From Vicinamibacteria bacterium (GTDB lineage Bacteria > Acidobacteriota > Vicinamibacteria > Fen-336): a DNA stretch of 64,000 nucleotides. A program made the translations under genes and the position numbers. The notes below the pieces were generated by a model that searched no databases, had not been told where the DNA came from, and was given only the letters and a program-made list of their open reading frames with translations. Location: positions 1 to 64,000 of the forward strand of contig DATMML010000137.1 in the NCBI GenBank assembly GCA_035570235.1, in the 5' to 3' direction. Shown here piece by piece: positions 1-64,000 of the stretch. The first letter of the stretch is position 1, and each line of letters opens with the position of its first letter.

Positions 1-326
1 CAGATGCTGCTCCTTGTGGAGACTGCCGTCCAGCCTCTAAGGTGTGCTCCGCGCAACTCATTGTGCCAAATAAGAATAGGGCGGACGGCATGAGTTCTGC
101 TTTTTGAACGCCTCATTGCCCAAGCAGAGTTCGGCCGCAAGACTCGATCCGCTTCGATCGGCGGCTGGAGTTCTACGCGGGCATTCTCACTAGCCGATTG
201 AAAAAGAGTTCTTGGGCAACCCCGCGGGAATCGGGCTCATCGGGTGGCGACTCCACGTCCGTCAGTTCACCCACACCGCTGGTTCGTTTCTCTGCTTTCC
301 GATTTTTCGAGGAGGCGTGAACGTCA
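1..326. other. Upstream intergenic region
   Basis: About 326 bases precede the first receptor gene. I see no convincing RNA gene, repeat or coding sequence. A purine-rich GAGGAGG stretch just before the ATG at 327 can serve as its ribosome binding site, with rather long spacing of about 10 nt. Any promoter is not obvious. Confidence 0.4.
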
Positions 327-3245
327 ATGAGGCACCTAACGAAGGCGTGGATCGCCGCAGCTTGCCTGCTGCTGGTCGGCTCCCCGCTTCTCGCCCAGAC
401 CACGGGGCGAATTGCGGGATCCATCGTAGACAATTCAAACGCCCCCGTGGCGGGCGCATTGGTGACCGTCACCAGCCCGAGTCTGCAGGGCGCTCTTTCC
501 GGGACGACGGACACCAAGGGGGAGTTCCGCTTCCTGAGCCTCCCCCCCGGTAGCTACAAGATCAAGGCCGAGGTTCCGGGCTTCAAGACCGTTGAGCAGA
601 GCAACATCGTGGTCGGCCTGGACCGCACGGTGTCTCTGGCCTTGAAGCTGGAAGTGGCGGCGGTCGTGGAGACCGTCAACGTCACCGGTGAGGCTCCGAA
701 TATCGACACCACCAGTAGCTCCACGGGCGTCAACGCGACTGCCGACCTCTTCAACCGCATCCCGGTGCAGCGCAACTTCGAAGACCTCGCCCGGGTCGCG
801 GCCGGAACGCAAAAGGACAACGTGGGCACGGTCGTCTACGGCTCGAGCGGGGCCGAGAACCAGTTCATTATCGACGGTCTCAACACCACCGGCGTCCGCT
901 CGGGAACGAACGAGAAAGATCTCAACTTCGACTTCATCCAGGAGATCGAGATCAAGACCGGCGGCATCCCTGCCGAATACGGCCGCATGACGGGGGGCGC
1001 CATCAACGTCCTGACCAAGTCCGGCAGCAACGAGTTCCACGGCTCCGCTTTCGGCTTCTTCGAAGGCAAGGGTCTTTCCTCCGACAACACCACGGCGCCG
1101 GATCGCCCCGCCACCACGACTACGGTCAACAAGATCGACCAGAAGTACGACTTCGGCGCCTCCCTCGGCGGCTACCTGGTGAAGGACTCCCTGTGGTTCT
1201 TCGGCGCCTACAACCGGGTCAGCCAGACGGACAACACCACAATCATCCAGCCGCTCGGGGTGCCCGGGAGCCCGGCGCTGGGCAGTGTCGTTCCCACCAC
1301 CATCAACCACAACCTGTTCTCCGCGAAGCTCACCTGGAAGCTGACCGCCAACCACACCTTCACCGCCTCCGTCTTCGGAGACCCGGGCAAGACGGACGGC
1401 GCGATCTTCAGCACGGTTGAGACTCCGCATGTCATCTCCGGACCCCCCAGCACCTGGCAGGGGACGCTCGACACAGGGGCCACGGACTATGTCGGCCGCT
1501 ACGATGGCGTGCTTGGCAACTCGTTCATGATTCGGGCCCAGTACGGCCGCCACAAGGAGACGTCCATCCCCGGCGGCCCGGGTACAAGCATCGCCCAGCT
1601 GCGCGACCAGACGGTCTCGCCCAACGTCCGTTCCGGCGGCTTCGGCTTCTTCTCGGACGAGACCTACACGCGCGACCAGGCCCGGGTGGACATCAGCAAG
1701 TTCTTGGGTAAGCACGAGATCAAGCTCGGCGGCGACATCCAGAGGATCAACGACGTCGTCCTGAACTACCAGGGCGGGGCCGGCCAGCTCATCTACGAGC
1801 TGGGTACGGCCGCAAATCCCTACTACCGGCACCGCTACTATGTGAACGATCTCGCCTCGGGCTACAACCGGAGCAACCCGGCGACTTGGCAGATCGCGCT
1901 GCCCCAGGACTCGGAGCCCAATACCCGCGATGGGTCTGCCTATCTCCAAGACAGCTGGAGGATCGCGAGCGGCTTCACGCTGAACCTGGGCGTGCGCTGG
2001 GAGCAGCAGCAAGTCAACAACCGGTTCGGGCAGCAGGCCTTCAAGATCAGCGACAACTGGGCGCCCCGCGTCGGTTTCGTGTGGGACCTCAAGAACAACG
2101 GAAAGACAAAGCTGTACGCCCACTATGGCCGGTACTACGAAGACATCCCGCAGGATATCAACATCCGCTCGTTCGGCGGCGAGGTCGTCTGCTTCTGCTA
2201 CAACTTCAGCCCGAGCGCTTCCAACACCTTGCCCGACCCGAGCGCACCGCGTAAGTCGACGCTGCTTGGCGGGCCCGAGGCAGCCGATCCCAACCTCAAG
2301 GGCCAATACATTCACGAGTTCATCGGCGGGTTCGAGCAAGAGGTGGGACACGATTTCTCGCTTGGCGTCAAGGGCACCTACCGAAGCCTCGGCCGCGTGA
2401 TCGAGGATTTCCTGGTGCCGGCTCAGGGGGTCTACTTCATCGCGAACCCCGGGGAAGGTACGCTCGGCCAGACGCTGGCCTTCTACGACGGCGTCCACAC
2501 CGCGCCCTCACCCAAGGCCTCGCGCAAGGAGTTGGCCTTCGAGGCCACGGCCAAGAAGCGGTTCAGCAACAACTGGCAGCTCCTCGCGAGCTACGTCTGG
2601 GAGAAGCTGGAAGGAAACTACGACGGCACGTTCCAGAACTCGACCGGGCAGCTCGACCCCAACATCAACTCCGCCTTCGACTACGCGGACTTCCTGGTCA
2701 ACGCCGATGGGCGCCTCTCCGCGGAGCGCCAGAACCAGCTCAAGTTCGACGGCAGCTACCAGTTCTCCTCAGGGGCGCTCAACGGGCTCAACATCGGGCT
2801 GTCCACCTACTGGTTCTCCGGCCTGCCCCTCACCGCGTACGGCTACTCCTTCGCCTACGCCAACTGGGAGTACTACTTGACGCCCCGGGGCTCGCTCGGA
2901 CGCGGGCCATCGAACTGGGAGGCCAACCTCCACGTCGACTACCCGATCAAGGTGGGGGCGAAGCAGCGGCTGAACATCATGGTGGACGCGTTCAACGTGT
3001 TCAACCGCCAGGCGAACATCCAGCTCGATCAGCGCTACAACCTGGTACAGGACGGACCGTGCGCGGGCGTCCCCGGCAGCCTCTGCAACGGCGACGGCGG
3101 CATCGCCACGGTGGGGAACAGCTTGACGCCGGTCGGACAGCTCAGCAACCCCGTGGCCACGGCCACCAACCCCGACTTCTTGAAGAAGGGCACCAACTTC
3201 ACCCTTCCACGGAGCGTCCGGGTCGGACTCCGTTTCACGTTCTAG
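327..3245 (+). CDS. TonB-dependent receptor, Oar-like (carboxypeptidase-regulatory-like domain)
   Basis: Large outer-membrane beta-barrel protein of 972 residues. Residues 1-24 are a Sec signal peptide ending in LLAQ. Residues about 25-105 form a CarboxypepD_reg beta-sandwich (GRIAGSIVDNSNAPVAGA...). A plug domain follows, with the family signature EYGRMTGGAINVLTKSG near residues 215-232. The rest is a barrel with alternating aromatic strands that ends in a terminal Phe (GLRFTF), the usual recognition signal for barrel assembly. Members take up large or scarce substrates through TonB energy; the substrate cannot be read from sequence. A hairpin follows the stop and a phosphodiesterase-TPR gene lies 71 nt downstream, so the two may serve one uptake/processing route, but the terminator argues against one transcript. 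Confidence 0.93.
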   Translation: MRHLTKAWIAAACLLLVGSPLLAQTTGRIAGSIVDNSNAPVAGALVTVTSPSLQGALSGTTDTKGEFRFLSLPPGSYKIKAEVPGFKTVEQSNIVVGLDRTVSLALKLEVAAVVETVNVTGEAPNIDTTSSSTGVNATADLFNRIPVQRNFEDLARVAAGTQKDNVGTVVYGSSGAENQFIIDGLNTTGVRSGTNEKDLNFDFIQEIEIKTGGIPAEYGRMTGGAINVLTKSGSNEFHGSAFGFFEGKGLSSDNTTAPDRPATTTTVNKIDQKYDFGASLGGYLVKDSLWFFGAYNRVSQTDNTTIIQPLGVPGSPALGSVVPTTINHNLFSAKLTWKLTANHTFTASVFGDPGKTDGAIFSTVETPHVISGPPSTWQGTLDTGATDYVGRYDGVLGNSFMIRAQYGRHKETSIPGGPGTSIAQLRDQTVSPNVRSGGFGFFSDETYTRDQARVDISKFLGKHEIKLGGDIQRINDVVLNYQGGAGQLIYELGTAANPYYRHRYYVNDLASGYNRSNPATWQIALPQDSEPNTRDGSAYLQDSWRIASGFTLNLGVRWEQQQVNNRFGQQAFKISDNWAPRVGFVWDLKNNGKTKLYAHYGRYYEDIPQDINIRSFGGEVVCFCYNFSPSASNTLPDPSAPRKSTLLGGPEAADPNLKGQYIHEFIGGFEQEVGHDFSLGVKGTYRSLGRVIEDFLVPAQGVYFIANPGEGTLGQTLAFYDGVHTAPSPKASRKELAFEATAKKRFSNNWQLLASYVWEKLEGNYDGTFQNSTGQLDPNINSAFDYADFLVNADGRLSAERQNQLKFDGSYQFSSGALNGLNIGLSTYWFSGLPLTAYGYSFAYANWEYYLTPRGSLGRGPSNWEANLHVDYPIKVGAKQRLNIMVDAFNVFNRQANIQLDQRYNLVQDGPCAGVPGSLCNGDGGIATVGNSLTPVGQLSNPVATATNPDFLKKGTNFTLPRSVRVGLRFTF

Positions 3246-3264
3246 ACGTCTCGGTCGTTCGCGA

Positions 3265-3290
3265 CAGGGGCCTCCTTCGGGGGGCCCCTG
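3265..3290 (+). terminator. Hairpin with UUCG loop after the first receptor gene
   Basis: Eleven-base-pair stem (CAGGGGCCTCC at 3265-3275 with GGGGGCCCCTG at 3280-3290, one G-T pair) closed by a TTCG tetraloop, 19 nt after the stop codon. The following sequence is only weakly T-rich, so termination efficiency is uncertain. Confidence 0.55.
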
Positions 3291-3304
3291 CCGCGCTCTT
3301 ATGC

Positions 3305-3310
3305 TAGTCT
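3305..3310 (+). promoter_or_regulatory. Possible -10 box directly before a TTG start
   Basis: TAGTCT lies 6 nt upstream of the TTG start at 3317 and no Shine-Dalgarno is present. The same spacing is seen at other genes in this window, which suggests a leaderless transcript. No convincing -35 is visible. Confidence 0.3.
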
Positions 3311-3316
3311 GACCGC

Positions 3317-5296
3317 TTGAGCCGCCGCCGCCGTTTCGCCGCCGCATGCCTCCTGGTCGCGTCCGTCACGCCGGTGCTCCTTTGGGTCGTCAGCCGGGAG
3401 CGACGTCCCCGCTCCGCGACCCCTCCCCTCGTGCCCCCCCGGCCGGAAGTAGCGGCCCTGGCCCGCGCCGGGAGGCCGGTCATCTTCGTCGGCCTCGACG
3501 GGGCGGACTGGGAGTTGCTCGACGAGTACACGGCGTCGGGTGTGATGCCGAACCTCGCCGCCCTCGTTGCCGAGGGTGCCGGAGGCGTGCTCGAGACGAT
3601 TCAGCCCCCACTCTCTCCCCTCGTCTGGACCACCATGATGACGGGCGTGAGCCCGCTCGCGCATGGGATCCTCGACTTCACCCGCTTCAACCCGCAGAGC
3701 GGCCAGAAAGAGCCGATCACCTCCGACGAGCGCCGCGAGCCCGCAATTTGGAACATGGCGAGCGCGGCCGGCAAGAGGGTGGGAGTGCTCGGCCTCTGGG
3801 CCACCTACCCGGCCGAGCCCGTCAACGGGCTCATGGTCTCTGACCGCTCATTCTCATTTCTCTTCCAGGAAAAGGAGCCCCCTCCCGGCATCGTCTTCCC
3901 GGCCTCCCAGGAGATGGGAGTACGCCAGGTACTGCGCCGGGTCGAGGGGGAGGTCGGGCTTGCCGAGATGCAGGCGTTCCTGCCTTGGCTTAGGGAAACG
4001 GAGTACCGCCGGCACCTGACCAGCGATGACCCCTACGGCCATCCCATCAGCGCGCTACGGCGGATAATCGTCGAGACGCGTGTGTACGATGAGCTCGCGC
4101 GCACGTTCCTTGCGAGCGACCGGCCGGATCTCGCCATTGTCTACCTTGAGGGAACCGACACCATCGGGCACGTTTTTGCTCCCTACGCAACGCCCCGCCA
4201 AGCTGACATCGCGGTCGAGGACTACGAGCGCTACCACGCCGTGCCCGACATTTACTTTCGTCAGGTGGACGGTTTGCTCGGTGAGTATCGACGACTCGCC
4301 CGCGCCGCGGGCGCCATCTTGATGATCGCGTCGGATCATGGCTTCGCCTGGCGGCAGGGACGACCCACCCTCTCGAGCTTCGCCATCTCGACCGCCGCGA
4401 AATGGCACCGCAAGACGGGCATCTATCTCCTATGGGGAACGGGTATCGTGCCTGCCCCGGCACACCCCCAACGCGGGAAGGTCACGCAAGTCTGTGCCAC
4501 GCTCCTCGCGCTTCTGGGCCTGCCCTCCGCCACGTATATCGAGGGCCCGCCCCTGCCCGGTGCGCCAGCTTCGCTGACCGCGCGCTTCGACTATCGGGCG
4601 TCTTTCCAGCCCTCCTCGGTGGCGCTCGCTTCGCATCCCCGGGCGGATGCGCAGGCAATCGAAAAGCTCCGCGCCCTCGGCTACGTGGGGGCGGCGGAGG
4701 CGCTCTCCGCCCCTGAGGCCGCGCGGGCGGCAGGCTCGCGGCGCACCGCCGGTTCCTACAATAACGAGGGCCTCATCCTCAAGGACGAGGGCAAGCCCGA
4801 GCAGGCGATCACAGCCTTCGAGAGCGCTCTCCGCCTGGACAAGAACCTCGCCTCCGCTCTCTGGAACCTCAGCGACCTGCTCTTCGCACAGAATCGCGAC
4901 CTCGACCGCTCCGACGATCTCTTGCTGCGGGCTTTCGCCAACGGTATGCCGGAGGCCCCGCGCTTTCTCGTGGGACGCGCGATCGGCTACCAGCGAGCGA
5001 ACCTAGTCGAGCGCAGTCTCAAGCTGATGGCGCGGGCCGCCGTGGCCCGCCCCGACGAGCCTGAGGTCTGGCTCTTCCAGGGCCGCTATCGTGTTGAAAA
5101 GGGCGACTGCCGCGGCGCGCTCGGCGACTTCCAGAGGGCGGTGCGGCTTTCCCCCAAGAACCCGGCGGCCTACGCCTCCGAGGGGCTGGCACGCCTCTGC
5201 ATGGGCGATCGCGTCGGCGCCCGGGAGAGCTTCGAGCGCTCTCTCCAGTTGGACCCCGTACAGCCGAAGCTCCTCGAATACCTAACCAAGCTGTAA
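3317..5296 (+). CDS. Type I phosphodiesterase/nucleotide pyrophosphatase-family protein with C-terminal TPRs
   Basis: Alkaline-phosphatase-superfamily hydrolase of 659 residues. An N-terminal hydrophobic segment (residues 7-25) anchors or exports it. The metal-binding start VGLDGADW is near residue 57, the probable nucleophile threonine lies in WTTMMTG near residue 105, a second metal site EGTDTIGH is near 275, and ASDHGF is near 338. After a linker with KLRALGYVG, residues about 475-659 form TPR repeats for protein contacts. The family cleaves phosphodiester or pyrophosphate bonds; the real substrate is unknown. The TTG start at 3317 is chosen because it gives a complete signal/anchor; there is no ribosome binding site. 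The next gene is a secreted TPR protein 35 nt downstream, probably co-transcribed. Confidence 0.85.
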   Translation: MSRRRRFAAACLLVASVTPVLLWVVSRERRPRSATPPLVPPRPEVAALARAGRPVIFVGLDGADWELLDEYTASGVMPNLAALVAEGAGGVLETIQPPLSPLVWTTMMTGVSPLAHGILDFTRFNPQSGQKEPITSDERREPAIWNMASAAGKRVGVLGLWATYPAEPVNGLMVSDRSFSFLFQEKEPPPGIVFPASQEMGVRQVLRRVEGEVGLAEMQAFLPWLRETEYRRHLTSDDPYGHPISALRRIIVETRVYDELARTFLASDRPDLAIVYLEGTDTIGHVFAPYATPRQADIAVEDYERYHAVPDIYFRQVDGLLGEYRRLARAAGAILMIASDHGFAWRQGRPTLSSFAISTAAKWHRKTGIYLLWGTGIVPAPAHPQRGKVTQVCATLLALLGLPSATYIEGPPLPGAPASLTARFDYRASFQPSSVALASHPRADAQAIEKLRALGYVGAAEALSAPEAARAAGSRRTAGSYNNEGLILKDEGKPEQAITAFESALRLDKNLASALWNLSDLLFAQNRDLDRSDDLLLRAFANGMPEAPRFLVGRAIGYQRANLVERSLKLMARAAVARPDEPEVWLFQGRYRVEKGDCRGALGDFQRAVRLSPKNPAAYASEGLARLCMGDRVGARESFERSLQLDPVQPKLLEYLTKL

Positions 5297-5331
5297 TTGA
5301 AGACGGGCCTGACGCCCGTCAGGAGACGGCG

Positions 5332-6120
5332 ATGCTAGCCCAACCGCGGACAAGGGTCGAACCGGTGCTCCTCCTCGGCATCCTGTTGCTGGGGGTCGCA
5401 TCCTCATCCCCTGCCGTCGGGGACGGGGATGCCAGACGAGAGGCGCTCCAGCACTACCGGGCGGGCGAGGCCGCACTGTCCTCAGAGCACTTTGATGAGG
5501 CGGTCGCAGAGTTCCAACAGGCCATTTCCCTCGACCCGCTGCTCGTGATGGCGCACTATGGCCTAGGCCAGGCCCACATGGCGCTTAAGGAATACCCCGA
5601 GGCTGTGCGCGCCTACCTCAGCTGTCGAAAGGCATTCGAGGATGATCTGGCGAGCCGCTTTCAGAGTGAGATGGAATGGGGGCGGAGGCTGGACGACCAG
5701 ATTAGAGCCCTCGAGGACCAGATCGCGATATTGAGCAGCGGCCGGCCCAGCGCGGGATACCAACGGCCCTTGAGCGCGGCCAACGTCACGAACCTACAAC
5801 TGCAGATTGACACCCTACGCGCGCGCCGCAAGGTTGGCGCCTCCGCGCCCCTCAAGACGCCGCCCTGGATCTCCGTGGCCCTGGGCAGCGCCTATTTTAG
5901 AAGCAACGACTTTCCCAACGCGGAGCGCGAATACAAGACGGCTCTCGATGCCGACCCCAAGATCGGAGAAGCCCACAACAATCTCGCTGTCGTTCAAATG
6001 CTGACCGGGCGGCTGGAGGAGGCGGAGCAAGAGCTGAAGCTCGCCGAGAAGGCGGGCTTCCGTGTTAGTCCCGCGCTCAAGAAGGATCTTCAGAACCGGA
6101 GGCAGCAGCCCGACCACTAG
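5332..6120 (+). CDS. Secreted TPR-repeat protein
   Basis: A 262-residue protein with a hydrophobic signal segment (residues 10-28, LLLGILLLGVASSS) followed by TPR helices at about 35-110, a middle helical stretch with possible coiled coil (about 120-160) and two more TPRs (about 180-250). TPRs act as protein-binding scaffolds; no catalytic residues are visible. A good ribosome binding site (AGGAGA, 6 nt spacing) precedes the ATG. It follows the phosphodiesterase-TPR gene by 35 nt, so an operon and a role as partner or adaptor in the periplasm are likely but inferred. Confidence 0.8.
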   Translation: MLAQPRTRVEPVLLLGILLLGVASSSPAVGDGDARREALQHYRAGEAALSSEHFDEAVAEFQQAISLDPLLVMAHYGLGQAHMALKEYPEAVRAYLSCRKAFEDDLASRFQSEMEWGRRLDDQIRALEDQIAILSSGRPSAGYQRPLSAANVTNLQLQIDTLRARRKVGASAPLKTPPWISVALGSAYFRSNDFPNAEREYKTALDADPKIGEAHNNLAVVQMLTGRLEEAEQELKLAEKAGFRVSPALKKDLQNRRQQPDH

Positions 6121-6153
6121 AGAGGGGGGCTCGCTTCTGTTACGCTTCTCCTC

Positions 6154-6227
6154 GGGCCTGTAGTTCAGATGGTTAGAACGGCCGGCTCATAACCGGTTAG
6201 TCGAAGGTTCGAGTCCTTCCAGGCCCA
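6154..6227 (+). tRNA. tRNA with CAT anticodon (elongator Met or Ile2)
   Basis: Complete cloverleaf: acceptor GGGCCTG pairs with CAGGCCC, D arm GTTC/GAAC, anticodon stem GCCGG/CCGGT (last pair G-T) with loop CTCATAA, T arm GAAGG/CCTTC with loop TTCGAGT, discriminator A at 6227. No CCA is encoded. The fully paired first base excludes initiator tRNA. CAT may be read as elongator Met or, if the wobble C becomes lysidine, Ile; sequence alone does not settle it. Confidence 0.93.
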
Positions 6228-6465
6228 ATTTCAGTGAGTCCCGCGGGATGGAGGATGGCTCCCGATCCAGGAGCAATCGCTCGGGGGCTTCCCGATGCGG
6301 CAGGCGTCCAGTCCGTCCCCCGATAGACGGCCGGACCAAGCGCCCGGGCCAGGCCTCGAGATCGTCGGGACGGGTAGGGCTTGCCCGGCAGAGTCCCTCG
6401 CCGGGCAAGTCCCCCCACGGTTCCAAATCATCACGAACATATCCGGGACTCTCGGTAGAAGCGGC

Positions 6466-9414
6466 CTACTCCTCCCCGCCCGCGGCCTCCTCCCCTCGTA
6501 TCCGCAGCCTCTCCGTCCGGAACTGCGCCAGCAGTTTCTCGCGCTCGCGGCTCAGGTCTTGGCCGTTGCGGGCGCTGGGGTAGGGGACCTTGTCCCCCAC
6601 GACTCCCTGCCAGAGGATGAGGTTGTACCGCGAGCTGTCCAGACGGTCCTCCACATCGAAGTTGAACGCGCGGGTCTTCTCCGCCCAATAGGAGGCATCA
6701 TGACGGGGGGCGGTGTAGAGCGCCCACAACGGATCCTTGTCCTTCGGAGCCTTCCTCCCGGTCTGTTCCAAAGGCACCGGCAACTGCGTGGTGCGGAGAA
6801 TCTCGGGGACGATGGCCTGGAAGTCCCAGCGGGCGTTCTTCTTGTCGAAGACTTCCAGCATGGGTTCGTCCGTGGCGTCGAAAGTCCCCAGGTGATCCAT
6901 GCCGAGGATGTCCACGATGGTCGCGACCATGCTGACCGTGGTGTAGCGCTTGGAAACCACCGCTCCTTGGCGGACGTAGGGCCCCGCTACGAAGGCGATG
7001 CTCCGGTGAGCGTCCACGTGGTCGGGCCCATCCTGGGAGTCATCCTCCACCACGAAGACGAGAGTGTTGCCGCGGTAGCGCTTGCTCTTCGCTACTCTCG
7101 CCACGATCAAGCCGACCGCGTAGTCGTTGTCGGCGGTTTGTGATTCCGGCGTGTTGACCCCGGCAATGGCGGTTCCAAAATTGCCGGTGTGGTCGTGCAT
7201 GACGCGAACGAACTCCAGATTGGGAAGCTTGCCGTTCGCCTCGAAGTTGTCGAATTCACGCTCCCATTCCTGCACTCGGTAGAAATCCGGGAACTTGTTG
7301 TCATAGCCCCGGAAGTAGGGGTCGGTGACGGCCTGGAGGGCCGCCTTGGTCGGGAACGCCACCTTCGTACCCGAGGCAAACGGGTCCGTAAGAGTGGGTG
7401 GAATGAACCCGGGGAAGGAGGCCGGAATCGAGTATCTGGCCAAGTCGATGAAGAACCCGTAGTTGCGCACCCGCAAACCCGCCCTCAAGGCCGCGTTCCA
7501 GAGGTAGCCCGCTCCCTCCTCGCCCTCGGCGCTGTCGGGGGCGGACACGTCTGCGCTGCCGGGCAAAAGGTTGGGATCCGCCGGGGTCAGCGGGTTCGCG
7601 GCTTGCCGATCCGCGATGTTGCCGTAGCCGACGTTGAGGTTGCGGTTCGTTCCCTCGTAGTCGTAATTGAGCCCGCGCCCCGCGTAGTTGATGGGCTCTG
7701 TCTTCTCGATGGTGTCGGCCGCCCTCGCCGAGGTGGACCAGTTCCACCCGTCTCCGCTGACCTCCCCGCTGTCGTAGAAGTTGTCGAGGTCGACGAACTT
7801 CTCGGCCAGGGCGTGCTGATTCGGCGTGAGGGGTTTGGGATAGACGACGATCGAGGGATCTCCGTTCCCCTTGCTCAAGTCGCCCAGGATCTGATCGTAA
7901 GTCCGATTCTCCTTGACAATGTATATGACGTGTTCGATGTGGCTGCGGAGAAAGGCCTTCATTCCTTCGTCTGACTCCCGCTCCCCGCGGGAGCGATAGC
8001 GGTTGTTCCGCGCCACTTGCTCGGTGAGGTCCTCGAGCTCGCTGCTCGGGGGCGCGGGCAGGGTCAAGAACCCCGCCTTGGTGAGCTGCCAGACGTACTG
8101 GTTGGCGCCGTTGCACGCATTCTCATTCCCGCCCGGTTGCAGGGAGGCCGCGTCGCGGCAGTTCTGGGGGTTGGGGCCGGCGTTGCTCTTGCCGTTCACC
8201 ACGTAGAGCGTGGCCCCGTCCGCGCTGACGCTGACCGAATTAGGATACCAGCCGGTAGGGATCAGGCCGATGACCTCGCCCACCTCGTCGTCTCCGCCCC
8301 CTAGCCGGACTACGGCCAGGGAGTTTGCCCCCCCGTTCGTCACGTAGAGCCGCTCCTCATCGGGGGAGAGGGCCAGGCTGTTGGGGCTGCTGCCCTTGTA
8401 GCCACCGCTATTGGGGAAGACTGACTTCGGAGCCGTAGTGTTGACCTCCCCCACGACCTTGTGGCTTCCCGTCGCAATAACGGCCACGGCGTCGCGGCTG
8501 GACTCGGCCACATAGAGCCGGGTCTGGTCGTGGTTGAGGATCAGGCGCGTCGGTTGGCCCTTGAGGGGGATGCGGTCGCTGACCACGGGTGTGTTCGTGG
8601 AGATGTCTACGACCACGACCTCGCGGTCCCGGGCGCTCGAGACGAACGCCGTGCGGTTGCCCTGGATCGCGACCCAGACCGGAAATTCGCCTCCGGGTGT
8701 GCCCTGTCCCGGGCGCAGGTCGAGCTCCGCCACTTTGGCGCGGCTTGTGAGATCGATCAGGCTCAGCGAGTCGTTCTCGTAGTTGACGACGACCAGGCGC
8801 TTGCTGTCTGCGGTCACGGCGAGCCCCATGGCTCCCGGTGAGATCGATCCCAAACCCAACGCCTGCCCATGTCCCAAGGCCACGGGGGGAACGCTCTCCT
8901 CCCAGCCGCCAGCACCCATGCGGAAGGTGTGTACGTTGTCGTCGGGGCCCCCGGAGACGTGGAACTCCCGCCCGTTCGCGCTCCAGGCGAGTCCGTCAAA
9001 TGCGTTCGGGACTTGCAGGACCTGCAGCTGCAAGGGCCGCAAAGCAGAGATATCGAAAACGAAAATGTATTCGTTGGACTCCGCGGGATTGGTGTTGCCC
9101 AGCTGGGGGCCGGAGGAGAAGTTCTGGCTGTTGTAGCCGCTGGTCAGGATCAACAGGGTCTTCCCATCGGGGCTGACGGCGGTGGTTGCCGCCTGTCCGG
9201 CCGTAAAGGAGGGATCAGAGGAGAGTCCGGGATTCAAAGGCTGAAAGAGAGAGCCGGGGGCGGCGGTGGGTGTAATCCGTACGCCGGTGGGAATGAAAAT
9301 TCCCCCCGCGGGGTCGTCTTCTTCCCCCGCAGACGAGGGCTGGTTGGCGAATAGCGTCAGTGCGGATAGAAGCAAAAGGCACAGCTTAGGGAGCGGAGCG
9401 CTCTCCAGTCGCAT
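6466..9414 (-). CDS. YncE-like beta-propeller / phosphoesterase fusion protein
   Basis: A 982-residue secreted protein of the 'bifunctional YncE/alkaline phosphatase family' type. Start at 9414 gives a clean signal peptide (MRLESAPLPKLCLLLLSALT) with an AGGTGG ribosome binding site; longer upstream frames lack support. Residues about 60-480 are YVTN-type propeller repeats (AVSPDGKTLLILTSG, ALSPDEERLYVTNGG, SVSADGATLYVVNG). From about residue 490 a phosphoesterase domain begins with HVIYIVKENRTYDQILGD; metal ligands include HDHTGNFG near 738 and EDDSQDGPDHVDAHRS near 787. Likely a periplasmic phosphoester hydrolase with a sensing or docking propeller. It is divergent from a TonB receptor 675 nt away, a shared-regulation layout. 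Confidence 0.88.
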   Translation of the reverse strand: MRLESAPLPKLCLLLLSALTLFANQPSSAGEEDDPAGGIFIPTGVRITPTAAPGSLFQPLNPGLSSDPSFTAGQAATTAVSPDGKTLLILTSGYNSQNFSSGPQLGNTNPAESNEYIFVFDISALRPLQLQVLQVPNAFDGLAWSANGREFHVSGGPDDNVHTFRMGAGGWEESVPPVALGHGQALGLGSISPGAMGLAVTADSKRLVVVNYENDSLSLIDLTSRAKVAELDLRPGQGTPGGEFPVWVAIQGNRTAFVSSARDREVVVVDISTNTPVVSDRIPLKGQPTRLILNHDQTRLYVAESSRDAVAVIATGSHKVVGEVNTTAPKSVFPNSGGYKGSSPNSLALSPDEERLYVTNGGANSLAVVRLGGGDDEVGEVIGLIPTGWYPNSVSVSADGATLYVVNGKSNAGPNPQNCRDAASLQPGGNENACNGANQYVWQLTKAGFLTLPAPPSSELEDLTEQVARNNRYRSRGERESDEGMKAFLRSHIEHVIYIVKENRTYDQILGDLSKGNGDPSIVVYPKPLTPNQHALAEKFVDLDNFYDSGEVSGDGWNWSTSARAADTIEKTEPINYAGRGLNYDYEGTNRNLNVGYGNIADRQAANPLTPADPNLLPGSADVSAPDSAEGEEGAGYLWNAALRAGLRVRNYGFFIDLARYSIPASFPGFIPPTLTDPFASGTKVAFPTKAALQAVTDPYFRGYDNKFPDFYRVQEWEREFDNFEANGKLPNLEFVRVMHDHTGNFGTAIAGVNTPESQTADNDYAVGLIVARVAKSKRYRGNTLVFVVEDDSQDGPDHVDAHRSIAFVAGPYVRQGAVVSKRYTTVSMVATIVDILGMDHLGTFDATDEPMLEVFDKKNARWDFQAIVPEILRTTQLPVPLEQTGRKAPKDKDPLWALYTAPRHDASYWAEKTRAFNFDVEDRLDSSRYNLILWQGVVGDKVPYPSARNGQDLSREREKLLAQFRTERLRIRGEEAAGGEE

Positions 9415-10089
9415 GATCCACCTCAATTTCCAGTCGGTTTCAGCCCCGTCGCTCGAACCGAAGGCCGCCAGATGGGCGCCCGTGGTTGCCGAAGACGCCC
9501 CTAGGCTAGGAGTGCGGCGTGGCAGAAGTTCTATCGGCCTATGAACATTGAGTGAATTCTCAGGCGGCTGGACATTCCTTGTTGCGTGAAGAGACCGCGC
9601 GCACAAGAAGCACGCGGTTCTGGGATGCATCTTGCTCACGTCAATTGGAGCTCTCAACCTCACACGGCACTTGATCGAGAATCGATCGAGCTCCCGCCGT
9701 GCCCCGCCTGGGATTACTTGCTCGGGGAATCCCCTACGTCGATGCGGGCTCACCTTCCCTCGAAGGCCTTGAGCACGGGACGCCGGCGGGCCAATCACGG
9801 TCCCGTGGCATCCCGTTCACGGCGTCGTCACTCTGAGTCCCTAGACTTGCGCCCGGACTCTTGGGCGGCGTTGGTGAACTAGAATCGCCAACGGTCGTGA
9901 TAAAAGAGGGGTGGCGACTCCGTCGCCTGGCGCTACTCTGTACGCTCCATTGGGGGGGCGGGATGCAGGGCCTCTCCGTGGATCACCAGCCGATCGTTGG
10001 CCTTCCACGGATCGCGAGTTAAGGCGGTTCGGCCGCGAGCGGCAACAGCTGAGCTCTCACAGAGCCCCAAAGACTCGGACGGTGACGAA
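9415..10089. other. Divergent intergenic region
   Basis: About 675 bases between the propeller/phosphoesterase gene and a receptor gene. I find no RNA gene, repeat or recognizable coding relic. A GG-N10-GC arrangement in TGGCGACTCCGTCGCC near 9912 weakly recalls a sigma-54 site but lacks the TTGC element, so it is not called. Confidence 0.4.
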
Positions 10090-13011
10090 GTGCTGCGCAG
10101 GAATTGGGCCGTGTTTGTTGTCGGACTAGTGCTCTCGATGGCACCCGCAGCCTCTTCCCAAAGCAACACCACGGGAACGCTGTCGGGACGCGTGGTTTCC
10201 ACGGACGGGGTGCCGATCCCATCCGTTTCGGTGACGGTTGAGTCGGAGAGCATGCAGGGAAAGCGCCGGGCCTACACCTCGACCCGCGGAGACTACATTC
10301 TTCCGCTTCTACCTCCCGGGGACTACGGGGTCGTGTTCGAACGCACGGGTTTTCAAAGTCTTCGGGAACATGTCCGGATCGCCATTGCCCAGTCGGTTCC
10401 CTGTACGGTGACGCTGAGAGTCGCCCCCCTCACGGAGGAGGTCACAATCGACGAGAGGTCCTTGGGGGACTTCACGCGAACGCTGCCGCTTGTGTCGAGT
10501 TACCAGGCGGCCCTCATTGAAAAGCTGCCTCTCGATCGAACCCTGACCTCCGCGGCTCTGCTTGCCCCCAATGCCCGGCCCACCGGGCCGGCGGGGGCGA
10601 TTACGATCTCCGGGGCCGTTTCGTACGAGAGCCTCTATCTGATCGACGGGGTGGTGGTAAACGACAATCAAACCGGGCAGCCCAACCCCCTCTTCATCGA
10701 GGACGCCATCCAGGAGACCTCGATCAGCGCCGCGGGCGTGTCCGCGGAGTACGGCCGCTTTACCGGAGGGGTAGTGAACGCGATCACGAAGTCGGGGGGG
10801 AATGACTTCAGCGGCTCTTTCCGCACCACCCTCAGCAACGATGCGTGGACGGCCTTGACCCCGTGGCCGGGGGACGGACGGGTCAACAATTTAGTTCCGA
10901 CCTATGAGGCCACGCTGGGCGGGCCGGTGGTGAGGGACAAGCTGTGGTTCTTCGGGGCGAGCCGGCTCTCCGATCCCCGGAACAGCGCGAGCACGGCCTT
11001 CACCAACATCCCCTACGTCTTCGAGAATGATGAGAAGCGGTACGAAGGGAAGCTGACCTACACCCCGAATCCGAGGCACACTCTCAAGGGGTCCTTTACC
11101 CAGATCGACCTGGACCAATTCAATCGCGCCTCCGGCGCCGTCATGGACCTCGCCAGCTTGAGTGACCGGAGCAACCCCCAACAACTGCTCTCCTTCAACT
11201 ATGCGGGGGCCCTGAAGGAGAACCTATTCCTGGAGGGCCAGTTTTCGCAACGGAGCTATTCCCTGGTGGGATCGGGCTCTAAATTCACGGATCTCTTGCG
11301 GGGGACGATCCTCATCGACCGGCAGCGGGGCAACGCCCGATACCATTCCCCGAGCTCCTGTGGGGTCTGTACCACCGAGCAGAGGGACAACTATGACCTG
11401 CTGGCCAAGGGCACCTATTTCCTTTCCACCGAAAGCCTGGGCTCCCACAACCTGGTCTGGGGGGGCGAGGTCTTCAATGACCGGCGCTTCGACGATCAGT
11501 ACCCTTCGGGAAGCAACTACCAGGTCTTCGGCACCACGACCATCATCCGCGGCGGCGCCGTCTTCCCCCTCCTCAACAATGACGGGACCACATTCATCCG
11601 CTGGTCTCCGATATTCACGCACACCCAAGGAACGAACTTTAAGACCTACTCCACGTTCGTCACCGACGCCTGGCGGCTCAATGGCCGCGTGGGGTTCCAG
11701 GTGGGCCTTCGCTACGACAAGAATGGAGGCACGGACAGCGTGGGGAGGACGGTCGTCAAGGACAGCGCCCTGAGCCCACGCCTCTCCGTGACCGTGGACC
11801 CCTGGGGGGACGGCGAGTGGACGCTCAACGCGGGGTACGGCCGCTTTGTCGCGGGGATCCTGGTGACGGTGGCGGACGGCAGCTCCCCTGGGGGCCGGGC
11901 GGCTACGATCGACTTCGATTACCGCGGTCCCGCCATCAACAGCGACCCCACGGCCGTGAGCCTGGTGGACCAGAACGATGCGATCCAGGCCGTTTTCGAC
12001 TGGTTCAACGCGAACGGGGGCACCAACCGGCCCCCCCGCGGCACGCCCATCGTCCCCGGCCTCACCAGCGTGATCCGGGACTCGCTCGGTTCTCCGAGCG
12101 CGAAGGAGTGGACGCTGGGGGTGAGCCGCAGGTTGGGGGCGCGGGGCTCCTTCCGGGTCGACGGGATCTACCGGGTTTTCGGCGATTTCTACTCCGATCG
12201 CGTGGACCTCTCTACGGGACAGGTCACGGACCGGGCGGGCCGGGTGTTCGATCTGGACGTGATCGAGAACAACAACGACGTCCACCGGAACTACAAAGCC
12301 ATCGCCGCCCAAATCACGTACCGACTCAGGGACCGGGTCGGGCTCGGAGGCAACTACAGTCTCTCCGAGACCTCTGGCAACTACGACGGAGAAGCCCCCG
12401 GGCAGACCAACGCCTCACCCCGGCTCTACCCCCAGTACACCGACGGGCGCTGGAATCGGCCGTCCGGAGACCTTGCCTCCGATCAGCGTCACAAGGCGCG
12501 GATCTGGGTCACCTGTGACGTCCCCCTCCCCCCGCGGCTGGGGGGGCTGAGCCTGGGCGCGTTGGAGTTTCTTAGCTCCGGCACGCCCTACGGGGCAGTG
12601 GGCCCCGTAGATAGCCGGCCCTTCGTGACCAACCCGGGCTACGTCAACCCACCGGCGAGCGTAGCCTACTACTTCACGGCCCGGGATGCCTTTAGAACCG
12701 ACACCACGACGCGCACCGATTTCGTCCTCAACTACTCCCACCGGGTGGGTCTGGGCAAGCGGGCCGAGCTCTTTGTCCGGGGGACGCTCCTGAACGCCTT
12801 CAATCAACAGGGCATCGACAATGCCAGCGCCCTCGACCAGTCCGTCCTCACCGCCAACAACGACCCTCAACTCCTGCGCTTCAACCCGCTCGTCGACGCT
12901 CCCGTTAGGGGAACCAACTGGGCGTTTGGAAAGGCGTTCGGCAAGCCCCTCAGCCGCTTGGCTTACCAGCTTCCCCGCACGTTCGGCGCATCGGTGGGGT
13001 TCCGCTTCTGA
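10090..13011 (+). CDS. TonB-dependent receptor, Oar-like
   Basis: A 973-residue outer-membrane receptor. The GTG at 10090 is preferred because it directly starts the signal peptide (LRRNWAVFVVGLVLSM...SSQ); an in-frame ATG at 9997 would add 31 hydrophilic residues. A CarboxypepD_reg domain spans about residues 30-110 (GTLSGRVVSTDGVPIPSVSV). The plug carries SAEYGRFTGGVVNAITKSGG near 218. The barrel ends in GASVGFRF with terminal Phe. Substrate unknown. It is divergent from the YncE/phosphoesterase gene and convergent with a TPR gene, matching the receptor-plus-hydrolase pattern across the first 29 kb. Confidence 0.9.
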   Translation: MLRRNWAVFVVGLVLSMAPAASSQSNTTGTLSGRVVSTDGVPIPSVSVTVESESMQGKRRAYTSTRGDYILPLLPPGDYGVVFERTGFQSLREHVRIAIAQSVPCTVTLRVAPLTEEVTIDERSLGDFTRTLPLVSSYQAALIEKLPLDRTLTSAALLAPNARPTGPAGAITISGAVSYESLYLIDGVVVNDNQTGQPNPLFIEDAIQETSISAAGVSAEYGRFTGGVVNAITKSGGNDFSGSFRTTLSNDAWTALTPWPGDGRVNNLVPTYEATLGGPVVRDKLWFFGASRLSDPRNSASTAFTNIPYVFENDEKRYEGKLTYTPNPRHTLKGSFTQIDLDQFNRASGAVMDLASLSDRSNPQQLLSFNYAGALKENLFLEGQFSQRSYSLVGSGSKFTDLLRGTILIDRQRGNARYHSPSSCGVCTTEQRDNYDLLAKGTYFLSTESLGSHNLVWGGEVFNDRRFDDQYPSGSNYQVFGTTTIIRGGAVFPLLNNDGTTFIRWSPIFTHTQGTNFKTYSTFVTDAWRLNGRVGFQVGLRYDKNGGTDSVGRTVVKDSALSPRLSVTVDPWGDGEWTLNAGYGRFVAGILVTVADGSSPGGRAATIDFDYRGPAINSDPTAVSLVDQNDAIQAVFDWFNANGGTNRPPRGTPIVPGLTSVIRDSLGSPSAKEWTLGVSRRLGARGSFRVDGIYRVFGDFYSDRVDLSTGQVTDRAGRVFDLDVIENNNDVHRNYKAIAAQITYRLRDRVGLGGNYSLSETSGNYDGEAPGQTNASPRLYPQYTDGRWNRPSGDLASDQRHKARIWVTCDVPLPPRLGGLSLGALEFLSSGTPYGAVGPVDSRPFVTNPGYVNPPASVAYYFTARDAFRTDTTTRTDFVLNYSHRVGLGKRAELFVRGTLLNAFNQQGIDNASALDQSVLTANNDPQLLRFNPLVDAPVRGTNWAFGKAFGKPLSRLAYQLPRTFGASVGFRF

Positions 13012-13099
13012 AACAAGAGCGGCCCGCGACGCTCGACAGCCCTCGTCGCGCCCGAGAAGGCTCGCCCCGGGGCCGCCTCAATACCGTCGCTGCCCCTGC

Positions 13100-14020
13100 C
13101 TACTTGATCTGCTCGAGCGCCTTCTTCGCCAGGTCGGCCTGCTGCCCCGTCGGCGCCAGCTCCAGGATCTTCTTGAAGTCCGCCCGGGCGTCTTCCATCT
13201 TGCCGAGGTGCACGTACCCGAGACCGCGCTGGTAGTAGGCGTCGAGGTCCTTGGGGTCAACCGTCAGCGCCTTGGTGAAGTAGCGGACCGCTTCCTCGGT
13301 GTTTCCCGCCCCGAGGAAGTCCAGCCCGATATTGAAGAAGACGTCGGGGTTCTTGATCGTGCTCTCGTCGATCCCCGCCAGGAGCTCACGCCCGCGGTCG
13401 GTCATGCCGCCGGCGAGGGCGGCCTGGGCGGCAATTACGCGGATCTGAACGTTGTCGGGCTGCGCGGCAAGCGCCTGCTCCAAGTGCGGGAGTGCTTCCT
13501 TGTAGTTCTTCTCCGCGTAATAGCAGAGCCCGATTCGCTGGTGAATCGTGGAGGCCTGTGCCGGCATTGTCGCCAGCAGCCTCTCGAATTCCGCGCGGGC
13601 CTCGGGGAAGCGGCGTTCCTGGAAGGCGACCTCGGCTTTCTCGATTGCGGCCTTTATCTCCGGCGGCGGGCCGGACGGCGCCGCCTTGGCCAGCTTCAGC
13701 TCCAATGGGGCCAGGCGGCTGCTCTCGCTCGGCAGCTTCACGCTGATCTGCTTGGTCACGTATCCGTCCAGTTGAAAATCGAAGTTCCAGGTTCCGGCGG
13801 CAATCCCGCCCAGTACCCAGTGACCCTTCTTGTCCGTCTTGAGCGTGGTCTCCCCTTGGCGCTCGGGGAGGATGGCCTTCACGGTCACGCCTCCGAGGGG
13901 GGCCCCGCTTTCGTCCAGGACCCTGCCTTCCATGCGTCCGGTACCCCTCCAGTCCTGCGCGTGGACGGGAGTGGCGAGGGCGACCACGACCAGTATCGGC
14001 ATCATTCGAGCGGGGCCCAT
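13100..14020 (-). CDS. Secreted protein with carboxypeptidase-regulatory-like domain and TPRs
   Basis: A 306-residue protein. Start at 14020 is set by a strong AGGAGGTG ribosome binding site and a signal peptide (MMPILVVVALATPVHAQ). Residues about 25-110 form a CarboxypepD_reg-like beta-sandwich (GRMEGRVLDESGAPLGGVTV), the same fold found at the receptor N-termini. Residues about 125-305 are TPR repeats (NIGLDFLGAGNTEEAVRYF, YYQRGLGYVHLGKMEDARAD). No active site. It lies 137 nt downstream of the sulfatase-TPR-parvulin gene on the same strand, so co-expression is likely. The role is probably scaffolding in the periplasm (inference). Confidence 0.82.
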   Translation of the reverse strand: MGPARMMPILVVVALATPVHAQDWRGTGRMEGRVLDESGAPLGGVTVKAILPERQGETTLKTDKKGHWVLGGIAAGTWNFDFQLDGYVTKQISVKLPSESSRLAPLELKLAKAAPSGPPPEIKAAIEKAEVAFQERRFPEARAEFERLLATMPAQASTIHQRIGLCYYAEKNYKEALPHLEQALAAQPDNVQIRVIAAQAALAGGMTDRGRELLAGIDESTIKNPDVFFNIGLDFLGAGNTEEAVRYFTKALTVDPKDLDAYYQRGLGYVHLGKMEDARADFKKILELAPTGQQADLAKKALEQIK

Positions 14021-14157
14021 TCGGCCACCTCCTGTTGCAAGAGCGCGCTCACGGTACAATGGCGGCCCGCTCGCCGCAAGGCCCGCGGTGCCAGCCCCCG
14101 CCGGCGGGCCGCGGTCTTCCTCGGCGGGGCCCGAGCCCCCGCGGGCGGCCTCCAGCG

Positions 14158-16512
14158 CTATCGATCCCGCTTCAGGAGCACGAAGCCGGCCGGGGTGTCG
14201 AGGATCGGGCTGACCTCCCCCGGCCCGAGCGCCGCTGCCGCGCTCCGCAGCGGCTCGGCCAGTTCCTCCACCCTCACGTTTCCGAGGTCACCCCCTTCCG
14301 CGGCGGAGGCGTCAGCGGACTCCAACCGCGCCACGACGGCGAACGACTCGCCTGCCTTCAAGCGCGCCGCGATCTTCTCCGCCTGCGCCCGATCCGAAAC
14401 CCGGAGCAGGCGCAGGCGCACGGACCCCGCGGGGGCGGGAGCCAGCCGGTCGTGTGCCAGGTCGAGGCTGGCGCGCGCGTGGGGGTAGTCGGGGGCCTGC
14501 TGCACGAGCCGAGACAAAAGGGGCACCGCGGCCTCCGCCCGCCCCGCGCGGAGCTCCACCATGCCCAGGTAGAAGAGCGCGTCGGCGTCGTCGGGCTCGA
14601 GCCGCAGCGCTTCCTTGAACGCGCGTGCCGCGTCCTCCTCCCGCCGGAGCGCGCCCAGGGCCAGCCCGCGGGCGACGTGCCCCTCGACCAAGTTCGGATG
14701 AAGGCGTAGCGCCTCCTCCGCCTCCGCGAGCGCTTGGGGGACGTCTCCGAGGTTGCGGTGGAGGTTCGCGAGCTCGACGTGTAAGCGCGGGTCCGTGGCG
14801 TCAATGCGGCGCGCCTTTTCCAGGATCAGCCGCGCGCCTGCCAGATCCCCCCGCCGGAGGAGGATGCTGCCCTTGGCCCGCAGCAACTCGGGGTTTTGGG
14901 GCGCCACCGCTAGTCCCTTGTCCAGCGTGGAGAGCGCCTTCGCGTCCTGCCCGGCCCCCGCGTAGGCTTGGCCGAGCCATGCGTACATGGGAGCGGCCGC
15001 CAGCCCCGAGACGGTCCGCCGCGTGGGCGCCATCTGGGCCGCCTTCTCGAGGTGCGGGATCGCCTCCACGAAACGGCGCTTCTCCAGCAGGCAGCGGCCG
15101 AAGTAGTACTCGACGTTGAACGAGGGAATACCCGTGTCGCCGGCCAGGCGGCGGAAGAGGCGGAGGGCGCCGTCGAGATCGCGCGCGTTGTAGAGCCGCA
15201 TGGCCTCCCGCATGTCCCGCTGGTACGCCTGCACCTCGCGGAACTTGTCCTTGGGGTCGGCGCCCGAGGCGCTGCTCCCGGGGGCGGGCCCTCCACCGAC
15301 GTAACCAAGCGTGGCCAGGCGGGCGGCCGCGTCCGGGTCGAGCGCGGGCTGGATGGGTGCGACACCGGCCCGCGGGTCTAGCGTCGCCAGCCGCCCGCGG
15401 ATCGCGCTCGCGACCGAGGCCCGCTCCTGGGCGAGGTTTCGCGTCTCACCGGGGTCCTCTGCGAGACGGTACAGCTCGGCGCGCGGCGCCTCGATGTACT
15501 TCCATCCCTCGGCGCGTAGAGCGCGCAGGGGCGCGTAACCGAAATGGATTTGGGGGTAAAGCGTCTCCGTGTAGGACTCGTTGTCCGGGATGCGCCCGTC
15601 CTGGCGCAGGAAGGCCGCCCGGGAGGCGCCGCTTGTGGGTGGGGGCACAACCCCGGCGAGCTCCAGCACCGTCGCGAAGAGGTCCACGCTCCGGAACTGG
15701 CCGCGTACCCGTGTTCCCGAGGGCAGCCGGCCGGGCCAAGAGAAGAGCAGGGGGACCCTCAGGGTGGAGTCATAGACGAAGAACATGTGCTCGTCCTCGC
15801 CGTGCTCCCCGAGACCCTCGCCGTGGTCGGCGGTGGCGACGACCAGCGTCTGGCCCCGCAATCCCTTGGCGTCCAGCCAGGCGACGAGCCGCCCCAGCTG
15901 AGCATCGGCGTAGGCGACCTCCCCGTCGTAGGGCGCCTTCGCGAAGCGCTCCCGCCACGGCGACGGCGGCTCGTACGGGGCGTGGGGATCGAAGAGGTGG
16001 ACCCACAGGAAGAACGGCCTCGCGCGTGGCCGCGCTAGCCAGGCGAGGGCGTGGTCCAGGACCTCGGCGGCTTTCCGTTCGGTGCGTGCCTCGCGCGTGG
16101 TGGCATCCCCCATCCCGAAGGGGTCGTCGAAAAGGGTGAAGCCCCGGTCAAGCCCCGACGGCCGCGCCACGGGGTAGGCGCCGATGAAGCCTGCGGTGTC
16201 CCAGCCGTGGTCCCGGAGCACCGAGGCCAGGGTGGGGATCGCGGGCGGAAGCGGAGGAGAGTAGTTGTCGCGAATGCCGTGCTCGTAGGGGTAGCGGCCG
16301 GTCATGATCGACGCGTGCGAGGGCCGCGTCTGGGGCACCTGCACGACCGCGTCCTCGATGAGCACCCCCTCCCGCGCCAGCCGGTCTAGAGTGGCCGTCT
16401 CCCCGGCCCGGTAACCATAGGCTCCGACGTGGTCGGCGCGAAGGGTGTCGATGGTGACGAGCACGACGTTGGGGGCGCTGGCGACGGCCAGCAGGAGGGG
16501 GGCGAGGACCAC
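14158..16512 (-). CDS. Sulfatase-fold hydrolase / TPR / parvulin-like fusion
   Basis: A 784-residue exported protein with three parts. Residues 1-13 are a short hydrophobic leader. Residues about 14-400 are a sulfatase-fold (PF00884) domain: NVVLVTIDTLRADHVGAYGY holds the metal aspartate, TRPSHASIMTG near 60-70 replaces the formylglycine motif with Thr, and TADHGEGLGEHGEDEH lies near 225. After the hinge RLATLGYVGG, residues about 430-680 are TPRs. The last 95 residues match PpiC/SurA parvulin consensus (AEKIAARLKAGESFAVVAR, AEGGDLGN, GPGEVSPILDTPAGF). Such a combination is unusual. Start GTG at 16512 lacks a ribosome binding site but sits just after a CATAAT box. Substrate unknown. Confidence 0.82.
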   Translation of the reverse strand: MVLAPLLLAVASAPNVVLVTIDTLRADHVGAYGYRAGETATLDRLAREGVLIEDAVVQVPQTRPSHASIMTGRYPYEHGIRDNYSPPLPPAIPTLASVLRDHGWDTAGFIGAYPVARPSGLDRGFTLFDDPFGMGDATTREARTERKAAEVLDHALAWLARPRARPFFLWVHLFDPHAPYEPPSPWRERFAKAPYDGEVAYADAQLGRLVAWLDAKGLRGQTLVVATADHGEGLGEHGEDEHMFFVYDSTLRVPLLFSWPGRLPSGTRVRGQFRSVDLFATVLELAGVVPPPTSGASRAAFLRQDGRIPDNESYTETLYPQIHFGYAPLRALRAEGWKYIEAPRAELYRLAEDPGETRNLAQERASVASAIRGRLATLDPRAGVAPIQPALDPDAAARLATLGYVGGGPAPGSSASGADPKDKFREVQAYQRDMREAMRLYNARDLDGALRLFRRLAGDTGIPSFNVEYYFGRCLLEKRRFVEAIPHLEKAAQMAPTRRTVSGLAAAPMYAWLGQAYAGAGQDAKALSTLDKGLAVAPQNPELLRAKGSILLRRGDLAGARLILEKARRIDATDPRLHVELANLHRNLGDVPQALAEAEEALRLHPNLVEGHVARGLALGALRREEDAARAFKEALRLEPDDADALFYLGMVELRAGRAEAAVPLLSRLVQQAPDYPHARASLDLAHDRLAPAPAGSVRLRLLRVSDRAQAEKIAARLKAGESFAVVARLESADASAAEGGDLGNVRVEELAEPLRSAAAALGPGEVSPILDTPAGFVLLKRDR

Positions 16513-16517
16513 GCTCC

Positions 16518-16523
16518 ATTATG
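16518..16523 (-). promoter_or_regulatory. Possible -10 box directly before a GTG start
   Basis: CATAAT on the minus strand ends 5 nt before the GTG at 16512. Together with the missing Shine-Dalgarno this fits a leaderless mRNA. No clear -35. Confidence 0.35.
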
Positions 16524-16762
16524 AGCCGCCCGGCAACGCCTGTGTGGCCTCCTGGGGGCGGTCTCTTGAACAGTCCATCGGCCCACGCCGTGCGCACCGA
16601 CGTTGGCCGTGCTGGGGAGGCGGCCGGGCTTGCTTCCTGGCCAAGCGCCCGCTCGCGCACATGGTCTCGTGCGATGGCACGCCGGAGGACTGGTACCCCA
16701 AGCCCGTCCTGCGGGCCGCAATCGGCATAGGGGCGCCGGGTTACTCCGGCGGCCCCTGCCCC

Positions 16763-16794
16763 ACCACCCGGCGAGCGGGTCCGCACCGGGCGGT
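16763..16794 (-). ncRNA. Group II intron domain V
   Basis: A 32-nt hairpin on the minus strand: ACCGCCCGGTGCG, loop GACC, then CGC, a two-base bulge (TC) and GCCGGGTGGT. All lower-stem positions pair (two G-T wobbles). The asymmetric two-base bulge and the CGC catalytic triad in the 5' strand are the defining marks of domain V, the CGC form being that of class IIC. Confidence 0.82.
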
Positions 16795-16808
16795 TCGTGA
16801 AGTTGAGG

Positions 16809-16901
16809 TCATGCGCGGAGCCTGGGTAGGCCCAACACGTCGAAATGCGACGTGGTCAGCACGTTGTGAAGGCCCATGCTCGCGTTCTTCCACCATCGGC
16901 G
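16809..16901 (-). pseudogene. C-terminal remnant of an intron-encoded maturase
   Basis: About 30 codons from RRWWKNASMG to LGLPRLRA and a stop, ending 14 nt before domain V, where the reading frame of group II maturases normally ends. The reverse transcriptase motifs are absent. Assignment rests on position and on general resemblance to maturase tails. Confidence 0.55.
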
Positions 16902-17022
16902 CGTGTTGGCCGCCCCGGGTCGGTCGCCCTTCCGCAGTTGCGGTTCGCTTCGTTTGCGATGGCCTGCTTGCGGGAGGACTCGCACCTCCAAGGTGATGCC
17001 CATGCTGGGCGCACCAAGTGAA

Positions 17023-17051
17023 ACGGCCCCGGGGACAACCCCCGGGGCCGT
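17023..17051 (-). terminator. Terminator-like hairpin after the third receptor gene
   Basis: Perfect 12-bp stem (ACGGCCCCGGGG / CCCCGGGGCCGT) with a 5-nt loop, 24 nt beyond the receptor stop on the minus strand. Any T-tract is short (TTCACTTG), after which the intron relic begins. Confidence 0.6.
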
Positions 17052-17075
17052 GAACGGAGACGACGGGAAGGCCGA

Positions 17076-20051
17076 CTAGAAGCTGAGACGCGCGCCGACC
17101 CGAACGATGCGCGGGCTCATGATCTCGTTGATGCGGCCGAATGTTCCGGTGTTGACCTGGCGGTTCACCTGCAGCACGGTATTCGCGTTGAAGATATTGA
17201 ACGCCTCCGCGCTGAAGGTTACGGCCGCCCCTCCGAGCTTCACGTTCTTGGCCAGGCGCAGGTCGAGGTCCCACACGTTGTCGTAGCGGACGGCGTCGAC
17301 CAACGGAGTGGCCAGGACATGGAGGACCCCGTCCCCGCCCGCCCTCACGGTGATGTACTCCGGCTCGATCTGGCCCTGACGGCCGAAGACCGCACCCGAG
17401 AACTCAAAGTCCCAAGGGAGCTGGACGAGAGCGTTGGCGTACACCTGCCAAGTCGGGCTCGTGTAGTAGGTCTGAGGACCCGACCCCGCCGACTGGATGG
17501 CCACCAGGTCGTTGGTCAGGGAGTTGTGGTCAGTGGGGGTGGGGTTGCCCTGGGGAGCGGTGAAAGCGCTTGAGTTGCCGATGGGGCCCCAAGCCCCGTT
17601 CACCGGGGTCACACCGGAGTCGTAGCTCTGCTTAAACAGGTTGTAGGTCACGGCCACGCGCCCCATCCACTTGTTCGACAGGCGCTTGGTCAGGGTCAGG
17701 TCAACACCGTTGAAGTTCTGGCTGTAGCCGGGCTGGTTGGTCAGGATGCGGCCGCCGTTGCCCGCCGCGACGAGGGCCGCCGGTGGTGCAAACGCCTGGA
17801 CGGTCATGCCGTGCGAGGTCACCGGCGCCACCGCCACGTACTGGTTCGCCGTGATGATCGGGCACGTGCCTATGGTCGGATTCGTGGGGTCGCTGCAAGC
17901 GCCGGACAGGCGCGGCCGGTAGGCGAAGTCGCTGTTCTTGCGGTACACGTACGCCACGCCCAGCGCGAAGTTAGGCATCAGCTCGCGGTCTATGCCGGCG
18001 ATGATCTCGTTGGTGTGCTCCGCCTGGTAGTTCCGGTCGACCTTTTGTGGCGTGGAAGCCGAACTCGGGTTCGCGGGGTTGACGCCACCATAGCTGTACT
18101 GGAACTGGTCGAGCAGCACCTCGTTGGGCTGCACGTAGCGGTCGCCGTTGAGGTCGTTCCAGCCGTAGACAAGGGCACCGGAGGACACGGGGTTCTCGAT
18201 GGTCACGTTGCCGAACGAGAGCTGCTCGGCGTAGCGGGAGTAGGATAGCCGGCCCACCGTCTTTTGCTGGGCGTCGAAGGCGTAGCTCAAGCCCACGCGG
18301 GGCGACCAGTCCTTCCAGTTGATGGTGTACGTGCTGTCGCCGGCGTAATTAAGGGCCGGCAGCACGTTGATCAGGCCCACGTTGCCGGGGACCTGGCTGC
18401 CGTCGTTCTTGGCCTCCTGCTGGTCGAAGCGCACGCCGACGTTCAAGGAGAAGCGGCTCTTGGTGTAGACGTCACCAATATAGAAGTCGGAGTACCTGCC
18501 TTCGTAGTTGCTGAGCCCGTCGCGGTGAACCTTGGCGAGGATGTTGCCGCCGACGGGATCCCAGTTGCCGCTGAGACCATTGCCGTTGTAGTGGGTCTGG
18601 GTGGTGGACGTAACCTGGCGGTAGCCGAACCCGAACTTCAGCTCGTTGTTGCCGCCCATGCCCTTAAAGAAGTAGTTGCCGTCTGCGTTGATCGTCTTCT
18701 GCGGGCGCGTCTGGGTGATGGTGGCGTAGCTGCCGATCAAATTGCCACCCTGGTAGTCGTAGGTGAAGCTCTGGTTCGCGCCGCCGGCCGCGATAAGCCC
18801 GAAGCCGGTGTTGTAATACGCCGCCTTGGCAGACACGAAGAAGTTGGGGGAGAACGTCTCGTCGACCTGTAGCTTCCAGAATCCATGGTACGGGTTGTCC
18901 GAATACAGGTTGCCCTGGTTCCACAGGGAGCTGGGCTCCTCGTTGAGGCCGGTCGCGCTGCCGATCCCTGTAGAGCGCCCGAACTTCTCCTTCGCCCCGT
19001 TGAACCAGAAAGCGGAGACCATCGTGTTGCTCGTGGCCTGCCAATTCAGCTTCCCGTTGTAGGAGGTGAGCCGGGTCTGGTCCGGGTTGCCGTTCAGGCC
19101 GATGACGTTCACCTGCTGGCGTCCCCAGGTGCCGTAGAACCACAGCTTGTCCGGGATGATGGGGCCACCCAGATCAGCGCCGAAGTCCTTGATGCTGTCG
19201 ATGTGGTCCGCGTTGTCACGGAAGGTGCCGTCGGCGTTCTTCAGGCGCGGGTCGGTCGCGAGCGAGCTCGGGAGGTTGGAGGACTGCAGGCTATTGCCCG
19301 CAAAGAGGAAGCGGCCGCCGCCGTGGAACTTGTTGGTGCCGCGCTTCGTTACGAGGTTGATGCCGATGCCCCCCGTCTGCACGTTCAGATCGGCGCCGCC
19401 CGTGGTGATGGCGATCTCCTGGAAAGCATCGAAGTCGAAGTAGGAAGGCGAGGCGCCGGCCGCGCTCATGTCGGTGATCACGACGCCGTCGAGGTTCCAC
19501 ATCTTGTCGGAGCCCACCGAGCCGTGGCTACCCGCATCCGCCTGCTGGCCGTTCGAGTTGCCGGCGATGTTGACGCGGTCGACCACAACCCCGGGGACGT
19601 TCTTCAGGATGCCCCACGGATCACGGGCGTTCGGCGTCTTCTCGAGCTCGTCCGAGATGAGGGTGGTGGAAGTCCCTCGCTTCTTCACGTCGACGAGCGG
19701 CGTGTCCGCGACGACCTGGACCGTCTCCTCGACCGTTGCCACCTTGAGCGTGAAGGTCAAGTTGACGTTCTCGCCCGTCGTCACTCTGACCGAGCGCGTC
19801 GATTTGGCGAAGCCGGTCAGGCCCACGGTGAGCTTGTAGGCGCCGGTGTCCAGGTTGAGGAACCGGAACTCGCCGTTGCTGCCGGTCGTGGTCGTTTTCG
19901 TGCCGAAGTCCCCGGACAGGGTGACCGTCACCCCGGTGAGGACGGCACCCTGCTCGTCCGTGATCGTGCCGAATAGGTTGCCGCTCGAAATCTGAGCCAA
20001 CACAGGCGCGGCCAAAAGCAGGCCCAGCGCCATGTAAAGAAATCGCTTCAT
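17076..20051 (-). CDS. TonB-dependent receptor, Oar-like
   Basis: A 991-residue outer-membrane receptor. Start at 20051 gives the signal peptide MKRFLYMALGLLLAAPVLAQ with an AAGGGGG ribosome binding region; upstream codons are not needed. A CarboxypepD_reg domain covers about 22-105 (NLFGTITDEQGAVLTGVTV), the plug about 115-240 (variant signature with TGGIGINLVTKRGTNKFHGG), and the barrel ends in VGARLSF. A sigma-54-type promoter lies about 65-80 nt upstream, which would put it under an enhancer-binding activator. It is divergent from two sulfatase-fold genes, suggesting a shared function in uptake and processing of an anionic polymer or conjugate (inference). Confidence 0.92.
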   Translation of the reverse strand: MKRFLYMALGLLLAAPVLAQISSGNLFGTITDEQGAVLTGVTVTLSGDFGTKTTTTGSNGEFRFLNLDTGAYKLTVGLTGFAKSTRSVRVTTGENVNLTFTLKVATVEETVQVVADTPLVDVKKRGTSTTLISDELEKTPNARDPWGILKNVPGVVVDRVNIAGNSNGQQADAGSHGSVGSDKMWNLDGVVITDMSAAGASPSYFDFDAFQEIAITTGGADLNVQTGGIGINLVTKRGTNKFHGGGRFLFAGNSLQSSNLPSSLATDPRLKNADGTFRDNADHIDSIKDFGADLGGPIIPDKLWFYGTWGRQQVNVIGLNGNPDQTRLTSYNGKLNWQATSNTMVSAFWFNGAKEKFGRSTGIGSATGLNEEPSSLWNQGNLYSDNPYHGFWKLQVDETFSPNFFVSAKAAYYNTGFGLIAAGGANQSFTYDYQGGNLIGSYATITQTRPQKTINADGNYFFKGMGGNNELKFGFGYRQVTSTTQTHYNGNGLSGNWDPVGGNILAKVHRDGLSNYEGRYSDFYIGDVYTKSRFSLNVGVRFDQQEAKNDGSQVPGNVGLINVLPALNYAGDSTYTINWKDWSPRVGLSYAFDAQQKTVGRLSYSRYAEQLSFGNVTIENPVSSGALVYGWNDLNGDRYVQPNEVLLDQFQYSYGGVNPANPSSASTPQKVDRNYQAEHTNEIIAGIDRELMPNFALGVAYVYRKNSDFAYRPRLSGACSDPTNPTIGTCPIITANQYVAVAPVTSHGMTVQAFAPPAALVAAGNGGRILTNQPGYSQNFNGVDLTLTKRLSNKWMGRVAVTYNLFKQSYDSGVTPVNGAWGPIGNSSAFTAPQGNPTPTDHNSLTNDLVAIQSAGSGPQTYYTSPTWQVYANALVQLPWDFEFSGAVFGRQGQIEPEYITVRAGGDGVLHVLATPLVDAVRYDNVWDLDLRLAKNVKLGGAAVTFSAEAFNIFNANTVLQVNRQVNTGTFGRINEIMSPRIVRVGARLSF

Positions 20052-20114
20052 TTGCCCAACCCCCTTTTTACGTATCGGTTTAGATAGGCTGCACGAAGGT
20101 ACGGTCATAAGGGG

Positions 20115-20130
20115 AGCAATCCCTATGCCA
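20115..20130 (-). promoter_or_regulatory. Candidate sigma-54 (-24/-12) promoter of the third receptor
   Basis: TGGCATAGGGATTGCT on the minus strand matches the consensus TGGCAC-N5-TTGC with one mismatch, and has the required 10 nt between the GG and GC doublets. It would start RNA near 20104, giving a leader of about 50 nt to the ATG at 20051. No activator gene is seen in the window. Confidence 0.55.
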
Positions 20131-20382
20131 CAGGCTCGACGCTTGTCTTGCCAATTGCTTGGGCCCGGCGGAAACTTCCCAACATGAGTCGTTCGAGTCA
20201 ATTATGAGTTGGTCAAGTGTCTCGGAGATCACCGGAGCCCGTGCGTATCACTTCCTGGCCCATCGGCCGACTCCAACCAGTTGGACGACAATCCCGACGT
20301 TTGGAGCATTGAACGCGGCTCTCCACAAGAGGATCCTGGGCCGGGTTTCCGTGCCACCGGGATCACCGGCAGCATATGTAAA

Positions 20383-22581
20383 ATGAACATCTTGGAACGC
20401 CGGCAACCGAAACCCTCGCGCCCTCGCGCCCGGCCAAGCGAAGCGCCCGCCCCAGGCACCCTCAAGCGGCGGCGGCTCTTCGTGCTCCTCCTGGGGGCGA
20501 CGCTTCTGGGAGCGCTCGCCGTCGTCTTCAATCTCCTGAGTTCCCCGATACGACGTGACCCAGGCCTTTCCGTCCTGCTGGTTACGATCGACACCCTCCG
20601 GGCGGACGCGCTGGGCTGCTACGGCCGGAAGGGCGCGGCGACGCCCTGGATCGACCGTCTAGCGGGAGGTGGCGTGCGCTTCGAGGAGGCGCATGCCCAT
20701 AACGTGGTGACCTTCCCGTCCCACGCGAACCTGCTCTCCGGACGCTACCCGCTGGAGCACGGCGTGCGCGACAACACCGGCTTCCGCTTCCCCGCGACCC
20801 AGCCGACGCTGGCCACCCTGTTGAAGGCCGGAGGGTGGCAGACGGGAGGATTCGTGAGCGCGTTCCCCCTAGCCTCCCGCTTCGGCCTGGACCGCGGCTT
20901 CGATGTCTACGACGACCGGCTCGGGGGCACCGAGACCACGACCGCGTTCCTGGTGCCGGAACGGGCGGGGACGAAGACAGTGGCCGCCGCCCTGCGCTGG
21001 CTCGAGAAAGTGCGCGGGCAGCGCTTCTTCGCCTTCGTCCATCTCTACGAGCCGCACTTCCCCTACGTGCCGCCGGAGCCGTTCGCGTCCCGCTTCCCGT
21101 CCGAGCCCTACCACGGTGAGGTGGCGGCCGCGGACGCCGCCCTGGGGCCGCTGCTGGAGCCGATCCTGGCCGCGGGCCCCGCGGCCCGCACCCTGGTCGT
21201 GCTGACCAGCGACCACGGGGAGTCGCTGGGCGAGCATGGCGAGGACACCCACGGCATCTTCGCCTACGAGGCCACCCTCCACGTGCCCCTGATCGTGTAC
21301 GGGCCGGGGCTCTTCTCTCCCCGGGTCGTGAGCACCCCCGTGCGCCACATCGACGTCGTGCCCACCGTGCTCGATGCCCTGGGAATGGCGATCCCGAAGG
21401 ACCTCCCGGGCCGCAGTCTGCTGCCCCTGATCAACGGGCGGGGGGCGACGCCCACGGATTCCTACCTCGAGGCCCTGAGCGCTTCCCTCAATCGGGGCTG
21501 GGCGCCCCTCCACGGCGCCCTCGACCGCGACCTCATGAAGTACGTGGACCTGCCGATCCCGGAGCTCTACGATCTGCGCCACGATCCCTCCGAGCAGCAT
21601 AACCTCGCCGCCTCCCGTCCGGAGGACCTGGACCGCATGCGCGCCCTGCTCGGACGCTTGGACGCGGGCGACGTGGGGGTGGGGGCGCGGCTCCAGGAGG
21701 AGCAGGCCACCCTGGAACGCCTGCGCGCGCTCGGCTACCTCGCCAGCGCGGAGGCGGTACAGAAGCAGCGCTACACGGTCGACGACGACCCCAAGCGCTT
21801 GATCGAGATCGACGGCCGCATCCGCGACGTGGTCACCCTCTACCGAGCGGGCGACTACGACGGCGCAATCGCGATCTGCGAGGAGAACATCCGCCGCCGG
21901 CCCACGATGTTCCTCTCCTACCTGCAGCTGGCCTACCTACAGCGCATGCGGGGTCGGCTGGACCGGGCCCTACGGGCCGCGAAGCAGGCGGTCGACCTGC
22001 AGCCGCTCGACAACGAGGCGGTCTCGATCTACGGCGCCTACCTGACCGAGGCGGGGCGCTTCCAGGAGGCGGTGGCGTTCCTGGGCCCCTACGTGAAGAA
22101 CACAAAGCCGGACATCGACGTTCTCACCGCCTTCGGCATGGCTCAGGCGCGGCTGGGCCAGGGGGAGGAGGCGCTCGCGACCTTCGCCCGGGCCCGTGAA
22201 CTCGACCCGTCGAGCGCAATGGTCCTCGTGAACGCGGGGACGGTCTACCTCATGGCGAGGGACCGGGTGCGGGCGCGGCAGGCGTTCGAGGCGGCGCTCG
22301 ACATCGACCCCGAGGTGGCCCGGGCCCACAACAGCCTGGGCGTGATCGCGGCCGAGGAGGGGCACCTCGACGAGGCGGTCGCGCGGTGGAAGCGCGCGGT
22401 CGGGCTCGACCCGCGGGACTACCAGACCCTTTTCAACCTCGGCACCACCCTGCGGAAGCTGCACCGTGAAGGGGAGGCCCGGCCATACCTGGAGGCCTAC
22501 TTGAAAGCGGCGCCGGTGGCGCTCGAGGGGCGCGATGTGGCGCGGGTGCGGTCCTGGCTCGGCGGAGGGGCGGCGCCGTGA
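20383..22581 (+). CDS. Sulfatase-fold hydrolase with C-terminal TPRs (paralog of the gene at 26642-28867)
   Basis: A 732-residue membrane-anchored protein. The ATG at 20383 is chosen because it leaves a short basic N-terminus before the single transmembrane helix (about residues 28-47). The sulfatase fold covers about 60-430: VLLVTIDTLRADALGCYGRKG, then VTFPSHANLLSGRYP with Thr in place of the formylglycine Cys, TSDHGESLGEHGEDTHG near 272, and a final DLPIPELYDLRHDPSEQHNL block. The hinge RLRALGYLAS plus DDDPKRLIEID leads into five or more TPRs (about 480-720). The stop overlaps the next gene by 4 nt (GTGA), so translation is coupled. The reaction is likely phospho- or sulfo-ester hydrolysis or transfer; substrate unknown. 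Confidence 0.85.
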   Translation: MNILERRQPKPSRPRARPSEAPAPGTLKRRRLFVLLLGATLLGALAVVFNLLSSPIRRDPGLSVLLVTIDTLRADALGCYGRKGAATPWIDRLAGGGVRFEEAHAHNVVTFPSHANLLSGRYPLEHGVRDNTGFRFPATQPTLATLLKAGGWQTGGFVSAFPLASRFGLDRGFDVYDDRLGGTETTTAFLVPERAGTKTVAAALRWLEKVRGQRFFAFVHLYEPHFPYVPPEPFASRFPSEPYHGEVAAADAALGPLLEPILAAGPAARTLVVLTSDHGESLGEHGEDTHGIFAYEATLHVPLIVYGPGLFSPRVVSTPVRHIDVVPTVLDALGMAIPKDLPGRSLLPLINGRGATPTDSYLEALSASLNRGWAPLHGALDRDLMKYVDLPIPELYDLRHDPSEQHNLAASRPEDLDRMRALLGRLDAGDVGVGARLQEEQATLERLRALGYLASAEAVQKQRYTVDDDPKRLIEIDGRIRDVVTLYRAGDYDGAIAICEENIRRRPTMFLSYLQLAYLQRMRGRLDRALRAAKQAVDLQPLDNEAVSIYGAYLTEAGRFQEAVAFLGPYVKNTKPDIDVLTAFGMAQARLGQGEEALATFARARELDPSSAMVLVNAGTVYLMARDRVRARQAFEAALDIDPEVARAHNSLGVIAAEEGHLDEAVARWKRAVGLDPRDYQTLFNLGTTLRKLHREGEARPYLEAYLKAAPVALEGRDVARVRSWLGGGAAP

Positions 22582-24740
22582 GGCGCGGGCGGGCGACGGC
22601 GGCCGTGGCTCTGGCTCTGCTCCTGCCGGCCTGCCGCTCCGGGCGCAGAGAGACCTGGCCCGAGGCCTCCATTGTCCTCATCTCCATCGACACCCTCCGC
22701 GCCGACCATCTGCCCCTGTACGGCTACGCACACGGCTCGACGCCGGCCATCGACGCCCTCGGGCGCGAGGGCATCGTTTTCGACGGCGTCTACAGCCACT
22801 GCCCGTTGACCCTCCCCGCCCACGCCTCGATGCTCACCGGCCTCACGCCCCCGCACCACGGCGTCCACGACAACGCCGGGTTTACGCTGAAGCCGGGGGC
22901 CCGAACGCTCGCCGCCCGTTTCCACGACTCGGGGCGTGCCACCGGGGCCGCGGTGTCCGCGTTCGTGCTGCGCAGCGCGACCGGCATCGCCCAGGGGTTC
23001 GACCGCTACGACGACGAAATCGTCCAGGACCCCTCGCTCGAGGACATGGGAAACCAGCAGCGCGACGGGGCGAAGTCCGTGGCCTCTCTGCTCGGCTGGA
23101 TCGAGGCACAGGGCGACCGCCGGTTCTTCGCCTTCCTCCATCTCTACGAGCCCCACACCCCCTACACGCCACCCTCTCCCTACAAGGAGCGCTTCGCGGA
23201 CAGCCCTTACGACGGCGAGATCGCTTACGCCGACGAGCTGGTCGGACGGCTGCTGGCCCCCTTGCGCGCAAAAGGCGCCCTCGACCACACCCTCGTGGCG
23301 CTGACCGCGGACCACGGGGAGGGGCTCGGCGAGCACGGCGAGCAGGAGCACGGCTTCTTCCTCTACCGGGAGACGGTGAGGGTACCCCTGGTCTTGAGGC
23401 TGCCGGGGGCGTCCCAGGCCGGTCGGCGGGTCTCCGCCACCGCGGCCCAGGTGGACCTGGCGGCGACGCTCCTCGACCTCGTGGGCCTGCCCGCCACGGG
23501 CATGGACGGCGCGTCGCTTCGTCCCGCGATCGCGGGCGGCCCCGGGCCGGGTCGGCCCGTGTACTCGGAGACATTCTTTCCCCGCTACCACTTTGGATGG
23601 AGCCAGCTGCTGTCGACCACCGAGAGCCGCTTCCGCTACATCCGCGCCCCCCGCCCCGAGCTCTTCGACGACGCCATGGACCCGGGAGAGACGAGAAACC
23701 TGAGCGCGGAGCACGCGGCCGCGGTCCAGGCCATGAACGCGTGGCTCGACACGCAGGTGCGTGTGGGCGAGGTCGCGGGGCCGGAGAAGGTCGCTCCCGA
23801 GACGCTGGAGAAGCTGCAGGCACTCGGCTACGTCGGAGGGGAGGGCCCGGCGGGGGAGGCCGCGGGACCGCTTGCGGATCCCAAGGACAAGATCGCGGTC
23901 TTCGAGGCCTACAAAAGAGCCCTCGCCCTGCGCCGGGAGGGCAATGACGCCGAGCTGGTGAAGGCCCTGCGGGCCGTGGTAAGAGACAGCCCCGGCGTGC
24001 TGGACGCCTGGCAAGCGATGGGGCTGGCCCTCGCGCGTCTCAACCGGGTGCCGGAGGCCGTGCAGGCGTTGGAGACGGCGCTCCAGCTGGACCCCTCGCG
24101 GGGGGCCGTGCACCTGGCGTTGGCCAGGGTGTACGAGGTCACGGGTCAGGCCTCCCTGCTCGAAAAGCACGCGCAGGCGGCAGCGCTCACCGTGCCGGGA
24201 GAGGGCTACGAGATCCTGGCCACCCTAAGGCTGGCGCAGGACCGGCCGGCGGAGGCGGGGGAGGCCGCGCGGAAGAGCCTGGCCGCCGATTCGAGCCGGG
24301 TCGTAGCACACTACGTACTGGCCATCGTCGCCGAGCGCGGGGGCCGCTGCGAGGAGGCGGTGCCGGAGTTCCAGAAGGCCGCGGAGGCCCAGCGGTTGCA
24401 CAAGTTTTTGGTCGTGCCCGGCCTTCATTCCGGGCTCGCTGACTGCCTCGCGCGGGCGGGGCGGGAGGCAGACGCCGAGAAGGAGTTCCGGGCGGAGATC
24501 GACACCCTCCCCTACACGAGAGCCGGCCGCGTTGGCCTGGCCGCGCTCTACCGGTCGCAAGGCCGCGACGCCGAGGCTCGTGCGGTGCTCGAGGGTGTGG
24601 TGACCGCGAACCAGCGCGCGGGAGCCGATGAGTACGAGATACTCGTACGCACCTTTACTCTGCTGGGTGACACCGCGGCCGCGCGGGCTTGGGCCGCCCG
24701 CGCCCACGCCCGCTACCCTGCGGATCGACGCTTCCGGTAG
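22578..24740 (+). CDS. Sulfatase-fold lipoprotein with TPRs
   Basis: A 720-residue protein starting at a GTG that overlaps the previous stop. The signal ends in a lipobox (LLPAC, Cys near residue 19), so it is probably lipid-anchored. The sulfatase fold runs about 30-400: VLISIDTLRADHLPLYGYAHG, LTLPAHASMLTG near 78-88 (Thr nucleophile candidate, no Cys-x-Pro-x-Arg), and TADHGEGLGEHGEQEHG near 247. The hinge KLQALGYVGG and a DPKDK segment precede helical repeats of TPR type (about 430-710). It forms a two-gene operon with the preceding paralogous hydrolase, which suggests the two act in sequence or on related groups of one substrate. Confidence 0.83.
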   Translation: MRRGRATAAVALALLLPACRSGRRETWPEASIVLISIDTLRADHLPLYGYAHGSTPAIDALGREGIVFDGVYSHCPLTLPAHASMLTGLTPPHHGVHDNAGFTLKPGARTLAARFHDSGRATGAAVSAFVLRSATGIAQGFDRYDDEIVQDPSLEDMGNQQRDGAKSVASLLGWIEAQGDRRFFAFLHLYEPHTPYTPPSPYKERFADSPYDGEIAYADELVGRLLAPLRAKGALDHTLVALTADHGEGLGEHGEQEHGFFLYRETVRVPLVLRLPGASQAGRRVSATAAQVDLAATLLDLVGLPATGMDGASLRPAIAGGPGPGRPVYSETFFPRYHFGWSQLLSTTESRFRYIRAPRPELFDDAMDPGETRNLSAEHAAAVQAMNAWLDTQVRVGEVAGPEKVAPETLEKLQALGYVGGEGPAGEAAGPLADPKDKIAVFEAYKRALALRREGNDAELVKALRAVVRDSPGVLDAWQAMGLALARLNRVPEAVQALETALQLDPSRGAVHLALARVYEVTGQASLLEKHAQAAALTVPGEGYEILATLRLAQDRPAEAGEAARKSLAADSSRVVAHYVLAIVAERGGRCEEAVPEFQKAAEAQRLHKFLVVPGLHSGLADCLARAGREADAEKEFRAEIDTLPYTRAGRVGLAALYRSQGRDAEARAVLEGVVTANQRAGADEYEILVRTFTLLGDTAAARAWAARAHARYPADRRFR

Positions 24741-24846
24741 CGGGTGCTTGCTTGCCGATGTCTCGGAACGCCCGCTCGCTTGGGAGGCGGCCCGGCCGTC
24801 GCCATCGGGGCCCACGCGGTTCGTGTCCCGGTTGGGTCGAAGAGCG

Positions 24847-26499
24847 CTAGCCCTCGACCACGTAGCGCAGGAGCTCCGCCTCGCCGTCGGCGGAAGAGTT
24901 CACGCGAGGGGCAAGGGCCGAACCGTCGACGTCCACGATCCCGGGAAGCAGGAGCATCTCGAGCACCCCTCCCGGCCGCAGGGTCTCACCGGGGTCAATG
25001 ATGAGCGCGCGGCGGGCGTCGTCGTAGCGCCAGGACATGCGCGGGAGGTCGTCTCCCTCAGCGTAGCGCAGGCGTACATGGCCTTGAAAGCTGTCCTCGT
25101 CCATGTAGGCGCTGAATTGGACGACCAACCGGCTGTCCGCGGCGATCCCGCGCTCGCCGTCGAGGGGAAGGGCGAAGACGACGGTCGGCCGGCCCGCGAC
25201 TCCGCGCAGGCGGCGGGGACTCGAGACCCCGGCGGCGGAGGGCGGGGCGACGGGGGCGACTTTCAGGGCGTGGAGGACCGTGACCCCGTTGTGGGTCTCG
25301 GGCCGGCCAAGGACCTCGATCCAGTTCACGGTGTCGTTCATCGAGTCCAGGTCCAGCTTGAATCCGGGCCCCGAGGGTTTCTTCCCTCTCACCTCGACCG
25401 CGTACTTGCCCGCCTTGATCACCCAGCCCGAGCCGAGCTCTTTCGTGGGAAGGTCCATGTGGAGGTTCCGGCCGCGGAACTTCCCCACGACCCTTATGAC
25501 TTGCCCGTCCACCGTACCCGCATGGGTGACCAGGTCCTCGAGTGTCACCAGGGGGTTCGGCTCGAGGGAACGGGCCGGCACCGCACCGGGCCGGTCGTAC
25601 TCCCAGAACGCCACTTCGAACACCGGTGGTAACGGGCTCTCCGTCGCGTGGGGCGCCCGGAGGACCCCCGTTATCTCGACCTCCTCCTTCTCGCTGCCGG
25701 CGACGGCGCCCACGACCGCGGCCACGTCCGCGAGGGGCGTGACCGGGATCACGTCGTCGCCATCCTGGAGCCGATACACCGCGGGCTTCTCCCCGATCCT
25801 CTGGATCCGGCCGCGGAGGCGCACCGTATGTCCGGCGTAGTTCGCGGGAGTCTCGAGGATCTCCTGCACCGACACGTCCAGCGGCCGCCCATAGAGCGCT
25901 TCCTGCAGGACGCCGGAGGGCGAGGGGGCCCGGCCCAGGGCGCCGCGTATGAGGGTGACCGCCATGTTTACGTCCGCCATGACCTCGGGGGGCAGGTCGA
26001 CGTGTTTGATTTGGGCCCCGCCAAAAGCCGCCGCTCCGTTGAGAGGCATGGCTTGACCGTCGGGCCCCGTGAGCGGCACGAACTGCCTGACTTGGGCCAA
26101 CTGGTTTTCGGCGACCTTTGTGGACTTGCCGAACCAGGGAGCGTCCGGGAGGGGCATGAAAACGAGTTTCGGCGCCTTCTCCCTCCGCAACTCCACGGCA
26201 AAGCCGCCTTCCGTCCTCGCCCGGACTCCCTTGATATCGTCGAAGGAGGCCTCGACACTCAGCTTGCAGCCCAGCTCGCCCGGAATTCCTTGCCACAGGA
26301 CGAGCCGTCGCGTGGGATCAATGCGGAGAATGCCGCCGTCGGGGCCGTTGCTTTCCTGGTGCGCCAGCTTTAGCTCCAGGGTCCCGCCGTGGTCGGTTAT
26401 CCAGTCCGGAGCGACCCCCTTCTCGGCGCGGGCAGGGCCGCCCGTAACGATGAGCGTGGCCAGGAGAGCGTTGAGCGCAGAACGTCTGAAAGCGCGCAC
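24847..26499 (-). CDS. Secreted multi-domain protein with C-terminal SbsA/Big_5 Ig-like domain
   Basis: A 550-residue protein of unknown function. The GTG at 26499 starts a signal peptide (RAFRRSALNALLATLIVTGG). The N-terminal half (about 30-210) is a beta-rich part I do not recognize. Two segments, about 220-310 (HTVRLRGRIQRIGEKPAVYRL) and about 335-430 (GQVIRVVGKFRGRN), look like OB-fold modules. The last 110 residues form an SbsA-type Ig-like domain (PLDGERGIAADSRLVVQFS, FQGHVRLRY). No catalytic motif. Upstream is the second sulfatase-fold paralog on the same strand, with a 142-nt gap and its own TACACT box, so it may be separately transcribed. Confidence 0.72.
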   Translation of the reverse strand: MRAFRRSALNALLATLIVTGGPARAEKGVAPDWITDHGGTLELKLAHQESNGPDGGILRIDPTRRLVLWQGIPGELGCKLSVEASFDDIKGVRARTEGGFAVELRREKAPKLVFMPLPDAPWFGKSTKVAENQLAQVRQFVPLTGPDGQAMPLNGAAAFGGAQIKHVDLPPEVMADVNMAVTLIRGALGRAPSPSGVLQEALYGRPLDVSVQEILETPANYAGHTVRLRGRIQRIGEKPAVYRLQDGDDVIPVTPLADVAAVVGAVAGSEKEEVEITGVLRAPHATESPLPPVFEVAFWEYDRPGAVPARSLEPNPLVTLEDLVTHAGTVDGQVIRVVGKFRGRNLHMDLPTKELGSGWVIKAGKYAVEVRGKKPSGPGFKLDLDSMNDTVNWIEVLGRPETHNGVTVLHALKVAPVAPPSAAGVSSPRRLRGVAGRPTVVFALPLDGERGIAADSRLVVQFSAYMDEDSFQGHVRLRYAEGDDLPRMSWRYDDARRALIIDPGETLRPGGVLEMLLLPGIVDVDGSALAPRVNSSADGEAELLRYVVEG

Positions 26500-26507
26500 G
26501 GCTTGGC

Positions 26508-26513
26508 AGTGTA
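26508..26513 (-). promoter_or_regulatory. Possible -10 box directly before a GTG start
   Basis: TACACT ends 8 nt before the GTG at 26499 and no Shine-Dalgarno is visible. The identical hexamer precedes the gene at 33972. Confidence 0.33.
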
Positions 26514-26641
26514 GCTGATCTCGCTGGCCGTGCGGACTCAATTGTTGGTGGAGGCCCTTCCAAGGGGCGGTTCCCGGACAATCTGCGGACGTTTCTGGCC
26601 AGGCCAGGCTTTCTTCTACAAAAGAATGGATGGTCGGAGGC

Positions 26642-28867
26642 TCAAGGGTGGCTCGAGGCGCCAAGACTCTTGGCCGGGGCGGAGCCTTTTCCGTTCGCCT
26701 CCGGCGTCGCGAGCCATCCGCGGACCCGCGCGATGTCGCGCGCGTAAAGGGCGGGGGGAGCCCGACGGGTGAAAGCCTCGAAGTAACCCCTCGCTTCCGA
26801 GGCGCGCCCTTCACGGACGAGCAGGTCGCCGAGGTTGAAGAGAGTGTCGTACTCCCGCGGATTCAGCTCCACCGCCTTCTTCCAGAGCGCGATCGCCTGC
26901 TCCGCGCGGCCGGCCTGGGCCTCGATCACGCCCAGAGAGTTGAAGGCGCGCGAGAGGGTGGGCTCCAGCGCCAGGGCGCCCTCGAAGGCCGCTCGCGCCC
27001 GGGGGTAATCCCGGGCCATGAGATGGACGGTGCCGATGTTGACGAGGGCCATCGCGTTCGAGGGGTCAAGGGTGCGCGCCTGCTCGAAGGCCTTGAGCGC
27101 CTCCGCCCCGCGGCCCACCTGGGCCAGGGCCGCGCCCAGGACGAAGAGAACGTCCACGTCGGGCGGGGAGGCGGCGGCGTAGGGGGCGAGCCGCTCCACG
27201 GTTTCCCGGGCCCGGCCCGACTCATTGAGGTAGGCCCCGAGAAGGGCGGCCGCCTCCGCGCTGCGGGGGCTGAGAGCAAAGGCCCTTCCCGCGGCGTCGA
27301 CCGCAGCGGGGAGGTTGCCGCTCTCCCGCTCCACGAAGGCGAGGTGGAGGAGCGCGACCGGCATGGGCCGCCGCCGCACGATGTCCTCACCAAGAGCCCG
27401 CGCCCGCGGCAGCTCCCCCGCCCGGTAGAGCCGGATCAGCTCGTCAAGGGCGGCGCTCAAGGATATGAGCCGTTTGGGGTCGTCGTCCTCGGTGTAGCGC
27501 TTCCCCTTCGCGGGCGCGCTCGTGGCCGCGTAGCCCAAGCTCTTCAGGCGTTCCCGCACCTCCGCGGTCTCCACCTCGGGTTCGAGCCCCCGATCCGCGG
27601 CCCTTAGCTGCGCGAGGTGAGCTCGCATGCGCTCCAGGGTCGGGGCCTGGCTCCCGGCCAGGTTGTGCGCCTCCTCGGGATCGGCGGCGAGGTCGTAGAG
27701 CTCTGGAATGGGAAGGTCGATGTACTTCATCCCGCCTTCCATGACGCCATAGAGAGGAGCCCAGCCCCGCGTGGCCGCGGCGGAGAGGGCCTCGAAGTAG
27801 CTGCTTTGCGCGACCGCGGGGCCTCCCACCGCGAGCTCGAGCAAGCTCCGCCCGGGAAGCTCCCCGGGCAGGGGGAGGGCAAGGGCATCCAAGATCGTGG
27901 GCAGGATGTCGACGTGCCGGACCGGATCCTTCGCCACCCGCGGAGCGAAGAGGCGAGGGGCGTAAAGGATGAGGGGCACCCGCAGGGTCGGCTCGTAGGC
28001 GAAGGTCCCGTGGGTGGTCTCCCCGTGCTGTCCGAGGGACTCGCCGTGATCCGCGGTCAGCACCACGAGGGTCCGCCCCTCCCCCACCGCCCCGAGGATC
28101 GGCGCCAGCAATGGCTCGAGGGCGGCGTCCGCGGCGGAGACCTCGCCGTGATAAGGGTCCTCCCGGAACCGCGACGCCCAGGGCTCGGGCGGCTCGTAAG
28201 GGGCGTGCGGCTCGTAGAGATGGACCCAAGCGAAGGACGGCTGCTCACCGATCGTGCCGAGCCATCGCTTGGCCGCGGCGACCGTCAAAGAACCGCGGCG
28301 TTCCTCCATATGAAAGGCCGGGCTCACCTCCGTGTCTCCCAGATGGTCGTCGTATACGTCGAAGCCGCGGTTCAGCCCGAAGCGGGAGTCGAGGGGGAAG
28401 GCGCTGACGAAGGCCCCCGTGCGGTAGCCCCTCCCCTTCAGGATGGTGGCAAGGGTCTCCAGGCCCGCGGGGAAGCGGAACCCGGAGTTGTCCCGCACGC
28501 CATGCACCACGGGGTATCGGCCGGAGAGGATGTTGGCGTGGGAGGGAAGGGTCACCACGTTCTGGGCGTGGGCCCGCTCGAAGCGGACGCCCCCCGAGGC
28601 CAAGCGGTCGATCCAGGGAGTCTCCGCGGTGGCGTGCCCATAGCAGCGGAGGGCATCCGCACGCAACGTATCGATGGTGATGAGGAGGACGCTCATGCCC
28701 GGAGCGCGCTTCACCTTCGGAGGGAGCCACCGGCGGCCCCCCCACAGAGCCAAGACGGCCAGGCCGAGGAGAGCGGCGACGAGGCTCCGTTTCGTCCAGG
28801 AAGAGTTGCTCGCGGGCGCGGGACCCGCGGGAGGCGCAAGACCGGATCTTCGTCGCTGGGAAGGCAA
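26642..28867 (-). CDS. Sulfatase-fold hydrolase with C-terminal TPRs (paralog of the gene at 20383-22581)
   Basis: A membrane-anchored protein of about 741 residues. The TTG at 28867 is inferred: GAGGAG lies 3 nt upstream and it leaves about 28 basic/polar residues before the transmembrane helix, as in the paralog. Frames extending to 29029 look non-coding. The sulfatase fold carries VLLITIDTLRADALRCYGHA, VVTLPSHANILSGRYP (Thr instead of Cys) and LTADHGESLGQHGETTHG. The hinge RLKSLGYAAT and a DDDPKRLISL block precede TPRs (LFNLGDLLVREGRASEARGY at the end). Very close to the 20383 paralog over the catalytic domain, so a recent inverted duplication is likely. Substrate unknown. Confidence 0.83.
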   Translation of the reverse strand: MPSQRRRSGLAPPAGPAPASNSSWTKRSLVAALLGLAVLALWGGRRWLPPKVKRAPGMSVLLITIDTLRADALRCYGHATAETPWIDRLASGGVRFERAHAQNVVTLPSHANILSGRYPVVHGVRDNSGFRFPAGLETLATILKGRGYRTGAFVSAFPLDSRFGLNRGFDVYDDHLGDTEVSPAFHMEERRGSLTVAAAKRWLGTIGEQPSFAWVHLYEPHAPYEPPEPWASRFREDPYHGEVSAADAALEPLLAPILGAVGEGRTLVVLTADHGESLGQHGETTHGTFAYEPTLRVPLILYAPRLFAPRVAKDPVRHVDILPTILDALALPLPGELPGRSLLELAVGGPAVAQSSYFEALSAAATRGWAPLYGVMEGGMKYIDLPIPELYDLAADPEEAHNLAGSQAPTLERMRAHLAQLRAADRGLEPEVETAEVRERLKSLGYAATSAPAKGKRYTEDDDPKRLISLSAALDELIRLYRAGELPRARALGEDIVRRRPMPVALLHLAFVERESGNLPAAVDAAGRAFALSPRSAEAAALLGAYLNESGRARETVERLAPYAAASPPDVDVLFVLGAALAQVGRGAEALKAFEQARTLDPSNAMALVNIGTVHLMARDYPRARAAFEGALALEPTLSRAFNSLGVIEAQAGRAEQAIALWKKAVELNPREYDTLFNLGDLLVREGRASEARGYFEAFTRRAPPALYARDIARVRGWLATPEANGKGSAPAKSLGASSHP

Positions 28868-29164
28868 GCGCTCCTCGCCGGGTCCTCTTGGGTCCCGTGT
28901 GCGAAGGTTAACGCCGGGTGCGCGCGGGCCGCAAACTCCGGAGCGAGGACCTCGACCACGACGCGAGCGCGTCTGGACGGCGGCCTCTTGTCGGCGTGGA
29001 TTCAATCCCGCCGCGTTCTCTTGTCGCATCGAGGTTCAACTCGCTGGACCTCGGGCGTCCAAGGAAAGAACTTGGAACACCGACGCGTGGCCGAGCGTCT
29101 CAGTTCGCGAAGCCTCGGGGGGCGGGTTCAAATCGCTGTTTTTTTGGAAGGCAAAGGAGGACGC

Positions 29165-29524
29165 ATGAATCGCAGACGCCTGGGCGCGCTCCTGGCGGCG
29201 CTGTCGCTGTGCGCGGGGGTGGCCGCTCAGGCCGGATCACCACATTCCTTGAAACTCAAGCTGGAGTCAGCGACGACCGTCAAGGGAGAGACGCTCGCCC
29301 CCGGGGACTACACGCTGTCCTGGACGCCGCAAGGCAACGAGGCCGAGGTCACGATCGCCCAGCGCGGCAAGGTCGTGGCGAAGGCCAAGGCCACGCTCCT
29401 GGAGAAGGAGAAGGCAGCCCCCGACGACATGGTAGTGTTCCGAAAGGGAAATGATGGCGCGCAAGTGATCAGCGAGATCCGCCACCGGGGCGACAAGGCC
29501 GTGCTCGTTTTGCCGGCATCCTGA
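29165..29524 (+). CDS. Small secreted beta-rich protein of unknown function
   Basis: A 119-residue protein with an excellent ribosome binding site (AAAGGAGG, 4-5 nt spacing) before the ATG. Residues 1-22 are a signal peptide (LGALLAALSLCAGVAAQA). The mature part is one compact beta-rich domain (ETLAPGDYTLSWTPQGNEAE, GKVVAKAKATLLEKEK). I recognize no catalytic site; similar small periplasmic proteins are common in Acidobacteria-like genomes, but function is unknown. A GC-rich hairpin follows the stop. The 297 nt upstream, up to the divergent hydrolase gene, hold only T-arm-like fragments discussed under rejected items. Confidence 0.78.
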   Translation: MNRRRLGALLAALSLCAGVAAQAGSPHSLKLKLESATTVKGETLAPGDYTLSWTPQGNEAEVTIAQRGKVVAKAKATLLEKEKAAPDDMVVFRKGNDGAQVISEIRHRGDKAVLVLPAS

Positions 29525-29539
29525 ACTCCGGCCCCCCGG

Positions 29540-29559
29540 GGGCGGCGTTGGCGCCGCCC
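29540..29559 (+). terminator. GC-rich hairpin after the small secreted-protein gene
   Basis: GGGCGGCG, loop TTGG, CGCCGCCC, 15 nt past the stop at 29524. No T-tract follows, so it may only stabilize the 3' end. Confidence 0.35.
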
Positions 29560-29651
29560 TCGGGACCACCCCGTCCCGCTCGCGAAGAACCCCGAGCGTT
29601 TCGTCCCCTCGGGAGCCCGGCCCCCGCGCGCCGCGCGTCTGGTCGGTGAAG

Positions 29652-30494
29652 CTAGCCTGTCTCCACCGAGCGAAAGACCCCGCCCGAGACCCACTGGCGG
29701 AACCAGCGGAAGAGCTCGGTCTCGTTGGGTGCATGCCGCCCACCTCCGCGGATGGCCTTCGTGATGGCCGGCCCAAGGGGCGTGCCTTGGGCCAGGTCGG
29801 CCAAGAGGTCGTGGGCGGCCCGGGTGAGATCGAGCCGGAAGACCCGGTAGTCGCGGCGGTAGACCGCGACCCAAGTGTCCTTGAGGCGGGCCCGGGGGTG
29901 CTCATGGTTGTCGTCCCGCACGGTCTGCAGGTAGGCGTTCACGGGATAGCGGAAGGCGAATAGAGCAAAGGCCTCGATCGCTTTCAGGCGCGCGCTCTCC
30001 CAGGCCTCGGGAGCCACGGCCGCGATCGCCGCCTCCGTCAGGGGCGGCGTCTCGGGAGCGTCGAAGACCTGGCTCACGGCCAGCTCCAGCCGGGCGAGGT
30101 CGTGGCAGAACTCGGGGCGCTTGACCCCGGGCGCGGTCCGGACGAACTCGGGCAGATGGTCGCCCAGCGGGTTCAGGCTGTAGCTCCGGGAGGGGAAGGC
30201 CTGCACGTAGCCCCGCACGAGCTCGCGGAAGGCGTCCTCCCCCAGGAAGTGTTCGAGGGCGGGAAAGTCCGTCTGCAACGCCTCCTGCATCCGCAGGAGG
30301 TACATCCCGTGGTAGATCCCCAGCCGCTCCACCGGCTGCAGGGTCCTGGAGGGCAGGACCACCTCGCCGACCCGGGCCACGGGGATCTCCTCCTCCGCCT
30401 CTGAGGAACGGACCGCATCCTCCACCGCACCCGGGTGAACGACCACGGACTGCATCCAGCGCTGGAGACGCGGGAGCGGGATCTCAGGCGCCAT
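29652..30494 (-). CDS. DUF2063 partner protein of the RiPP oxidase (HvfC/BufC-like)
   Basis: A 280-residue cytoplasmic protein matching the DUF2063 (PF09836) family: an N-terminal helical domain with the pattern RLGIYHGMYLLRMQEALQTD and FPALEHFLGEDAFRELVRGY (about 60-95), and a C-terminal wHTH-like part (about 190-270, RLDLTRAAHDLLADLAQG). In studied systems this partner forms a complex with the DUF692 oxidase and helps it recognize the precursor peptide. The ATG at 30494 lies inside the end of the DUF692 gene (11-nt overlap), so translation is coupled. It is the last gene of the operon; no DoxX gene follows. Confidence 0.88.
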   Translation of the reverse strand: MAPEIPLPRLQRWMQSVVVHPGAVEDAVRSSEAEEEIPVARVGEVVLPSRTLQPVERLGIYHGMYLLRMQEALQTDFPALEHFLGEDAFRELVRGYVQAFPSRSYSLNPLGDHLPEFVRTAPGVKRPEFCHDLARLELAVSQVFDAPETPPLTEAAIAAVAPEAWESARLKAIEAFALFAFRYPVNAYLQTVRDDNHEHPRARLKDTWVAVYRRDYRVFRLDLTRAAHDLLADLAQGTPLGPAITKAIRGGGRHAPNETELFRWFRQWVSGGVFRSVETG

Positions 30495-31365
30495 GGGTGC
30501 CCGTCCGCAGGGACGCGGGGCTCTCCTCGCGGTGCGCCCGGGCCTTCAGGGCCTCCGCGTGCACCACCTCGAACTCGGGGATGTCCTCGTCCCACTCGTA
30601 GAGGGTGGCGACGGGGCCGGTCCGCTTCCAGGCCCGGCGATAGAGGCTCCAGACCTCCGCGATGGCGTGGTCGCTATGGGTGTCGACGATATGGGTCCCC
30701 TTGTTCGTGTGGCCGGCTACGTGGTACTGGACCACGCGGTCCGCGGGAATCGAATCGATGTAGGCGTGGGGATCGAAGCCGTGGTTGAACGAGCTCACGT
30801 AGACGTTGTTCACGTCCAGAAGCAAGCCGCAGTCCGCCTCCTCCGCCAGCCGGGCCAGGAACTCCCATTCGGTCAGGGTGGAGGCCGCAAATTCCACGTA
30901 GGTCGACGGGTTCTCCAGCACCAGCGGGCGCTCCAGCATCTCCGAGACCTGCTTCACCCGGTCGACGGTGTGGCGGAGCGCCTCCTCCGTGTAGGGCATG
31001 GGCAGCAGGTCGTGGGTGTTGCGGCCGAGGACGCCCGTCCAGCAGAGGTGGTCGGAGATCCAGTGGGCGCGGGTGCGGGCGGCCAGGTCCTTCAGGTTCT
31101 GGATGTGCTCCCGGTTCAGGGGGTCCGTGCTGCCGATGGAGAGGGACACTCCGTGCAGGGCCACCGGATACCGCTCGGCCACCTGGTCGAGGACGTAGAG
31201 CGGGCGCCCTCCGGTCTTCATGAAGTTCTCGGAGAGGACCTCGAACCAGTCGACGGGCGGATGCTGGGAGAGAATGTGTCCGAAGTGGACCGTGCGGAGG
31301 CCGACTCCGATTCCCAGGTCCGGAAAGCCCCAGCGGTTGGGCATGTGGGGAGGGGGAGAGGCCAC
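30484..31365 (-). CDS. DUF692 multinuclear non-heme iron oxidase (MNIO; HvfB/BufB-like)
   Basis: A 293-residue TIM-barrel enzyme with the family's metal-ligand blocks in order: VGLRTVHFGHIL at the N-terminus, HGVSLSIGSTDPLN near 70, WISDHLCWTG near 102, LENPSTYVEF near 150, LLDVNNVYVSSFNHGFDP near 182, YHVAGHT near 212, DTHSDH near 227 and LYEWDEDIPEF near 255. MNIOs use a di- or tri-iron centre to oxidize cysteines of a precursor peptide, giving oxazolone/thioamide or thiooxazole groups that bind copper. The peptide gene lies 32 nt upstream and the DUF2063 gene overlaps downstream, so the modified substrate is very probably that Cys-rich peptide. Confidence 0.93.
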   Translation of the reverse strand: MASPPPHMPNRWGFPDLGIGVGLRTVHFGHILSQHPPVDWFEVLSENFMKTGGRPLYVLDQVAERYPVALHGVSLSIGSTDPLNREHIQNLKDLAARTRAHWISDHLCWTGVLGRNTHDLLPMPYTEEALRHTVDRVKQVSEMLERPLVLENPSTYVEFAASTLTEWEFLARLAEEADCGLLLDVNNVYVSSFNHGFDPHAYIDSIPADRVVQYHVAGHTNKGTHIVDTHSDHAIAEVWSLYRRAWKRTGPVATLYEWDEDIPEFEVVHAEALKARAHREESPASLRTGTHGA

Positions 31366-31397
31366 GGGTCACCCCGTGGCCTCTCTTGAACGAACAG

Positions 31398-31766
31398 CTA
31401 CGACTTCTTCTCTTCCTTGTGAGGAGTCGCGCAGCCGCCCTTGCCCTTGCAAGAGTTCTTCCCGGCGCAGCCGCCGTCGCCGGACTTGCAGCCGCCCTTC
31501 CCCTTGCACTCGTTCTTGCCCTTGCAGTCGTGCTTGGCGGCGGCCGACGCACAGCCGCCCTTGCCCTTGCAAGAGTTCTTCCCGGCACAGCCGCCATCGC
31601 CGGACTTGCAGCCGCCCTTGCCTTTACAGTCGTTCTTGCCCTTACAGCCGTGGGTGTCCTTCTTGTCCTTGTCCTCGGCCTTCTTCTCGTCCGCTGAGAG
31701 CTTGGATCCGGCGACCATGCCGGCGACCACGGCTCCCATGATCTTCGTGAAATCTCTCCGATCCAT
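31398..31766 (-). CDS. Cys-rich, internally duplicated RiPP precursor (bufferin/HvfA-like) with Tat-like leader
   Basis: A 122-residue peptide with ribosome binding site AAGGAG. Residues 1-25 resemble a Tat leader: RRDFTK followed by a hydrophobic stretch (MGAVVAGMVAG). Residues 26-40 are charged (Lys/Asp/Glu). Then come two 32-residue copies (41-72 and 81-112), each with six Cys in CKGKN-D/E-C, KGKGGC, GDGGC, AGKNSC and KGKGGC; twelve Cys in all, with Gly and Lys filling the rest. The tail is charged. Placement in front of DUF692 and DUF2063 genes identifies it as the substrate of Cys modification and as a probable periplasmic copper-binding peptide. It differs from the classical EGKCG-repeat HvfA and DUF2282 bufferins. 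A metallothionein-like unmodified peptide is the alternative. Confidence 0.85.
   Translation of the reverse strand: MDRRDFTKIMGAVVAGMVAGSKLSADEKKAEDKDKKDTHGCKGKNDCKGKGGCKSGDGGCAGKNSCKGKGGCASAAAKHDCKGKNECKGKGGCKSGDGGCAGKNSCKGKGGCATPHKEEKKS
31431..31646 (-). repeat. Two 96-bp direct repeats (120-bp period) in the precursor gene
   Basis: Segments 31431-31526 and 31551-31646 encode residues 81-112 and 41-72 and are nearly identical in DNA as well as protein (one residue differs, Asp/Glu). The period is 120 bp, in frame. The near-identity at silent positions points to recent duplication or ongoing homogenization. Confidence 0.92.
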
Positions 31767-31846
31767 TCTGAGTCTCCTTACCGTGCGAAACTGGTTCTCA
31801 GACAGGCCTAGAAACTGTCCGAGGTCAGGGTACGCAGAGGCTGACG

Positions 31847-31876
31847 TTTATCCCCCCAAAACCCACTTCCTGTCAA
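31847..31876 (-). promoter_or_regulatory. Candidate sigma-70-type promoter of the RiPP operon
   Basis: On the minus strand TTGACA (31876-31871) is followed after 18 nt by GATAAA (31852-31847). Transcription would start near 31840, giving a leader of about 75 nt before the ATG at 31766. No metal-regulator operator is recognized. Confidence 0.5.
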
Positions 31877-32022
31877 GGCCTGGGGGACCGTCTGGGCCTT
31901 GGCCACTGGGGTTACGCAGCTGGGCCCCGCCCCGGATTTCCCCCGGTTCTACGAACAACCAGCGAGTCCGGTCTGATCGCCTTGGGCTGCCTTTGCTTCC
32001 TCGCGGCCGGCAGGCCCTCTGA

Positions 32023-32031
32023 TGCTAGAAT
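32023..32031 (+). promoter_or_regulatory. TGCTAGAAT extended -10 element
   Basis: TGCTAGAAT, with TAGAAT as the -10 hexamer and an upstream TG, lies 27 nt before the ATG at 32059. The same nonamer precedes the genes starting at 49660 and 51935. Confidence 0.45.
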
Positions 32032-32058
32032 GCGAGCCGAGGAGACCCGCCCTCGGGA

Positions 32059-32787
32059 ATGGACCCTGACCTTGAAAAACTGATCCGCCTCCAGCGCGCG
32101 GAGACCGATCTGCGCCGGGTGGAAGTCGAGCTGGCAGAGATCCCTAAGGTGCGCTCCGCCCTCGAGCACCGGCTGGCGGGGGACAAGGCGCACCTGGAGG
32201 CCGCCCGGGCCGCCCTCGAGGCGTGCCAGAAGAGCCGCCGCCAGCACGAAGCCGGCCTTCAAGATCTTGAAGTCAAGCGCTCCAAGTACAAGGGCCAGCT
32301 CATGGAGGTCAAGACCAACAAGGAATACACGGCCGTGCTCCACGAGATCGAGAACGTGGAGCGGGAGATCCGGGCCTTGGAGGACCAGATCCTCCTCGAG
32401 ATGGAGCGCGCGGAGTCGCTGGCCGCGGAGCTCAAGCAGGAAGAGGGACGGTTTAAGGCCGCCGAGGAAGACGGGCGAGCCGAGGCCCGGGCCCTGGAGG
32501 CCCGGGCCCGCGGTCTGGAGGGGGAGGCCAGCAAGCTAGGCGGTGAGCGGGACGCGATCGCGGCCACCATCTCCGCCGACCCGCTGGCTCTCTTCCAGCG
32601 CGTGGCCCGCTTGCGGGGGGCGGGGGTGGCGGAAGCGCGTGACAGCATGTGCCAGCTCTGCCATGTGAAGCTCAGGCTGCAGATGTACGTGGACCTCAAG
32701 AAGAACGAAGTCATCGTGCAGTGTCCGGCCTGCAGCCGCATCCTCTACTACTCGCCGCCGGTCCCCGTCGTCAGCCCTGAGCTGTGA
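32059..32787 (+). CDS. C4-type zinc ribbon / coiled-coil protein (DUF164, CdsZ-like)
   Basis: A 242-residue cytoplasmic protein. Residues about 5-185 are a long helical coiled coil rich in Glu, Lys and Ala (LRRVEVELAEIPKVRSALEH, NVEREIRALEDQILLEM). The C-terminus is a zinc ribbon with two CxxC pairs (MCQLCHVKL and QCPACSRIL, about 196-228). The family is widespread and implicated in RNA or translation-related work; the exact role is unclear. The stop overlaps the RNase HI-like gene by 4 nt (GTGA), a pairing that fits nucleic-acid handling. Confidence 0.88.
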   Translation: MDPDLEKLIRLQRAETDLRRVEVELAEIPKVRSALEHRLAGDKAHLEAARAALEACQKSRRQHEAGLQDLEVKRSKYKGQLMEVKTNKEYTAVLHEIENVEREIRALEDQILLEMERAESLAAELKQEEGRFKAAEEDGRAEARALEARARGLEGEASKLGGERDAIAATISADPLALFQRVARLRGAGVAEARDSMCQLCHVKLRLQMYVDLKKNEVIVQCPACSRILYYSPPVPVVSPEL

Positions 32788-33221
32788 GCCTCCCCCCTCC
32801 GGGTGAGCTCGTGATCCACATCGACGGCGCCAGCCGCGGGAACCCCGGGGAGGCCGGCTTCGGGGTGCATGTGGCCGGGGCCGACGGGGCAGAGCTGGCG
32901 GGGCTCTACGGTTACCTAGGCCGAGCCACCAACAACGTGGCGGAATACCAAGCCCTCCTGCACGCCCTCCGCTGGGCCCTGGCCCGGGGCGCGCGCCGTG
33001 TTCGCATCTTGTCCGACTCGGAGCTCGTGGTTCGGCAGGTGGAGGGCAGCTACCGGGTCAAGCACCCCGACCTCATTCCCTTGCACCGGGAGGCGCGCGC
33101 GCTTATCGGCCGTCTGCCAGAGGTCCGCCTCGCCCACGTCCCCCGCGAGCAGAACCGCGAGGCCGACCGCCTGGCAAACCGAGCGTTAGACGAGAAGGCC
33201 TCCGACCTTGGCTCGCTCTAG
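32784..33221 (+). CDS. Ribonuclease HI-family protein
   Basis: A 145-residue RNase H-fold nuclease that would cut RNA in RNA-DNA hybrids. Catalytic acids are visible: Asp in HIDGASRGNPGEAG (near 13), Glu in NNVAEYQALLHAL (near 54), Asp in ILSDSELVVRQ (near 74) and a final Asp in READRLANRAL (near 131). The short form with a 'reverse transcriptase-like' label is typical of Gram-negative stand-alone copies. GTG start overlaps the zinc-ribbon gene stop. The 3' end overlaps the convergent PgeF gene by 4 nt. Confidence 0.88.
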   Translation: MSLPPPGELVIHIDGASRGNPGEAGFGVHVAGADGAELAGLYGYLGRATNNVAEYQALLHALRWALARGARRVRILSDSELVVRQVEGSYRVKHPDLIPLHREARALIGRLPEVRLAHVPREQNREADRLANRALDEKASDLGSL

Positions 33222-33937
33222 CCCGTCCAGCCCACGAAGCTGATCATCCGCCCCCCACCCGGACCCTGGCGGCGGTAGGAATGGTAGTGGTCGGCGTGGC
33301 AGAACGTGCAGTCGCTTAGGTGGTGGATGTTGGCGGAAGCCAAGCCGGCACCCTCCATCTGCGAGACCACGGCCGCGCGCAGGTCCAGATGAGGGCGCCC
33401 GCGGGGTCCGGCGAGGAAGAGGGGGGAGCTCTCGGGGCCGAAGGCCTCCCGGACCTCCTCGCCCACCTCGTAGCAGCAGGCGCCGATGCCGGGACCGACG
33501 GCGGCCAGCACCTGGCGGGGATCGGAGCCGTCCGCCCGGAGGACCTCGAGCACACGCCGGACCACCCCCGCCACGGTTCCGCGCCAGCCCGCGTGGGCGG
33601 CGGCCACCACCCTTCGGCGCGGGTCCACGAGCAATATCGGGAGGCAGTCCGCGGTCTCGATCCCGAGGAGGAAGCCCGGAGCTCCGGCCATGGCGGCGTC
33701 GGCCGGGGGTTGGCCGAGCCAGGGCGCGGTGAGCACGGCCGCGCCGTGGACCTGGGTCATGAGAAGGAGGCGGCCCGCGGAGGCCAGGGCCGCGCCCACC
33801 CGCTCCTGGCTGGCCGCGCGCGTCTCCCCTGGGGCGCCCCGCCCGGGCTCGAACCCGTGCACGAGGCCGGGGATGGCCAGGAGAGCGGGCACGGTGAGGG
33901 CGGAGAGAGCAGGTGCGGCGGAGGGACGCTCGGCCAT
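33218..33937 (-). CDS. pgeF: Purine nucleoside phosphorylase/polyphenol oxidase family (YfiH/LACC1)
   Basis: A 239-residue cytoplasmic protein. Zinc ligands of the family are present: His in TQVHGAAV (near 63), Cys in ETADCLPILLVD (near 98) and His in AAHAGWRGTV (near 114). The C-terminal signature DCTFCHADHYHSYRRQGPGGGRM is intact in part (SYRR-x-G-x-x-GR). E. coli YfiH trims faulty muropeptides; other members process adenosine and inosine. Start at 33937 is preceded by TAGGAT 6 nt upstream and no Shine-Dalgarno. Divergent from the AcpS-like gene and convergent with the RNase HI gene. Confidence 0.87.
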   Translation of the reverse strand: MAERPSAAPALSALTVPALLAIPGLVHGFEPGRGAPGETRAASQERVGAALASAGRLLLMTQVHGAAVLTAPWLGQPPADAAMAGAPGFLLGIETADCLPILLVDPRRRVVAAAHAGWRGTVAGVVRRVLEVLRADGSDPRQVLAAVGPGIGACCYEVGEEVREAFGPESSPLFLAGPRGRPHLDLRAAVVSQMEGAGLASANIHHLSDCTFCHADHYHSYRRQGPGGGRMISFVGWTG

Positions 33938-33943
33938 GAACGC

Positions 33944-33949
33944 ATCCTA
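33944..33949 (-). promoter_or_regulatory. Possible -10 box directly before the pgeF start
   Basis: TAGGAT on the minus strand with 6 nt to the ATG at 33937. Back-to-back with a TACACT box 10 bp away serving the opposite gene. Confidence 0.35.
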
Positions 33950-33959
33950 ACCGAGGGAG

Positions 33960-33965
33960 TACACT
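33960..33965 (+). promoter_or_regulatory. Possible -10 box directly before the AcpS-like start
   Basis: TACACT with 6 nt to the ATG at 33972, no Shine-Dalgarno. Fits a leaderless transcript. Confidence 0.37.
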
Positions 33966-33971
33966 CACTCC

Positions 33972-34343
33972 ATGCCCCCGGATGAGGGTGTGGTGGCCAG
34001 CGCGCTGGAGCTGATCGAGATCGACGAGGTGGCGCGCCTGCTCGCGGCGGGGGCAGAGGGCCTCTTCACAGAGGCGGAGCGGGCCTACGCGGGGTCCAAG
34101 CCCGACCCCGCGCGGCGACTGGCCGCGCGGCTGGCCGCCAAACGGGCGGCCGCCCGCCTCCTCGGAGTCTCTGTGCGCGAGGTTGAGGTGTTGCGGGACC
34201 ACGGTCGCCCACCCCGACTGCGGCTTTCGGCCCTCGCGCAAGAGCGCCTTCGGGAACTGGGGGCGGTGCGCGCGCTCGTGAGCCTCACCCATGAGCGGCG
34301 GCACGCCGCGGCCGCCGTCGTGCTGCTGGGGGAGGAGGGTTGA
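33972..34343 (+). CDS. Holo-ACP synthase-like protein with altered metal-site residues
   Basis: A 123-residue protein that aligns over its length with AcpS, which loads 4'-phosphopantetheine on acyl carrier protein. The blocks are ALELIEIDEV (usual GxDIVEI), FTEAERAYA, RRLAARLAAKRAAARLLG (usual RFAAKEAxxKAxG), GRPPRLRL and SLTHERRHAAAAVV. The magnesium Asp of the first block is Glu, and the conserved Glu after AAK is Arg. Both changes affect metal binding, so it may be inactive or have a changed function. It overlaps the next gene by 4 nt (TTGA). Another AcpS or Sfp-type enzyme should exist elsewhere if this one is inactive. Confidence 0.72.
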   Translation: MPPDEGVVASALELIEIDEVARLLAAGAEGLFTEAERAYAGSKPDPARRLAARLAAKRAAARLLGVSVREVEVLRDHGRPPRLRLSALAQERLRELGAVRALVSLTHERRHAAAAVVLLGEEG

Positions 34344-35341
34344 GCTGGCTCCGGCGGGGCCTGCAGCTGGGGGTCCTCGGCCTTGTCGGGGCGGGCGCGC
34401 TCGTCGCCTACCTCGGTTACTCCCCCCCGGGAGACCGGGCGCCCCACCCCTTCAACCACGACCGCAACGCGGTGTGGTTGGAGCACCGCTGGCTGGAGAA
34501 GGTTCAGGGCGCGGACGAGATGGAGGGCCTCTTCCGGGGACTGGCCGAGCGCGGCGTCATCTATGTCTATCCGCACCTCATCCCCTTCAACCCCGCGGGG
34601 CGGTTGCCCATCCACAGCCGGGAGCAGATGCGGGCCTTCCTCGCCACCGCCCGGCGCGTGGCCCCCGACATGAAGGTCCTGCCCTGGGTGGGCGGCCTGC
34701 GCGTCGGCTACCGGCGCACCCGGCCGGGCACCCTGGACCTCGCCGACCTTGGCCAGCGCCAGCGCATGGTGGCCGAGTGCCGGGGCCTGGTCGACGAGGG
34801 CTTCGACGGCATACACCTGAACGTGGAGCCGGTGGACGACGGCAACGTGGAGTTCCTGGCCCTGCTCCTGGCTCTGCGCACGGCGGTGGGACCCGGCCAC
34901 GTGCTCTCCCTTTCCGCCACCCGCCCCGCCCCCCTCTCCATCCCCCTGGCCCCGCATTTCTTCTGGAGCCCCGAGTACTACGCGCGGGTGGCAGGCCTGG
35001 CCGATCAGCTCGTGATCATGGCCTACGACACCGCGTTGCCCACCTCCGCCCTCTACCAGCGTTACGTCTCCTACGCCGCTTCCTCCGTCACCACCGCTCT
35101 GGGGGCCTCCCGCTCCCGGGCCCGTGTGCTCATGGGCATCCCTACGTACCGGGAGACGGGCTTCATGCACCGCGCCGGGGTGGAGACTCCCGAGAACGCC
35201 CTTCTGGGCGTGGTAGCCGGGCTGCGCGGCGTGGGCGGGGGCGGCACCTTCGAGGGCGTCGCTCTCTACGCGGAGTGGACGACCGACGAGAAGGACTGGG
35301 CGGTCTACGAGCGCGTCTGGCGGGGTCGGCCCGGGGGTTAG
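34340..35341 (+). CDS. GH18-like glycoside hydrolase, membrane-anchored
   Basis: A 333-residue protein with a TTG start preceded by GGAGGAGGG. Residues 8-27 are a hydrophobic anchor or uncleaved signal. The rest is a TIM barrel of the chitinase/GH18 type: GVIYVYPHLIPF, KVLPWVGGLR, then EGFDGIHLNVEPVDDGN near 153-169 where GH18 has DGxDxDxE; the final Glu (proton donor) is kept but the middle Asp residues are not. A later block QLVIMAYDTALPTS matches the MAYD strand. Could hydrolyse peptidoglycan-like or other GlcNAc polymers, or only bind them. Coupled to the AcpS-like gene by overlap. Confidence 0.72.
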   Translation: MSWLRRGLQLGVLGLVGAGALVAYLGYSPPGDRAPHPFNHDRNAVWLEHRWLEKVQGADEMEGLFRGLAERGVIYVYPHLIPFNPAGRLPIHSREQMRAFLATARRVAPDMKVLPWVGGLRVGYRRTRPGTLDLADLGQRQRMVAECRGLVDEGFDGIHLNVEPVDDGNVEFLALLLALRTAVGPGHVLSLSATRPAPLSIPLAPHFFWSPEYYARVAGLADQLVIMAYDTALPTSALYQRYVSYAASSVTTALGASRSRARVLMGIPTYRETGFMHRAGVETPENALLGVVAGLRGVGGGGTFEGVALYAEWTTDEKDWAVYERVWRGRPGG

Positions 35342-35457
35342 GGCTCGGCAACGGCTGGCCACCGAGCAGCGAGCGGCCCGAGGGTTAGGCGGTTCGGCTG
35401 GGCTGTGTGACACTAGGGCGTTGCCCGGAAACCAGCTGGGTCTTCGGGAGGTTCTAG

Positions 35458-36468
35458 ATGCGCTGTAAGTCCTTTGTGATGAGCTTCTTCTGGCTCGCCG
35501 CCGCCACCCTTCTGGCCCAGTCCCCGCACCCCGCACCCCGCAACTTGAAGATTGCCATGATCGCCAAGAGCTCGGCGAACTTCGTGTTCCTGTCCGCTCA
35601 ACGCGGAGCCGAGGATGCCGCGCGCGCCCTCTCGCAGAAGCACGGCGTGTCCATCGAGGTGAGCTGGCTCACGCCCGCGCGCGAGGATGCCGCGGTGCAG
35701 GCGGAGCGGATCACCCAGGCCGTGCGCGACGGCGCCAAAGCGGTGCTCATCTCCTGCTCCGACGCTGCCCAGCTGACCGGCCCCATCGACGCGGCCGTGG
35801 ACGCGGGGGTGGCGGTCATGACGTTCGACAGCGATGCCCCGGGCTCGAAGCGCTTTGCCTTCTACGGCGCCGATGACGGCGATCTGGGCGACAAGGTCAT
35901 GACCGACCTGGCGGAGCTGCTGGGTGGCCAGGGCCAGGTGGCCATCCTGGCCGGTAGCCCGAACGCGCCGAACCTCCGGGCCCGCGCGGAGGGCGTGCGC
36001 AAGGCCGCGTTGCGCTACAAGAAGATCGAGGTCGTCGACTCCGTGAACCACATCGAGACACCCCAGGACGCCGCCCTGGCCGTTCTTCGCGTGGACGCGG
36101 CGCGGCCGAAGCTTGCCGGCTGGGCCATGGTGGGCGGCTGGCCGTTGTTTCGCTCCAGCCAGTCGGCAAACCTGGTGGCCGAGCTGCAAGAGCGCAAGCT
36201 CAAGGTGATTGCCGTGGACGCCCTCCCGGATCAGCTCAACTACGTGGAGCGTGGCCTCGTGAGTGTTCTCTGGGCCCAGCCCACCTACGACTGGGGCAAG
36301 GTGGGCGTGGAGACCATCGTCGACAAAGTGCTTCTGGGCAAGAGCGTTCCCTCCAAGCTCCCGATGCAGCTCGTGCGTGTCTCCCGCCAAAATCTGGCCT
36401 CCTGGACGCAAATGCTGAGACGATGGGGGTTCACGGGTCTGCCCGACGAGACGCTCAAGTCCCCTTAG
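35458..36468 (+). CDS. Periplasmic substrate-binding protein, ribose-binding (PF13407) type
   Basis: A 336-residue secreted protein with ribosome binding site GGGAGG. Residues 1-20 form a signal peptide (SFFWLAAATLLAQ). The mature part has the type I periplasmic-binding fold: KIAMIAKSSANFVFLSAQRG, ISCSDAAQLTGPIDAAVDAG, VAVMTFDSDAPGSKRFAFYG, GQVAILAGSPNAPNLRAR, KVIAVDALPDQLNYV. The usual job is capture of a sugar for an ABC importer or chemoreceptor. No permease or ATPase gene is nearby, so the partner is elsewhere or it works as a sensor subunit. Confidence 0.85.
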   Translation: MRCKSFVMSFFWLAAATLLAQSPHPAPRNLKIAMIAKSSANFVFLSAQRGAEDAARALSQKHGVSIEVSWLTPAREDAAVQAERITQAVRDGAKAVLISCSDAAQLTGPIDAAVDAGVAVMTFDSDAPGSKRFAFYGADDGDLGDKVMTDLAELLGGQGQVAILAGSPNAPNLRARAEGVRKAALRYKKIEVVDSVNHIETPQDAALAVLRVDAARPKLAGWAMVGGWPLFRSSQSANLVAELQERKLKVIAVDALPDQLNYVERGLVSVLWAQPTYDWGKVGVETIVDKVLLGKSVPSKLPMQLVRVSRQNLASWTQMLRRWGFTGLPDETLKSP

Positions 36469-36606
36469 CCGGGAGTCCACGCGGGCTCATGCTCGGCCCC
36501 GAGCCAGATCGCGGGGGCAGGGCAGGACTCTCGAAGCCGTTGCTCCTTCCCTGGGCCCCGGGTTCTTGTGTAGACTCAAGCCCGGCGGGACGCCGCCCCC
36601 GCGAGA

Positions 36607-37392
36607 GTGACCAACGGCATGTCTCCAGCCGTCCACGACCATCGCGCTCGAAGCAGGGTCCCGACCCTTCTCGTTTTCACCCTGGGAGCGGAGTCCGAGG
36701 CTCGGCGTCACCCACTCCTGCCCGAGAGCCTTCGTGATTCCGAGATCCAGCTGCGCCGCGCCTGCCTGGCAAGCGTTCTCGGGGCGGGACGCACGGTTGG
36801 GTGCCGGCTGGAGGTGTCCTCCCCCCGCCCCCTGTCGGTGGACGGAGCCTCCTGGTGGGAGCAGCGCGGCGCCAGTTTCGGTGAGCGTTTCCACAACGCA
36901 CTGGTCGGGGCCTGGTCCCGGACCCCGGGACCCGTCATCGCCGTGGGCACCGACGCCCCCGGCTTGGGCCCGCGTCATCTCCAGCGAGCCCTGGAGCTGC
37001 TGGCCCAAGACGAGAACCGGGTGGTCCTCGGGCCCGCTGGGGATGGGGGCGTCTATCTGGTCGCCGCGGCCCGGCCCATCGAGGACCTACAATCCGTCAG
37101 CTGGTGCGGCCGGGGAACGCGGCAGAGCCTCCGGCGCGCTCTGCGCCGCGCGAAAAGGCCGGTAGCACTATTAGCCCCCCTCGAGGACCTCGACCGCCCC
37201 TGCGATCTCGACCGCTGGATCGCCACTTCTCCCCGGGGCCCCCTGCTCGCTTGGGCGCGGCGGCTCGGACGTCTTCTTGCGGCGCGACGGCTCTGCGGCT
37301 TGAACCCGCCCCGCCCCTACGTCCCAACGCTTTGGGCCGCTGCCTCCCTCGGCCGGGCCCCGCCCTCCCCGCTCCCCCCGCCTTTCTCCTGA
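36607..37392 (+). CDS. DUF2064 / TIGR04282-type nucleotidyl- or glycosyltransferase-like protein
   Basis: A 261-residue protein with a GT-A-like fold. Recognizable family blocks are RGASFGERFHNAL, VIAVGTDAPGLGPRHLQRAL (metal-binding Asp), NRVVLGPAGDGGVYLVAA and the closing LEDLDRPCDLDRW. The usual N-terminal PxPGxxKTRL nucleotide-binding motif is not present; the sequence there reads LGAESEARRHPLL, so activity is doubtful. Relatives appear in arsenosugar or glycolipid gene sets, but no such partners are here. Start GTG at 36607 or ATG at 36619 are both possible. The C-terminal 30 residues are Pro/Ala-rich and may be unstructured. Confidence 0.68.
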   Translation: MTNGMSPAVHDHRARSRVPTLLVFTLGAESEARRHPLLPESLRDSEIQLRRACLASVLGAGRTVGCRLEVSSPRPLSVDGASWWEQRGASFGERFHNALVGAWSRTPGPVIAVGTDAPGLGPRHLQRALELLAQDENRVVLGPAGDGGVYLVAAARPIEDLQSVSWCGRGTRQSLRRALRRAKRPVALLAPLEDLDRPCDLDRWIATSPRGPLLAWARRLGRLLAARRLCGLNPPRPYVPTLWAAASLGRAPPSPLPPPFS

Positions 37393-37399
37393 CCTTCAG

Positions 37400-37416
37400 C
37401 CGGGGCTCCGCCCCGG
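37400..37416 (+). terminator. Short GC hairpin after the DUF2064 gene
   Basis: CCGGGGC, loop TCC, GCCCCGG, 8 nt past the stop at 37392. No T-tract; it also lies in the leader of the next receptor gene, so a regulatory role is possible. Confidence 0.3.
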
Positions 37417-37458
37417 GGCGGCGGTCGGGTGTCTCCTTGGCCGAAAGGACAGACTGTC

Positions 37459-40407
37459 ATGGTTCCCCCTCGCGCGCTTCTGGTGTCGCTCTTTGTGCTC
37501 CTCGGGCCGGGGCGCCTCTGCGCCCAAGCCGGCCTGGAGGTCACGGTGTACCAGCGGGGGACGCAGGCGCCCATTCCGGGAGTGGAGGTCCTCGTCCTCA
37601 ATCCGCAGACGAACTTTCGATCCCTCGAGGTGACCAACGACCAAGGCAAGGCGCATTTCGCGGCCCTCTCCACGGCGGGGACCTACGACGTAGGGGTGGC
37701 GGAGGGCCAAGCTTTCTACGCCGTGACCGCGCGGGGGCTGACTCTGCGTTCGAACTTCGACCGGAGCGTGACCTTGACCCTGATCCCCCGCGCCCAGGCC
37801 AAGGAGGCGGTCACCGTCACTGCGGAGACCAGCATCGCCCAGGTGAATGCGACGAGCGCCGAGGTCTCGTCCACTCTTGCCGCGGACGAGCTCGCCCTCC
37901 TGCCCGTAGAAGGGCGTGACATCACCCGCTCCCTCTACCGGCTACCCAACGTCACCCCCGCCACCGGCTTCTACCCGGAAGCGCCGAACGTCAGCATAAA
38001 CGGGGCCAACTCGCTCTACTCGAACTACATGATCGATGGCCTGGACAACAACGAGAACTTCCTGGGCGGTCAGAAATTCGCCCTGCCCTTGGGATTCACC
38101 CAGGAGATCACGGTCCTCACCAGCAACTACGGGGCGGAGTTCGGCCGCACCGGCAACGGCATCTTCAACATCACCAGCCGCTCGGGGGGGAACGCGCTCA
38201 CGGGCGAGGTCTTCTACCTGATGCGCCCCGGCCCCGCCCTGGACGCCCACAGCCCCTTCCCCCAGCACGACCTCTCCGGGAACCCGGTCAAGGATGGCTT
38301 CCAGCGCAATCAGGGAGGCTTCGGTCTGGGCGGCCCCCTGGTGCGGGACCGGACATTCTTCTACCTGGATGCCGAGTACACCCGCGACGTGAAGGACAAC
38401 CTGCTGCGCTCGCCGGAACTGGGGGTGGACCAGACCGTGACCGGCCACAATGGCTTCCTCTACCTCTCCGGCAAGCTCGACCACCGCCTGAGCCAGGACT
38501 GGACGGCGTCGCTGCGCGTGAACGAGGGCCGGGTGACGATCGAGAGCCCCGGGGGGGGCTTGGACGGGGGCGTGACCTTCCCCTCCGCCGGCAGCTCGCA
38601 GGACCGCGACTCGACGCTGGTGGCCGCCCGGGCCTTCCACGTCGGCCGCGAGCTCGTCTTTGAGAGCGCTTTGCAATACAGCCGCTTCCGCTGGAACTAC
38701 GGCCGCGCCCCCGACCGCCCGCAGACCGTGGTCCTGGGTGCGCAGGGCCAGACCATCGCCGTCCTCGGCAACCCCGGGTTCGTGTTCGACGACGTCGAGA
38801 ACACCCTCCAGATCCAGGAGAAGGTCACCCGGCACGCGGGCCGCCACACGCTCCGGCTGGGCACGGACCTTCTGGGCGCCCAATTCGCCTTGACCGGTGG
38901 CGGCAATGTGCACGGCAACTACCTGGTCCAGCTCACGCAGGCCCAGCAGGACGCGCTCCGCGCTCGGGGGTTGGGAGCGGGCTTGCGACCGGAGGACATT
39001 CCTGCCGATGCGCAGGTCCTCGACTACAGCGTCGAGCTCCGGCCGACCGACTTCGGGCGCCGGCAGAACCTGGTGGCCCTCTACGCCGAAGACCTCTTCG
39101 CGGTCACGAGCCGGCTCAACCTGACCCTCGGCCTCCGCTACGACTACGACAGCCTCTCCAAGGGAGGGGGGAAGGCGGGCGATACGGACAACCTGGCTCC
39201 CCGGCTCGGCGTCAACTACCAGCTGAGCGACGGGAGCACGCTGCGCGGCGGCTACGGAGTCTTCTACGACAAGATCGTCTACTCGATCGTGAGCGACGCC
39301 CTGCAACAGAACTCCACCGCCCCCGGATTCCGGGGCCAGCTTCAAGGCCTCATCGCGCTCGGCCTGCTCCCCCCGGACACGGACCTCGACCGGATCACCT
39401 TCGACGGGAACCTCAGCGCGGACTACGAGAACGTCCCCTATCTGGGCGGCCCCACCCCCGCCCAAGCTCAAGCCCAGCGGGGGCTCGTGGTCAGCAACGA
39501 GCGCCGCATCCTGAACCCGCTCGGCTATCCAAATCCCCGCGCGCAGCAGTTCGCCCTCGGCTACCAGCGCCAGATGGGGGAGCGCCATCTCTTCTATGTG
39601 GACCTTATTCACGCCCGCGGGGAGGGGCTGCCCCGCCTGCGCGACTTGAACGCCCCCGCCCCCTATCCGATCGATCCCGCTAACGTAGTGGTGCGCACGG
39701 AAGCCCAGGCCAACGCCACGCGGCCGGTGGGGGTAGCCCCCGGGGGCGCCCGCAGCATCATCGTGACCGAGACCGCAGGCAAGTCGCGCTACTACGCCGC
39801 CAGCGTCAATCTTGTGAAAGCTCGCGGGCGCGACCCATTCGCCTACCGCCTCTCCTACACCCTCTCCTCCCTCAAGAACGACACCGAGGACATCAACTTC
39901 CGCGCCCAGGACGCCAATGACTTCGCGCTCGAGTACGGCCCCTCCATCAACGACCGGCGGCATGTCGTGAGCGCGATCCTGTGGGCCTACCCGGTGGGGG
40001 GGGTGGGGCTGAGCCTGGCCGGGCTCCTCCAGAGCGGGCAGCCCATCAACCGCATACCCGACGCCCGGCTCTACGGCACCACGGACCTGAACGGAGACGG
40101 CCGCTCCTTCGCCGACGCCTACGACGGCAACAGCGACCGCTGGCCGGGCGCGCCCCGCAACGGCGACCGCCTGCCCTGGGCCTACACCTTCGACCTCGGC
40201 GTCCAGGGCACGATCAAGGTGGGGCAGAGACGCCTCGAGCTCAGGGCCGACGTGTTCAACCTCTTCAACCACATCAACCTGTCCGGCTTCAGCAACAACG
40301 CCACCCAGAGCAACCAGATCCAGGTGGGCCCGCCGGGGGCAATGATCGTGGAGAAGAACTCAGCCCCCCCCCGTCAGTTCCAGTTTGGCCTGCGCTATGC
40401 CTTCTGA
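37459..40407 (+). CDS. TonB-dependent receptor, Oar-like
   Basis: A 982-residue outer-membrane receptor. The ATG at 37459 starts the signal peptide VPPRALLVSLFVLLGPGRL; an upstream in-frame TTG/GTG extension is less likely. The N-terminal beta-sandwich (about 25-115, VTVYQRGTQAPIPGVEVLVL) is more diverged than in the other three receptors. The plug contains SNYGAEFGRTGNGIFNITSR near 224-243. The barrel ends in FQFGLRYAF. Its last 11 nt overlap the start of a radical SAM gene, a close link not seen with the other receptors, suggesting that the imported or receptor-linked compound and the enzyme product are related (inference). Confidence 0.9.
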   Translation: MVPPRALLVSLFVLLGPGRLCAQAGLEVTVYQRGTQAPIPGVEVLVLNPQTNFRSLEVTNDQGKAHFAALSTAGTYDVGVAEGQAFYAVTARGLTLRSNFDRSVTLTLIPRAQAKEAVTVTAETSIAQVNATSAEVSSTLAADELALLPVEGRDITRSLYRLPNVTPATGFYPEAPNVSINGANSLYSNYMIDGLDNNENFLGGQKFALPLGFTQEITVLTSNYGAEFGRTGNGIFNITSRSGGNALTGEVFYLMRPGPALDAHSPFPQHDLSGNPVKDGFQRNQGGFGLGGPLVRDRTFFYLDAEYTRDVKDNLLRSPELGVDQTVTGHNGFLYLSGKLDHRLSQDWTASLRVNEGRVTIESPGGGLDGGVTFPSAGSSQDRDSTLVAARAFHVGRELVFESALQYSRFRWNYGRAPDRPQTVVLGAQGQTIAVLGNPGFVFDDVENTLQIQEKVTRHAGRHTLRLGTDLLGAQFALTGGGNVHGNYLVQLTQAQQDALRARGLGAGLRPEDIPADAQVLDYSVELRPTDFGRRQNLVALYAEDLFAVTSRLNLTLGLRYDYDSLSKGGGKAGDTDNLAPRLGVNYQLSDGSTLRGGYGVFYDKIVYSIVSDALQQNSTAPGFRGQLQGLIALGLLPPDTDLDRITFDGNLSADYENVPYLGGPTPAQAQAQRGLVVSNERRILNPLGYPNPRAQQFALGYQRQMGERHLFYVDLIHARGEGLPRLRDLNAPAPYPIDPANVVVRTEAQANATRPVGVAPGGARSIIVTETAGKSRYYAASVNLVKARGRDPFAYRLSYTLSSLKNDTEDINFRAQDANDFALEYGPSINDRRHVVSAILWAYPVGGVGLSLAGLLQSGQPINRIPDARLYGTTDLNGDGRSFADAYDGNSDRWPGAPRNGDRLPWAYTFDLGVQGTIKVGQRRLELRADVFNLFNHINLSGFSNNATQSNQIQVGPPGAMIVEKNSAPPRQFQFGLRYAF

Positions 40408-41395
40408 GGTCCTCCCCCTCCAGAGCCCGTTCGAGACCTACCAGTCTATCTATTGGGTCTTCACCCAACTCTGCAACGACAACTGCGCGCACTGCTACAA
40501 CGACTCCTCGCCGCGGGGGCAAACGATCCCCCTCGAGGACGGTCTGGCCATCGTCGACAACCTGCCCGGCCGCTTGGGCCGGCTGATCCTCTCCGGGGGC
40601 GAGCCCTTGACGGAGGAGAAGAAACTCCACGCGCTCCTGGAGGCGGTGGCTAGAAAGTACGGCGGACAGACCCAGGTCATGCTCCAGACCAACGGCGACC
40701 TCCTGACGGGAGAGAAACTGGACGCCCTCCTGGCCCGGGGGGTGACCCGCATCGACGTGGCCAGCATCGACCGCTTCCACAAGCACGCGGGGGCACGCAG
40801 GGCGGAGCTGGAGGCGCTCTTCCAGAGCCGGGGTATGAGCGGCGACGACCCCCGGCCTTTGATCAGCAAGCGGACTTACCTCAAGCACGAAGGCTCGAGC
40901 TATGGTTTCTGGGGAGCCACGGAAGACCTGTGGCTCGGCGGGAACTGGGCCCGCGGCGAAGCCCTTCGCCAGGATGTCTGGCTCCAGGACGGAACTCATA
41001 ACTTCTGCGCCATCCTCTCTGGGGCCCGGGGCTTTCTGGGGGGCACCGAATTGCCCCAGGAGCTCTCCATCCAGCTCTTCAAGATAAGCCCCTGCTGCCC
41101 GGGCACTCTCTATCCCTTGGGGGACGCCCGCCAGGAGCGGGTGTCCGCGGTGCTGGACCGCATCGCGGCCTCCCCGATCTGGAAGAAGCTGAACGAGGGC
41201 GACGCTTACGGCGTGGGGGAGTCGCTGGGGGTGAGCGGGGAGTATGGTCGCAAACGGGCCCTCGCCCTAAAGAACGTCTGCCTCTGGTGCGACGAGTTCA
41301 TGGCCCGCTTCCTGGAGCCGGGGACCCTTCGGCCCCGGAACCCGCCCGGCCCGGAGCCCCGACCCCGAGTCGTTCTGCCCGTCCGCCCAGCCTGA
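40397..41395 (+). CDS. Radical SAM protein overlapping a TonB-receptor gene
   Basis: A 332-residue enzyme. The CxxxCxxC cluster motif lies at the N-terminus ([17 protein letters not shown], near 26-42), followed by ILSGGEPL (near 67) for SAM binding and [12 protein letters not shown]. Extra cysteines toward the C-terminus ([23 protein letters not shown]) may hold a second Fe-S cluster, as in SPASM-type peptide-modifying enzymes, but spacing does not let me assign it firmly. ATG at 40397 sits inside the receptor's last codons, so translation is coupled. No small precursor gene is visible beside it. Reaction unknown; a standard anaerobic sulfatase maturase is unlikely because the hydrolases here lack its target Cys/Ser. 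Confidence 0.83.
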
Positions 41396-41488
41396 CCGCC
41401 CTGCCGTCATTTGCCGGCCACGCCTGCTCGAGCGCCGCAACTCACGAGTTTGGTTGGAGAGGGACCCGCACCTCTCGCTCAGACCACC

Positions 41489-42169
41489 TCAGGCCGCGGC
41501 CGGCCGGTCCTCCACGATCTGGCCGTCGCGGATCTGGATGATCCGTGAGGCCACCCGGGCCACCGCCTGGTCGTGGGTGATCATGAGGATGGTCTGGCCG
41601 CCCGCGTGCAGCTCGCTGAAAAGGCCCACGATCCCCTGGCCTGAGCCGGAGTCCAGGTTCCCGGTCGGCTCGTCGGCCAGGACCATGGCGGGCCGGTTGA
41701 CGAGGGCGCGGGCGATGGCCACCCGCTGCATCTGGCCGCCGCTGAGCTCGGTGGGCTTGTGGTCCATGCGGTCCTGAAGCTCCACCCGCCGCAGCATCTC
41801 CTCCGCCCTCTCCCGACGCTCCTTGGCCGACACCCCCGCGAAGAGTAGCGGCAGCTCCACGTTCTCGAGTGCGCTCGCATAGGGAAGGAGGTTGAAGTTC
41901 TGGAAGACGAAGCCCACGTGCCGGTTCCGGATCTCGGCCAGGCGATTGCGGTCCAGCCCCGCCACCGCTTCCCCGGAGAGCACGTACTCGCCGGAGCTGG
42001 GGGTGTCCAGACAGCCCAGGATGTTCATGAGGGTCGACTTGCCGGAGCCCGAGGGGCCCACCACCGCCACGTACTCGTTGCCCCCGATGTCAAGGTCGAT
42101 GCCGCGCAGCGCCTCCACCTCCACCCGGCCCATGCTGTAGACCTTGCGGATCCCTTTCATCTGGATCAT
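41489..42169 (-). CDS. ABC transporter ATP-binding protein (MacB/LolD type)
   Basis: A 226-residue ATPase with Walker [10 protein letters not shown] (near 39), Q-loop [10 protein letters not shown], signature [15 protein letters not shown] (near 143), Walker [14 protein letters not shown] and switch MITHD. It ends the minus-strand operon of adaptor, two permeases and ATPase, starting 1 nt after the second permease stop. It would power mechanotransmission-type export or lipoprotein handling across the envelope together with those genes. Confidence 0.93.
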
Positions 42170-42170
42170 G

Positions 42171-43427
42171 TCACTCGTACCTCAGGGAGACAGCGGGGTT
42201 GACGGCGGCGGCGCGGCGGGCCGGGAAGTAGCCGGCCAGCATTCCGATCGTGCCCAGGATGGTGGAGGTGGCGACAGCGATGGCGGGCGAGAAAGTGGGC
42301 CGCCCAAGGAACTCGAAGGCCTCGCCCTTCAAGGGGATGGCGGCGATGCCGGCCATGAGGCCGAGGCTGACCAGGGTGCCCATGAACCCTCCGAGCACGG
42401 TCATGAGCAGGGCCTCCAGGACGAAGGGGGCCATGACCTGGCGGGACTTGGCCCCGAGCGCCATCTTCACCCCGATCTCGCGCGTCCGCTCCTTGACCAC
42501 CGCGTACATGATGTTGGCCACCCCCATCCCCCCCACGCCGAGGGTCAGGGCCCCGATCACGCCCAGGAACATCTGGATCCCGACCGCGATGTTGGTCGTC
42601 AGCCGCTGGTCCTCGCGGGTGTCCCAGATCCCGAGGGAGCGGGTGTCGTCGGGGTCGAATTGGTGCTTCCCGCCCAGGATCCGGTAGATCTCCGCCTTGG
42701 CCTGGTCCCCCAGATCGGGGCGGAGCGGCTTGTAGACCAAGTTTCCGACGGTCGCATCCGAGTAGGTGGCCTTGAAGGTGCTGGCGGGCATGGTGGCCTG
42801 GCCCTTGTCGGGCCCGCTGTACATGCCCATCATGATCTTCTTTTGCATGACGCCCACGACCAGGAAGCTGGACTGATTGATGAGGACGGTCTTGCCCACC
42901 ACGTCCTGGGTGCCGAAGAGGTCCTGGGCCAGCTCGTCCCCCAGGAACACGACCCGGCGCTTCTCGGCCAGATCGGGCTCGTCGATGAACCGCCCCCCCG
43001 CCTGGGGGACCTGATTCCTCATCTCCCCGAAGGAGGGGTCGACGCCCCGGATGCGGGCGTTCACGGTCTTGGTCCCCACGGTCAGGCCCCGCCGCCGGGA
43101 GTACTCGCGGCTCAGGGACTGGAGCTCGGGGATCCGGGCTTTGAGCAGTTCCGCGTCCTCGTCCGTGAAGCTGACCGTCCGCCCGGAAGGAAGGCCGCGG
43201 TAGGCCCGGGTGGTGGCCCCCGGCCACACCACCCCGATGCCCTCGCCCATCCCGAGCTTTCCGCGATGGAAGGCGCGCTTCAGCCCTTCCCCGAAGGAGA
43301 GGAGGAGCACGATGGAGAGCGTGCCCCAGGCGATGGCGAGCACGGTCAAGGTGATGCGCTTCCGGTTGTGGGCGGCGTCGGCCCGGAACAGCTTCCAAAC
43401 CATCAGCACTTCGGCCCGGGAGACCAT
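42171..43427 (-). CDS. MacB-type ABC permease (second copy)
   Basis: A 418-residue inner-membrane protein. An N-terminal transmembrane helix (ITLTVLAIAWGTLSIVLLL, about 25-43) is followed by a large periplasmic MacB_PCD domain (about 50-280) and a C-terminal FtsX core with three helices (GVIGALTLGVGGMGVANIMY, TVLGGFMGTLVSLGLMAG, TILGTIGMLAGYFPARRA). Typical length for non-fused MacB permeases. It starts 3 nt after the first permease stop, and the two permeases are related, so they probably form a heterodimer. Confidence 0.9.
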   Translation of the reverse strand: MVSRAEVLMVWKLFRADAAHNRKRITLTVLAIAWGTLSIVLLLSFGEGLKRAFHRGKLGMGEGIGVVWPGATTRAYRGLPSGRTVSFTDEDAELLKARIPELQSLSREYSRRRGLTVGTKTVNARIRGVDPSFGEMRNQVPQAGGRFIDEPDLAEKRRVVFLGDELAQDLFGTQDVVGKTVLINQSSFLVVGVMQKKIMMGMYSGPDKGQATMPASTFKATYSDATVGNLVYKPLRPDLGDQAKAEIYRILGGKHQFDPDDTRSLGIWDTREDQRLTTNIAVGIQMFLGVIGALTLGVGGMGVANIMYAVVKERTREIGVKMALGAKSRQVMAPFVLEALLMTVLGGFMGTLVSLGLMAGIAAIPLKGEAFEFLGRPTFSPAIAVATSTILGTIGMLAGYFPARRAAAVNPAVSLRYE

Positions 43428-43430
43428 GGA

Positions 43431-44660
43431 TCAGGCCAGCTTCAAGGCGACCACGGGGTCCAGCATTGAGGCCCGTCGGGCCGGGAAGTACCCGGCCACG
43501 AATCCGATGAGGCCGAGCAGGGTGGCGGTGGTGAGGATGACGACGGGCGAAGCCTCGGGGGTGCCGATGTACTCGTCGAGGCTCTTGGGGAAGGCGGCCA
43601 TGACGAGGAGGGTGACCAGGAAGCCCAGGGCCCCCCCCACCGCGGTCAGGGTCAGGGTCTCGGTCAGGAACTGCCCCTGGATGAAGCGCGGCTTGGCCCC
43701 CACCGCCAGCTTGATCCCGATCTCCCGCGTTCGCTCCTCCACCACCACGTACATGATGTTGGAGACCCCGATCCCCCCCACGATGAGGGTGAAGGAGCCG
43801 ATGATCCCGAGGAAGGCGCGGAAGGTGCCGAAGAACACGCGGAAGAACTTCTCCGCCTCCGTGGTGTCCCACATTCCGATGGCTTCCTTGTCCAGGGGAT
43901 CGAACTGGTGGCGCCGGGCCAGGACCTCGTAGACCTTGCGGGTCACCTCCTTCACCTGCCCCTCCTCCCGCGGCTGGAAGATGAAGTCGTCAACGTAGCT
44001 CTCGGTGAAGAAGCCGTTGAAGGTGGTCTCGGGCATGAAGGCCTTGTCCTGGTCGCGGCCGCTGTAGCTCGAGTCCTGGGCCTTCTTCTCCATGACCCCG
44101 ATCACCACGAAGGGGGCGTTGTCGATCATCACCGTCTGCCCCACCGCCTCCCCGTCGCCGAACAGGTCGTGCTTGAGCTTGTCGCCCAGGAAGAGCACCC
44201 GCCGGCGGCGGTCCACGTCCACGTCGTTCACATAGCGCCCACCGGAGGCGGGGATGATGTTGCGCATGGCCGCGAAGATGGGGCTGTTGGCGGAGATCTG
44301 AGGGGTGATCCGGACCCGATCGTGACGGAACGCACTCTTGCTCCGCTCGTGCTCCCCGGAGAAAGTTGCCTCCGGTATCTCCCGCTTCAAGACTTCGATG
44401 TCTTCGTCGTTGACCCGGATCCGGCGGCCCTTGCCCAGCCCTTGGTAGGGGATCGACGTTCGCGCCGGCCAGGCGATCACGATGTTCTCGCCCATGCCGT
44501 GCTGGTTCTTCCGGATGCGTTTCTCCAGGCCTTCTCCGAAAGCGACGAGCAGGGAGACGGAGACCGTCCCCCAGGTGATCCCGAAGAGGGTTAGCACCGT
44601 GCGCACCTTCTGGTGCCGCACGTCCTGCAGCATTTGCCGGAGGAAAGACAGCGACGTCAT
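43431..44660 (-). CDS. MacB-type ABC permease (first copy)
   Basis: A 409-residue paralog of the downstream permease with the same plan: N-terminal helix (TVLTLFGITWGTVSVSLLV), periplasmic domain (about 45-275) and FtsX core (FTLIVGGIGVSNIMYVVVEE, LTLTAVGGALGFLVTLLVMA, TLLGLIGFVAGYFPARRAS). The conserved coupling segment ERTREIGIKLAVGA faces the ATPase. It sits 31 nt after the adaptor gene. Confidence 0.9.
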   Translation of the reverse strand: MTSLSFLRQMLQDVRHQKVRTVLTLFGITWGTVSVSLLVAFGEGLEKRIRKNQHGMGENIVIAWPARTSIPYQGLGKGRRIRVNDEDIEVLKREIPEATFSGEHERSKSAFRHDRVRITPQISANSPIFAAMRNIIPASGGRYVNDVDVDRRRRVLFLGDKLKHDLFGDGEAVGQTVMIDNAPFVVIGVMEKKAQDSSYSGRDQDKAFMPETTFNGFFTESYVDDFIFQPREEGQVKEVTRKVYEVLARRHQFDPLDKEAIGMWDTTEAEKFFRVFFGTFRAFLGIIGSFTLIVGGIGVSNIMYVVVEERTREIGIKLAVGAKPRFIQGQFLTETLTLTAVGGALGFLVTLLVMAAFPKSLDEYIGTPEASPVVILTTATLLGLIGFVAGYFPARRASMLDPVVALKLA

Positions 44661-44691
44661 GGTCGGGGTCCTCGATCAGCGCGCCCGCACG

Positions 44692-45795
44692 CTACTCGAT
44701 CTTCTTGGGCGGCCGCTCGACCACCAAGTCCTTCTCGCCCAGGCCGTCCGCCACCTCCACGATCATGCCGTCGGAAAGGCCGATCTTGATCGGCTTCTTG
44801 ACCGGCTCGGAGTCGCCCGGGCCCGGGATCTCCACTGACGCCTTGCCCTCCGTGAAGGTCACCAGCCGCTCGGGGATCTGCAGCACGTCGGCCTTCTCGC
44901 GGACCGCGATGTCGGCGTTGGCGGAGTAGCCCGCGCGCAGGACGACGTCCTTGCCGGGCAGGAGCTCGATCTCCACGTCGAAGAGGGTGGCCCCCTCCGC
45001 GGTTTTGGACTTGGGGGCTATCTTGTAGACCTTGCCCTCCACCTTGGCGTCGGGCAGGGCCCCCACCTTGATGTGGGCGGGCATTCCTTCTTTGAGCTTG
45101 CCCACGTCGATCTCGTCCACGGTGCCCTTGAACACCAGGGTGGACATGTCGGCGAGGCTGGTGAGGGCAGTGCCCGCCTGATAGGAAGTGAGGGGTACGA
45201 CGGGGTCGCCCTCGTTCACGAGCAGCTCGAGCACGGTCCCCGAGATGGGGGCGCGGATGATCGACTCCACGTTGAGCTCGTGGGAGTGCACGCGCCCCTT
45301 CTCGACGAGGGCCAGCCGCTCCGACGACAGGTTCAAGTGAATCTGCGCCTCCTGCAGGTCCTTGTCCGTCTGCTCCCAGTCCTGGCTGGAGACGATGCCC
45401 TGCTGGCGAAGAGCGTCGTTCCGGTCCCACTTCTTCTTGGCCTGATCGAAGACGTTGCGGGAGCTCTCGACTTCCCGCCGCGCCTCCGTGAGCTCGAGGG
45501 GCGTGGGGTCGGGAATGATGTCGAAGAGGGGGTCCCCCGCGGCCACCTTGTCCCCCACCTGGCGGTAGGAGATCTTCACGATCCCCGAGATCTTGCTCTT
45601 GACCGCAATCTCGCGCTTCGGCTTGATGGCCCCGATGGCCAGGGCCTTCTCGACCACTGGCCCCCGGGTGACGGCCACCGTCTTCCAGCCTTTGTCCTTC
45701 TGGGAGTTGGACTTACTGTAGAGGGCGACGGAGAGGCCGCCCGCAAGGACCACGACACCGATACCGATCAGTCCCTTACGCATGAGTGGGGACAT
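44692..45795 (-). CDS. HlyD/MacA-type periplasmic adaptor
   Basis: A 367-residue membrane-fusion protein. The ATG at 45795 is preferred over a GTG at 45816 because AGGAG lies 5 nt upstream. Residues about 5-24 are the membrane anchor (LIGIGVVVLAGGLSVALY). A lipoyl half (IAVKSKISGIVKISYRQVGDKVAAGDPLF), a helical hairpin (about 95-165, SSRNVFDQAKKKWDRNDAL), the second lipoyl half (IIRAPISGTVLELLVNEGDPV) and beta-barrel domains follow. It leads the four-gene export operon. No outer-membrane TolC-like gene is present in the window. Confidence 0.9.
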   Translation of the reverse strand: MSPLMRKGLIGIGVVVLAGGLSVALYSKSNSQKDKGWKTVAVTRGPVVEKALAIGAIKPKREIAVKSKISGIVKISYRQVGDKVAAGDPLFDIIPDPTPLELTEARREVESSRNVFDQAKKKWDRNDALRQQGIVSSQDWEQTDKDLQEAQIHLNLSSERLALVEKGRVHSHELNVESIIRAPISGTVLELLVNEGDPVVPLTSYQAGTALTSLADMSTLVFKGTVDEIDVGKLKEGMPAHIKVGALPDAKVEGKVYKIAPKSKTAEGATLFDVEIELLPGKDVVLRAGYSANADIAVREKADVLQIPERLVTFTEGKASVEIPGPGDSEPVKKPIKIGLSDGMIVEVADGLGEKDLVVERPPKKIE

Positions 45796-45868
45796 CCTTT
45801 CTCCTGATCTCGTCACCCACTAAGACGCTTGGGCCCCCACCGAGGGTTCAAGAAAATTCCGGATGGGC

Positions 45869-46984
45869 CTACTTCCAGTGGATCTGGTTCCTATAAGTGT
45901 CGCCCCGCCCCGAGCCCACTTGCACCTCCAGGGTCCAGGACGTGACGCCATCCCGCCAGACCCCCGTCTCCTCATAGAGGAGGGCCCGCTCCCGGGGGGC
46001 CAGCTCCGCCTTGGGCGGCGGGACGGCGGCGTCGGAGCGGGCCCCGTTCAACGCGCTGGATACCCTCAGGGTCGCGACCTTGATGCCCTTGCTCCCCTCG
46101 TTCTGCAGGAACACCTTGACCGTGTAGGGGTCGCCCGCCGCCAGCCGAGGGGGGATCACCTCGAATTCGATCCGACCCGGCACGTCCGCGGGCTTCTTCA
46201 CGGAGACCTCGCGCGCGTCGAAGGCCTTGAAATCGCCGCGCGCCCCGCGACCCTCCCCCGCCGTCTTTCCCGAGGTGAAGGTCTTCTGGAGGGACGCGAC
46301 CGCGGACTGGGCGGTGGTGCGCCCGTTGCGGGCCCTCGCGTTCTCAGGCTCTTTTTTCAGGATCTCGTCATAGAGCTGGACCGCGGACTCGAACTTGCGA
46401 CCCTTAGCGACACTGTCCGCCTCGTCGATCATCGCGGCCAGATCGGGGCCGGGGGGGCTGGGAGTGGGGAGCGCCTTGACCCTCGTCACCTCGGGGGCAG
46501 CAGGAGACGCGGGCGGGGCCTCGGGGGACGGCATCGCCGACGGCGTAGGCGCGGTGGCCACGACGGCGGGGGCCGGCGAGGGTGGGGCAGAGGCAGGCTG
46601 TCCGAGCGGGGCCGCCACCGTGACCGCGCGCCCGGTCGAGGAGCGGTCGCCCACCAAGACCCGGAGGGGCACGCTCACCTGCCCGGCGCCGGAGAGCCCG
46701 AAGTCGGGCACCTCCACATCGAGGGCGGTGGGCGAAGCCCGGAGCACCCGCCCGACCTTGTCCCCGAAGAGGACGATGTTGCCGCCCGGCTCGGAAGAGA
46801 AGTGAGTGCCGCGCAGCGTGACCGTCTCCCGGGCCGGAATCGGAAAGACCCCCGCTACCTGGGGGGTAGCCCAAAACTCGGAGGCCACGTACACGGCCAG
46901 GGCGAAGAGCAGGAGGCTGACCAGGAGGAGGGCGGCCTCGGCGGCCGCAAACCCAGAATTGCTCGGCGTGCGTTGGGCAGGCAT
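45869..46984 (-). CDS. Membrane-anchored IPT/TIG and TPR-like protein
   Basis: A 371-residue protein. A transmembrane helix near the N-terminus (AALLLVSLLLFALAVYVAS, about 17-35) is followed by an IPT/TIG-like beta-sandwich (about 42-125, TVTLRGTHFSSEPGGNIVLF), a Pro/Ala-rich linker (about 128-180), a helical TPR-like pair (KGRKFESAVQLYDEILKKEP, near 195) and a C-terminal beta-domain (about 255-371). No catalytic residues. It lies 10 nt downstream of the B12/radical SAM gene and 73 nt upstream of the adaptor gene, so it may belong to either transcript. Function unknown; an envelope scaffold is a reasonable guess. Confidence 0.72.
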   Translation of the reverse strand: MPAQRTPSNSGFAAAEAALLLVSLLLFALAVYVASEFWATPQVAGVFPIPARETVTLRGTHFSSEPGGNIVLFGDKVGRVLRASPTALDVEVPDFGLSGAGQVSVPLRVLVGDRSSTGRAVTVAAPLGQPASAPPSPAPAVVATAPTPSAMPSPEAPPASPAAPEVTRVKALPTPSPPGPDLAAMIDEADSVAKGRKFESAVQLYDEILKKEPENARARNGRTTAQSAVASLQKTFTSGKTAGEGRGARGDFKAFDAREVSVKKPADVPGRIEFEVIPPRLAAGDPYTVKVFLQNEGSKGIKVATLRVSSALNGARSDAAVPPPKAELAPRERALLYEETGVWRDGVTSWTLEVQVGSGRGDTYRNQIHWK

Positions 46985-46994
46985 GCGCAGCCGG

Positions 46995-48800
46995 TTAGGA
47001 CACCGGGGCGACTTTCAAGTACCGGGGCGATGTCCCCAGGGCCTTCCATTTCTCGGGAAGGCGGTAGAGGGGATTGGGCGTTTCCAGGCAGACCCCGCAG
47101 CGGATGCAGCCCTGGACCTCGGGGCAGTGGGGGGAGAGGGCTTCCTTCCGGCTCTTGTCCAGCTCGCGGAGGTGGTAGGCCTTGCTCACGCCGTTGTCGA
47201 CCACGTCCCAGGGCAGCGTCTCCTGGGGGCTCCGCCCGCGGAAAAGGTAGAAGGCGGGGTCGAGGCCGGCGGCCCGGACCGCGCGCGGAAGATCGATCCC
47301 CTCCCGCACCGCGAGTTCCAGGGCATCTCCCAGCCGCCGGTCGCCCAGAGCCAGGATCGACTGCGCGGTCCCCGTACGCACGCTCTTGCAGATCGCGTCC
47401 ACGTTGGGCATGCGGCCGAAGGCCCGGCGCAGGAACTGGAGCTTGCGATCGGTCTCCTTGGGGCTCGGGACGGGGAGCCATTGGTAGGGCGTGCCCGGCT
47501 TGGGCACGAAGGGGTTGACGGAGGGGTGGATACGGCCGATCCGCCCCCGGCCCCGCGCCACCTTCAGCATCCGCTGCCTGATCCCTTCGGTCAGAGTCAC
47601 GATGGCTTCCACATCGGCGTGCTCTTCCCAGGGCAGGCCCACCATGTAGTAGAGCTTCAGGTTCTGGATCCCGTTCTCGAAGATCCAGGTGGCCTTGTCG
47701 AGGATCTCCTCGTTCGTGAACTGCTTGTTGAGGATCCGCCGCATGCGGTCGGATCCGCACTCGGGGGCCAGGGTCAGGCCCTGCACGCCGGTGTCGGCCA
47801 GCCGGAACACGAAGTCGGGGGTGAGATCGTCCAGGCGCAAGGACGCCACCGAGACCTCGTAGCCCTGGCCCGCCAGGTCCTCCACGATTCCGTCGATCTC
47901 CGGGTGGTCGCAGACGGCGGTGGAGACGAGGCCGATCTTGCCCGTGGCCGCGCGGACCTCGCGGGCACGGTCCACGATCGCGCGGCGCGAGAAGCCGCGC
48001 ACGGGCAGGTAGTTGTAGCCCGCCCAGCAGAAGCGGCACATGCAGGGGCAGCCCCGGGAGATCTCCACCATGAACTTCATGGACATCTCGGTGTGGGGGG
48101 TGAGCACCACCGACTGCGGCAGCGCCATCTTTCCCGGCCAGCCGCGCTGGCGGATGGCGGGGCCGGGGCCGTCGTAGGCGGCCACCGTGCCGTCCTTGTG
48201 GTAGCGCACGGAATGACGGGAGGGGACGTAGAACCCGTCCTTCTCTCCCAGGGCCTCGAGGCCCCGTCGGGGATCGGAGGCCCCGACGAGCGCCTCCATC
48301 ATCTTTGGTACCAGCGCCTCCCCCTCCCCCACCGCCACCAGGTCCGCGAAGGGAGCCAGGGGCTCCGGGTTCAGGAAGAGGGCGGAGCCGCCCAGGATCA
48401 CGAGGGGGTCGTCTTTCCCCCGATCCGCGGCCCGGAGGGGAATCCCCGCCAGCCGCAGCATCTGCAGCACATGCAGATAGTCGTTCTCGAACGACACCGA
48501 GAAGGCGAGGGCGTGGAAGCGCCGGAGGTCGGTGCCCGACTCCAGGCTCACCAGGCTCTGGCCGCTCCGCTGCAGCTCTTCCCGGTCCCGGTCGTCGGGC
48601 AGGAAGGCCCGCTCGCAGAGGACATCGGGCAGGGCGTTGAGCATCTGGTAGATGCTCTGGAAGCCCAGATTGGACATCGCCACAAAATAGAGGTTGGGGT
48701 AGCAGAGGGCCACCCGGAACGAGCCCTGGTGGGGCACGGCCTGCAGGAAAACCTCCGCCTCGCGGAGGAAGGAGTGGCGCTCGTGCAGCCGTCGGCTCAT
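46995..48800 (-). CDS. B12-binding-domain radical SAM protein (TIGR03960 family)
   Basis: A 601-residue enzyme. Residues about 25-190 form a B12-binding-like domain (RVALCYPNLYFVAMSNLGFQ, PLVILGGSALFLNPEPLA). The radical SAM core starts with SRGCPCMCRFCWAG near 245-258 (CxxxCxxC) and continues to about 470. The tail has a cysteine group (CPEVQGCIRCGVC, near 567-579). The family is widespread and of unsettled function; it is often adjacent or fused to a DUF2344 (TIGR03936) partner and RNase G, neither of which is here. A TAGAAT box lies about 34 nt upstream of the start at 48800. Confidence 0.88.
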   Translation of the reverse strand: MSRRLHERHSFLREAEVFLQAVPHQGSFRVALCYPNLYFVAMSNLGFQSIYQMLNALPDVLCERAFLPDDRDREELQRSGQSLVSLESGTDLRRFHALAFSVSFENDYLHVLQMLRLAGIPLRAADRGKDDPLVILGGSALFLNPEPLAPFADLVAVGEGEALVPKMMEALVGASDPRRGLEALGEKDGFYVPSRHSVRYHKDGTVAAYDGPGPAIRQRGWPGKMALPQSVVLTPHTEMSMKFMVEISRGCPCMCRFCWAGYNYLPVRGFSRRAIVDRAREVRAATGKIGLVSTAVCDHPEIDGIVEDLAGQGYEVSVASLRLDDLTPDFVFRLADTGVQGLTLAPECGSDRMRRILNKQFTNEEILDKATWIFENGIQNLKLYYMVGLPWEEHADVEAIVTLTEGIRQRMLKVARGRGRIGRIHPSVNPFVPKPGTPYQWLPVPSPKETDRKLQFLRRAFGRMPNVDAICKSVRTGTAQSILALGDRRLGDALELAVREGIDLPRAVRAAGLDPAFYLFRGRSPQETLPWDVVDNGVSKAYHLRELDKSRKEALSPHCPEVQGCIRCGVCLETPNPLYRLPEKWKALGTSPRYLKVAPVS

Positions 48801-48847
48801 AGGGCATTCCTCCCGACGCTGGGAGGACCCCCTATTCTACTGGAGAT

Positions 48848-49660
48848 TCACCACTCTACGGAGAGGCCGACCCCCGCCCCCGTCCCCTTGGCGTCGCTTG
48901 TGGGGACGAGGCTGACCCGAGTCCGTCGAGCGAGCGGCTCGCCGTTCTCGCGCACCACCGTACGGCCGACGATGTAGCCCAAGGTCGCTCCCGCGAGCAC
49001 ATCGCTCAGGTAGTGCTTGTCCTTGACCAGACGCGAGGCGCCGATGGCGCTGGCCACGAGGTAGGAGGGGATCCCCACCTTCGGCCCGTAGTGGGCGTTG
49101 GCCACGGTGGCCCAGGCGAAGGCCGCCGAGGTGTGGCCGGAGGGAAAGGAGTAGTTGTCCGAGCCGTCGGGCCGCGTTCGGTGGACGGCCCTCTTCATGA
49201 CCTCGGTGTAGACCTCGCTCAGGATCAAGGCCTCCGTGATGTCGTAGCTCGCGGCCCGGAAGCGTCCATCCCCGACTAGCCGGCCGCTGGCGAAGAGCCC
49301 GAGCGCGATGGGCGCCATCACGGGGAAGCTCCCCCCCGTGTCCCCTGCGTTGCCGAAGATGCTCGCGGGGGAGGAGACCGCGCTCCTGGTCCGGGTGTCG
49401 AGGAAGGAAGAGCCTCCGCTGACCGCGGCTCCGATCAGGAGGGGGGCCAGACTGTCCTTGCTGAAGACGCCCACCAGGCCGCGGCCAAGGTTCCGGGGGA
49501 AAGCGCCGAGGGTCCGCTGCCCGTCTTCCGGCGAGCCGTCGCTCGGGAAAAACCGGCCCAGGTCCGGAGGAGCGGGAGGGTCGAGCGTTTGAGAGGAGAG
49601 AGGGGCGGCGAGGACCGCTCCCAGGACCAAGAGACCGCTGACCCGCTTGGTTTGTAGCAA
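48848..49660 (-). CDS. Secreted PAP2-superfamily phosphatase
   Basis: A 270-residue exported protein with a signal peptide (GLLVLGAVLAAPLSSQ). The PAP2 active-site blocks are KRAVHRTRPDG (near 160), SFPSGHTSAAFAWA (near 171) and ASRLVKDKHYLSDVLAG (near 208), with both catalytic His residues. Substrates of the family are lipid phosphates such as undecaprenyl pyrophosphate or phosphatidic acid. The closing residues (GAGVGLSVEW) look like an amphipathic strand. It is a paralog of the gene at 53222-54070, with the same order of segments. A TGCTAGAAT element lies 43 nt upstream. Confidence 0.88.
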   Translation of the reverse strand: MLQTKRVSGLLVLGAVLAAPLSSQTLDPPAPPDLGRFFPSDGSPEDGQRTLGAFPRNLGRGLVGVFSKDSLAPLLIGAAVSGGSSFLDTRTRSAVSSPASIFGNAGDTGGSFPVMAPIALGLFASGRLVGDGRFRAASYDITEALILSEVYTEVMKRAVHRTRPDGSDNYSFPSGHTSAAFAWATVANAHYGPKVGIPSYLVASAIGASRLVKDKHYLSDVLAGATLGYIVGRTVVRENGEPLARRTRVSLVPTSDAKGTGAGVGLSVEW

Positions 49661-49702
49661 CAGTGGCTCCCTCCGTCACGACGGGCACGGACTAAACCTC
49701 GG

Positions 49703-49711
49703 ATTCTAGCA
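49703..49711 (-). promoter_or_regulatory. TGCTAGAAT extended -10 element
   Basis: Minus-strand TGCTAGAAT whose end lies 42 nt before the ATG at 49660; identical to the elements at 32023 and 51965. Confidence 0.45.
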
Positions 49712-49842
49712 TGGCTCCTGCACGCCGGGGAAACGACCGGGCCAGCGGTCGTGGGTCAGTTTGGCCAATGGCGCCGGAAGCGCTCCGCTAGGGATCGCTG
49801 AGCGTCGCCACTCCTGGCTGCGTACCGGGTACGCCCTTTGGG

Positions 49843-50430
49843 TCAGTGCGCAGGGGGCGGACAGCGTATCCCGGCCGCCGCCATCGTCGCCGCGCACATG
49901 GTGCAGTTAAGGAAGTTCACTTGGTAGGAAAAGCTCCCCGCGGCAACCTCGCCCACCGTGGTGAGCGCGGTGAAGCTTTCCTGGATCCCGCAGGTGTTGC
50001 TGCCGTCGCACGCGCTCGCGGTCGAGCAGCAGCCGGAGCCGCCGCTGTAGAGAGCCCGGTTCATCACCACTACCGTCTCGCCCGGGCCGACCCCGATGGG
50101 GGCGGTTCCGTAGGTGAATGAGCTCGACCCCACCGAGCAGCCCCCCGAAAGGCCCTGGGTTGTCTTGCGGACGCCGGTCACGCTCACGGCGCCGGTGGCC
50201 GAGTGATTCACCAGCGTCACCTGGGCGATCACGTCCATCTTGCAACTGATTTGCTGCCCGGCCTGGGGCGACGCCGCGGAGGCGGAGAGATCGGCCAGCG
50301 TCGCCGGCACGAGAGTCGTGGGAGGGGGAGTGGGCGTGGGCGCACTCGGGGGGCCGGTGTGGCAGGCGGCCAGGCCGCCCAGACAAGCGCCCGCGACCAG
50401 AATCCACGAGCCCCGGGAACAAACGCGCAC
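49843..50430 (-). CDS. Cys-rich secreted lipoprotein of unknown function
   Basis: A protein of about 195 residues. GTG at 50430 gives a lipoprotein signal (ILVAGACLGGLAAC, lipobox Cys near 23) and follows a CATACT box by 5 nt. A Pro/Thr-rich linker follows (PPSAPTPTPPPTT). The mature domain is beta-rich with many Cys (ISCKMDV, GGCSVGS, SGCCSTASACDGSNTCG, NCTMCAA, RCPPP), probably paired as disulfides. I recognize no family. An ATG at 50496 would add 22 residues without improving the signal. The 182 nt between this gene and the PAP2 gene start show nothing besides the promoter element. Confidence 0.62.
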   Translation of the reverse strand: MRVCSRGSWILVAGACLGGLAACHTGPPSAPTPTPPPTTLVPATLADLSASAASPQAGQQISCKMDVIAQVTLVNHSATGAVSVTGVRKTTQGLSGGCSVGSSSFTYGTAPIGVGPGETVVVMNRALYSGGSGCCSTASACDGSNTCGIQESFTALTTVGEVAAGSFSYQVNFLNCTMCAATMAAAGIRCPPPAH

Positions 50431-50435
50431 GCTCA

Positions 50436-50441
50436 AGTATG
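50436..50441 (-). promoter_or_regulatory. Possible -10 box directly before a GTG start
   Basis: CATACT on the minus strand with 5 nt to the GTG at 50430; no Shine-Dalgarno. Confidence 0.33.
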
Positions 50442-50520
50442 CGACGCCCGGAGGGTGCTTGGCGAGTCGATTGTTCGGTAGTGTGTCCTGAGTCACGGTT
50501 CTCGGTCGGGTCCAGCCTTG

Positions 50521-50822
50521 GCGAGGCGTACCCCGAGACCCAGCATGAGGAGCATTCCCGGAACCGAGCCCGGAGACGTTCCCGCGCGTTTCACGGCCGA
50601 CAACCGATCTTTCTTCATGTCCACCGGGGAGAGCTGCCGGCCCGTGTCTTCAAGGTGGACATCCTGACCGGGCAGCGGTGGCTCTGGAAGGGGATCACAC
50701 CCAGCGACCCCGCCGGGTTGGCTCAGCGGATCCGGGACGTCCTACCGACGCCCGACGGCCGCTTCTACGTCTACCGCCTCCGGCGTATCCTCTCAGAGTT
50801 GTACGCCCAGGGGCTGAGCTAG
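50521..50822 (+). pseudogene. Decayed 3' end of a Ser/Thr-kinase/WD40-type gene
   Basis: Two overlapping frames give one familiar sequence. From about 50545 one frame reads IPGTEPGDVPARFTADNRSFF; from about 50615 the other frame reads HRGELPARVFKVDILTGQRWL, then SDPAGLAQRIRDVLPTPDGR and YRLRRILSELYAQGLS before a stop. This is the pattern of the C-terminal propeller repeats of acidobacterial Ser/Thr protein kinases (usual form PGELPA, VDLATGR, LWKELMPADPAG, LTPDGKSYVYSY, LSDLYLVEG). A frameshift and loss of everything upstream (kinase domain and most repeats) mark it as a relic. The family identification is from memory of the consensus. Confidence 0.62.
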
Positions 50823-50855
50823 AGCGCCGAAACTGAATGCCAACCGCCGGTGGCC

Positions 50856-51935
50856 CTACTCCTTGGCGAAGACGGACTTGGGCACCATGCAGTGGACTCC
50901 CTTACGGATGTCCACGACCTGGGTGACGCGGCAGTCGGCGACCATGGAGGTCAGCGCGTAGGCCTCGTCGCGGCTCATGGGCACGAGCTTCTGGGAAGCC
51001 AGGAAGTCCACCGTGTTCCGCACCGCGATCTTCATGGCTTCGTTCAGGTCCTCGTCGAAGGCCATCAAGATCCAGTGGGTCTTCGTCTCCGCCCGCGGCC
51101 ACTCGATCTTGAGGTCCTTCCGGACCACGGGTTGGATCTCGATCTCCTTGTAAGCGCACTCCAGGGCGGTGAGATTGACCTCACCATTGCCCTGCCGGCA
51201 GTGCGCGTCGCCGATCCAAATCAGCCCGCCCTTCTGGAAAACGGGCACAAAGAAGGACGAGCCGGCCTGCAGTTCGTTCAGATCCAGGTTGGAGCCGTTT
51301 TTCCAGGGCCGCAGCGTGCTCGTGCGCCCTTTGGCGTCGTGGATGGGCGGCCCTGCCCTCTCCTTCGGCTCGTTCGGGTCCACGCCCACGGCCACGATCC
51401 CCGGGAAAGGCTTGAGGTCGAGCATCACGCCGGGCTTGAATTCGGTCTGCATCTTGGCAAGGTCGAGCTTGTAGTAGCGAACGAAGCCGTCCGGAAACTC
51501 AGGGGCGAGCATGCCAATGGTGGGGAATTGCGCTCCCGGCAAGTGGAAATTGAACCCCGAGGGCTTGGGCGTGATCTTCCGGATCCGGATCTCGAGGGTA
51601 TCGCCGGGCTCGGCGCCGTTGACGAAGATCGGCCCCGTCACCGAATGCGGGCCCCCGCCGGGATTGGCCAGGCGCAGGCGGACGATCTCCGCCATCGGCG
51701 TGTCGGGCTGTAGCTGGTCCAGCGAGTGGTAGAGCGTCTCCACCGAGACCGTGTCCCCGGAGTCGACCGTGAGCTTGGGCTTCTCGGTCGGATCCAGCCA
51801 GCCCCACTGCACGTTCTCCTTGGTCGCGGCCAGGACATGATGCTTGCCGCCCGGAGCCGCGGGCTGAGCCCCGCCGGGTCTGCCCACGGCCAGCACACCA
51901 ACGAGGAGAGCTGACACCAGGACGAAGCGCCGCAT
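50856..51935 (-). CDS. Acetamidase/formamidase-family secreted protein
   Basis: A 359-residue protein with a strong ribosome binding site (AAGGAGG) at the ATG and a signal peptide (FVLVSALLVGVLAVGRPGGA). Family blocks: HHVLAATKENVQWGWLD, TGPIFVNGAEPGDTLEIRI, DLKPFPGIVAVGVDPNEP, GSSFFVPVFQKGGLIWIGDAHCRQGNGEVN and the C-terminal helical part. Formamidases hydrolyse simple amides to ammonia and acid; exported members are common in soil bacteria, with unclear substrates. A TGCTAGAAT element lies 29 nt upstream and it is not in an obvious operon. Confidence 0.88.
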   Translation of the reverse strand: MRRFVLVSALLVGVLAVGRPGGAQPAAPGGKHHVLAATKENVQWGWLDPTEKPKLTVDSGDTVSVETLYHSLDQLQPDTPMAEIVRLRLANPGGGPHSVTGPIFVNGAEPGDTLEIRIRKITPKPSGFNFHLPGAQFPTIGMLAPEFPDGFVRYYKLDLAKMQTEFKPGVMLDLKPFPGIVAVGVDPNEPKERAGPPIHDAKGRTSTLRPWKNGSNLDLNELQAGSSFFVPVFQKGGLIWIGDAHCRQGNGEVNLTALECAYKEIEIQPVVRKDLKIEWPRAETKTHWILMAFDEDLNEAMKIAVRNTVDFLASQKLVPMSRDEAYALTSMVADCRVTQVVDIRKGVHCMVPKSVFAKE

Positions 51936-51964
51936 CGCCGCCTCCTTGTTCAGAAGAATGGCGG

Positions 51965-51973
51965 ATTCTAGCA
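51965..51973 (-). promoter_or_regulatory. TGCTAGAAT extended -10 element
   Basis: Minus-strand TGCTAGAAT ending 29 nt before the ATG at 51935; third copy of this element in the window. Confidence 0.47.
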
Positions 51974-52021
51974 CGGGACCCCGGGCGGTCCCGGCGCGCG
52001 GGGCGGAGAGCGGGGCGTGGG

Positions 52022-53152
52022 CTAGGGCTCGACGGCGGGCAGGATGTACTCGGTCAGGATCTTGTCCGTTTGTTCGTGCATGCCCTTGGTGTTGTAGTTG
52101 GTGCTGGTGATCACGGCCGTGAGGTCCAGCGCCGGGATGGCGACCACTTTGTTGCCGCCGTTGCCGGCCATCATGTAGGCGGGGTATGCCTTGTCCCCCG
52201 ACTTCAGCGACCGCAGCCACCACAGGTAGCCGTAGTTGGTCTCCTCGTCGATCCGGGCGTGGGGCTTCGTGGAGGCCCCGACCCAGGCCTCGGGCACGAT
52301 GCGGGCGCCGTTCCAGACTCCGCGGTCAAGATAGAGCTGCACCAGCTTCAAGAGGTCGCGGCTCCGCAGGCGGAGGCCGCCTCCGGTCTGGGCGAGGCCC
52401 AGGGGGGAGAACGGCCACTCCGCGCGCTCTATGCCGAGCGGAGAGAAGAGGACCTTGTCCGCGAAGGCATTCACGGGCTGGCCGCTGGCGCGCGCGACCA
52501 CCTGTCCGAGCGTGAAGACGCCGGCCGTGCAATAGCTGAAGCTGCGCCCAAAGGGGGAGTCCTTCGGCCCCTGTCCCGACATGAATCCCCGGATCGGGAG
52601 GTCGAGGGTGAACTGGAGCCAGTCCTCGATGAGGTACATTCGCTCCTCGTTCCCGCGGGAGAAATCGTTCCAGTCGTTGCACTCCAAAAGCGAACTCATG
52701 GTGAGCAGGTCCTCGACCGTGATCTGCTCCTTGCGGGGATCGGGGTTCTGGAGGGGGCGCTTGTCGGGGAAGAAGGGGAGGACGGGCTCCCCCACCCCCT
52801 TCAGGAGGCCCTTGTCGATGGCGATCCCCGCCAGCATTCCCGTCACCGTCTTGGTGGCGGACCTTGTGTTCTGGAGGGCGGTCGCGTTCGAGTCGACATA
52901 CGCCTCGAAAGCCAGCTTTCCGTGGCGCGCGACCAGGACGCTCGTGATCTTCTTGAATCCCTCGGAGCGGATGGCGGCGTCCAGGGCCTGGAGACGGGAA
53001 GCGTTCAGCTTCAGGAGCCCCGGGTCCGCAGTGGCCCATCCGTCGTCCGCCCTCTCCGCCGGCCGGGCTTCCGCCTCGGGCGCCCAGAGATGAGACCCGA
53101 GCACGGCCACCGCCATCACACCGGGCAAAACGCGACTGACCCAGGCATTCAT
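52022..53152 (-). CDS. Serine hydrolase, beta-lactamase (class C / PBP4-like esterase) fold
   Basis: A 376-residue exported protein with a signal peptide (residues about 1-29) and ribosome binding site GAGGGGG. The nucleophile motif SxxK is SATK (near 97), in TRSATKTVTGMLAGIAIDKG. The second motif usually YxN appears as SYCTAG (near 206), an altered form. A late block NYGYLWWL and AGNGGNKVVAIPALDL (near 316-345) replaces the KTG/HxG strand. Such proteins are esterases, D-amino peptidases or carboxypeptidase-like enzymes, rarely true beta-lactamases. Stands alone between the formamidase and PAP2 genes on the same strand. Confidence 0.85.
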   Translation of the reverse strand: MNAWVSRVLPGVMAVAVLGSHLWAPEAEARPAERADDGWATADPGLLKLNASRLQALDAAIRSEGFKKITSVLVARHGKLAFEAYVDSNATALQNTRSATKTVTGMLAGIAIDKGLLKGVGEPVLPFFPDKRPLQNPDPRKEQITVEDLLTMSSLLECNDWNDFSRGNEERMYLIEDWLQFTLDLPIRGFMSGQGPKDSPFGRSFSYCTAGVFTLGQVVARASGQPVNAFADKVLFSPLGIERAEWPFSPLGLAQTGGGLRLRSRDLLKLVQLYLDRGVWNGARIVPEAWVGASTKPHARIDEETNYGYLWWLRSLKSGDKAYPAYMMAGNGGNKVVAIPALDLTAVITSTNYNTKGMHEQTDKILTEYILPAVEP

Positions 53153-53221
53153 GAATCAGACCCCCTCGCCGGTCACGGCCCTCCGGGACGCGCCCGGTGG
53201 CGGATTGGACGCACCCGACGC

Positions 53222-54070
53222 TCAGAAGGTTACGGTTAAGACGAGGCCGGCGCCCGACCCCTGCGGGTCGAGCCCGGGGGCCAAACGGACGCGGGGCTTG
53301 CCCGGGAGGGGCTCGCCGTCCCGGCGAACGGCGGTGCGGCCCACGATGTAGCCAATCCCGGCCCCGGCCAGGACGTCGGAGAGGTGGTGCGCCCTGATCT
53401 CCATGCGCGACACGCCGATGAGCCCGGCCAAAAGGTAGCCCGGCACGCCCAGCTTCCAGCCGTAGTAGTGAGCGCCCACCGTGGCCCAGGCGAACGCGTT
53501 CGAGGTGTGTCCGGAGGGAAAGGAGAGCTTGTCGGAGCCGTCCGGCCGGGGGCGCTGCGTCGCATACTTGAGGGCGGTGGTGTAGGTGACGGCGACGAGG
53601 GTGACCTCGGCTATGTCGTAGGTCGCATCGCGGAAGCGCTGATCTCTGGCCAGACGGCCCGCGCCGAACAGCGCGGCCGCGAGCGGTCCGATGACGTAGG
53701 CCTGACCCAGCCGGTCGCCAGCGTTACCGAGCCATTGGGCTCGCCTTTGGGCCGCGAAGTAGTTCTGCACGTTGTTGTCGAAGAGGGCCCCCCCGCCGCT
53801 CACGCCCGCGCTCACCAGGAAGGGGACCAGGTTGTCGGAGGAGAAGACGCCCACCGTGTCGCGCCCGAAGTTCGCGAGGAAGCGCGCGCCGGTGCGGCGC
53901 CCGTCGTCGGGATGGGGCCGGTCGACGGCGGGGGAGGCCGCGGCCTCGGCGGGGCGGGCCGGGGCCTCGGGGGGCGCGGCCGGCGCCTCTTGGGCCCGGG
54001 CCCGGAAGGGGAGGGCCAGGGTGACCAGGGCGAAGGCGACTAGGGTCCGCTGCGGTCGGCCTGATCCCAA
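53222..54070 (-). CDS. Secreted PAP2-superfamily phosphatase (paralog of 48848-49660)
   Basis: A protein of about 282 residues. The TTG at 54070 is chosen: GGAGGTG lies just upstream, it starts the signal peptide (TLVAFALVTLALPFRARAQ), and a TATAAT box lies at 54101-54106. GTG codons at 54076 and 54082 are alternatives. After an Ala/Pro-rich linker the PAP2 blocks appear: KYATQRPRPDG, SFPSGHTSNAFAWA and SRMEIRAHHLSDVLAG. The C-terminal strand ends in Phe (GAGLVLTVTF). Located directly after ftsZ on the same strand, it could recycle undecaprenyl pyrophosphate for the neighbouring cell-wall genes (inference). Confidence 0.85.
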   Translation of the reverse strand: MGSGRPQRTLVAFALVTLALPFRARAQEAPAAPPEAPARPAEAAASPAVDRPHPDDGRRTGARFLANFGRDTVGVFSSDNLVPFLVSAGVSGGGALFDNNVQNYFAAQRRAQWLGNAGDRLGQAYVIGPLAAALFGAGRLARDQRFRDATYDIAEVTLVAVTYTTALKYATQRPRPDGSDKLSFPSGHTSNAFAWATVGAHYYGWKLGVPGYLLAGLIGVSRMEIRAHHLSDVLAGAGIGYIVGRTAVRRDGEPLPGKPRVRLAPGLDPQGSGAGLVLTVTF

Positions 54071-54100
54071 CGGCACCTCCACGCCCGGGGCAAGGTGCCG

Positions 54101-54106
54101 ATTATA
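54101..54106 (-). promoter_or_regulatory. Perfect TATAAT box before the PAP2 gene
   Basis: Minus-strand TATAAT located between the ftsZ stop (54117) and the PAP2 start codons at 54070-54082. It would start RNA near 54094 and excludes the longer frame beginning at 54130 as the product of this promoter. Confidence 0.5.
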
Positions 54107-54116
54107 GACGCCGACA

Positions 54117-55313
54117 CTAGTCGCTTCCACCCCCTTGCTTGCGCAGGAAGGCGGGCACGTCCAGGTCCACCCTCCCTCCCGCCACCGCCGCCTTGGGGTT
54201 GTTGGGCGTCTTGCGGTAGAAGCTGCCCCCCGCCTCCGCCGAGGAGTGCGGCATCGCGGTCTGGGAGCCCATGTAGTTGGTGAGGTCCACGGGGGTGGGG
54301 ACCGCTTTGCGCGGGCCGCGCGTGAAGCCGGTCGCGATCACCGTGACCTTGACCGCGTTGCCCATGGACTCGTCGGTCACGATCCCGTAAATGACGTTGG
54401 CCTCCGGGTCCGCGACCTTGGTGATGAGGGAGGTGGCTTCCGCCGCCTCCGCCAAGGAGAGATCGGAACCCCCCGTGATGTTGACGATGATGCCCTTGGC
54501 GCCCTCGATCGAGCTGTCCTCCAGGAGGGGGTTCGAGATCGCGCGCTGGGCGGCCTCCACCGCCCGGTTCTCGCCCTGGCCGATCCCGGTGCCCATCACG
54601 GCCTGGCCCATGCCCTTCATGACCGCGCGCACATCCGCGAAGTCCAGGTTGATCTGGCCAGGCACGGTGATGATGTCGCTGATCCCCTGCACCGCCTGCC
54701 GGAGGACGTCGTCGGCCACGCGGAAGGCCTCGGAGACGGGGGTGTTGCGGGCCACCGTCTGGAGGAGGCGGTCGTTGGGGATGGCGATCACGGAGTCGAC
54801 GCATTCGCGCAGCTGGACCAGGCCATCCATGGCCTGGCTCATGCGCCGCTTCCCCTCCAGGCCGAAGGGAAGGGTCACCACCGCCACCGTGAGGACGCTG
54901 CCGGTCTCCCCCCCCAGCTGGCCGGCGATGGAGGCGACCACGGGGGCCGCACCCGTGCCCGTTCCCCCCCCGAGCCCGGTGGTGATGAAGACCATGTCCG
55001 CGCCCTCCAGGGCGTCGCAGATCTTCTCCGTGTCCTCCACCGCGGCCTGGCGGCCGATGTCAGGGTTGGCTCCCGCCCCCAGCCCCTTGGTGACCTTGGC
55101 CCCGATCTGGATCTTCACCGGAGCGCGGTTCGCGCGCAGGGCCTGGAGGTCGGTGTTCACGGCGATGAACTCGATCCCCTGGAGCCCGGAGGCGATCATG
55201 CGGGCGATCGCGTTGCCGCCTCCCCCCCCCACCCCCACCACCTTTATCCGGGCCCCGCTCATCTCCTCGTCCGCGAAGGTGATGCGGCCCGGCGCATCGT
55301 TATGCTTGGTCAT
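54117..55313 (-). CDS. ftsZ: Cell division protein FtsZ
   Basis: A 398-residue tubulin-like GTPase that forms the Z ring. N-terminal [14 protein letters not shown], then tubulin signature [16 protein letters not shown] near 113-128, T7 loop block [14 protein letters not shown] near 220. The C-terminal linker is short and ends in the conserved peptide [11 protein letters not shown] that binds FtsA and ZipA-like partners. It starts 3 nt after the zinc-ribbon gene and is the last division gene of the cluster. Confidence 0.98.
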
Positions 55314-55316
55314 AGC

Positions 55317-55526
55317 TCAAATCCCTTCCGAGCAACCGGTCATGAACCCGCAGCGCAGGCAGATCCGCTTGCAGTGATAGGCGACGACGAAGGCGCCACA
55401 CATCTCGCAGGGCAGGTCTCCGGGGTCGCGCAGGGCGAAGCCCCCGCCCCGGCGGACGACCTCTCGGGAACGGCTCTCGGTGATGGGCACAGGCGGAAAG
55501 GCCGCGCCTTCGCTCTTGACGTCCAT
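55317..55526 (-). CDS. 69-residue zinc-ribbon protein between ftsA and ftsZ
   Basis: Small gene with the best ribosome binding site in the region (AAGGAGGTGG, 4 nt before ATG) and 3 nt from ftsZ, so it is almost surely translated. Residues 1-38 are flexible and polar. The C-terminal 30 residues carry six Cys: CEMCG (40-43), HCKRICLRCG (52, 56, 59) and GC at 65. The arrangement resembles the zinc ribbon at the C-terminus of B12-dependent ribonucleotide reductase NrdJ (CxxCG...C-x-x-C-x-x-CG...GC). Not a known dcw component. It may bind zinc or nucleic acid, or link division to redox or metal state; function unknown. Confidence 0.82.
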   Translation of the reverse strand: MDVKSEGAAFPPVPITESRSREVVRRGGGFALRDPGDLPCEMCGAFVVAYHCKRICLRCGFMTGCSEGI

Positions 55527-55618
55527 GGCCACCTCCTTGGTTCTGCCCGGCCGGCCCTCCTGGCCGGCCCGTCGCCTTCCCCCGGTCGTCCCGCGCTCGC
55601 GGGGCCGGGAAGATCCCC

Positions 55619-56869
55619 TCAGAAAAAGTCCGACAACCAGCCCATGAGGCGCCCGGTCACCTTGCCGAAGGTCCCCGTCGCCGCCTGTTGCCGCGTGGTC
55701 CCCAGGGCTCGGCCGGCCCGGTTGCGATATCCGCAAAGCACCAGCCCCACCGCGGTGGAGTAGACGGGGCTGGCCACCACGTCGACCAGGCCCCCGATCC
55801 CGGCCGGGGTGCCCCTCCGCACGGGCATGTCGAAGATCTGCTCCGCGATTTCCGGCATCCCTTCCAGGATGCTGCCCCCCCCCGTGAGCACGACCCCGCT
55901 GTTCAGGCTGCGGTCGAAGCCGGCCCTCCTGATCTCGGTGAGGACGAGCTGGCAGATCTCCTCCGCCCGGGCCTGGACCACGTCCCCTAGCACCTGGCGG
56001 GCCATGATCCGGGGCTTGCGGCCCCCCACGCTCGGCACCTCGATCGAGTCCTCCTCCGGGACCATGGAGGTGAGAGCGCAGCCGTGCTTCTTCTTGATCT
56101 TCTCCGCCTCGTTGACGGGGGTGCGCAGGGCCACCGCCACGTCGTTGGTGAAGTGCTCGCCCCCCACCTGCAGGACCGCGGTGTGCCAGAGCGAGCCCTT
56201 CTCGAAGATGGCGAGGTCGGTGGTGCCGCCCCCGATGTCCACCAGGGCCACCCCCAGCTCCTTCTCGTCGGGGGTGAGGCAGGCCTCCGCGGCCGAGATC
56301 TGGGTGAGGACGGTGTCGATCACCTCCAGCCCGGCCCGGTTCACGCAGGTCACGGTGTTCTGGGCGGCGGTGGAGGAGCAGGTGATGATGTGGACGTTGA
56401 CCTCCAGCCGGGTCCCGGTCATGCCCGTGGGGTCCCCGATGCCGTCCTGGTCGTCCACCACGAACTCCTGGGGCAGCACGTGGAGGATCTCGCGGTCCAG
56501 GGGAATGGAGACGGCCTTGGCCGCCTCGATGGCCCGGTGCACGTCCTCCCGCTCGATGACCCGGTTCTTGCTGGAGACCGCGATCACCCCCCGGGAATTG
56601 AAGCCGCGGATGTGGGTCCCCGCGATCCCCACGTAGGCGGAGCCGATCTCCACCCCCGCCATGAGCTCCGCCTCCTCGAGGACGCGCTTGATGGAGTCCA
56701 CGGTGGCCTCGAGGTTGATGACCACCCCTTTGCGAAGGCCCTTGGACTCCGTCTGGCCGATTCCGATCACGTCCAGGCGGCCCTCTTCCGTGATCTCGGC
56801 CACGATGGCGCAGATCTTGTGGGTCCCGATGTCCAGGCCCACGATGTAACGGTCCTTTTTCTTGGCCAA
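55619..56869 (-). CDS. ftsA: Cell division protein FtsA
   Basis: A 416-residue actin-like ATPase that tethers FtsZ to the membrane. N-terminal IVGLDIGTHKICAIVAEI, phosphate-2 block VALVDIGGGTTDLAIFEKG near 205, adenosine block VVLTGGGSILEGMPEIAEQI near 325. The end (RLMGWLSDFF) is an amphipathic membrane-targeting helix. It starts 2 nt after ftsQ. A 92-nt gap separates it from the zinc-ribbon gene. Confidence 0.97.
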   Translation of the reverse strand: MAKKKDRYIVGLDIGTHKICAIVAEITEEGRLDVIGIGQTESKGLRKGVVINLEATVDSIKRVLEEAELMAGVEIGSAYVGIAGTHIRGFNSRGVIAVSSKNRVIEREDVHRAIEAAKAVSIPLDREILHVLPQEFVVDDQDGIGDPTGMTGTRLEVNVHIITCSSTAAQNTVTCVNRAGLEVIDTVLTQISAAEACLTPDEKELGVALVDIGGGTTDLAIFEKGSLWHTAVLQVGGEHFTNDVAVALRTPVNEAEKIKKKHGCALTSMVPEEDSIEVPSVGGRKPRIMARQVLGDVVQARAEEICQLVLTEIRRAGFDRSLNSGVVLTGGGSILEGMPEIAEQIFDMPVRRGTPAGIGGLVDVVASPVYSTAVGLVLCGYRNRAGRALGTTRQQAATGTFGKVTGRLMGWLSDFF

Positions 56870-56871
56870 AG

Positions 56872-57807
56872 CTAGTTCCCTCTCTCCCTTGGGCGTGCCT
56901 TCGCCGCCCGGGGGGGCGGTCCCCCGGCGGCCGGAACGGGGGGGACGGTTTCCAGGGGCCGCGCATAAATGCGGCCGCGGAAGCGCAGGTCGAATGCGGC
57001 GGTCCCGGGGGCCCTCTCCGCGAGGTCCCGCCGGAGACCGAGAAAAGTGAGGAAGCGCCGGCGGTAGGGCGGGGACCCCATGAGCAGCACCTCGCCCGCC
57101 CCCTTGAGCACGACCCTCATGTCCCCCGCGCCGTCCACGAACACCTCCGACACCTCCGCGGAGAGCTCTCCGAGGTCGCGCAGCAGGGTCCCCGCCCGCT
57201 GCGCGCGTTCCCGACGGTCCTCGCCCTCCACCCCGCCCAGGCCGCGCACGATGGGGAGGTCGAAAGCGGCGGTGCGGGGACCGTAGACGTCGATGAGGGC
57301 GCCGTCGCCGTCCATGAGGTAGAGCCGCTCCACCTCCGCCAGGGCCAGGGGGACCCGCTCGCGGATCTCCACCTTGAGGGTGTCGGGCAGGGTGCGGCCG
57401 ACGGTGGCGTCGGCCACCCAGGGCGAGGCGCGCAGCCGGGTCTTCAGGGCCTCGATGTTGAGGCCGAGGATGTTCTCCCCCACCGCGGGGCCGAGCAGCT
57501 CGCGCACCTCCCCCTCGGAGAGGAAGTGGCTCCCCCGGACTTCCACCCGGCCCACGCGCAGCCGCTCGCTGGCCATCACCTTGGCGTAGCCCGTCCAGAG
57601 GGCGGCTAGGGTGACGAGAAGGGCGGCCAGAAGCTGCAGGATCAGGATGGCGCGGGCCGTGAAGCCCCGCCGGGTGCGCCGCACCCGCGTCCTGGTCCGG
57701 GGACGGAGGAAGGGCGGGTCATCCGCGGGGCCCAAGGGGACGGGGTTCAAGGGAAGATCGGCCATGGCCTCCAGGGGAAGCTCGAAGGGCAGGCCGCGCC
57801 TAGCCAT
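56872..57807 (-). CDS. ftsQ: Cell division protein FtsQ
   Basis: A 311-residue bitopic protein of the divisome. A cytoplasmic basic tail (about 1-48) precedes a transmembrane helix (AILILQLLAALLVTLAALW, about 52-70), a POTRA domain (about 80-150, RVGRVEVRGSHFLSEGEVRE, TLKVEIRERVPLALAEV) and a beta-domain. The Pro/Ala-rich C-terminus is not conserved. The start overlaps murB by 8 nt; an internal Met at residue 15 is a possible alternative start. Confidence 0.92.
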   Translation of the reverse strand: MARRGLPFELPLEAMADLPLNPVPLGPADDPPFLRPRTRTRVRRTRRGFTARAILILQLLAALLVTLAALWTGYAKVMASERLRVGRVEVRGSHFLSEGEVRELLGPAVGENILGLNIEALKTRLRASPWVADATVGRTLPDTLKVEIRERVPLALAEVERLYLMDGDGALIDVYGPRTAAFDLPIVRGLGGVEGEDRRERAQRAGTLLRDLGELSAEVSEVFVDGAGDMRVVLKGAGEVLLMGSPPYRRRFLTFLGLRRDLAERAPGTAAFDLRFRGRIYARPLETVPPVPAAGGPPPRAAKARPRERGN

Positions 57808-58702
57808 GGCGGGGCCTCCAGACCTTGACCTCGAGCTCGAGGTTGACGCCCGCCTCCCGCTCCACCCTCTCGTGGACGACCTCGAGAAGAGCGAGCACGT
57901 CCGCCGCGCGCGCGTTCTGGTCGTTGACCACGAAGTTCGCGTGCCGCGGGCTCAGGACCGCCCCCCCCTTGCGGGTGCCCTTGAGGCCCAGGGCATCGAT
58001 GATCTTGCCCGCGTGGCCCCCGGGCGGGTTCTTGAATACGCAGCCCGCGTTGCGCCCGCCGGGCTGGCTCTCCGTACGCTGCCGCGTGAGCTCCCGGGTC
58101 TCCTTCTCCAGAAGCGCGGGGTCCTCCGGGGAGAGCCGCACGGTCAGGGAGGCCACCGCGGAGCCCTCGGGGATGGAGGACCCGCGGTAGTGGAAGCGCC
58201 AGCCCTCGGGGGGCCGGGCGGGGGAGCCGTCCTCGTCGTAGACCAGGATCTCCTTGAGGACGTCGCTGATCGAGAAGCCGTAAGCCCCCGCGTTCATGAC
58301 CGCGGCCCCCCCGATCGAGCCCGGGATGCCGACCGCGCTCTCCAGGCCCCGCCATCCGGCGCGGCAGCACTGGACCACGGTGAAGATCACGCCCGCCCCC
58401 GCCGCCGCCGTCACCTCTCCGTTCTCTCCGATCTCCACCCGACGCATCTCCTCGGTGTTCACGATCAGCTCGTCCAGGCCCTCGTCCACCACCACCAGGT
58501 TCGATCCCCCGCCCAGGATGCGGTGGGGCACGGCGAGCTCGCCGCGGAGGGCCAGGGTTTTCCGGAGCTCCTCGGGCGAGCGGGGAAAAGCCATCACCGC
58601 CGCCGGACCGCCCACCCCCATGGAGGTGTGGCGGGAGAAGGGCTCCTGCTCGCGGAAGGGCACCCCCGCCTCCGCGAGCGCCGGCGTCACGCGGGGATCC
58701 AT
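57800..58702 (-). CDS. murB: UDP-N-acetylenolpyruvoylglucosamine reductase MurB
   Basis: A 300-residue FAD enzyme that makes UDP-MurNAc. FAD-binding blocks: SRHTSMGVGGPAAVMAFPRS (near 23), LGGGSNLVVVDEGLDELIVN (near 63), GIPGSIGGAAVMNAGAYG (near 125). The catalytic Ser is in AGCVFKNPPGGHAGKIIDA (near 220; type II-like reading with Cys-x-Phe-Lys-Asn-Pro), and a final Glu in LLEVVHERVEREAGVNLELE. Length and motifs fit the short type found in many Gram-negatives. It starts 4 nt after murC. Confidence 0.96.
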   Translation of the reverse strand: MDPRVTPALAEAGVPFREQEPFSRHTSMGVGGPAAVMAFPRSPEELRKTLALRGELAVPHRILGGGSNLVVVDEGLDELIVNTEEMRRVEIGENGEVTAAAGAGVIFTVVQCCRAGWRGLESAVGIPGSIGGAAVMNAGAYGFSISDVLKEILVYDEDGSPARPPEGWRFHYRGSSIPEGSAVASLTVRLSPEDPALLEKETRELTRQRTESQPGGRNAGCVFKNPPGGHAGKIIDALGLKGTRKGGAVLSPRHANFVVNDQNARAADVLALLEVVHERVEREAGVNLELEVKVWRPRHG

Positions 58703-58706
58703 GCGC

Positions 58707-60080
58707 TCACGCCCCCTGCCTCCGCAGCAGCTCTTCCCCCGCCGACCACACGCTTCCCGCCCCCAGGGTCAGGACCACGTCCCCCGCCCGCGCTTCCGCG
58801 GCCAGCCGCTCGGTGGCCGCCTTCAGGTCCCCCGCGTAAACGGCATGGCGGTGGCCCCGCTCCGCGATGGCCTGGGCCAGGGCCTCGGCCGTGATCCCTG
58901 GGATCTCCTCCTCCCCCGCCCCATAGACATCGGTCAAGAGGAGGGCGTCCGCCAGGTGGAAGGCGCGGCAGAAGTCGTCCCAGAGGGCCTGGGTGCGGGT
59001 GAAGCGGTGGGGCTGGAAGAGCACGAGCGTCCGCCGCGACCCCGCCCGGAGGCGCAGGGTCTCGAGGGTGGCGCGGATCTCCGTGGGGTGGTGGCCGTAG
59101 TCGTCCACGACCGTGATGCCGCCCGCCTCGCCCCGCACCTGGAAGCGCCGGTCGACACCCGTGAAGCCCTCCAGAGCCGCGCGTACTTTTTCGAAGGGGA
59201 CGCCGAGGTCGGAGCCGACCGCCACCGCGGCCAGCGAGTTCTGGGCGTTGTGGGCCCCTGGCACCGCGAGCCGGATCGGCCCCAGGGCCTGGCCCCCGAG
59301 GGTGGCGGTGTAGGCGGAGCCCTCGGGGCCCACCTTGAGATCGCGGGCGGAAACGTGGGCCTGGGGGGAGAGTCCGTAGGTGAGGACCCGGCGCTCCACC
59401 CGGGGCAGGATGTCCTGCACGGGCCCGTCGTCCAGGCAGAGCACGGCTACCCCGTAGAAGGGGACCTTGTTCACGAAGCCGATGAAGGCCTCCTGGAGAT
59501 CGCTGAGGTCCCGATAGACGTCGAGGTGCTCGCGGTCGATGTTGGTCACGACCGCCACCGTTGGCGAGAGCTTGAGGAAGGAGCGGTCGGACTCGTCGGC
59601 CTCCGCCACCACGAAGTCGCCCTTGCCCAGCCGGGCCCCCGAGCCGAGCACGCCCAGCCGTCCCCCCAGGACCACGGTGGGGTCGAGGCCGCCCCGGTCG
59701 AGGACGAGGGCCACCATCGAGGTGGTGGTGGTCTTGCCGTGGCTCCCCGCCACCACCACTCCGTACTTGAGCCGCATCAGTTCGGCCAGCATCTCCGCCC
59801 GCGGGATGACAGGAACGCCCACCCGCCGCGCCTCCAGCACCTCCGGGTTGTCGCTGCGGACGGCGGTGGAGGTGACCACCACGTGGGCCCCCTTCAGGTG
59901 GGCGGCGTCGTGGCCGACGGCGACCCGCGCTCCCAGCGCGGCCAGCCGGTCGGTGATCGCGGAGCGCCGGAGGTCGGACCCGGTCACGGTGTAGCCGAGG
60001 TTGAGCAGCACCTCCGCAATCCCGCTCATGCCCGAGCCCCCGATCCCCACGAAGTGGATGTGCTGGATCCTCCTAAGCAC
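58707..60080 (-). CDS. murC: UDP-N-acetylmuramate-L-alanine ligase MurC
   Basis: A 457-residue Mur ligase that adds L-Ala. The N-terminal nucleotide-sugar domain has [20 protein letters not shown], the ATP P-loop is [16 protein letters not shown] near 112, and the central domain block is [14 protein letters not shown] near 160. The C-terminal domain includes [16 protein letters not shown] and [18 protein letters not shown] 96-nt gap separates it from murG, with no further gene visible. Confidence 0.97.
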
Positions 60081-60176
60081 TCTCGGCTCCCGCCGGGAAA
60101 GAGGGAGACACCCGCCCGCGCGCGCCGGCCGGGCCCAGGAGCCCGGAGCTCCCTCTCCCGCGTCCTCGTCCCTCGC

Positions 60177-61244
60177 TCATGCCAAGCCATCTAGCAGGTC
60201 CGCCACCCGGGCGGCCGCGTCCGGCCGACCGCGGCGGCGCGCCGCCTCCTCCATGGCCTCGATCGTCCCCGGGCTCTCGAGCAGTCCCCTTAGGGCGCGG
60301 GCCAGGGCCTCCCCCGAGAGCTCCCCCTCCTCCATCACCGCCGCCGCCCCCGCCGCCTGGAGGGCGCGGGCGTTCTCCCGCTGGTGGTCGCCGGCGGCAC
60401 GCGCGAAGGGGACGAGGAGGGCGGCCTTCCCCGCGGCCAGGAGCTCGGCGCAGGTCGTAGCCCCGCTCCGCGCGAGCACGAGGTCCGCCTCCTGGAGCCG
60501 GCGCTCCATGTCGTCCACGAAGGCCAGCACCTCGTCCGGTCGCCCCGCGGCGCGGTAGCCGGCCAGGACCTCCCCCCGCATGGCCTCCCCCGTCTGGTGG
60601 ACGAGACGGAGCCGCTCCGACCCCGGCAGGTGGGGCAGGGCGGCCAGGAGCGCGCGGTTCAGGACGGCCGACCCCTGGCTCCCCCCGAAGGCGAGGACCG
60701 TGAAGGGGGGCGCGTGGCGCCGGGGCGGGCGCGGCGCGAAGCCCGCCCGCACCGGGTTGCCGGTGATCACGCCCTTCCCCCCGAACTCGCGACGGGCCTC
60801 CTCCCACGCGCAGGCCACCCGCGTCACCAGCGGGCGCAGGACGCGGTTGGTGAAGCCCGGCTTCGCGTTGGGCTCGAGGATCACCGTGCGCACTCCCAGG
60901 AGAGCCGCGGCCAGCACGACCGGCCCCCCCGCGTACCCGCCCACCCCGAGGACGGCCGCGGGGCGGAGGCGCCGGACGAGGGCCGCGGAGCGCAGCAGGC
61001 CGTAGGGCAGGGCGAGCAGGCCCCGCAGGAAGGGAAAGAGACCCACGCGGTTGAGGGGCAGGATGGGCAGGAGCACGAGCTCGTGGCCGGCCGCGGGCAC
61101 GAGGCGGGTCTCGAGCCCACGGGGCGTTCCCGCAAAGACGATCCGGGTCTGGGGCGAGCGGCGGGAAAGCTCCGCCGCCACCGCGATCCCGGGGAAGAGG
61201 TGGCCCCCGGTGCCGCCCGCCGCGATGAGTATCGTCCGCGCCAT
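60177..61244 (-). CDS. murG: MurG glycosyltransferase (lipid II synthesis)
   Basis: A 355-residue GT-B enzyme that transfers GlcNAc to lipid I on the inner face of the membrane. Blocks: AAGGTGGHLFPGIAVAAEL at the N-terminus, GVGGYAGGPVVLAAALLGV near 103, LAFGGSQGSAVLNRALL near 190, and the UDP-GlcNAc-binding LVLARSGATTCAELLAAGKA near 257-276. It starts directly after the ftsW stop. The usual length supports a complete gene. Confidence 0.97.
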   Translation of the reverse strand: MARTILIAAGGTGGHLFPGIAVAAELSRRSPQTRIVFAGTPRGLETRLVPAAGHELVLLPILPLNRVGLFPFLRGLLALPYGLLRSAALVRRLRPAAVLGVGGYAGGPVVLAAALLGVRTVILEPNAKPGFTNRVLRPLVTRVACAWEEARREFGGKGVITGNPVRAGFAPRPPRRHAPPFTVLAFGGSQGSAVLNRALLAALPHLPGSERLRLVHQTGEAMRGEVLAGYRAAGRPDEVLAFVDDMERRLQEADLVLARSGATTCAELLAAGKAALLVPFARAAGDHQRENARALQAAGAAAVMEEGELSGEALARALRGLLESPGTIEAMEEAARRRGRPDAAARVADLLDGLA

Positions 61245-62336
61245 TCAGTCCGCATGTTGAGACACGTTCAGAACCAGCCCCACCGCGAGGAGGGTGAACA
61301 CGAGCGACGAGCCCCCCGCGCTGATGAAGGGCAGGGGGATCCCCTTGGTGGGGAGGAGGCCCAGCACCACGCTGATGTTGATGAAGCCCTGGAGCACGAT
61401 CCCCACCGTGAGGCCCGCGGCCAGGAAGGTCCCGAAGGCGTCGGGGGCCTTCCAGGCCGCGCGCAGCCCCCGCCACAGCACGAGCACGAAGGCCATCACC
61501 ACCGCCGCCGCCCCCAGCAGGCCGAGCTCTTCCCCGATCACCGCGTAGATGAAATCGCTGTACGGATAGGGAAGGTAGAACAGCTTCTGGCGCCCCTCCA
61601 TGAGGCCCACTCCGGTCACACCCCCCGTGCCCACCGCGATCAGGCTCTGGATGATCTGGTAGCCGGTGCCGCGGGCGTCGGACCAGGGGTTCAGGAAGGC
61701 CTCGATGCGGTCGCGGCGGTAGGCGGCGCCCATGACCAGGTGGTAGAGGAGCCCCAGCCCGGGCACGGCTAGGGCCGCGAAGTAGCGGAGCCGGACCCCA
61801 GCCAGGAAGAGCATCACTCCACCGGTCAGGACAAGGGTGGCCGCGCTCCCCAGGTCGGGCTGGATGTAGACGAGGAAGGCGAACCAGCCCAGGAGGAGAA
61901 GAGCGGGGAAGAGCGCGGGCAGGAACTCGTTCACCCGCTCTCCCCGCCGTTCGATGTGGTAGGCCAGGAAGAGGATGACGGCCAGCTTGGCCATCTCCGC
62001 GGGCTGGAAGGACAGGCTCCCCAGGCGGATCCAGCGGTGGGTCTCGTTCACGGGGCGCAGGAAGAGGACCAGGATCAGGAGGAGCGTAGTGCCTGCCACC
62101 ACCGTGTAGACGACGGTCGGCCGGCGAAGCTTGCGGTAGTCGATGCGCAGGGCCGCCACCATGACCGCGAGGCCGAGGGTGGCCCACACCACCTGCTTGA
62201 ACAGGAAGTAGTAGGCGCTGCCATGCCGCTCCTGGGCGAGGGCGGAGGACGCGCTCCACACCATGACCAGGCCGAGCCCGAGGAGGGCGGCGGTCACGGC
62301 AAAGAGGGTGAGGTCGGAGGAGAGCTTCTTAGCCAT
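61245..62336 (-). CDS. ftsW: FtsW peptidoglycan glycosyltransferase
   Basis: A 363-residue SEDS-family protein with about ten transmembrane helices (for example TLFAVTAALLGLGLVMVWSA and LGLAVMVAALRI). The family block GTGYQIIQSLIAVGTGGVTG near 220-238 and GLMEGRQKLFYLPYPYSDFI, plus the C-terminal GLLPTKGIPLPFISAGGSS, are hallmarks of FtsW/RodA; the position between murD and murG favours FtsW. It polymerizes lipid II at the septum with a class B PBP, whose gene is not in the window. The start overlaps murD by 8 nt. Confidence 0.96.
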   Translation of the reverse strand: MAKKLSSDLTLFAVTAALLGLGLVMVWSASSALAQERHGSAYYFLFKQVVWATLGLAVMVAALRIDYRKLRRPTVVYTVVAGTTLLLILVLFLRPVNETHRWIRLGSLSFQPAEMAKLAVILFLAYHIERRGERVNEFLPALFPALLLLGWFAFLVYIQPDLGSAATLVLTGGVMLFLAGVRLRYFAALAVPGLGLLYHLVMGAAYRRDRIEAFLNPWSDARGTGYQIIQSLIAVGTGGVTGVGLMEGRQKLFYLPYPYSDFIYAVIGEELGLLGAAAVVMAFVLVLWRGLRAAWKAPDAFGTFLAAGLTVGIVLQGFINISVVLGLLPTKGIPLPFISAGGSSLVFTLLAVGLVLNVSQHAD

Positions 62337-63738
62337 CTTCCGAGGGCCCCCTTCCGCCCGCCCCCTCCCGCGCGGCCAGCCGACCCACCTCCTCCTTGAA
62401 CTGTCGCCCGCGGTCGGCGTAGTCCGTGAACATGTCGAAGGAAGAGCACGCCGGGGCCAGGAGAACGGTGTCTCCGGGGCGGGCGGCCCTAAAGGCCAGC
62501 TCCACCGCCTCGACCAGGCTGGCGCAGGGAACGACGGGCACGCTCCCCCCCAGGGCGGACACGATGCGTTCCCGCGCCTCGCCGATGGCCAGGACGCGCT
62601 TGCCCCGCTCGCGCAGCCCGGGCCCGAGCTCGGCGAAGTCCCCCCCCTTGTAGCGGCCGCCCAGGATCATCAGCACCGGTCCGGAGAAGGCCTCCAGGCT
62701 CCGGCGCGCCGCGTCCACGTTGGTGGCCTTCGAGTCGTTGAAGAAGTCCACGCCCCGGACGGTGGCCACGGGCTCGAGCACGTGCTCGAGGCCGAGGAAG
62801 CCGGTTACGGCCCGGGTGATGGCCTCGGGGCTCGCCCCCATGAGGCGGGCGGCGGCCGCGGCGGCCAGGAGGTCGGCCATGAGGTGCGCCCCGCGCAGAC
62901 GGACCGCGGACCGGGGGAAGAGAGTCTCCGCGACCCCTCCACGGGCGAGGCGCGCCTCGCCCCCGGCGAAAAACGCGGCGTCCGGTCGACCCACGGCGGA
63001 GGCAGGCTCGTTCCGGGGATGGAAGGGCAGCACCCTCGCTCGGCCCTTCTTGGCCAGGCCGAGGACCGCCGCATCGTCCGCGTTCACCACCGCCCAGTCC
63101 TCCGCCGTCTGCTTGGCGAAGATCCTCGCCTTGGCCTCCGCGTAGGCCTCGAACGACGGGTGCCGATCCAGGTGATCGGGGGAGATGTTCAGGAAGACGG
63201 CCACCCGGGGGCGGAAGCTTTCGACCCCTTCCAGCTGGAAGCTCGAGACCTCGACCGCAAACACGGTGTCCGCGGTCGAGCCCTCCACGAGGCCGATCAA
63301 GGCCTCCCCGATGTTGCCGCCCACCCTCACGTCGCCCCCCGCTTCCTTCAGCATCGCCCCCAGGGCAGCGGTGGTCGTGGATTTCCCCTTGGTCCCGGTC
63401 ACCGCCGCTACCCGCCCCTGGAGGTGGCGGAAGGCGAGCTCCACCTCTCCGATCACGGGCACCCCTGCGGCCCGGGCGGTTCGGAGCGCGGACGCCTCCC
63501 AGGGCACCCCCGGAGACACCACCACTTGGGCGGCCCCCGCGAATGTTTCCGGGTGGTGGCCACCCAGCTCCAGGCGCACGCCCCGGGCCGCGAGCCTCAC
63601 GGCCTCCGCCGGAAGCTGCCCCGCCTCACGGAGGTCCGTAGCCACCACCGCCTCCCCCCGCCGCGCGAGGAACTCCGCGGCCGCGATACCCGACCGCGCC
63701 AGCCCGACCACCACGATGGGTTTCCCCTCCACAGCCAT
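62329..63738 (-). CDS. murD: UDP-N-acetylmuramoylalanine-D-glutamate ligase MurD
   Basis: A 469-residue Mur ligase that adds D-Glu. N-terminal VVVGLARSGIAAAEFLARRG, P-loop VTGTKGKSTTTAALGAML near 113, central VEVSSFQLEGVESFRP near 162 and LNISPDHLDRH, and C-terminal VDFFNDSKATNVDAARRSL near 325 and LLAPACSSFDMFTDYADRGRQ trimmed as usual near 428. Length normal. It lies 33 nt after mraY and overlaps ftsW. Confidence 0.97.
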   Translation of the reverse strand: MAVEGKPIVVVGLARSGIAAAEFLARRGEAVVATDLREAGQLPAEAVRLAARGVRLELGGHHPETFAGAAQVVVSPGVPWEASALRTARAAGVPVIGEVELAFRHLQGRVAAVTGTKGKSTTTAALGAMLKEAGGDVRVGGNIGEALIGLVEGSTADTVFAVEVSSFQLEGVESFRPRVAVFLNISPDHLDRHPSFEAYAEAKARIFAKQTAEDWAVVNADDAAVLGLAKKGRARVLPFHPRNEPASAVGRPDAAFFAGGEARLARGGVAETLFPRSAVRLRGAHLMADLLAAAAAARLMGASPEAITRAVTGFLGLEHVLEPVATVRGVDFFNDSKATNVDAARRSLEAFSGPVLMILGGRYKGGDFAELGPGLRERGKRVLAIGEARERIVSALGGSVPVVPCASLVEAVELAFRAARPGDTVLLAPACSSFDMFTDYADRGRQFKEEVGRLAAREGAGGRGPSEDG

Positions 63739-63771
63739 GGCGTCCTCATGCCGTCGTGCTTCTCATTCAAT

Positions 63772-64000
63772 TCACCTCAGCTTGAGCGTGGTGAGACTGA
63801 AGAGGGCGAAGACGAAAGCGGCGATCCAGAACCGGATGACGATCTGGGGCTCCTTCCAGCCCACGAGCTCGAAGTGGTGGTGCAGGGGCGACATGCGGAA
63901 GATGCGCTTTCCCACCAGCTTGAAGGAGGCCACCTGCAGGATCACGGAGAGACCCTCGATGACGAAGAGCCCGCCCACCGAGAAGAGCAGGAGCTCCTGC
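63772..64000 (-). CDS. mraY: Phospho-MurNAc-pentapeptide transferase MraY (C-terminal part)
   Basis: Only the last 75 or so residues are inside the window; the frame is open to base 64000. It shows the C-terminal MraY block [11 protein letters not shown], then [19 protein letters not shown] (catalytic-site HHH-type loop) and a last transmembrane helix ([20 protein letters not shown]). MraY makes lipid I from UDP-MurNAc-pentapeptide and undecaprenyl phosphate. Its start lies beyond the window. Confidence 0.96.

Follow-up and report, generated by a model that had tools for sequence, protein, structure and literature searches.

Bacterial group II introns of class C insert behind Rho-independent terminators (PMC3522654, PMC8919778, PMC4424553). 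The majority of bacterial group II intron copies are truncated or inactivated, and in some introns the domain V triad is CGC rather than AGC (reviewed in PMC4424553). The window, i.e., the whole 64-kb stretch of DNA analysed here, contains a 294-nt element (17014..16721, minus strand) in which the two ends of a group IIC intron stand in the correct order. An earlier note, made from the letters alone, had read this element as a group IIC intron relic, and that reading is supported by the homologies of its ends, the structure of domains V and VI (DV-DVI), a maturase tail, the terminator target and two empty sites. Very probably, a group IIC intron inserted 3' of the terminator and subsequently suffered internal loss by a single deletion, leaving an immobile relic. 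This relic is real, well delimited and neatly preserved; among genomic fossils, it is of an ordinary type.

Ends, maturase tail and internal deletion

Inspection of the nucleotide matches shows that those of several relatives start exactly at 17014, the first position of GTGCGCCC. The 5' segment is up to 85% identical to intact introns (E 1.9e-23), the best match being to positions 1-97 of a Halomonas intron (L018), and the 3' part (~16813-16721, the last ~97 nt) shows 82-83% identity to intact introns (E 3.4e-20). Intact introns 1832-1841 nt long align collinearly with both ends on one strand, with their remaining matches within the window falling at noise level. Further, a blastn search of plasmids with the relic recovered 189 records, a large number of which bear an ltrA group II intron annotation, with matches in two separate places, one running from 17014 and the other ending at or near 16721; a phage collection searched with the relic gave no match. 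The 5' consensus, maturase tail, domain V, domain VI and CCGAT-like end named in the earlier note were thus all located on the minus strand, where it had placed them, in order and within the 294 nt (Table 1).

Table 1. Features of the intron relic and of its insertion site, in order along the minus strand.
Feature	Coordinates	Strand	Basis and remarks
Terminator hairpin of the upstream TonB-receptor-like gene, 12-13 bp stem	17023..17051	-	RNAfold; conserved in two intron-less related genomes
Intron 5' end, GTGCGCCC..., with the first ~97 nt of domain I	16918..17014	-	homology to intact introns
Deletion junction CGGG, 4 nt	16914..16917	-	switch of homology
Maturase C-terminal tail, AANTRRWWKNASMGLHNVLTTSHFDVLGLPRLRA	16809..16913	-	34 in-frame codons + TGA
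Domain V	16763..16794	-	9-bp helix, CGC triad (central G-U), two-base bulge CG, GACC loop
Domain VI stem	16730..16756	-	DV-DVI model match
Intron 3' end CCGAT, within CCTATGCCGAT	16721..16725	-	same ending in most relatives, T often next

The homology to domain I ends before the deletion junction, and homology to the maturase C-terminal codons for 'AANSRRWW' begins after it, which indicates that ~1.5 kb is missing relative to intact introns of 1.83-1.84 kb. This agrees with the earlier claim that most of the ribozyme and the reverse transcriptase (RT) had been deleted. The 34 codons are all that the relic retains of the intron-encoded protein (IEP), and match the extreme C-terminus of the protein of intact relatives with 52-59% identity over 26-33 aa (best E 1.3e-12), the four best of the seven comparisons giving 54-59% over at most 33 aa. 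As for domains I-IV, with EBS1/EBS3, the ~97 nt of domain I is all that remains, and the element is hence filed as a remnant and not as a working intron. Since no relative more than 90% identical to the relic was found, the deletion is not mappable to the base and one deletion is inseparable from several; the junction would fit a short microhomology.

The insertion, its boundaries and the internal loss are established by sequence comparison. On the proposed course of events, an intron of about 1.8 kb would have retro-inserted immediately behind the intrinsic terminator of the TonB-dependent-receptor-like gene, the usual insertion place of IIC introns, and an internal deletion would later have removed the bulk of domain I, the whole of domains II-IV and the RT/maturase except for its last 34 codons. 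That this was a single deletion, and that it followed the insertion, is what we infer.

The intact relatives encode proteins with RVT_1 and GIIM, with no endonuclease domain reported, and carry Rfam D1-D4 matches and the CGC triad. The best matches of their IEP among solved proteins are the GsI-IIC RT (432 bits), another group II RT (318) and LtrA (130). A full-length relative sharing both ends, as sought by the earlier note, was found in other genomes in the form of these intact introns, but not in the relic's own genome. There, neither a second copy of the relic nor RVT_1 and GIIM were found; a weak DV-DVI model match in the same genome (G000:C77:1026-1086, 23.9 bits, E 0.009) may be due to chance. 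Because EBS1, the catalytic D1-D4 scaffold and the RT are missing, and no RT/maturase was found elsewhere in the genome, the relic is predicted to be immobile, with retrohoming not expected, and splicing by it would be very unlikely. It testifies to an earlier invasion, by a group IIC intron, of a genome in which intron reverse transcriptases are no longer found; its significance hardly goes beyond annotation.

Domains V and VI

Domain V displays the two-base bulge and the CGC triad, which is typical of IIC introns, with one T-T mismatch in the upper stem at the pair adjoining the bulge. The earlier note was accordingly right about the triad and the bulge, but not in describing the domain as perfectly paired. 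At the mismatched pair, 17 of the 18 relatives have T-A; the intron in G384 also has a T at this position, and hence the mismatch may have been inherited rather than arisen by decay. In domain VI, the likely branch-point A is predicted, by analogy, at 16728, 8 nt from the intron 3' end.

A DV-DVI alignment and covariance model were built from 18 relatives, with the relic copy excluded. In the alignment, 94.6% of the cells are paired and 54 are compensatory, a result attained by 0 of 500 shuffles and dropping sharply when the partners are slid. Applied to the 64 kb, the model matches 16796..16721 at 80.1 bits (E 2.2e-20), the next best place scoring 14.3 bits. Thus, a covariance model of the relic's own subfamily matches domain V where the earlier note had predicted, whereas the predicted Rfam match failed to appear: Rfam returned no intron match in the window, either at the gathering cut-off or at E <= 10, and the relic does not exceed the 40 bits of RF00029 (Intron_gpII). 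Some relatives themselves score below this cut-off (one whose ltrA gene is annotated reaches 35.6 bits, and another, in which the RT reading frame is full-length, 29.5), so the silence of Rfam is not evidence against an intron. Here, a clear member of a terminator-targeting IIC subfamily escapes the general Rfam domain V model.

The insertion site and its empty counterparts

The 5' edge of the intron lies 8 nt beyond the hairpin, for which RNAfold gives 12 bp, reached by 0 of 200 shuffles; this bears out what the earlier note had stated. Insertion behind an intrinsic terminator, as in IIC introns, is seen at other sites as well: at 15 of the 19 intron sites examined, including that of the relic, the upstream stem is reached by at most 4 of 200 shuffles, with the stems at L013, L020, L059 and L109 being weak or unclear.

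From their translations, we take the flanking genes to be the 3' end of a TonB-dependent-receptor-like gene and a sulfatase/TPR-like gene. The pair is conserved in two related genera, with 48% and 60% identity in one (G002) and 46% and 57% in the other (G005). In each of them, the orthologous gap contains a strong terminator hairpin but no intron, and the next gene begins within about 30-40 nt of the hairpin. The presence of terminator and gene at orthologous sites lacking the intron points to an insertion in the lineage of the present genome. A further ~180 nt precede the sulfatase/TPR gene in the window (~16530-16709) and are absent from both of these sites; this stretch has no Pfam match and no clear relative. 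On account of this extra sequence in the 3' flank, the 3' side of the site does not form a clean empty/filled pair.

A second relic of the same family was observed in one of the two genera (L005/L063, G005:C99:11767-11858), downstream of another gene. It consists of an intron 5' fragment directly behind a long hairpin; no intron 3' end was seen in its vicinity.

Shortened copies, rival explanations and known introns

Similar internally deleted group IIC copies occur elsewhere, each different, with differing deletion endpoints. Those with both ends, which were sought by design so that their frequency is not comparable with that of one-ended fragments, include copies of 223 nt (L017), ~225 nt (L020, Pseudomonas GM50) and 304 nt (L057, in G287), and longer ones of 411 nt (L109), 420 nt (L096), 476 nt (L056) and 657 nt (L058), the 411-476 nt versions coming from G431 and G407. 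The 223-nt copy (L017:3501-3723, Sulfuricystis plasmid pSTJ1) is an unannotated IIC intron behind a terminator, and its junction resembles a CAA microhomology. An apparent 185-nt mini-intron in Polaromonas (H1) was rejected, being actually the junction of two tandem introns: on plasmid 2 (L010:1759-5500), two IIC introns with ltrA genes stand in direct tandem, the second beginning directly after the CCGAT of the first. Additionally, G410 (five places) and G334 (two) contain several copies that share one DV-DVI score and stop about 40-55 bases upstream of domain V, apparently where a contig ends, which suggests that the assembly is interrupted by multi-copy introns.

Such copies, usually with a terminator hairpin (L017, L020, L057, G431, G407), are what would be expected had the element been a non-autonomous miniature intron that inserted at its present 294 nt and was spread in trans by the protein of another intron. 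This is nevertheless very improbable, as the relic is single in its own genome and lacks EBS1 and the scaffold, the short copies do not share their endpoints, and L017 fully matches only itself among plasmids. Further, a pattern scan of 84,980 genomes, which spanned a size range of 61 nt and whose exact anchors miss divergent copies such as L057, found one other genome with a similar internally deleted copy. As no multi-copy miniature was seen among the shortened copies, we favour independent decay over a family of mobile miniatures. The broader proposition that IIC introns repeatedly yield miniatures of 220-480 nt (two ends plus domains V-VI) via reverse-transcription deletions, some being moved in trans like MITEs, appears decidedly improbable.

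Co-option of the relic, e.g., as an extended terminator or as a 5' leader RNA of the sulfatase gene that follows, is scarcely credible: pairing persists in domain VI and most of domain V, the maturase tail has kept its reading frame and the relic lies directly between terminator and gene, but the two orthologous sites do without it, there is no evidence of conservation, and a divergence of 15-18% from relatives does not prove selection. The absence of an Rfam match might be held to favour a chance resemblance in a GC-rich intergenic region, an explanation of negligible probability that is refuted by the two separate, collinear matches to intact introns on one strand (E ~1e-20) and by a DV-DVI model match far above background; the pattern is expected 0 times in shuffles.

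Decay of an inserted intron hence remains the preferred reading. With group IIC introns, e.g., that of the GsI-IIC RT, the relic shares the terminator target, the CGC triad, the GTGYG 5' end, domains V-VI and a maturase tail that appears class C-like, its intact relatives showing no endonuclease domain; it differs from group IIC introns in having lost domains II-IV and the RT, along with most of domain I and almost the entire maturase. The ORF-less group II introns (L012, L013, L019; about 600-650 nt) resemble it in having both ends but no RT and in lying mostly behind terminators; however, they have lost mainly the ORF and keep much of D1-D4, whereas the relic has also lost most of the ribozyme. 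Like the fragmented bacterial group II introns described previously (PMC3522654; PMC4496777; PMC4424553), it is an inactive remnant, but while fragmentation in the introns of PMC4496777 removes the 3' terminus, the relic keeps both ends and has lost the middle.
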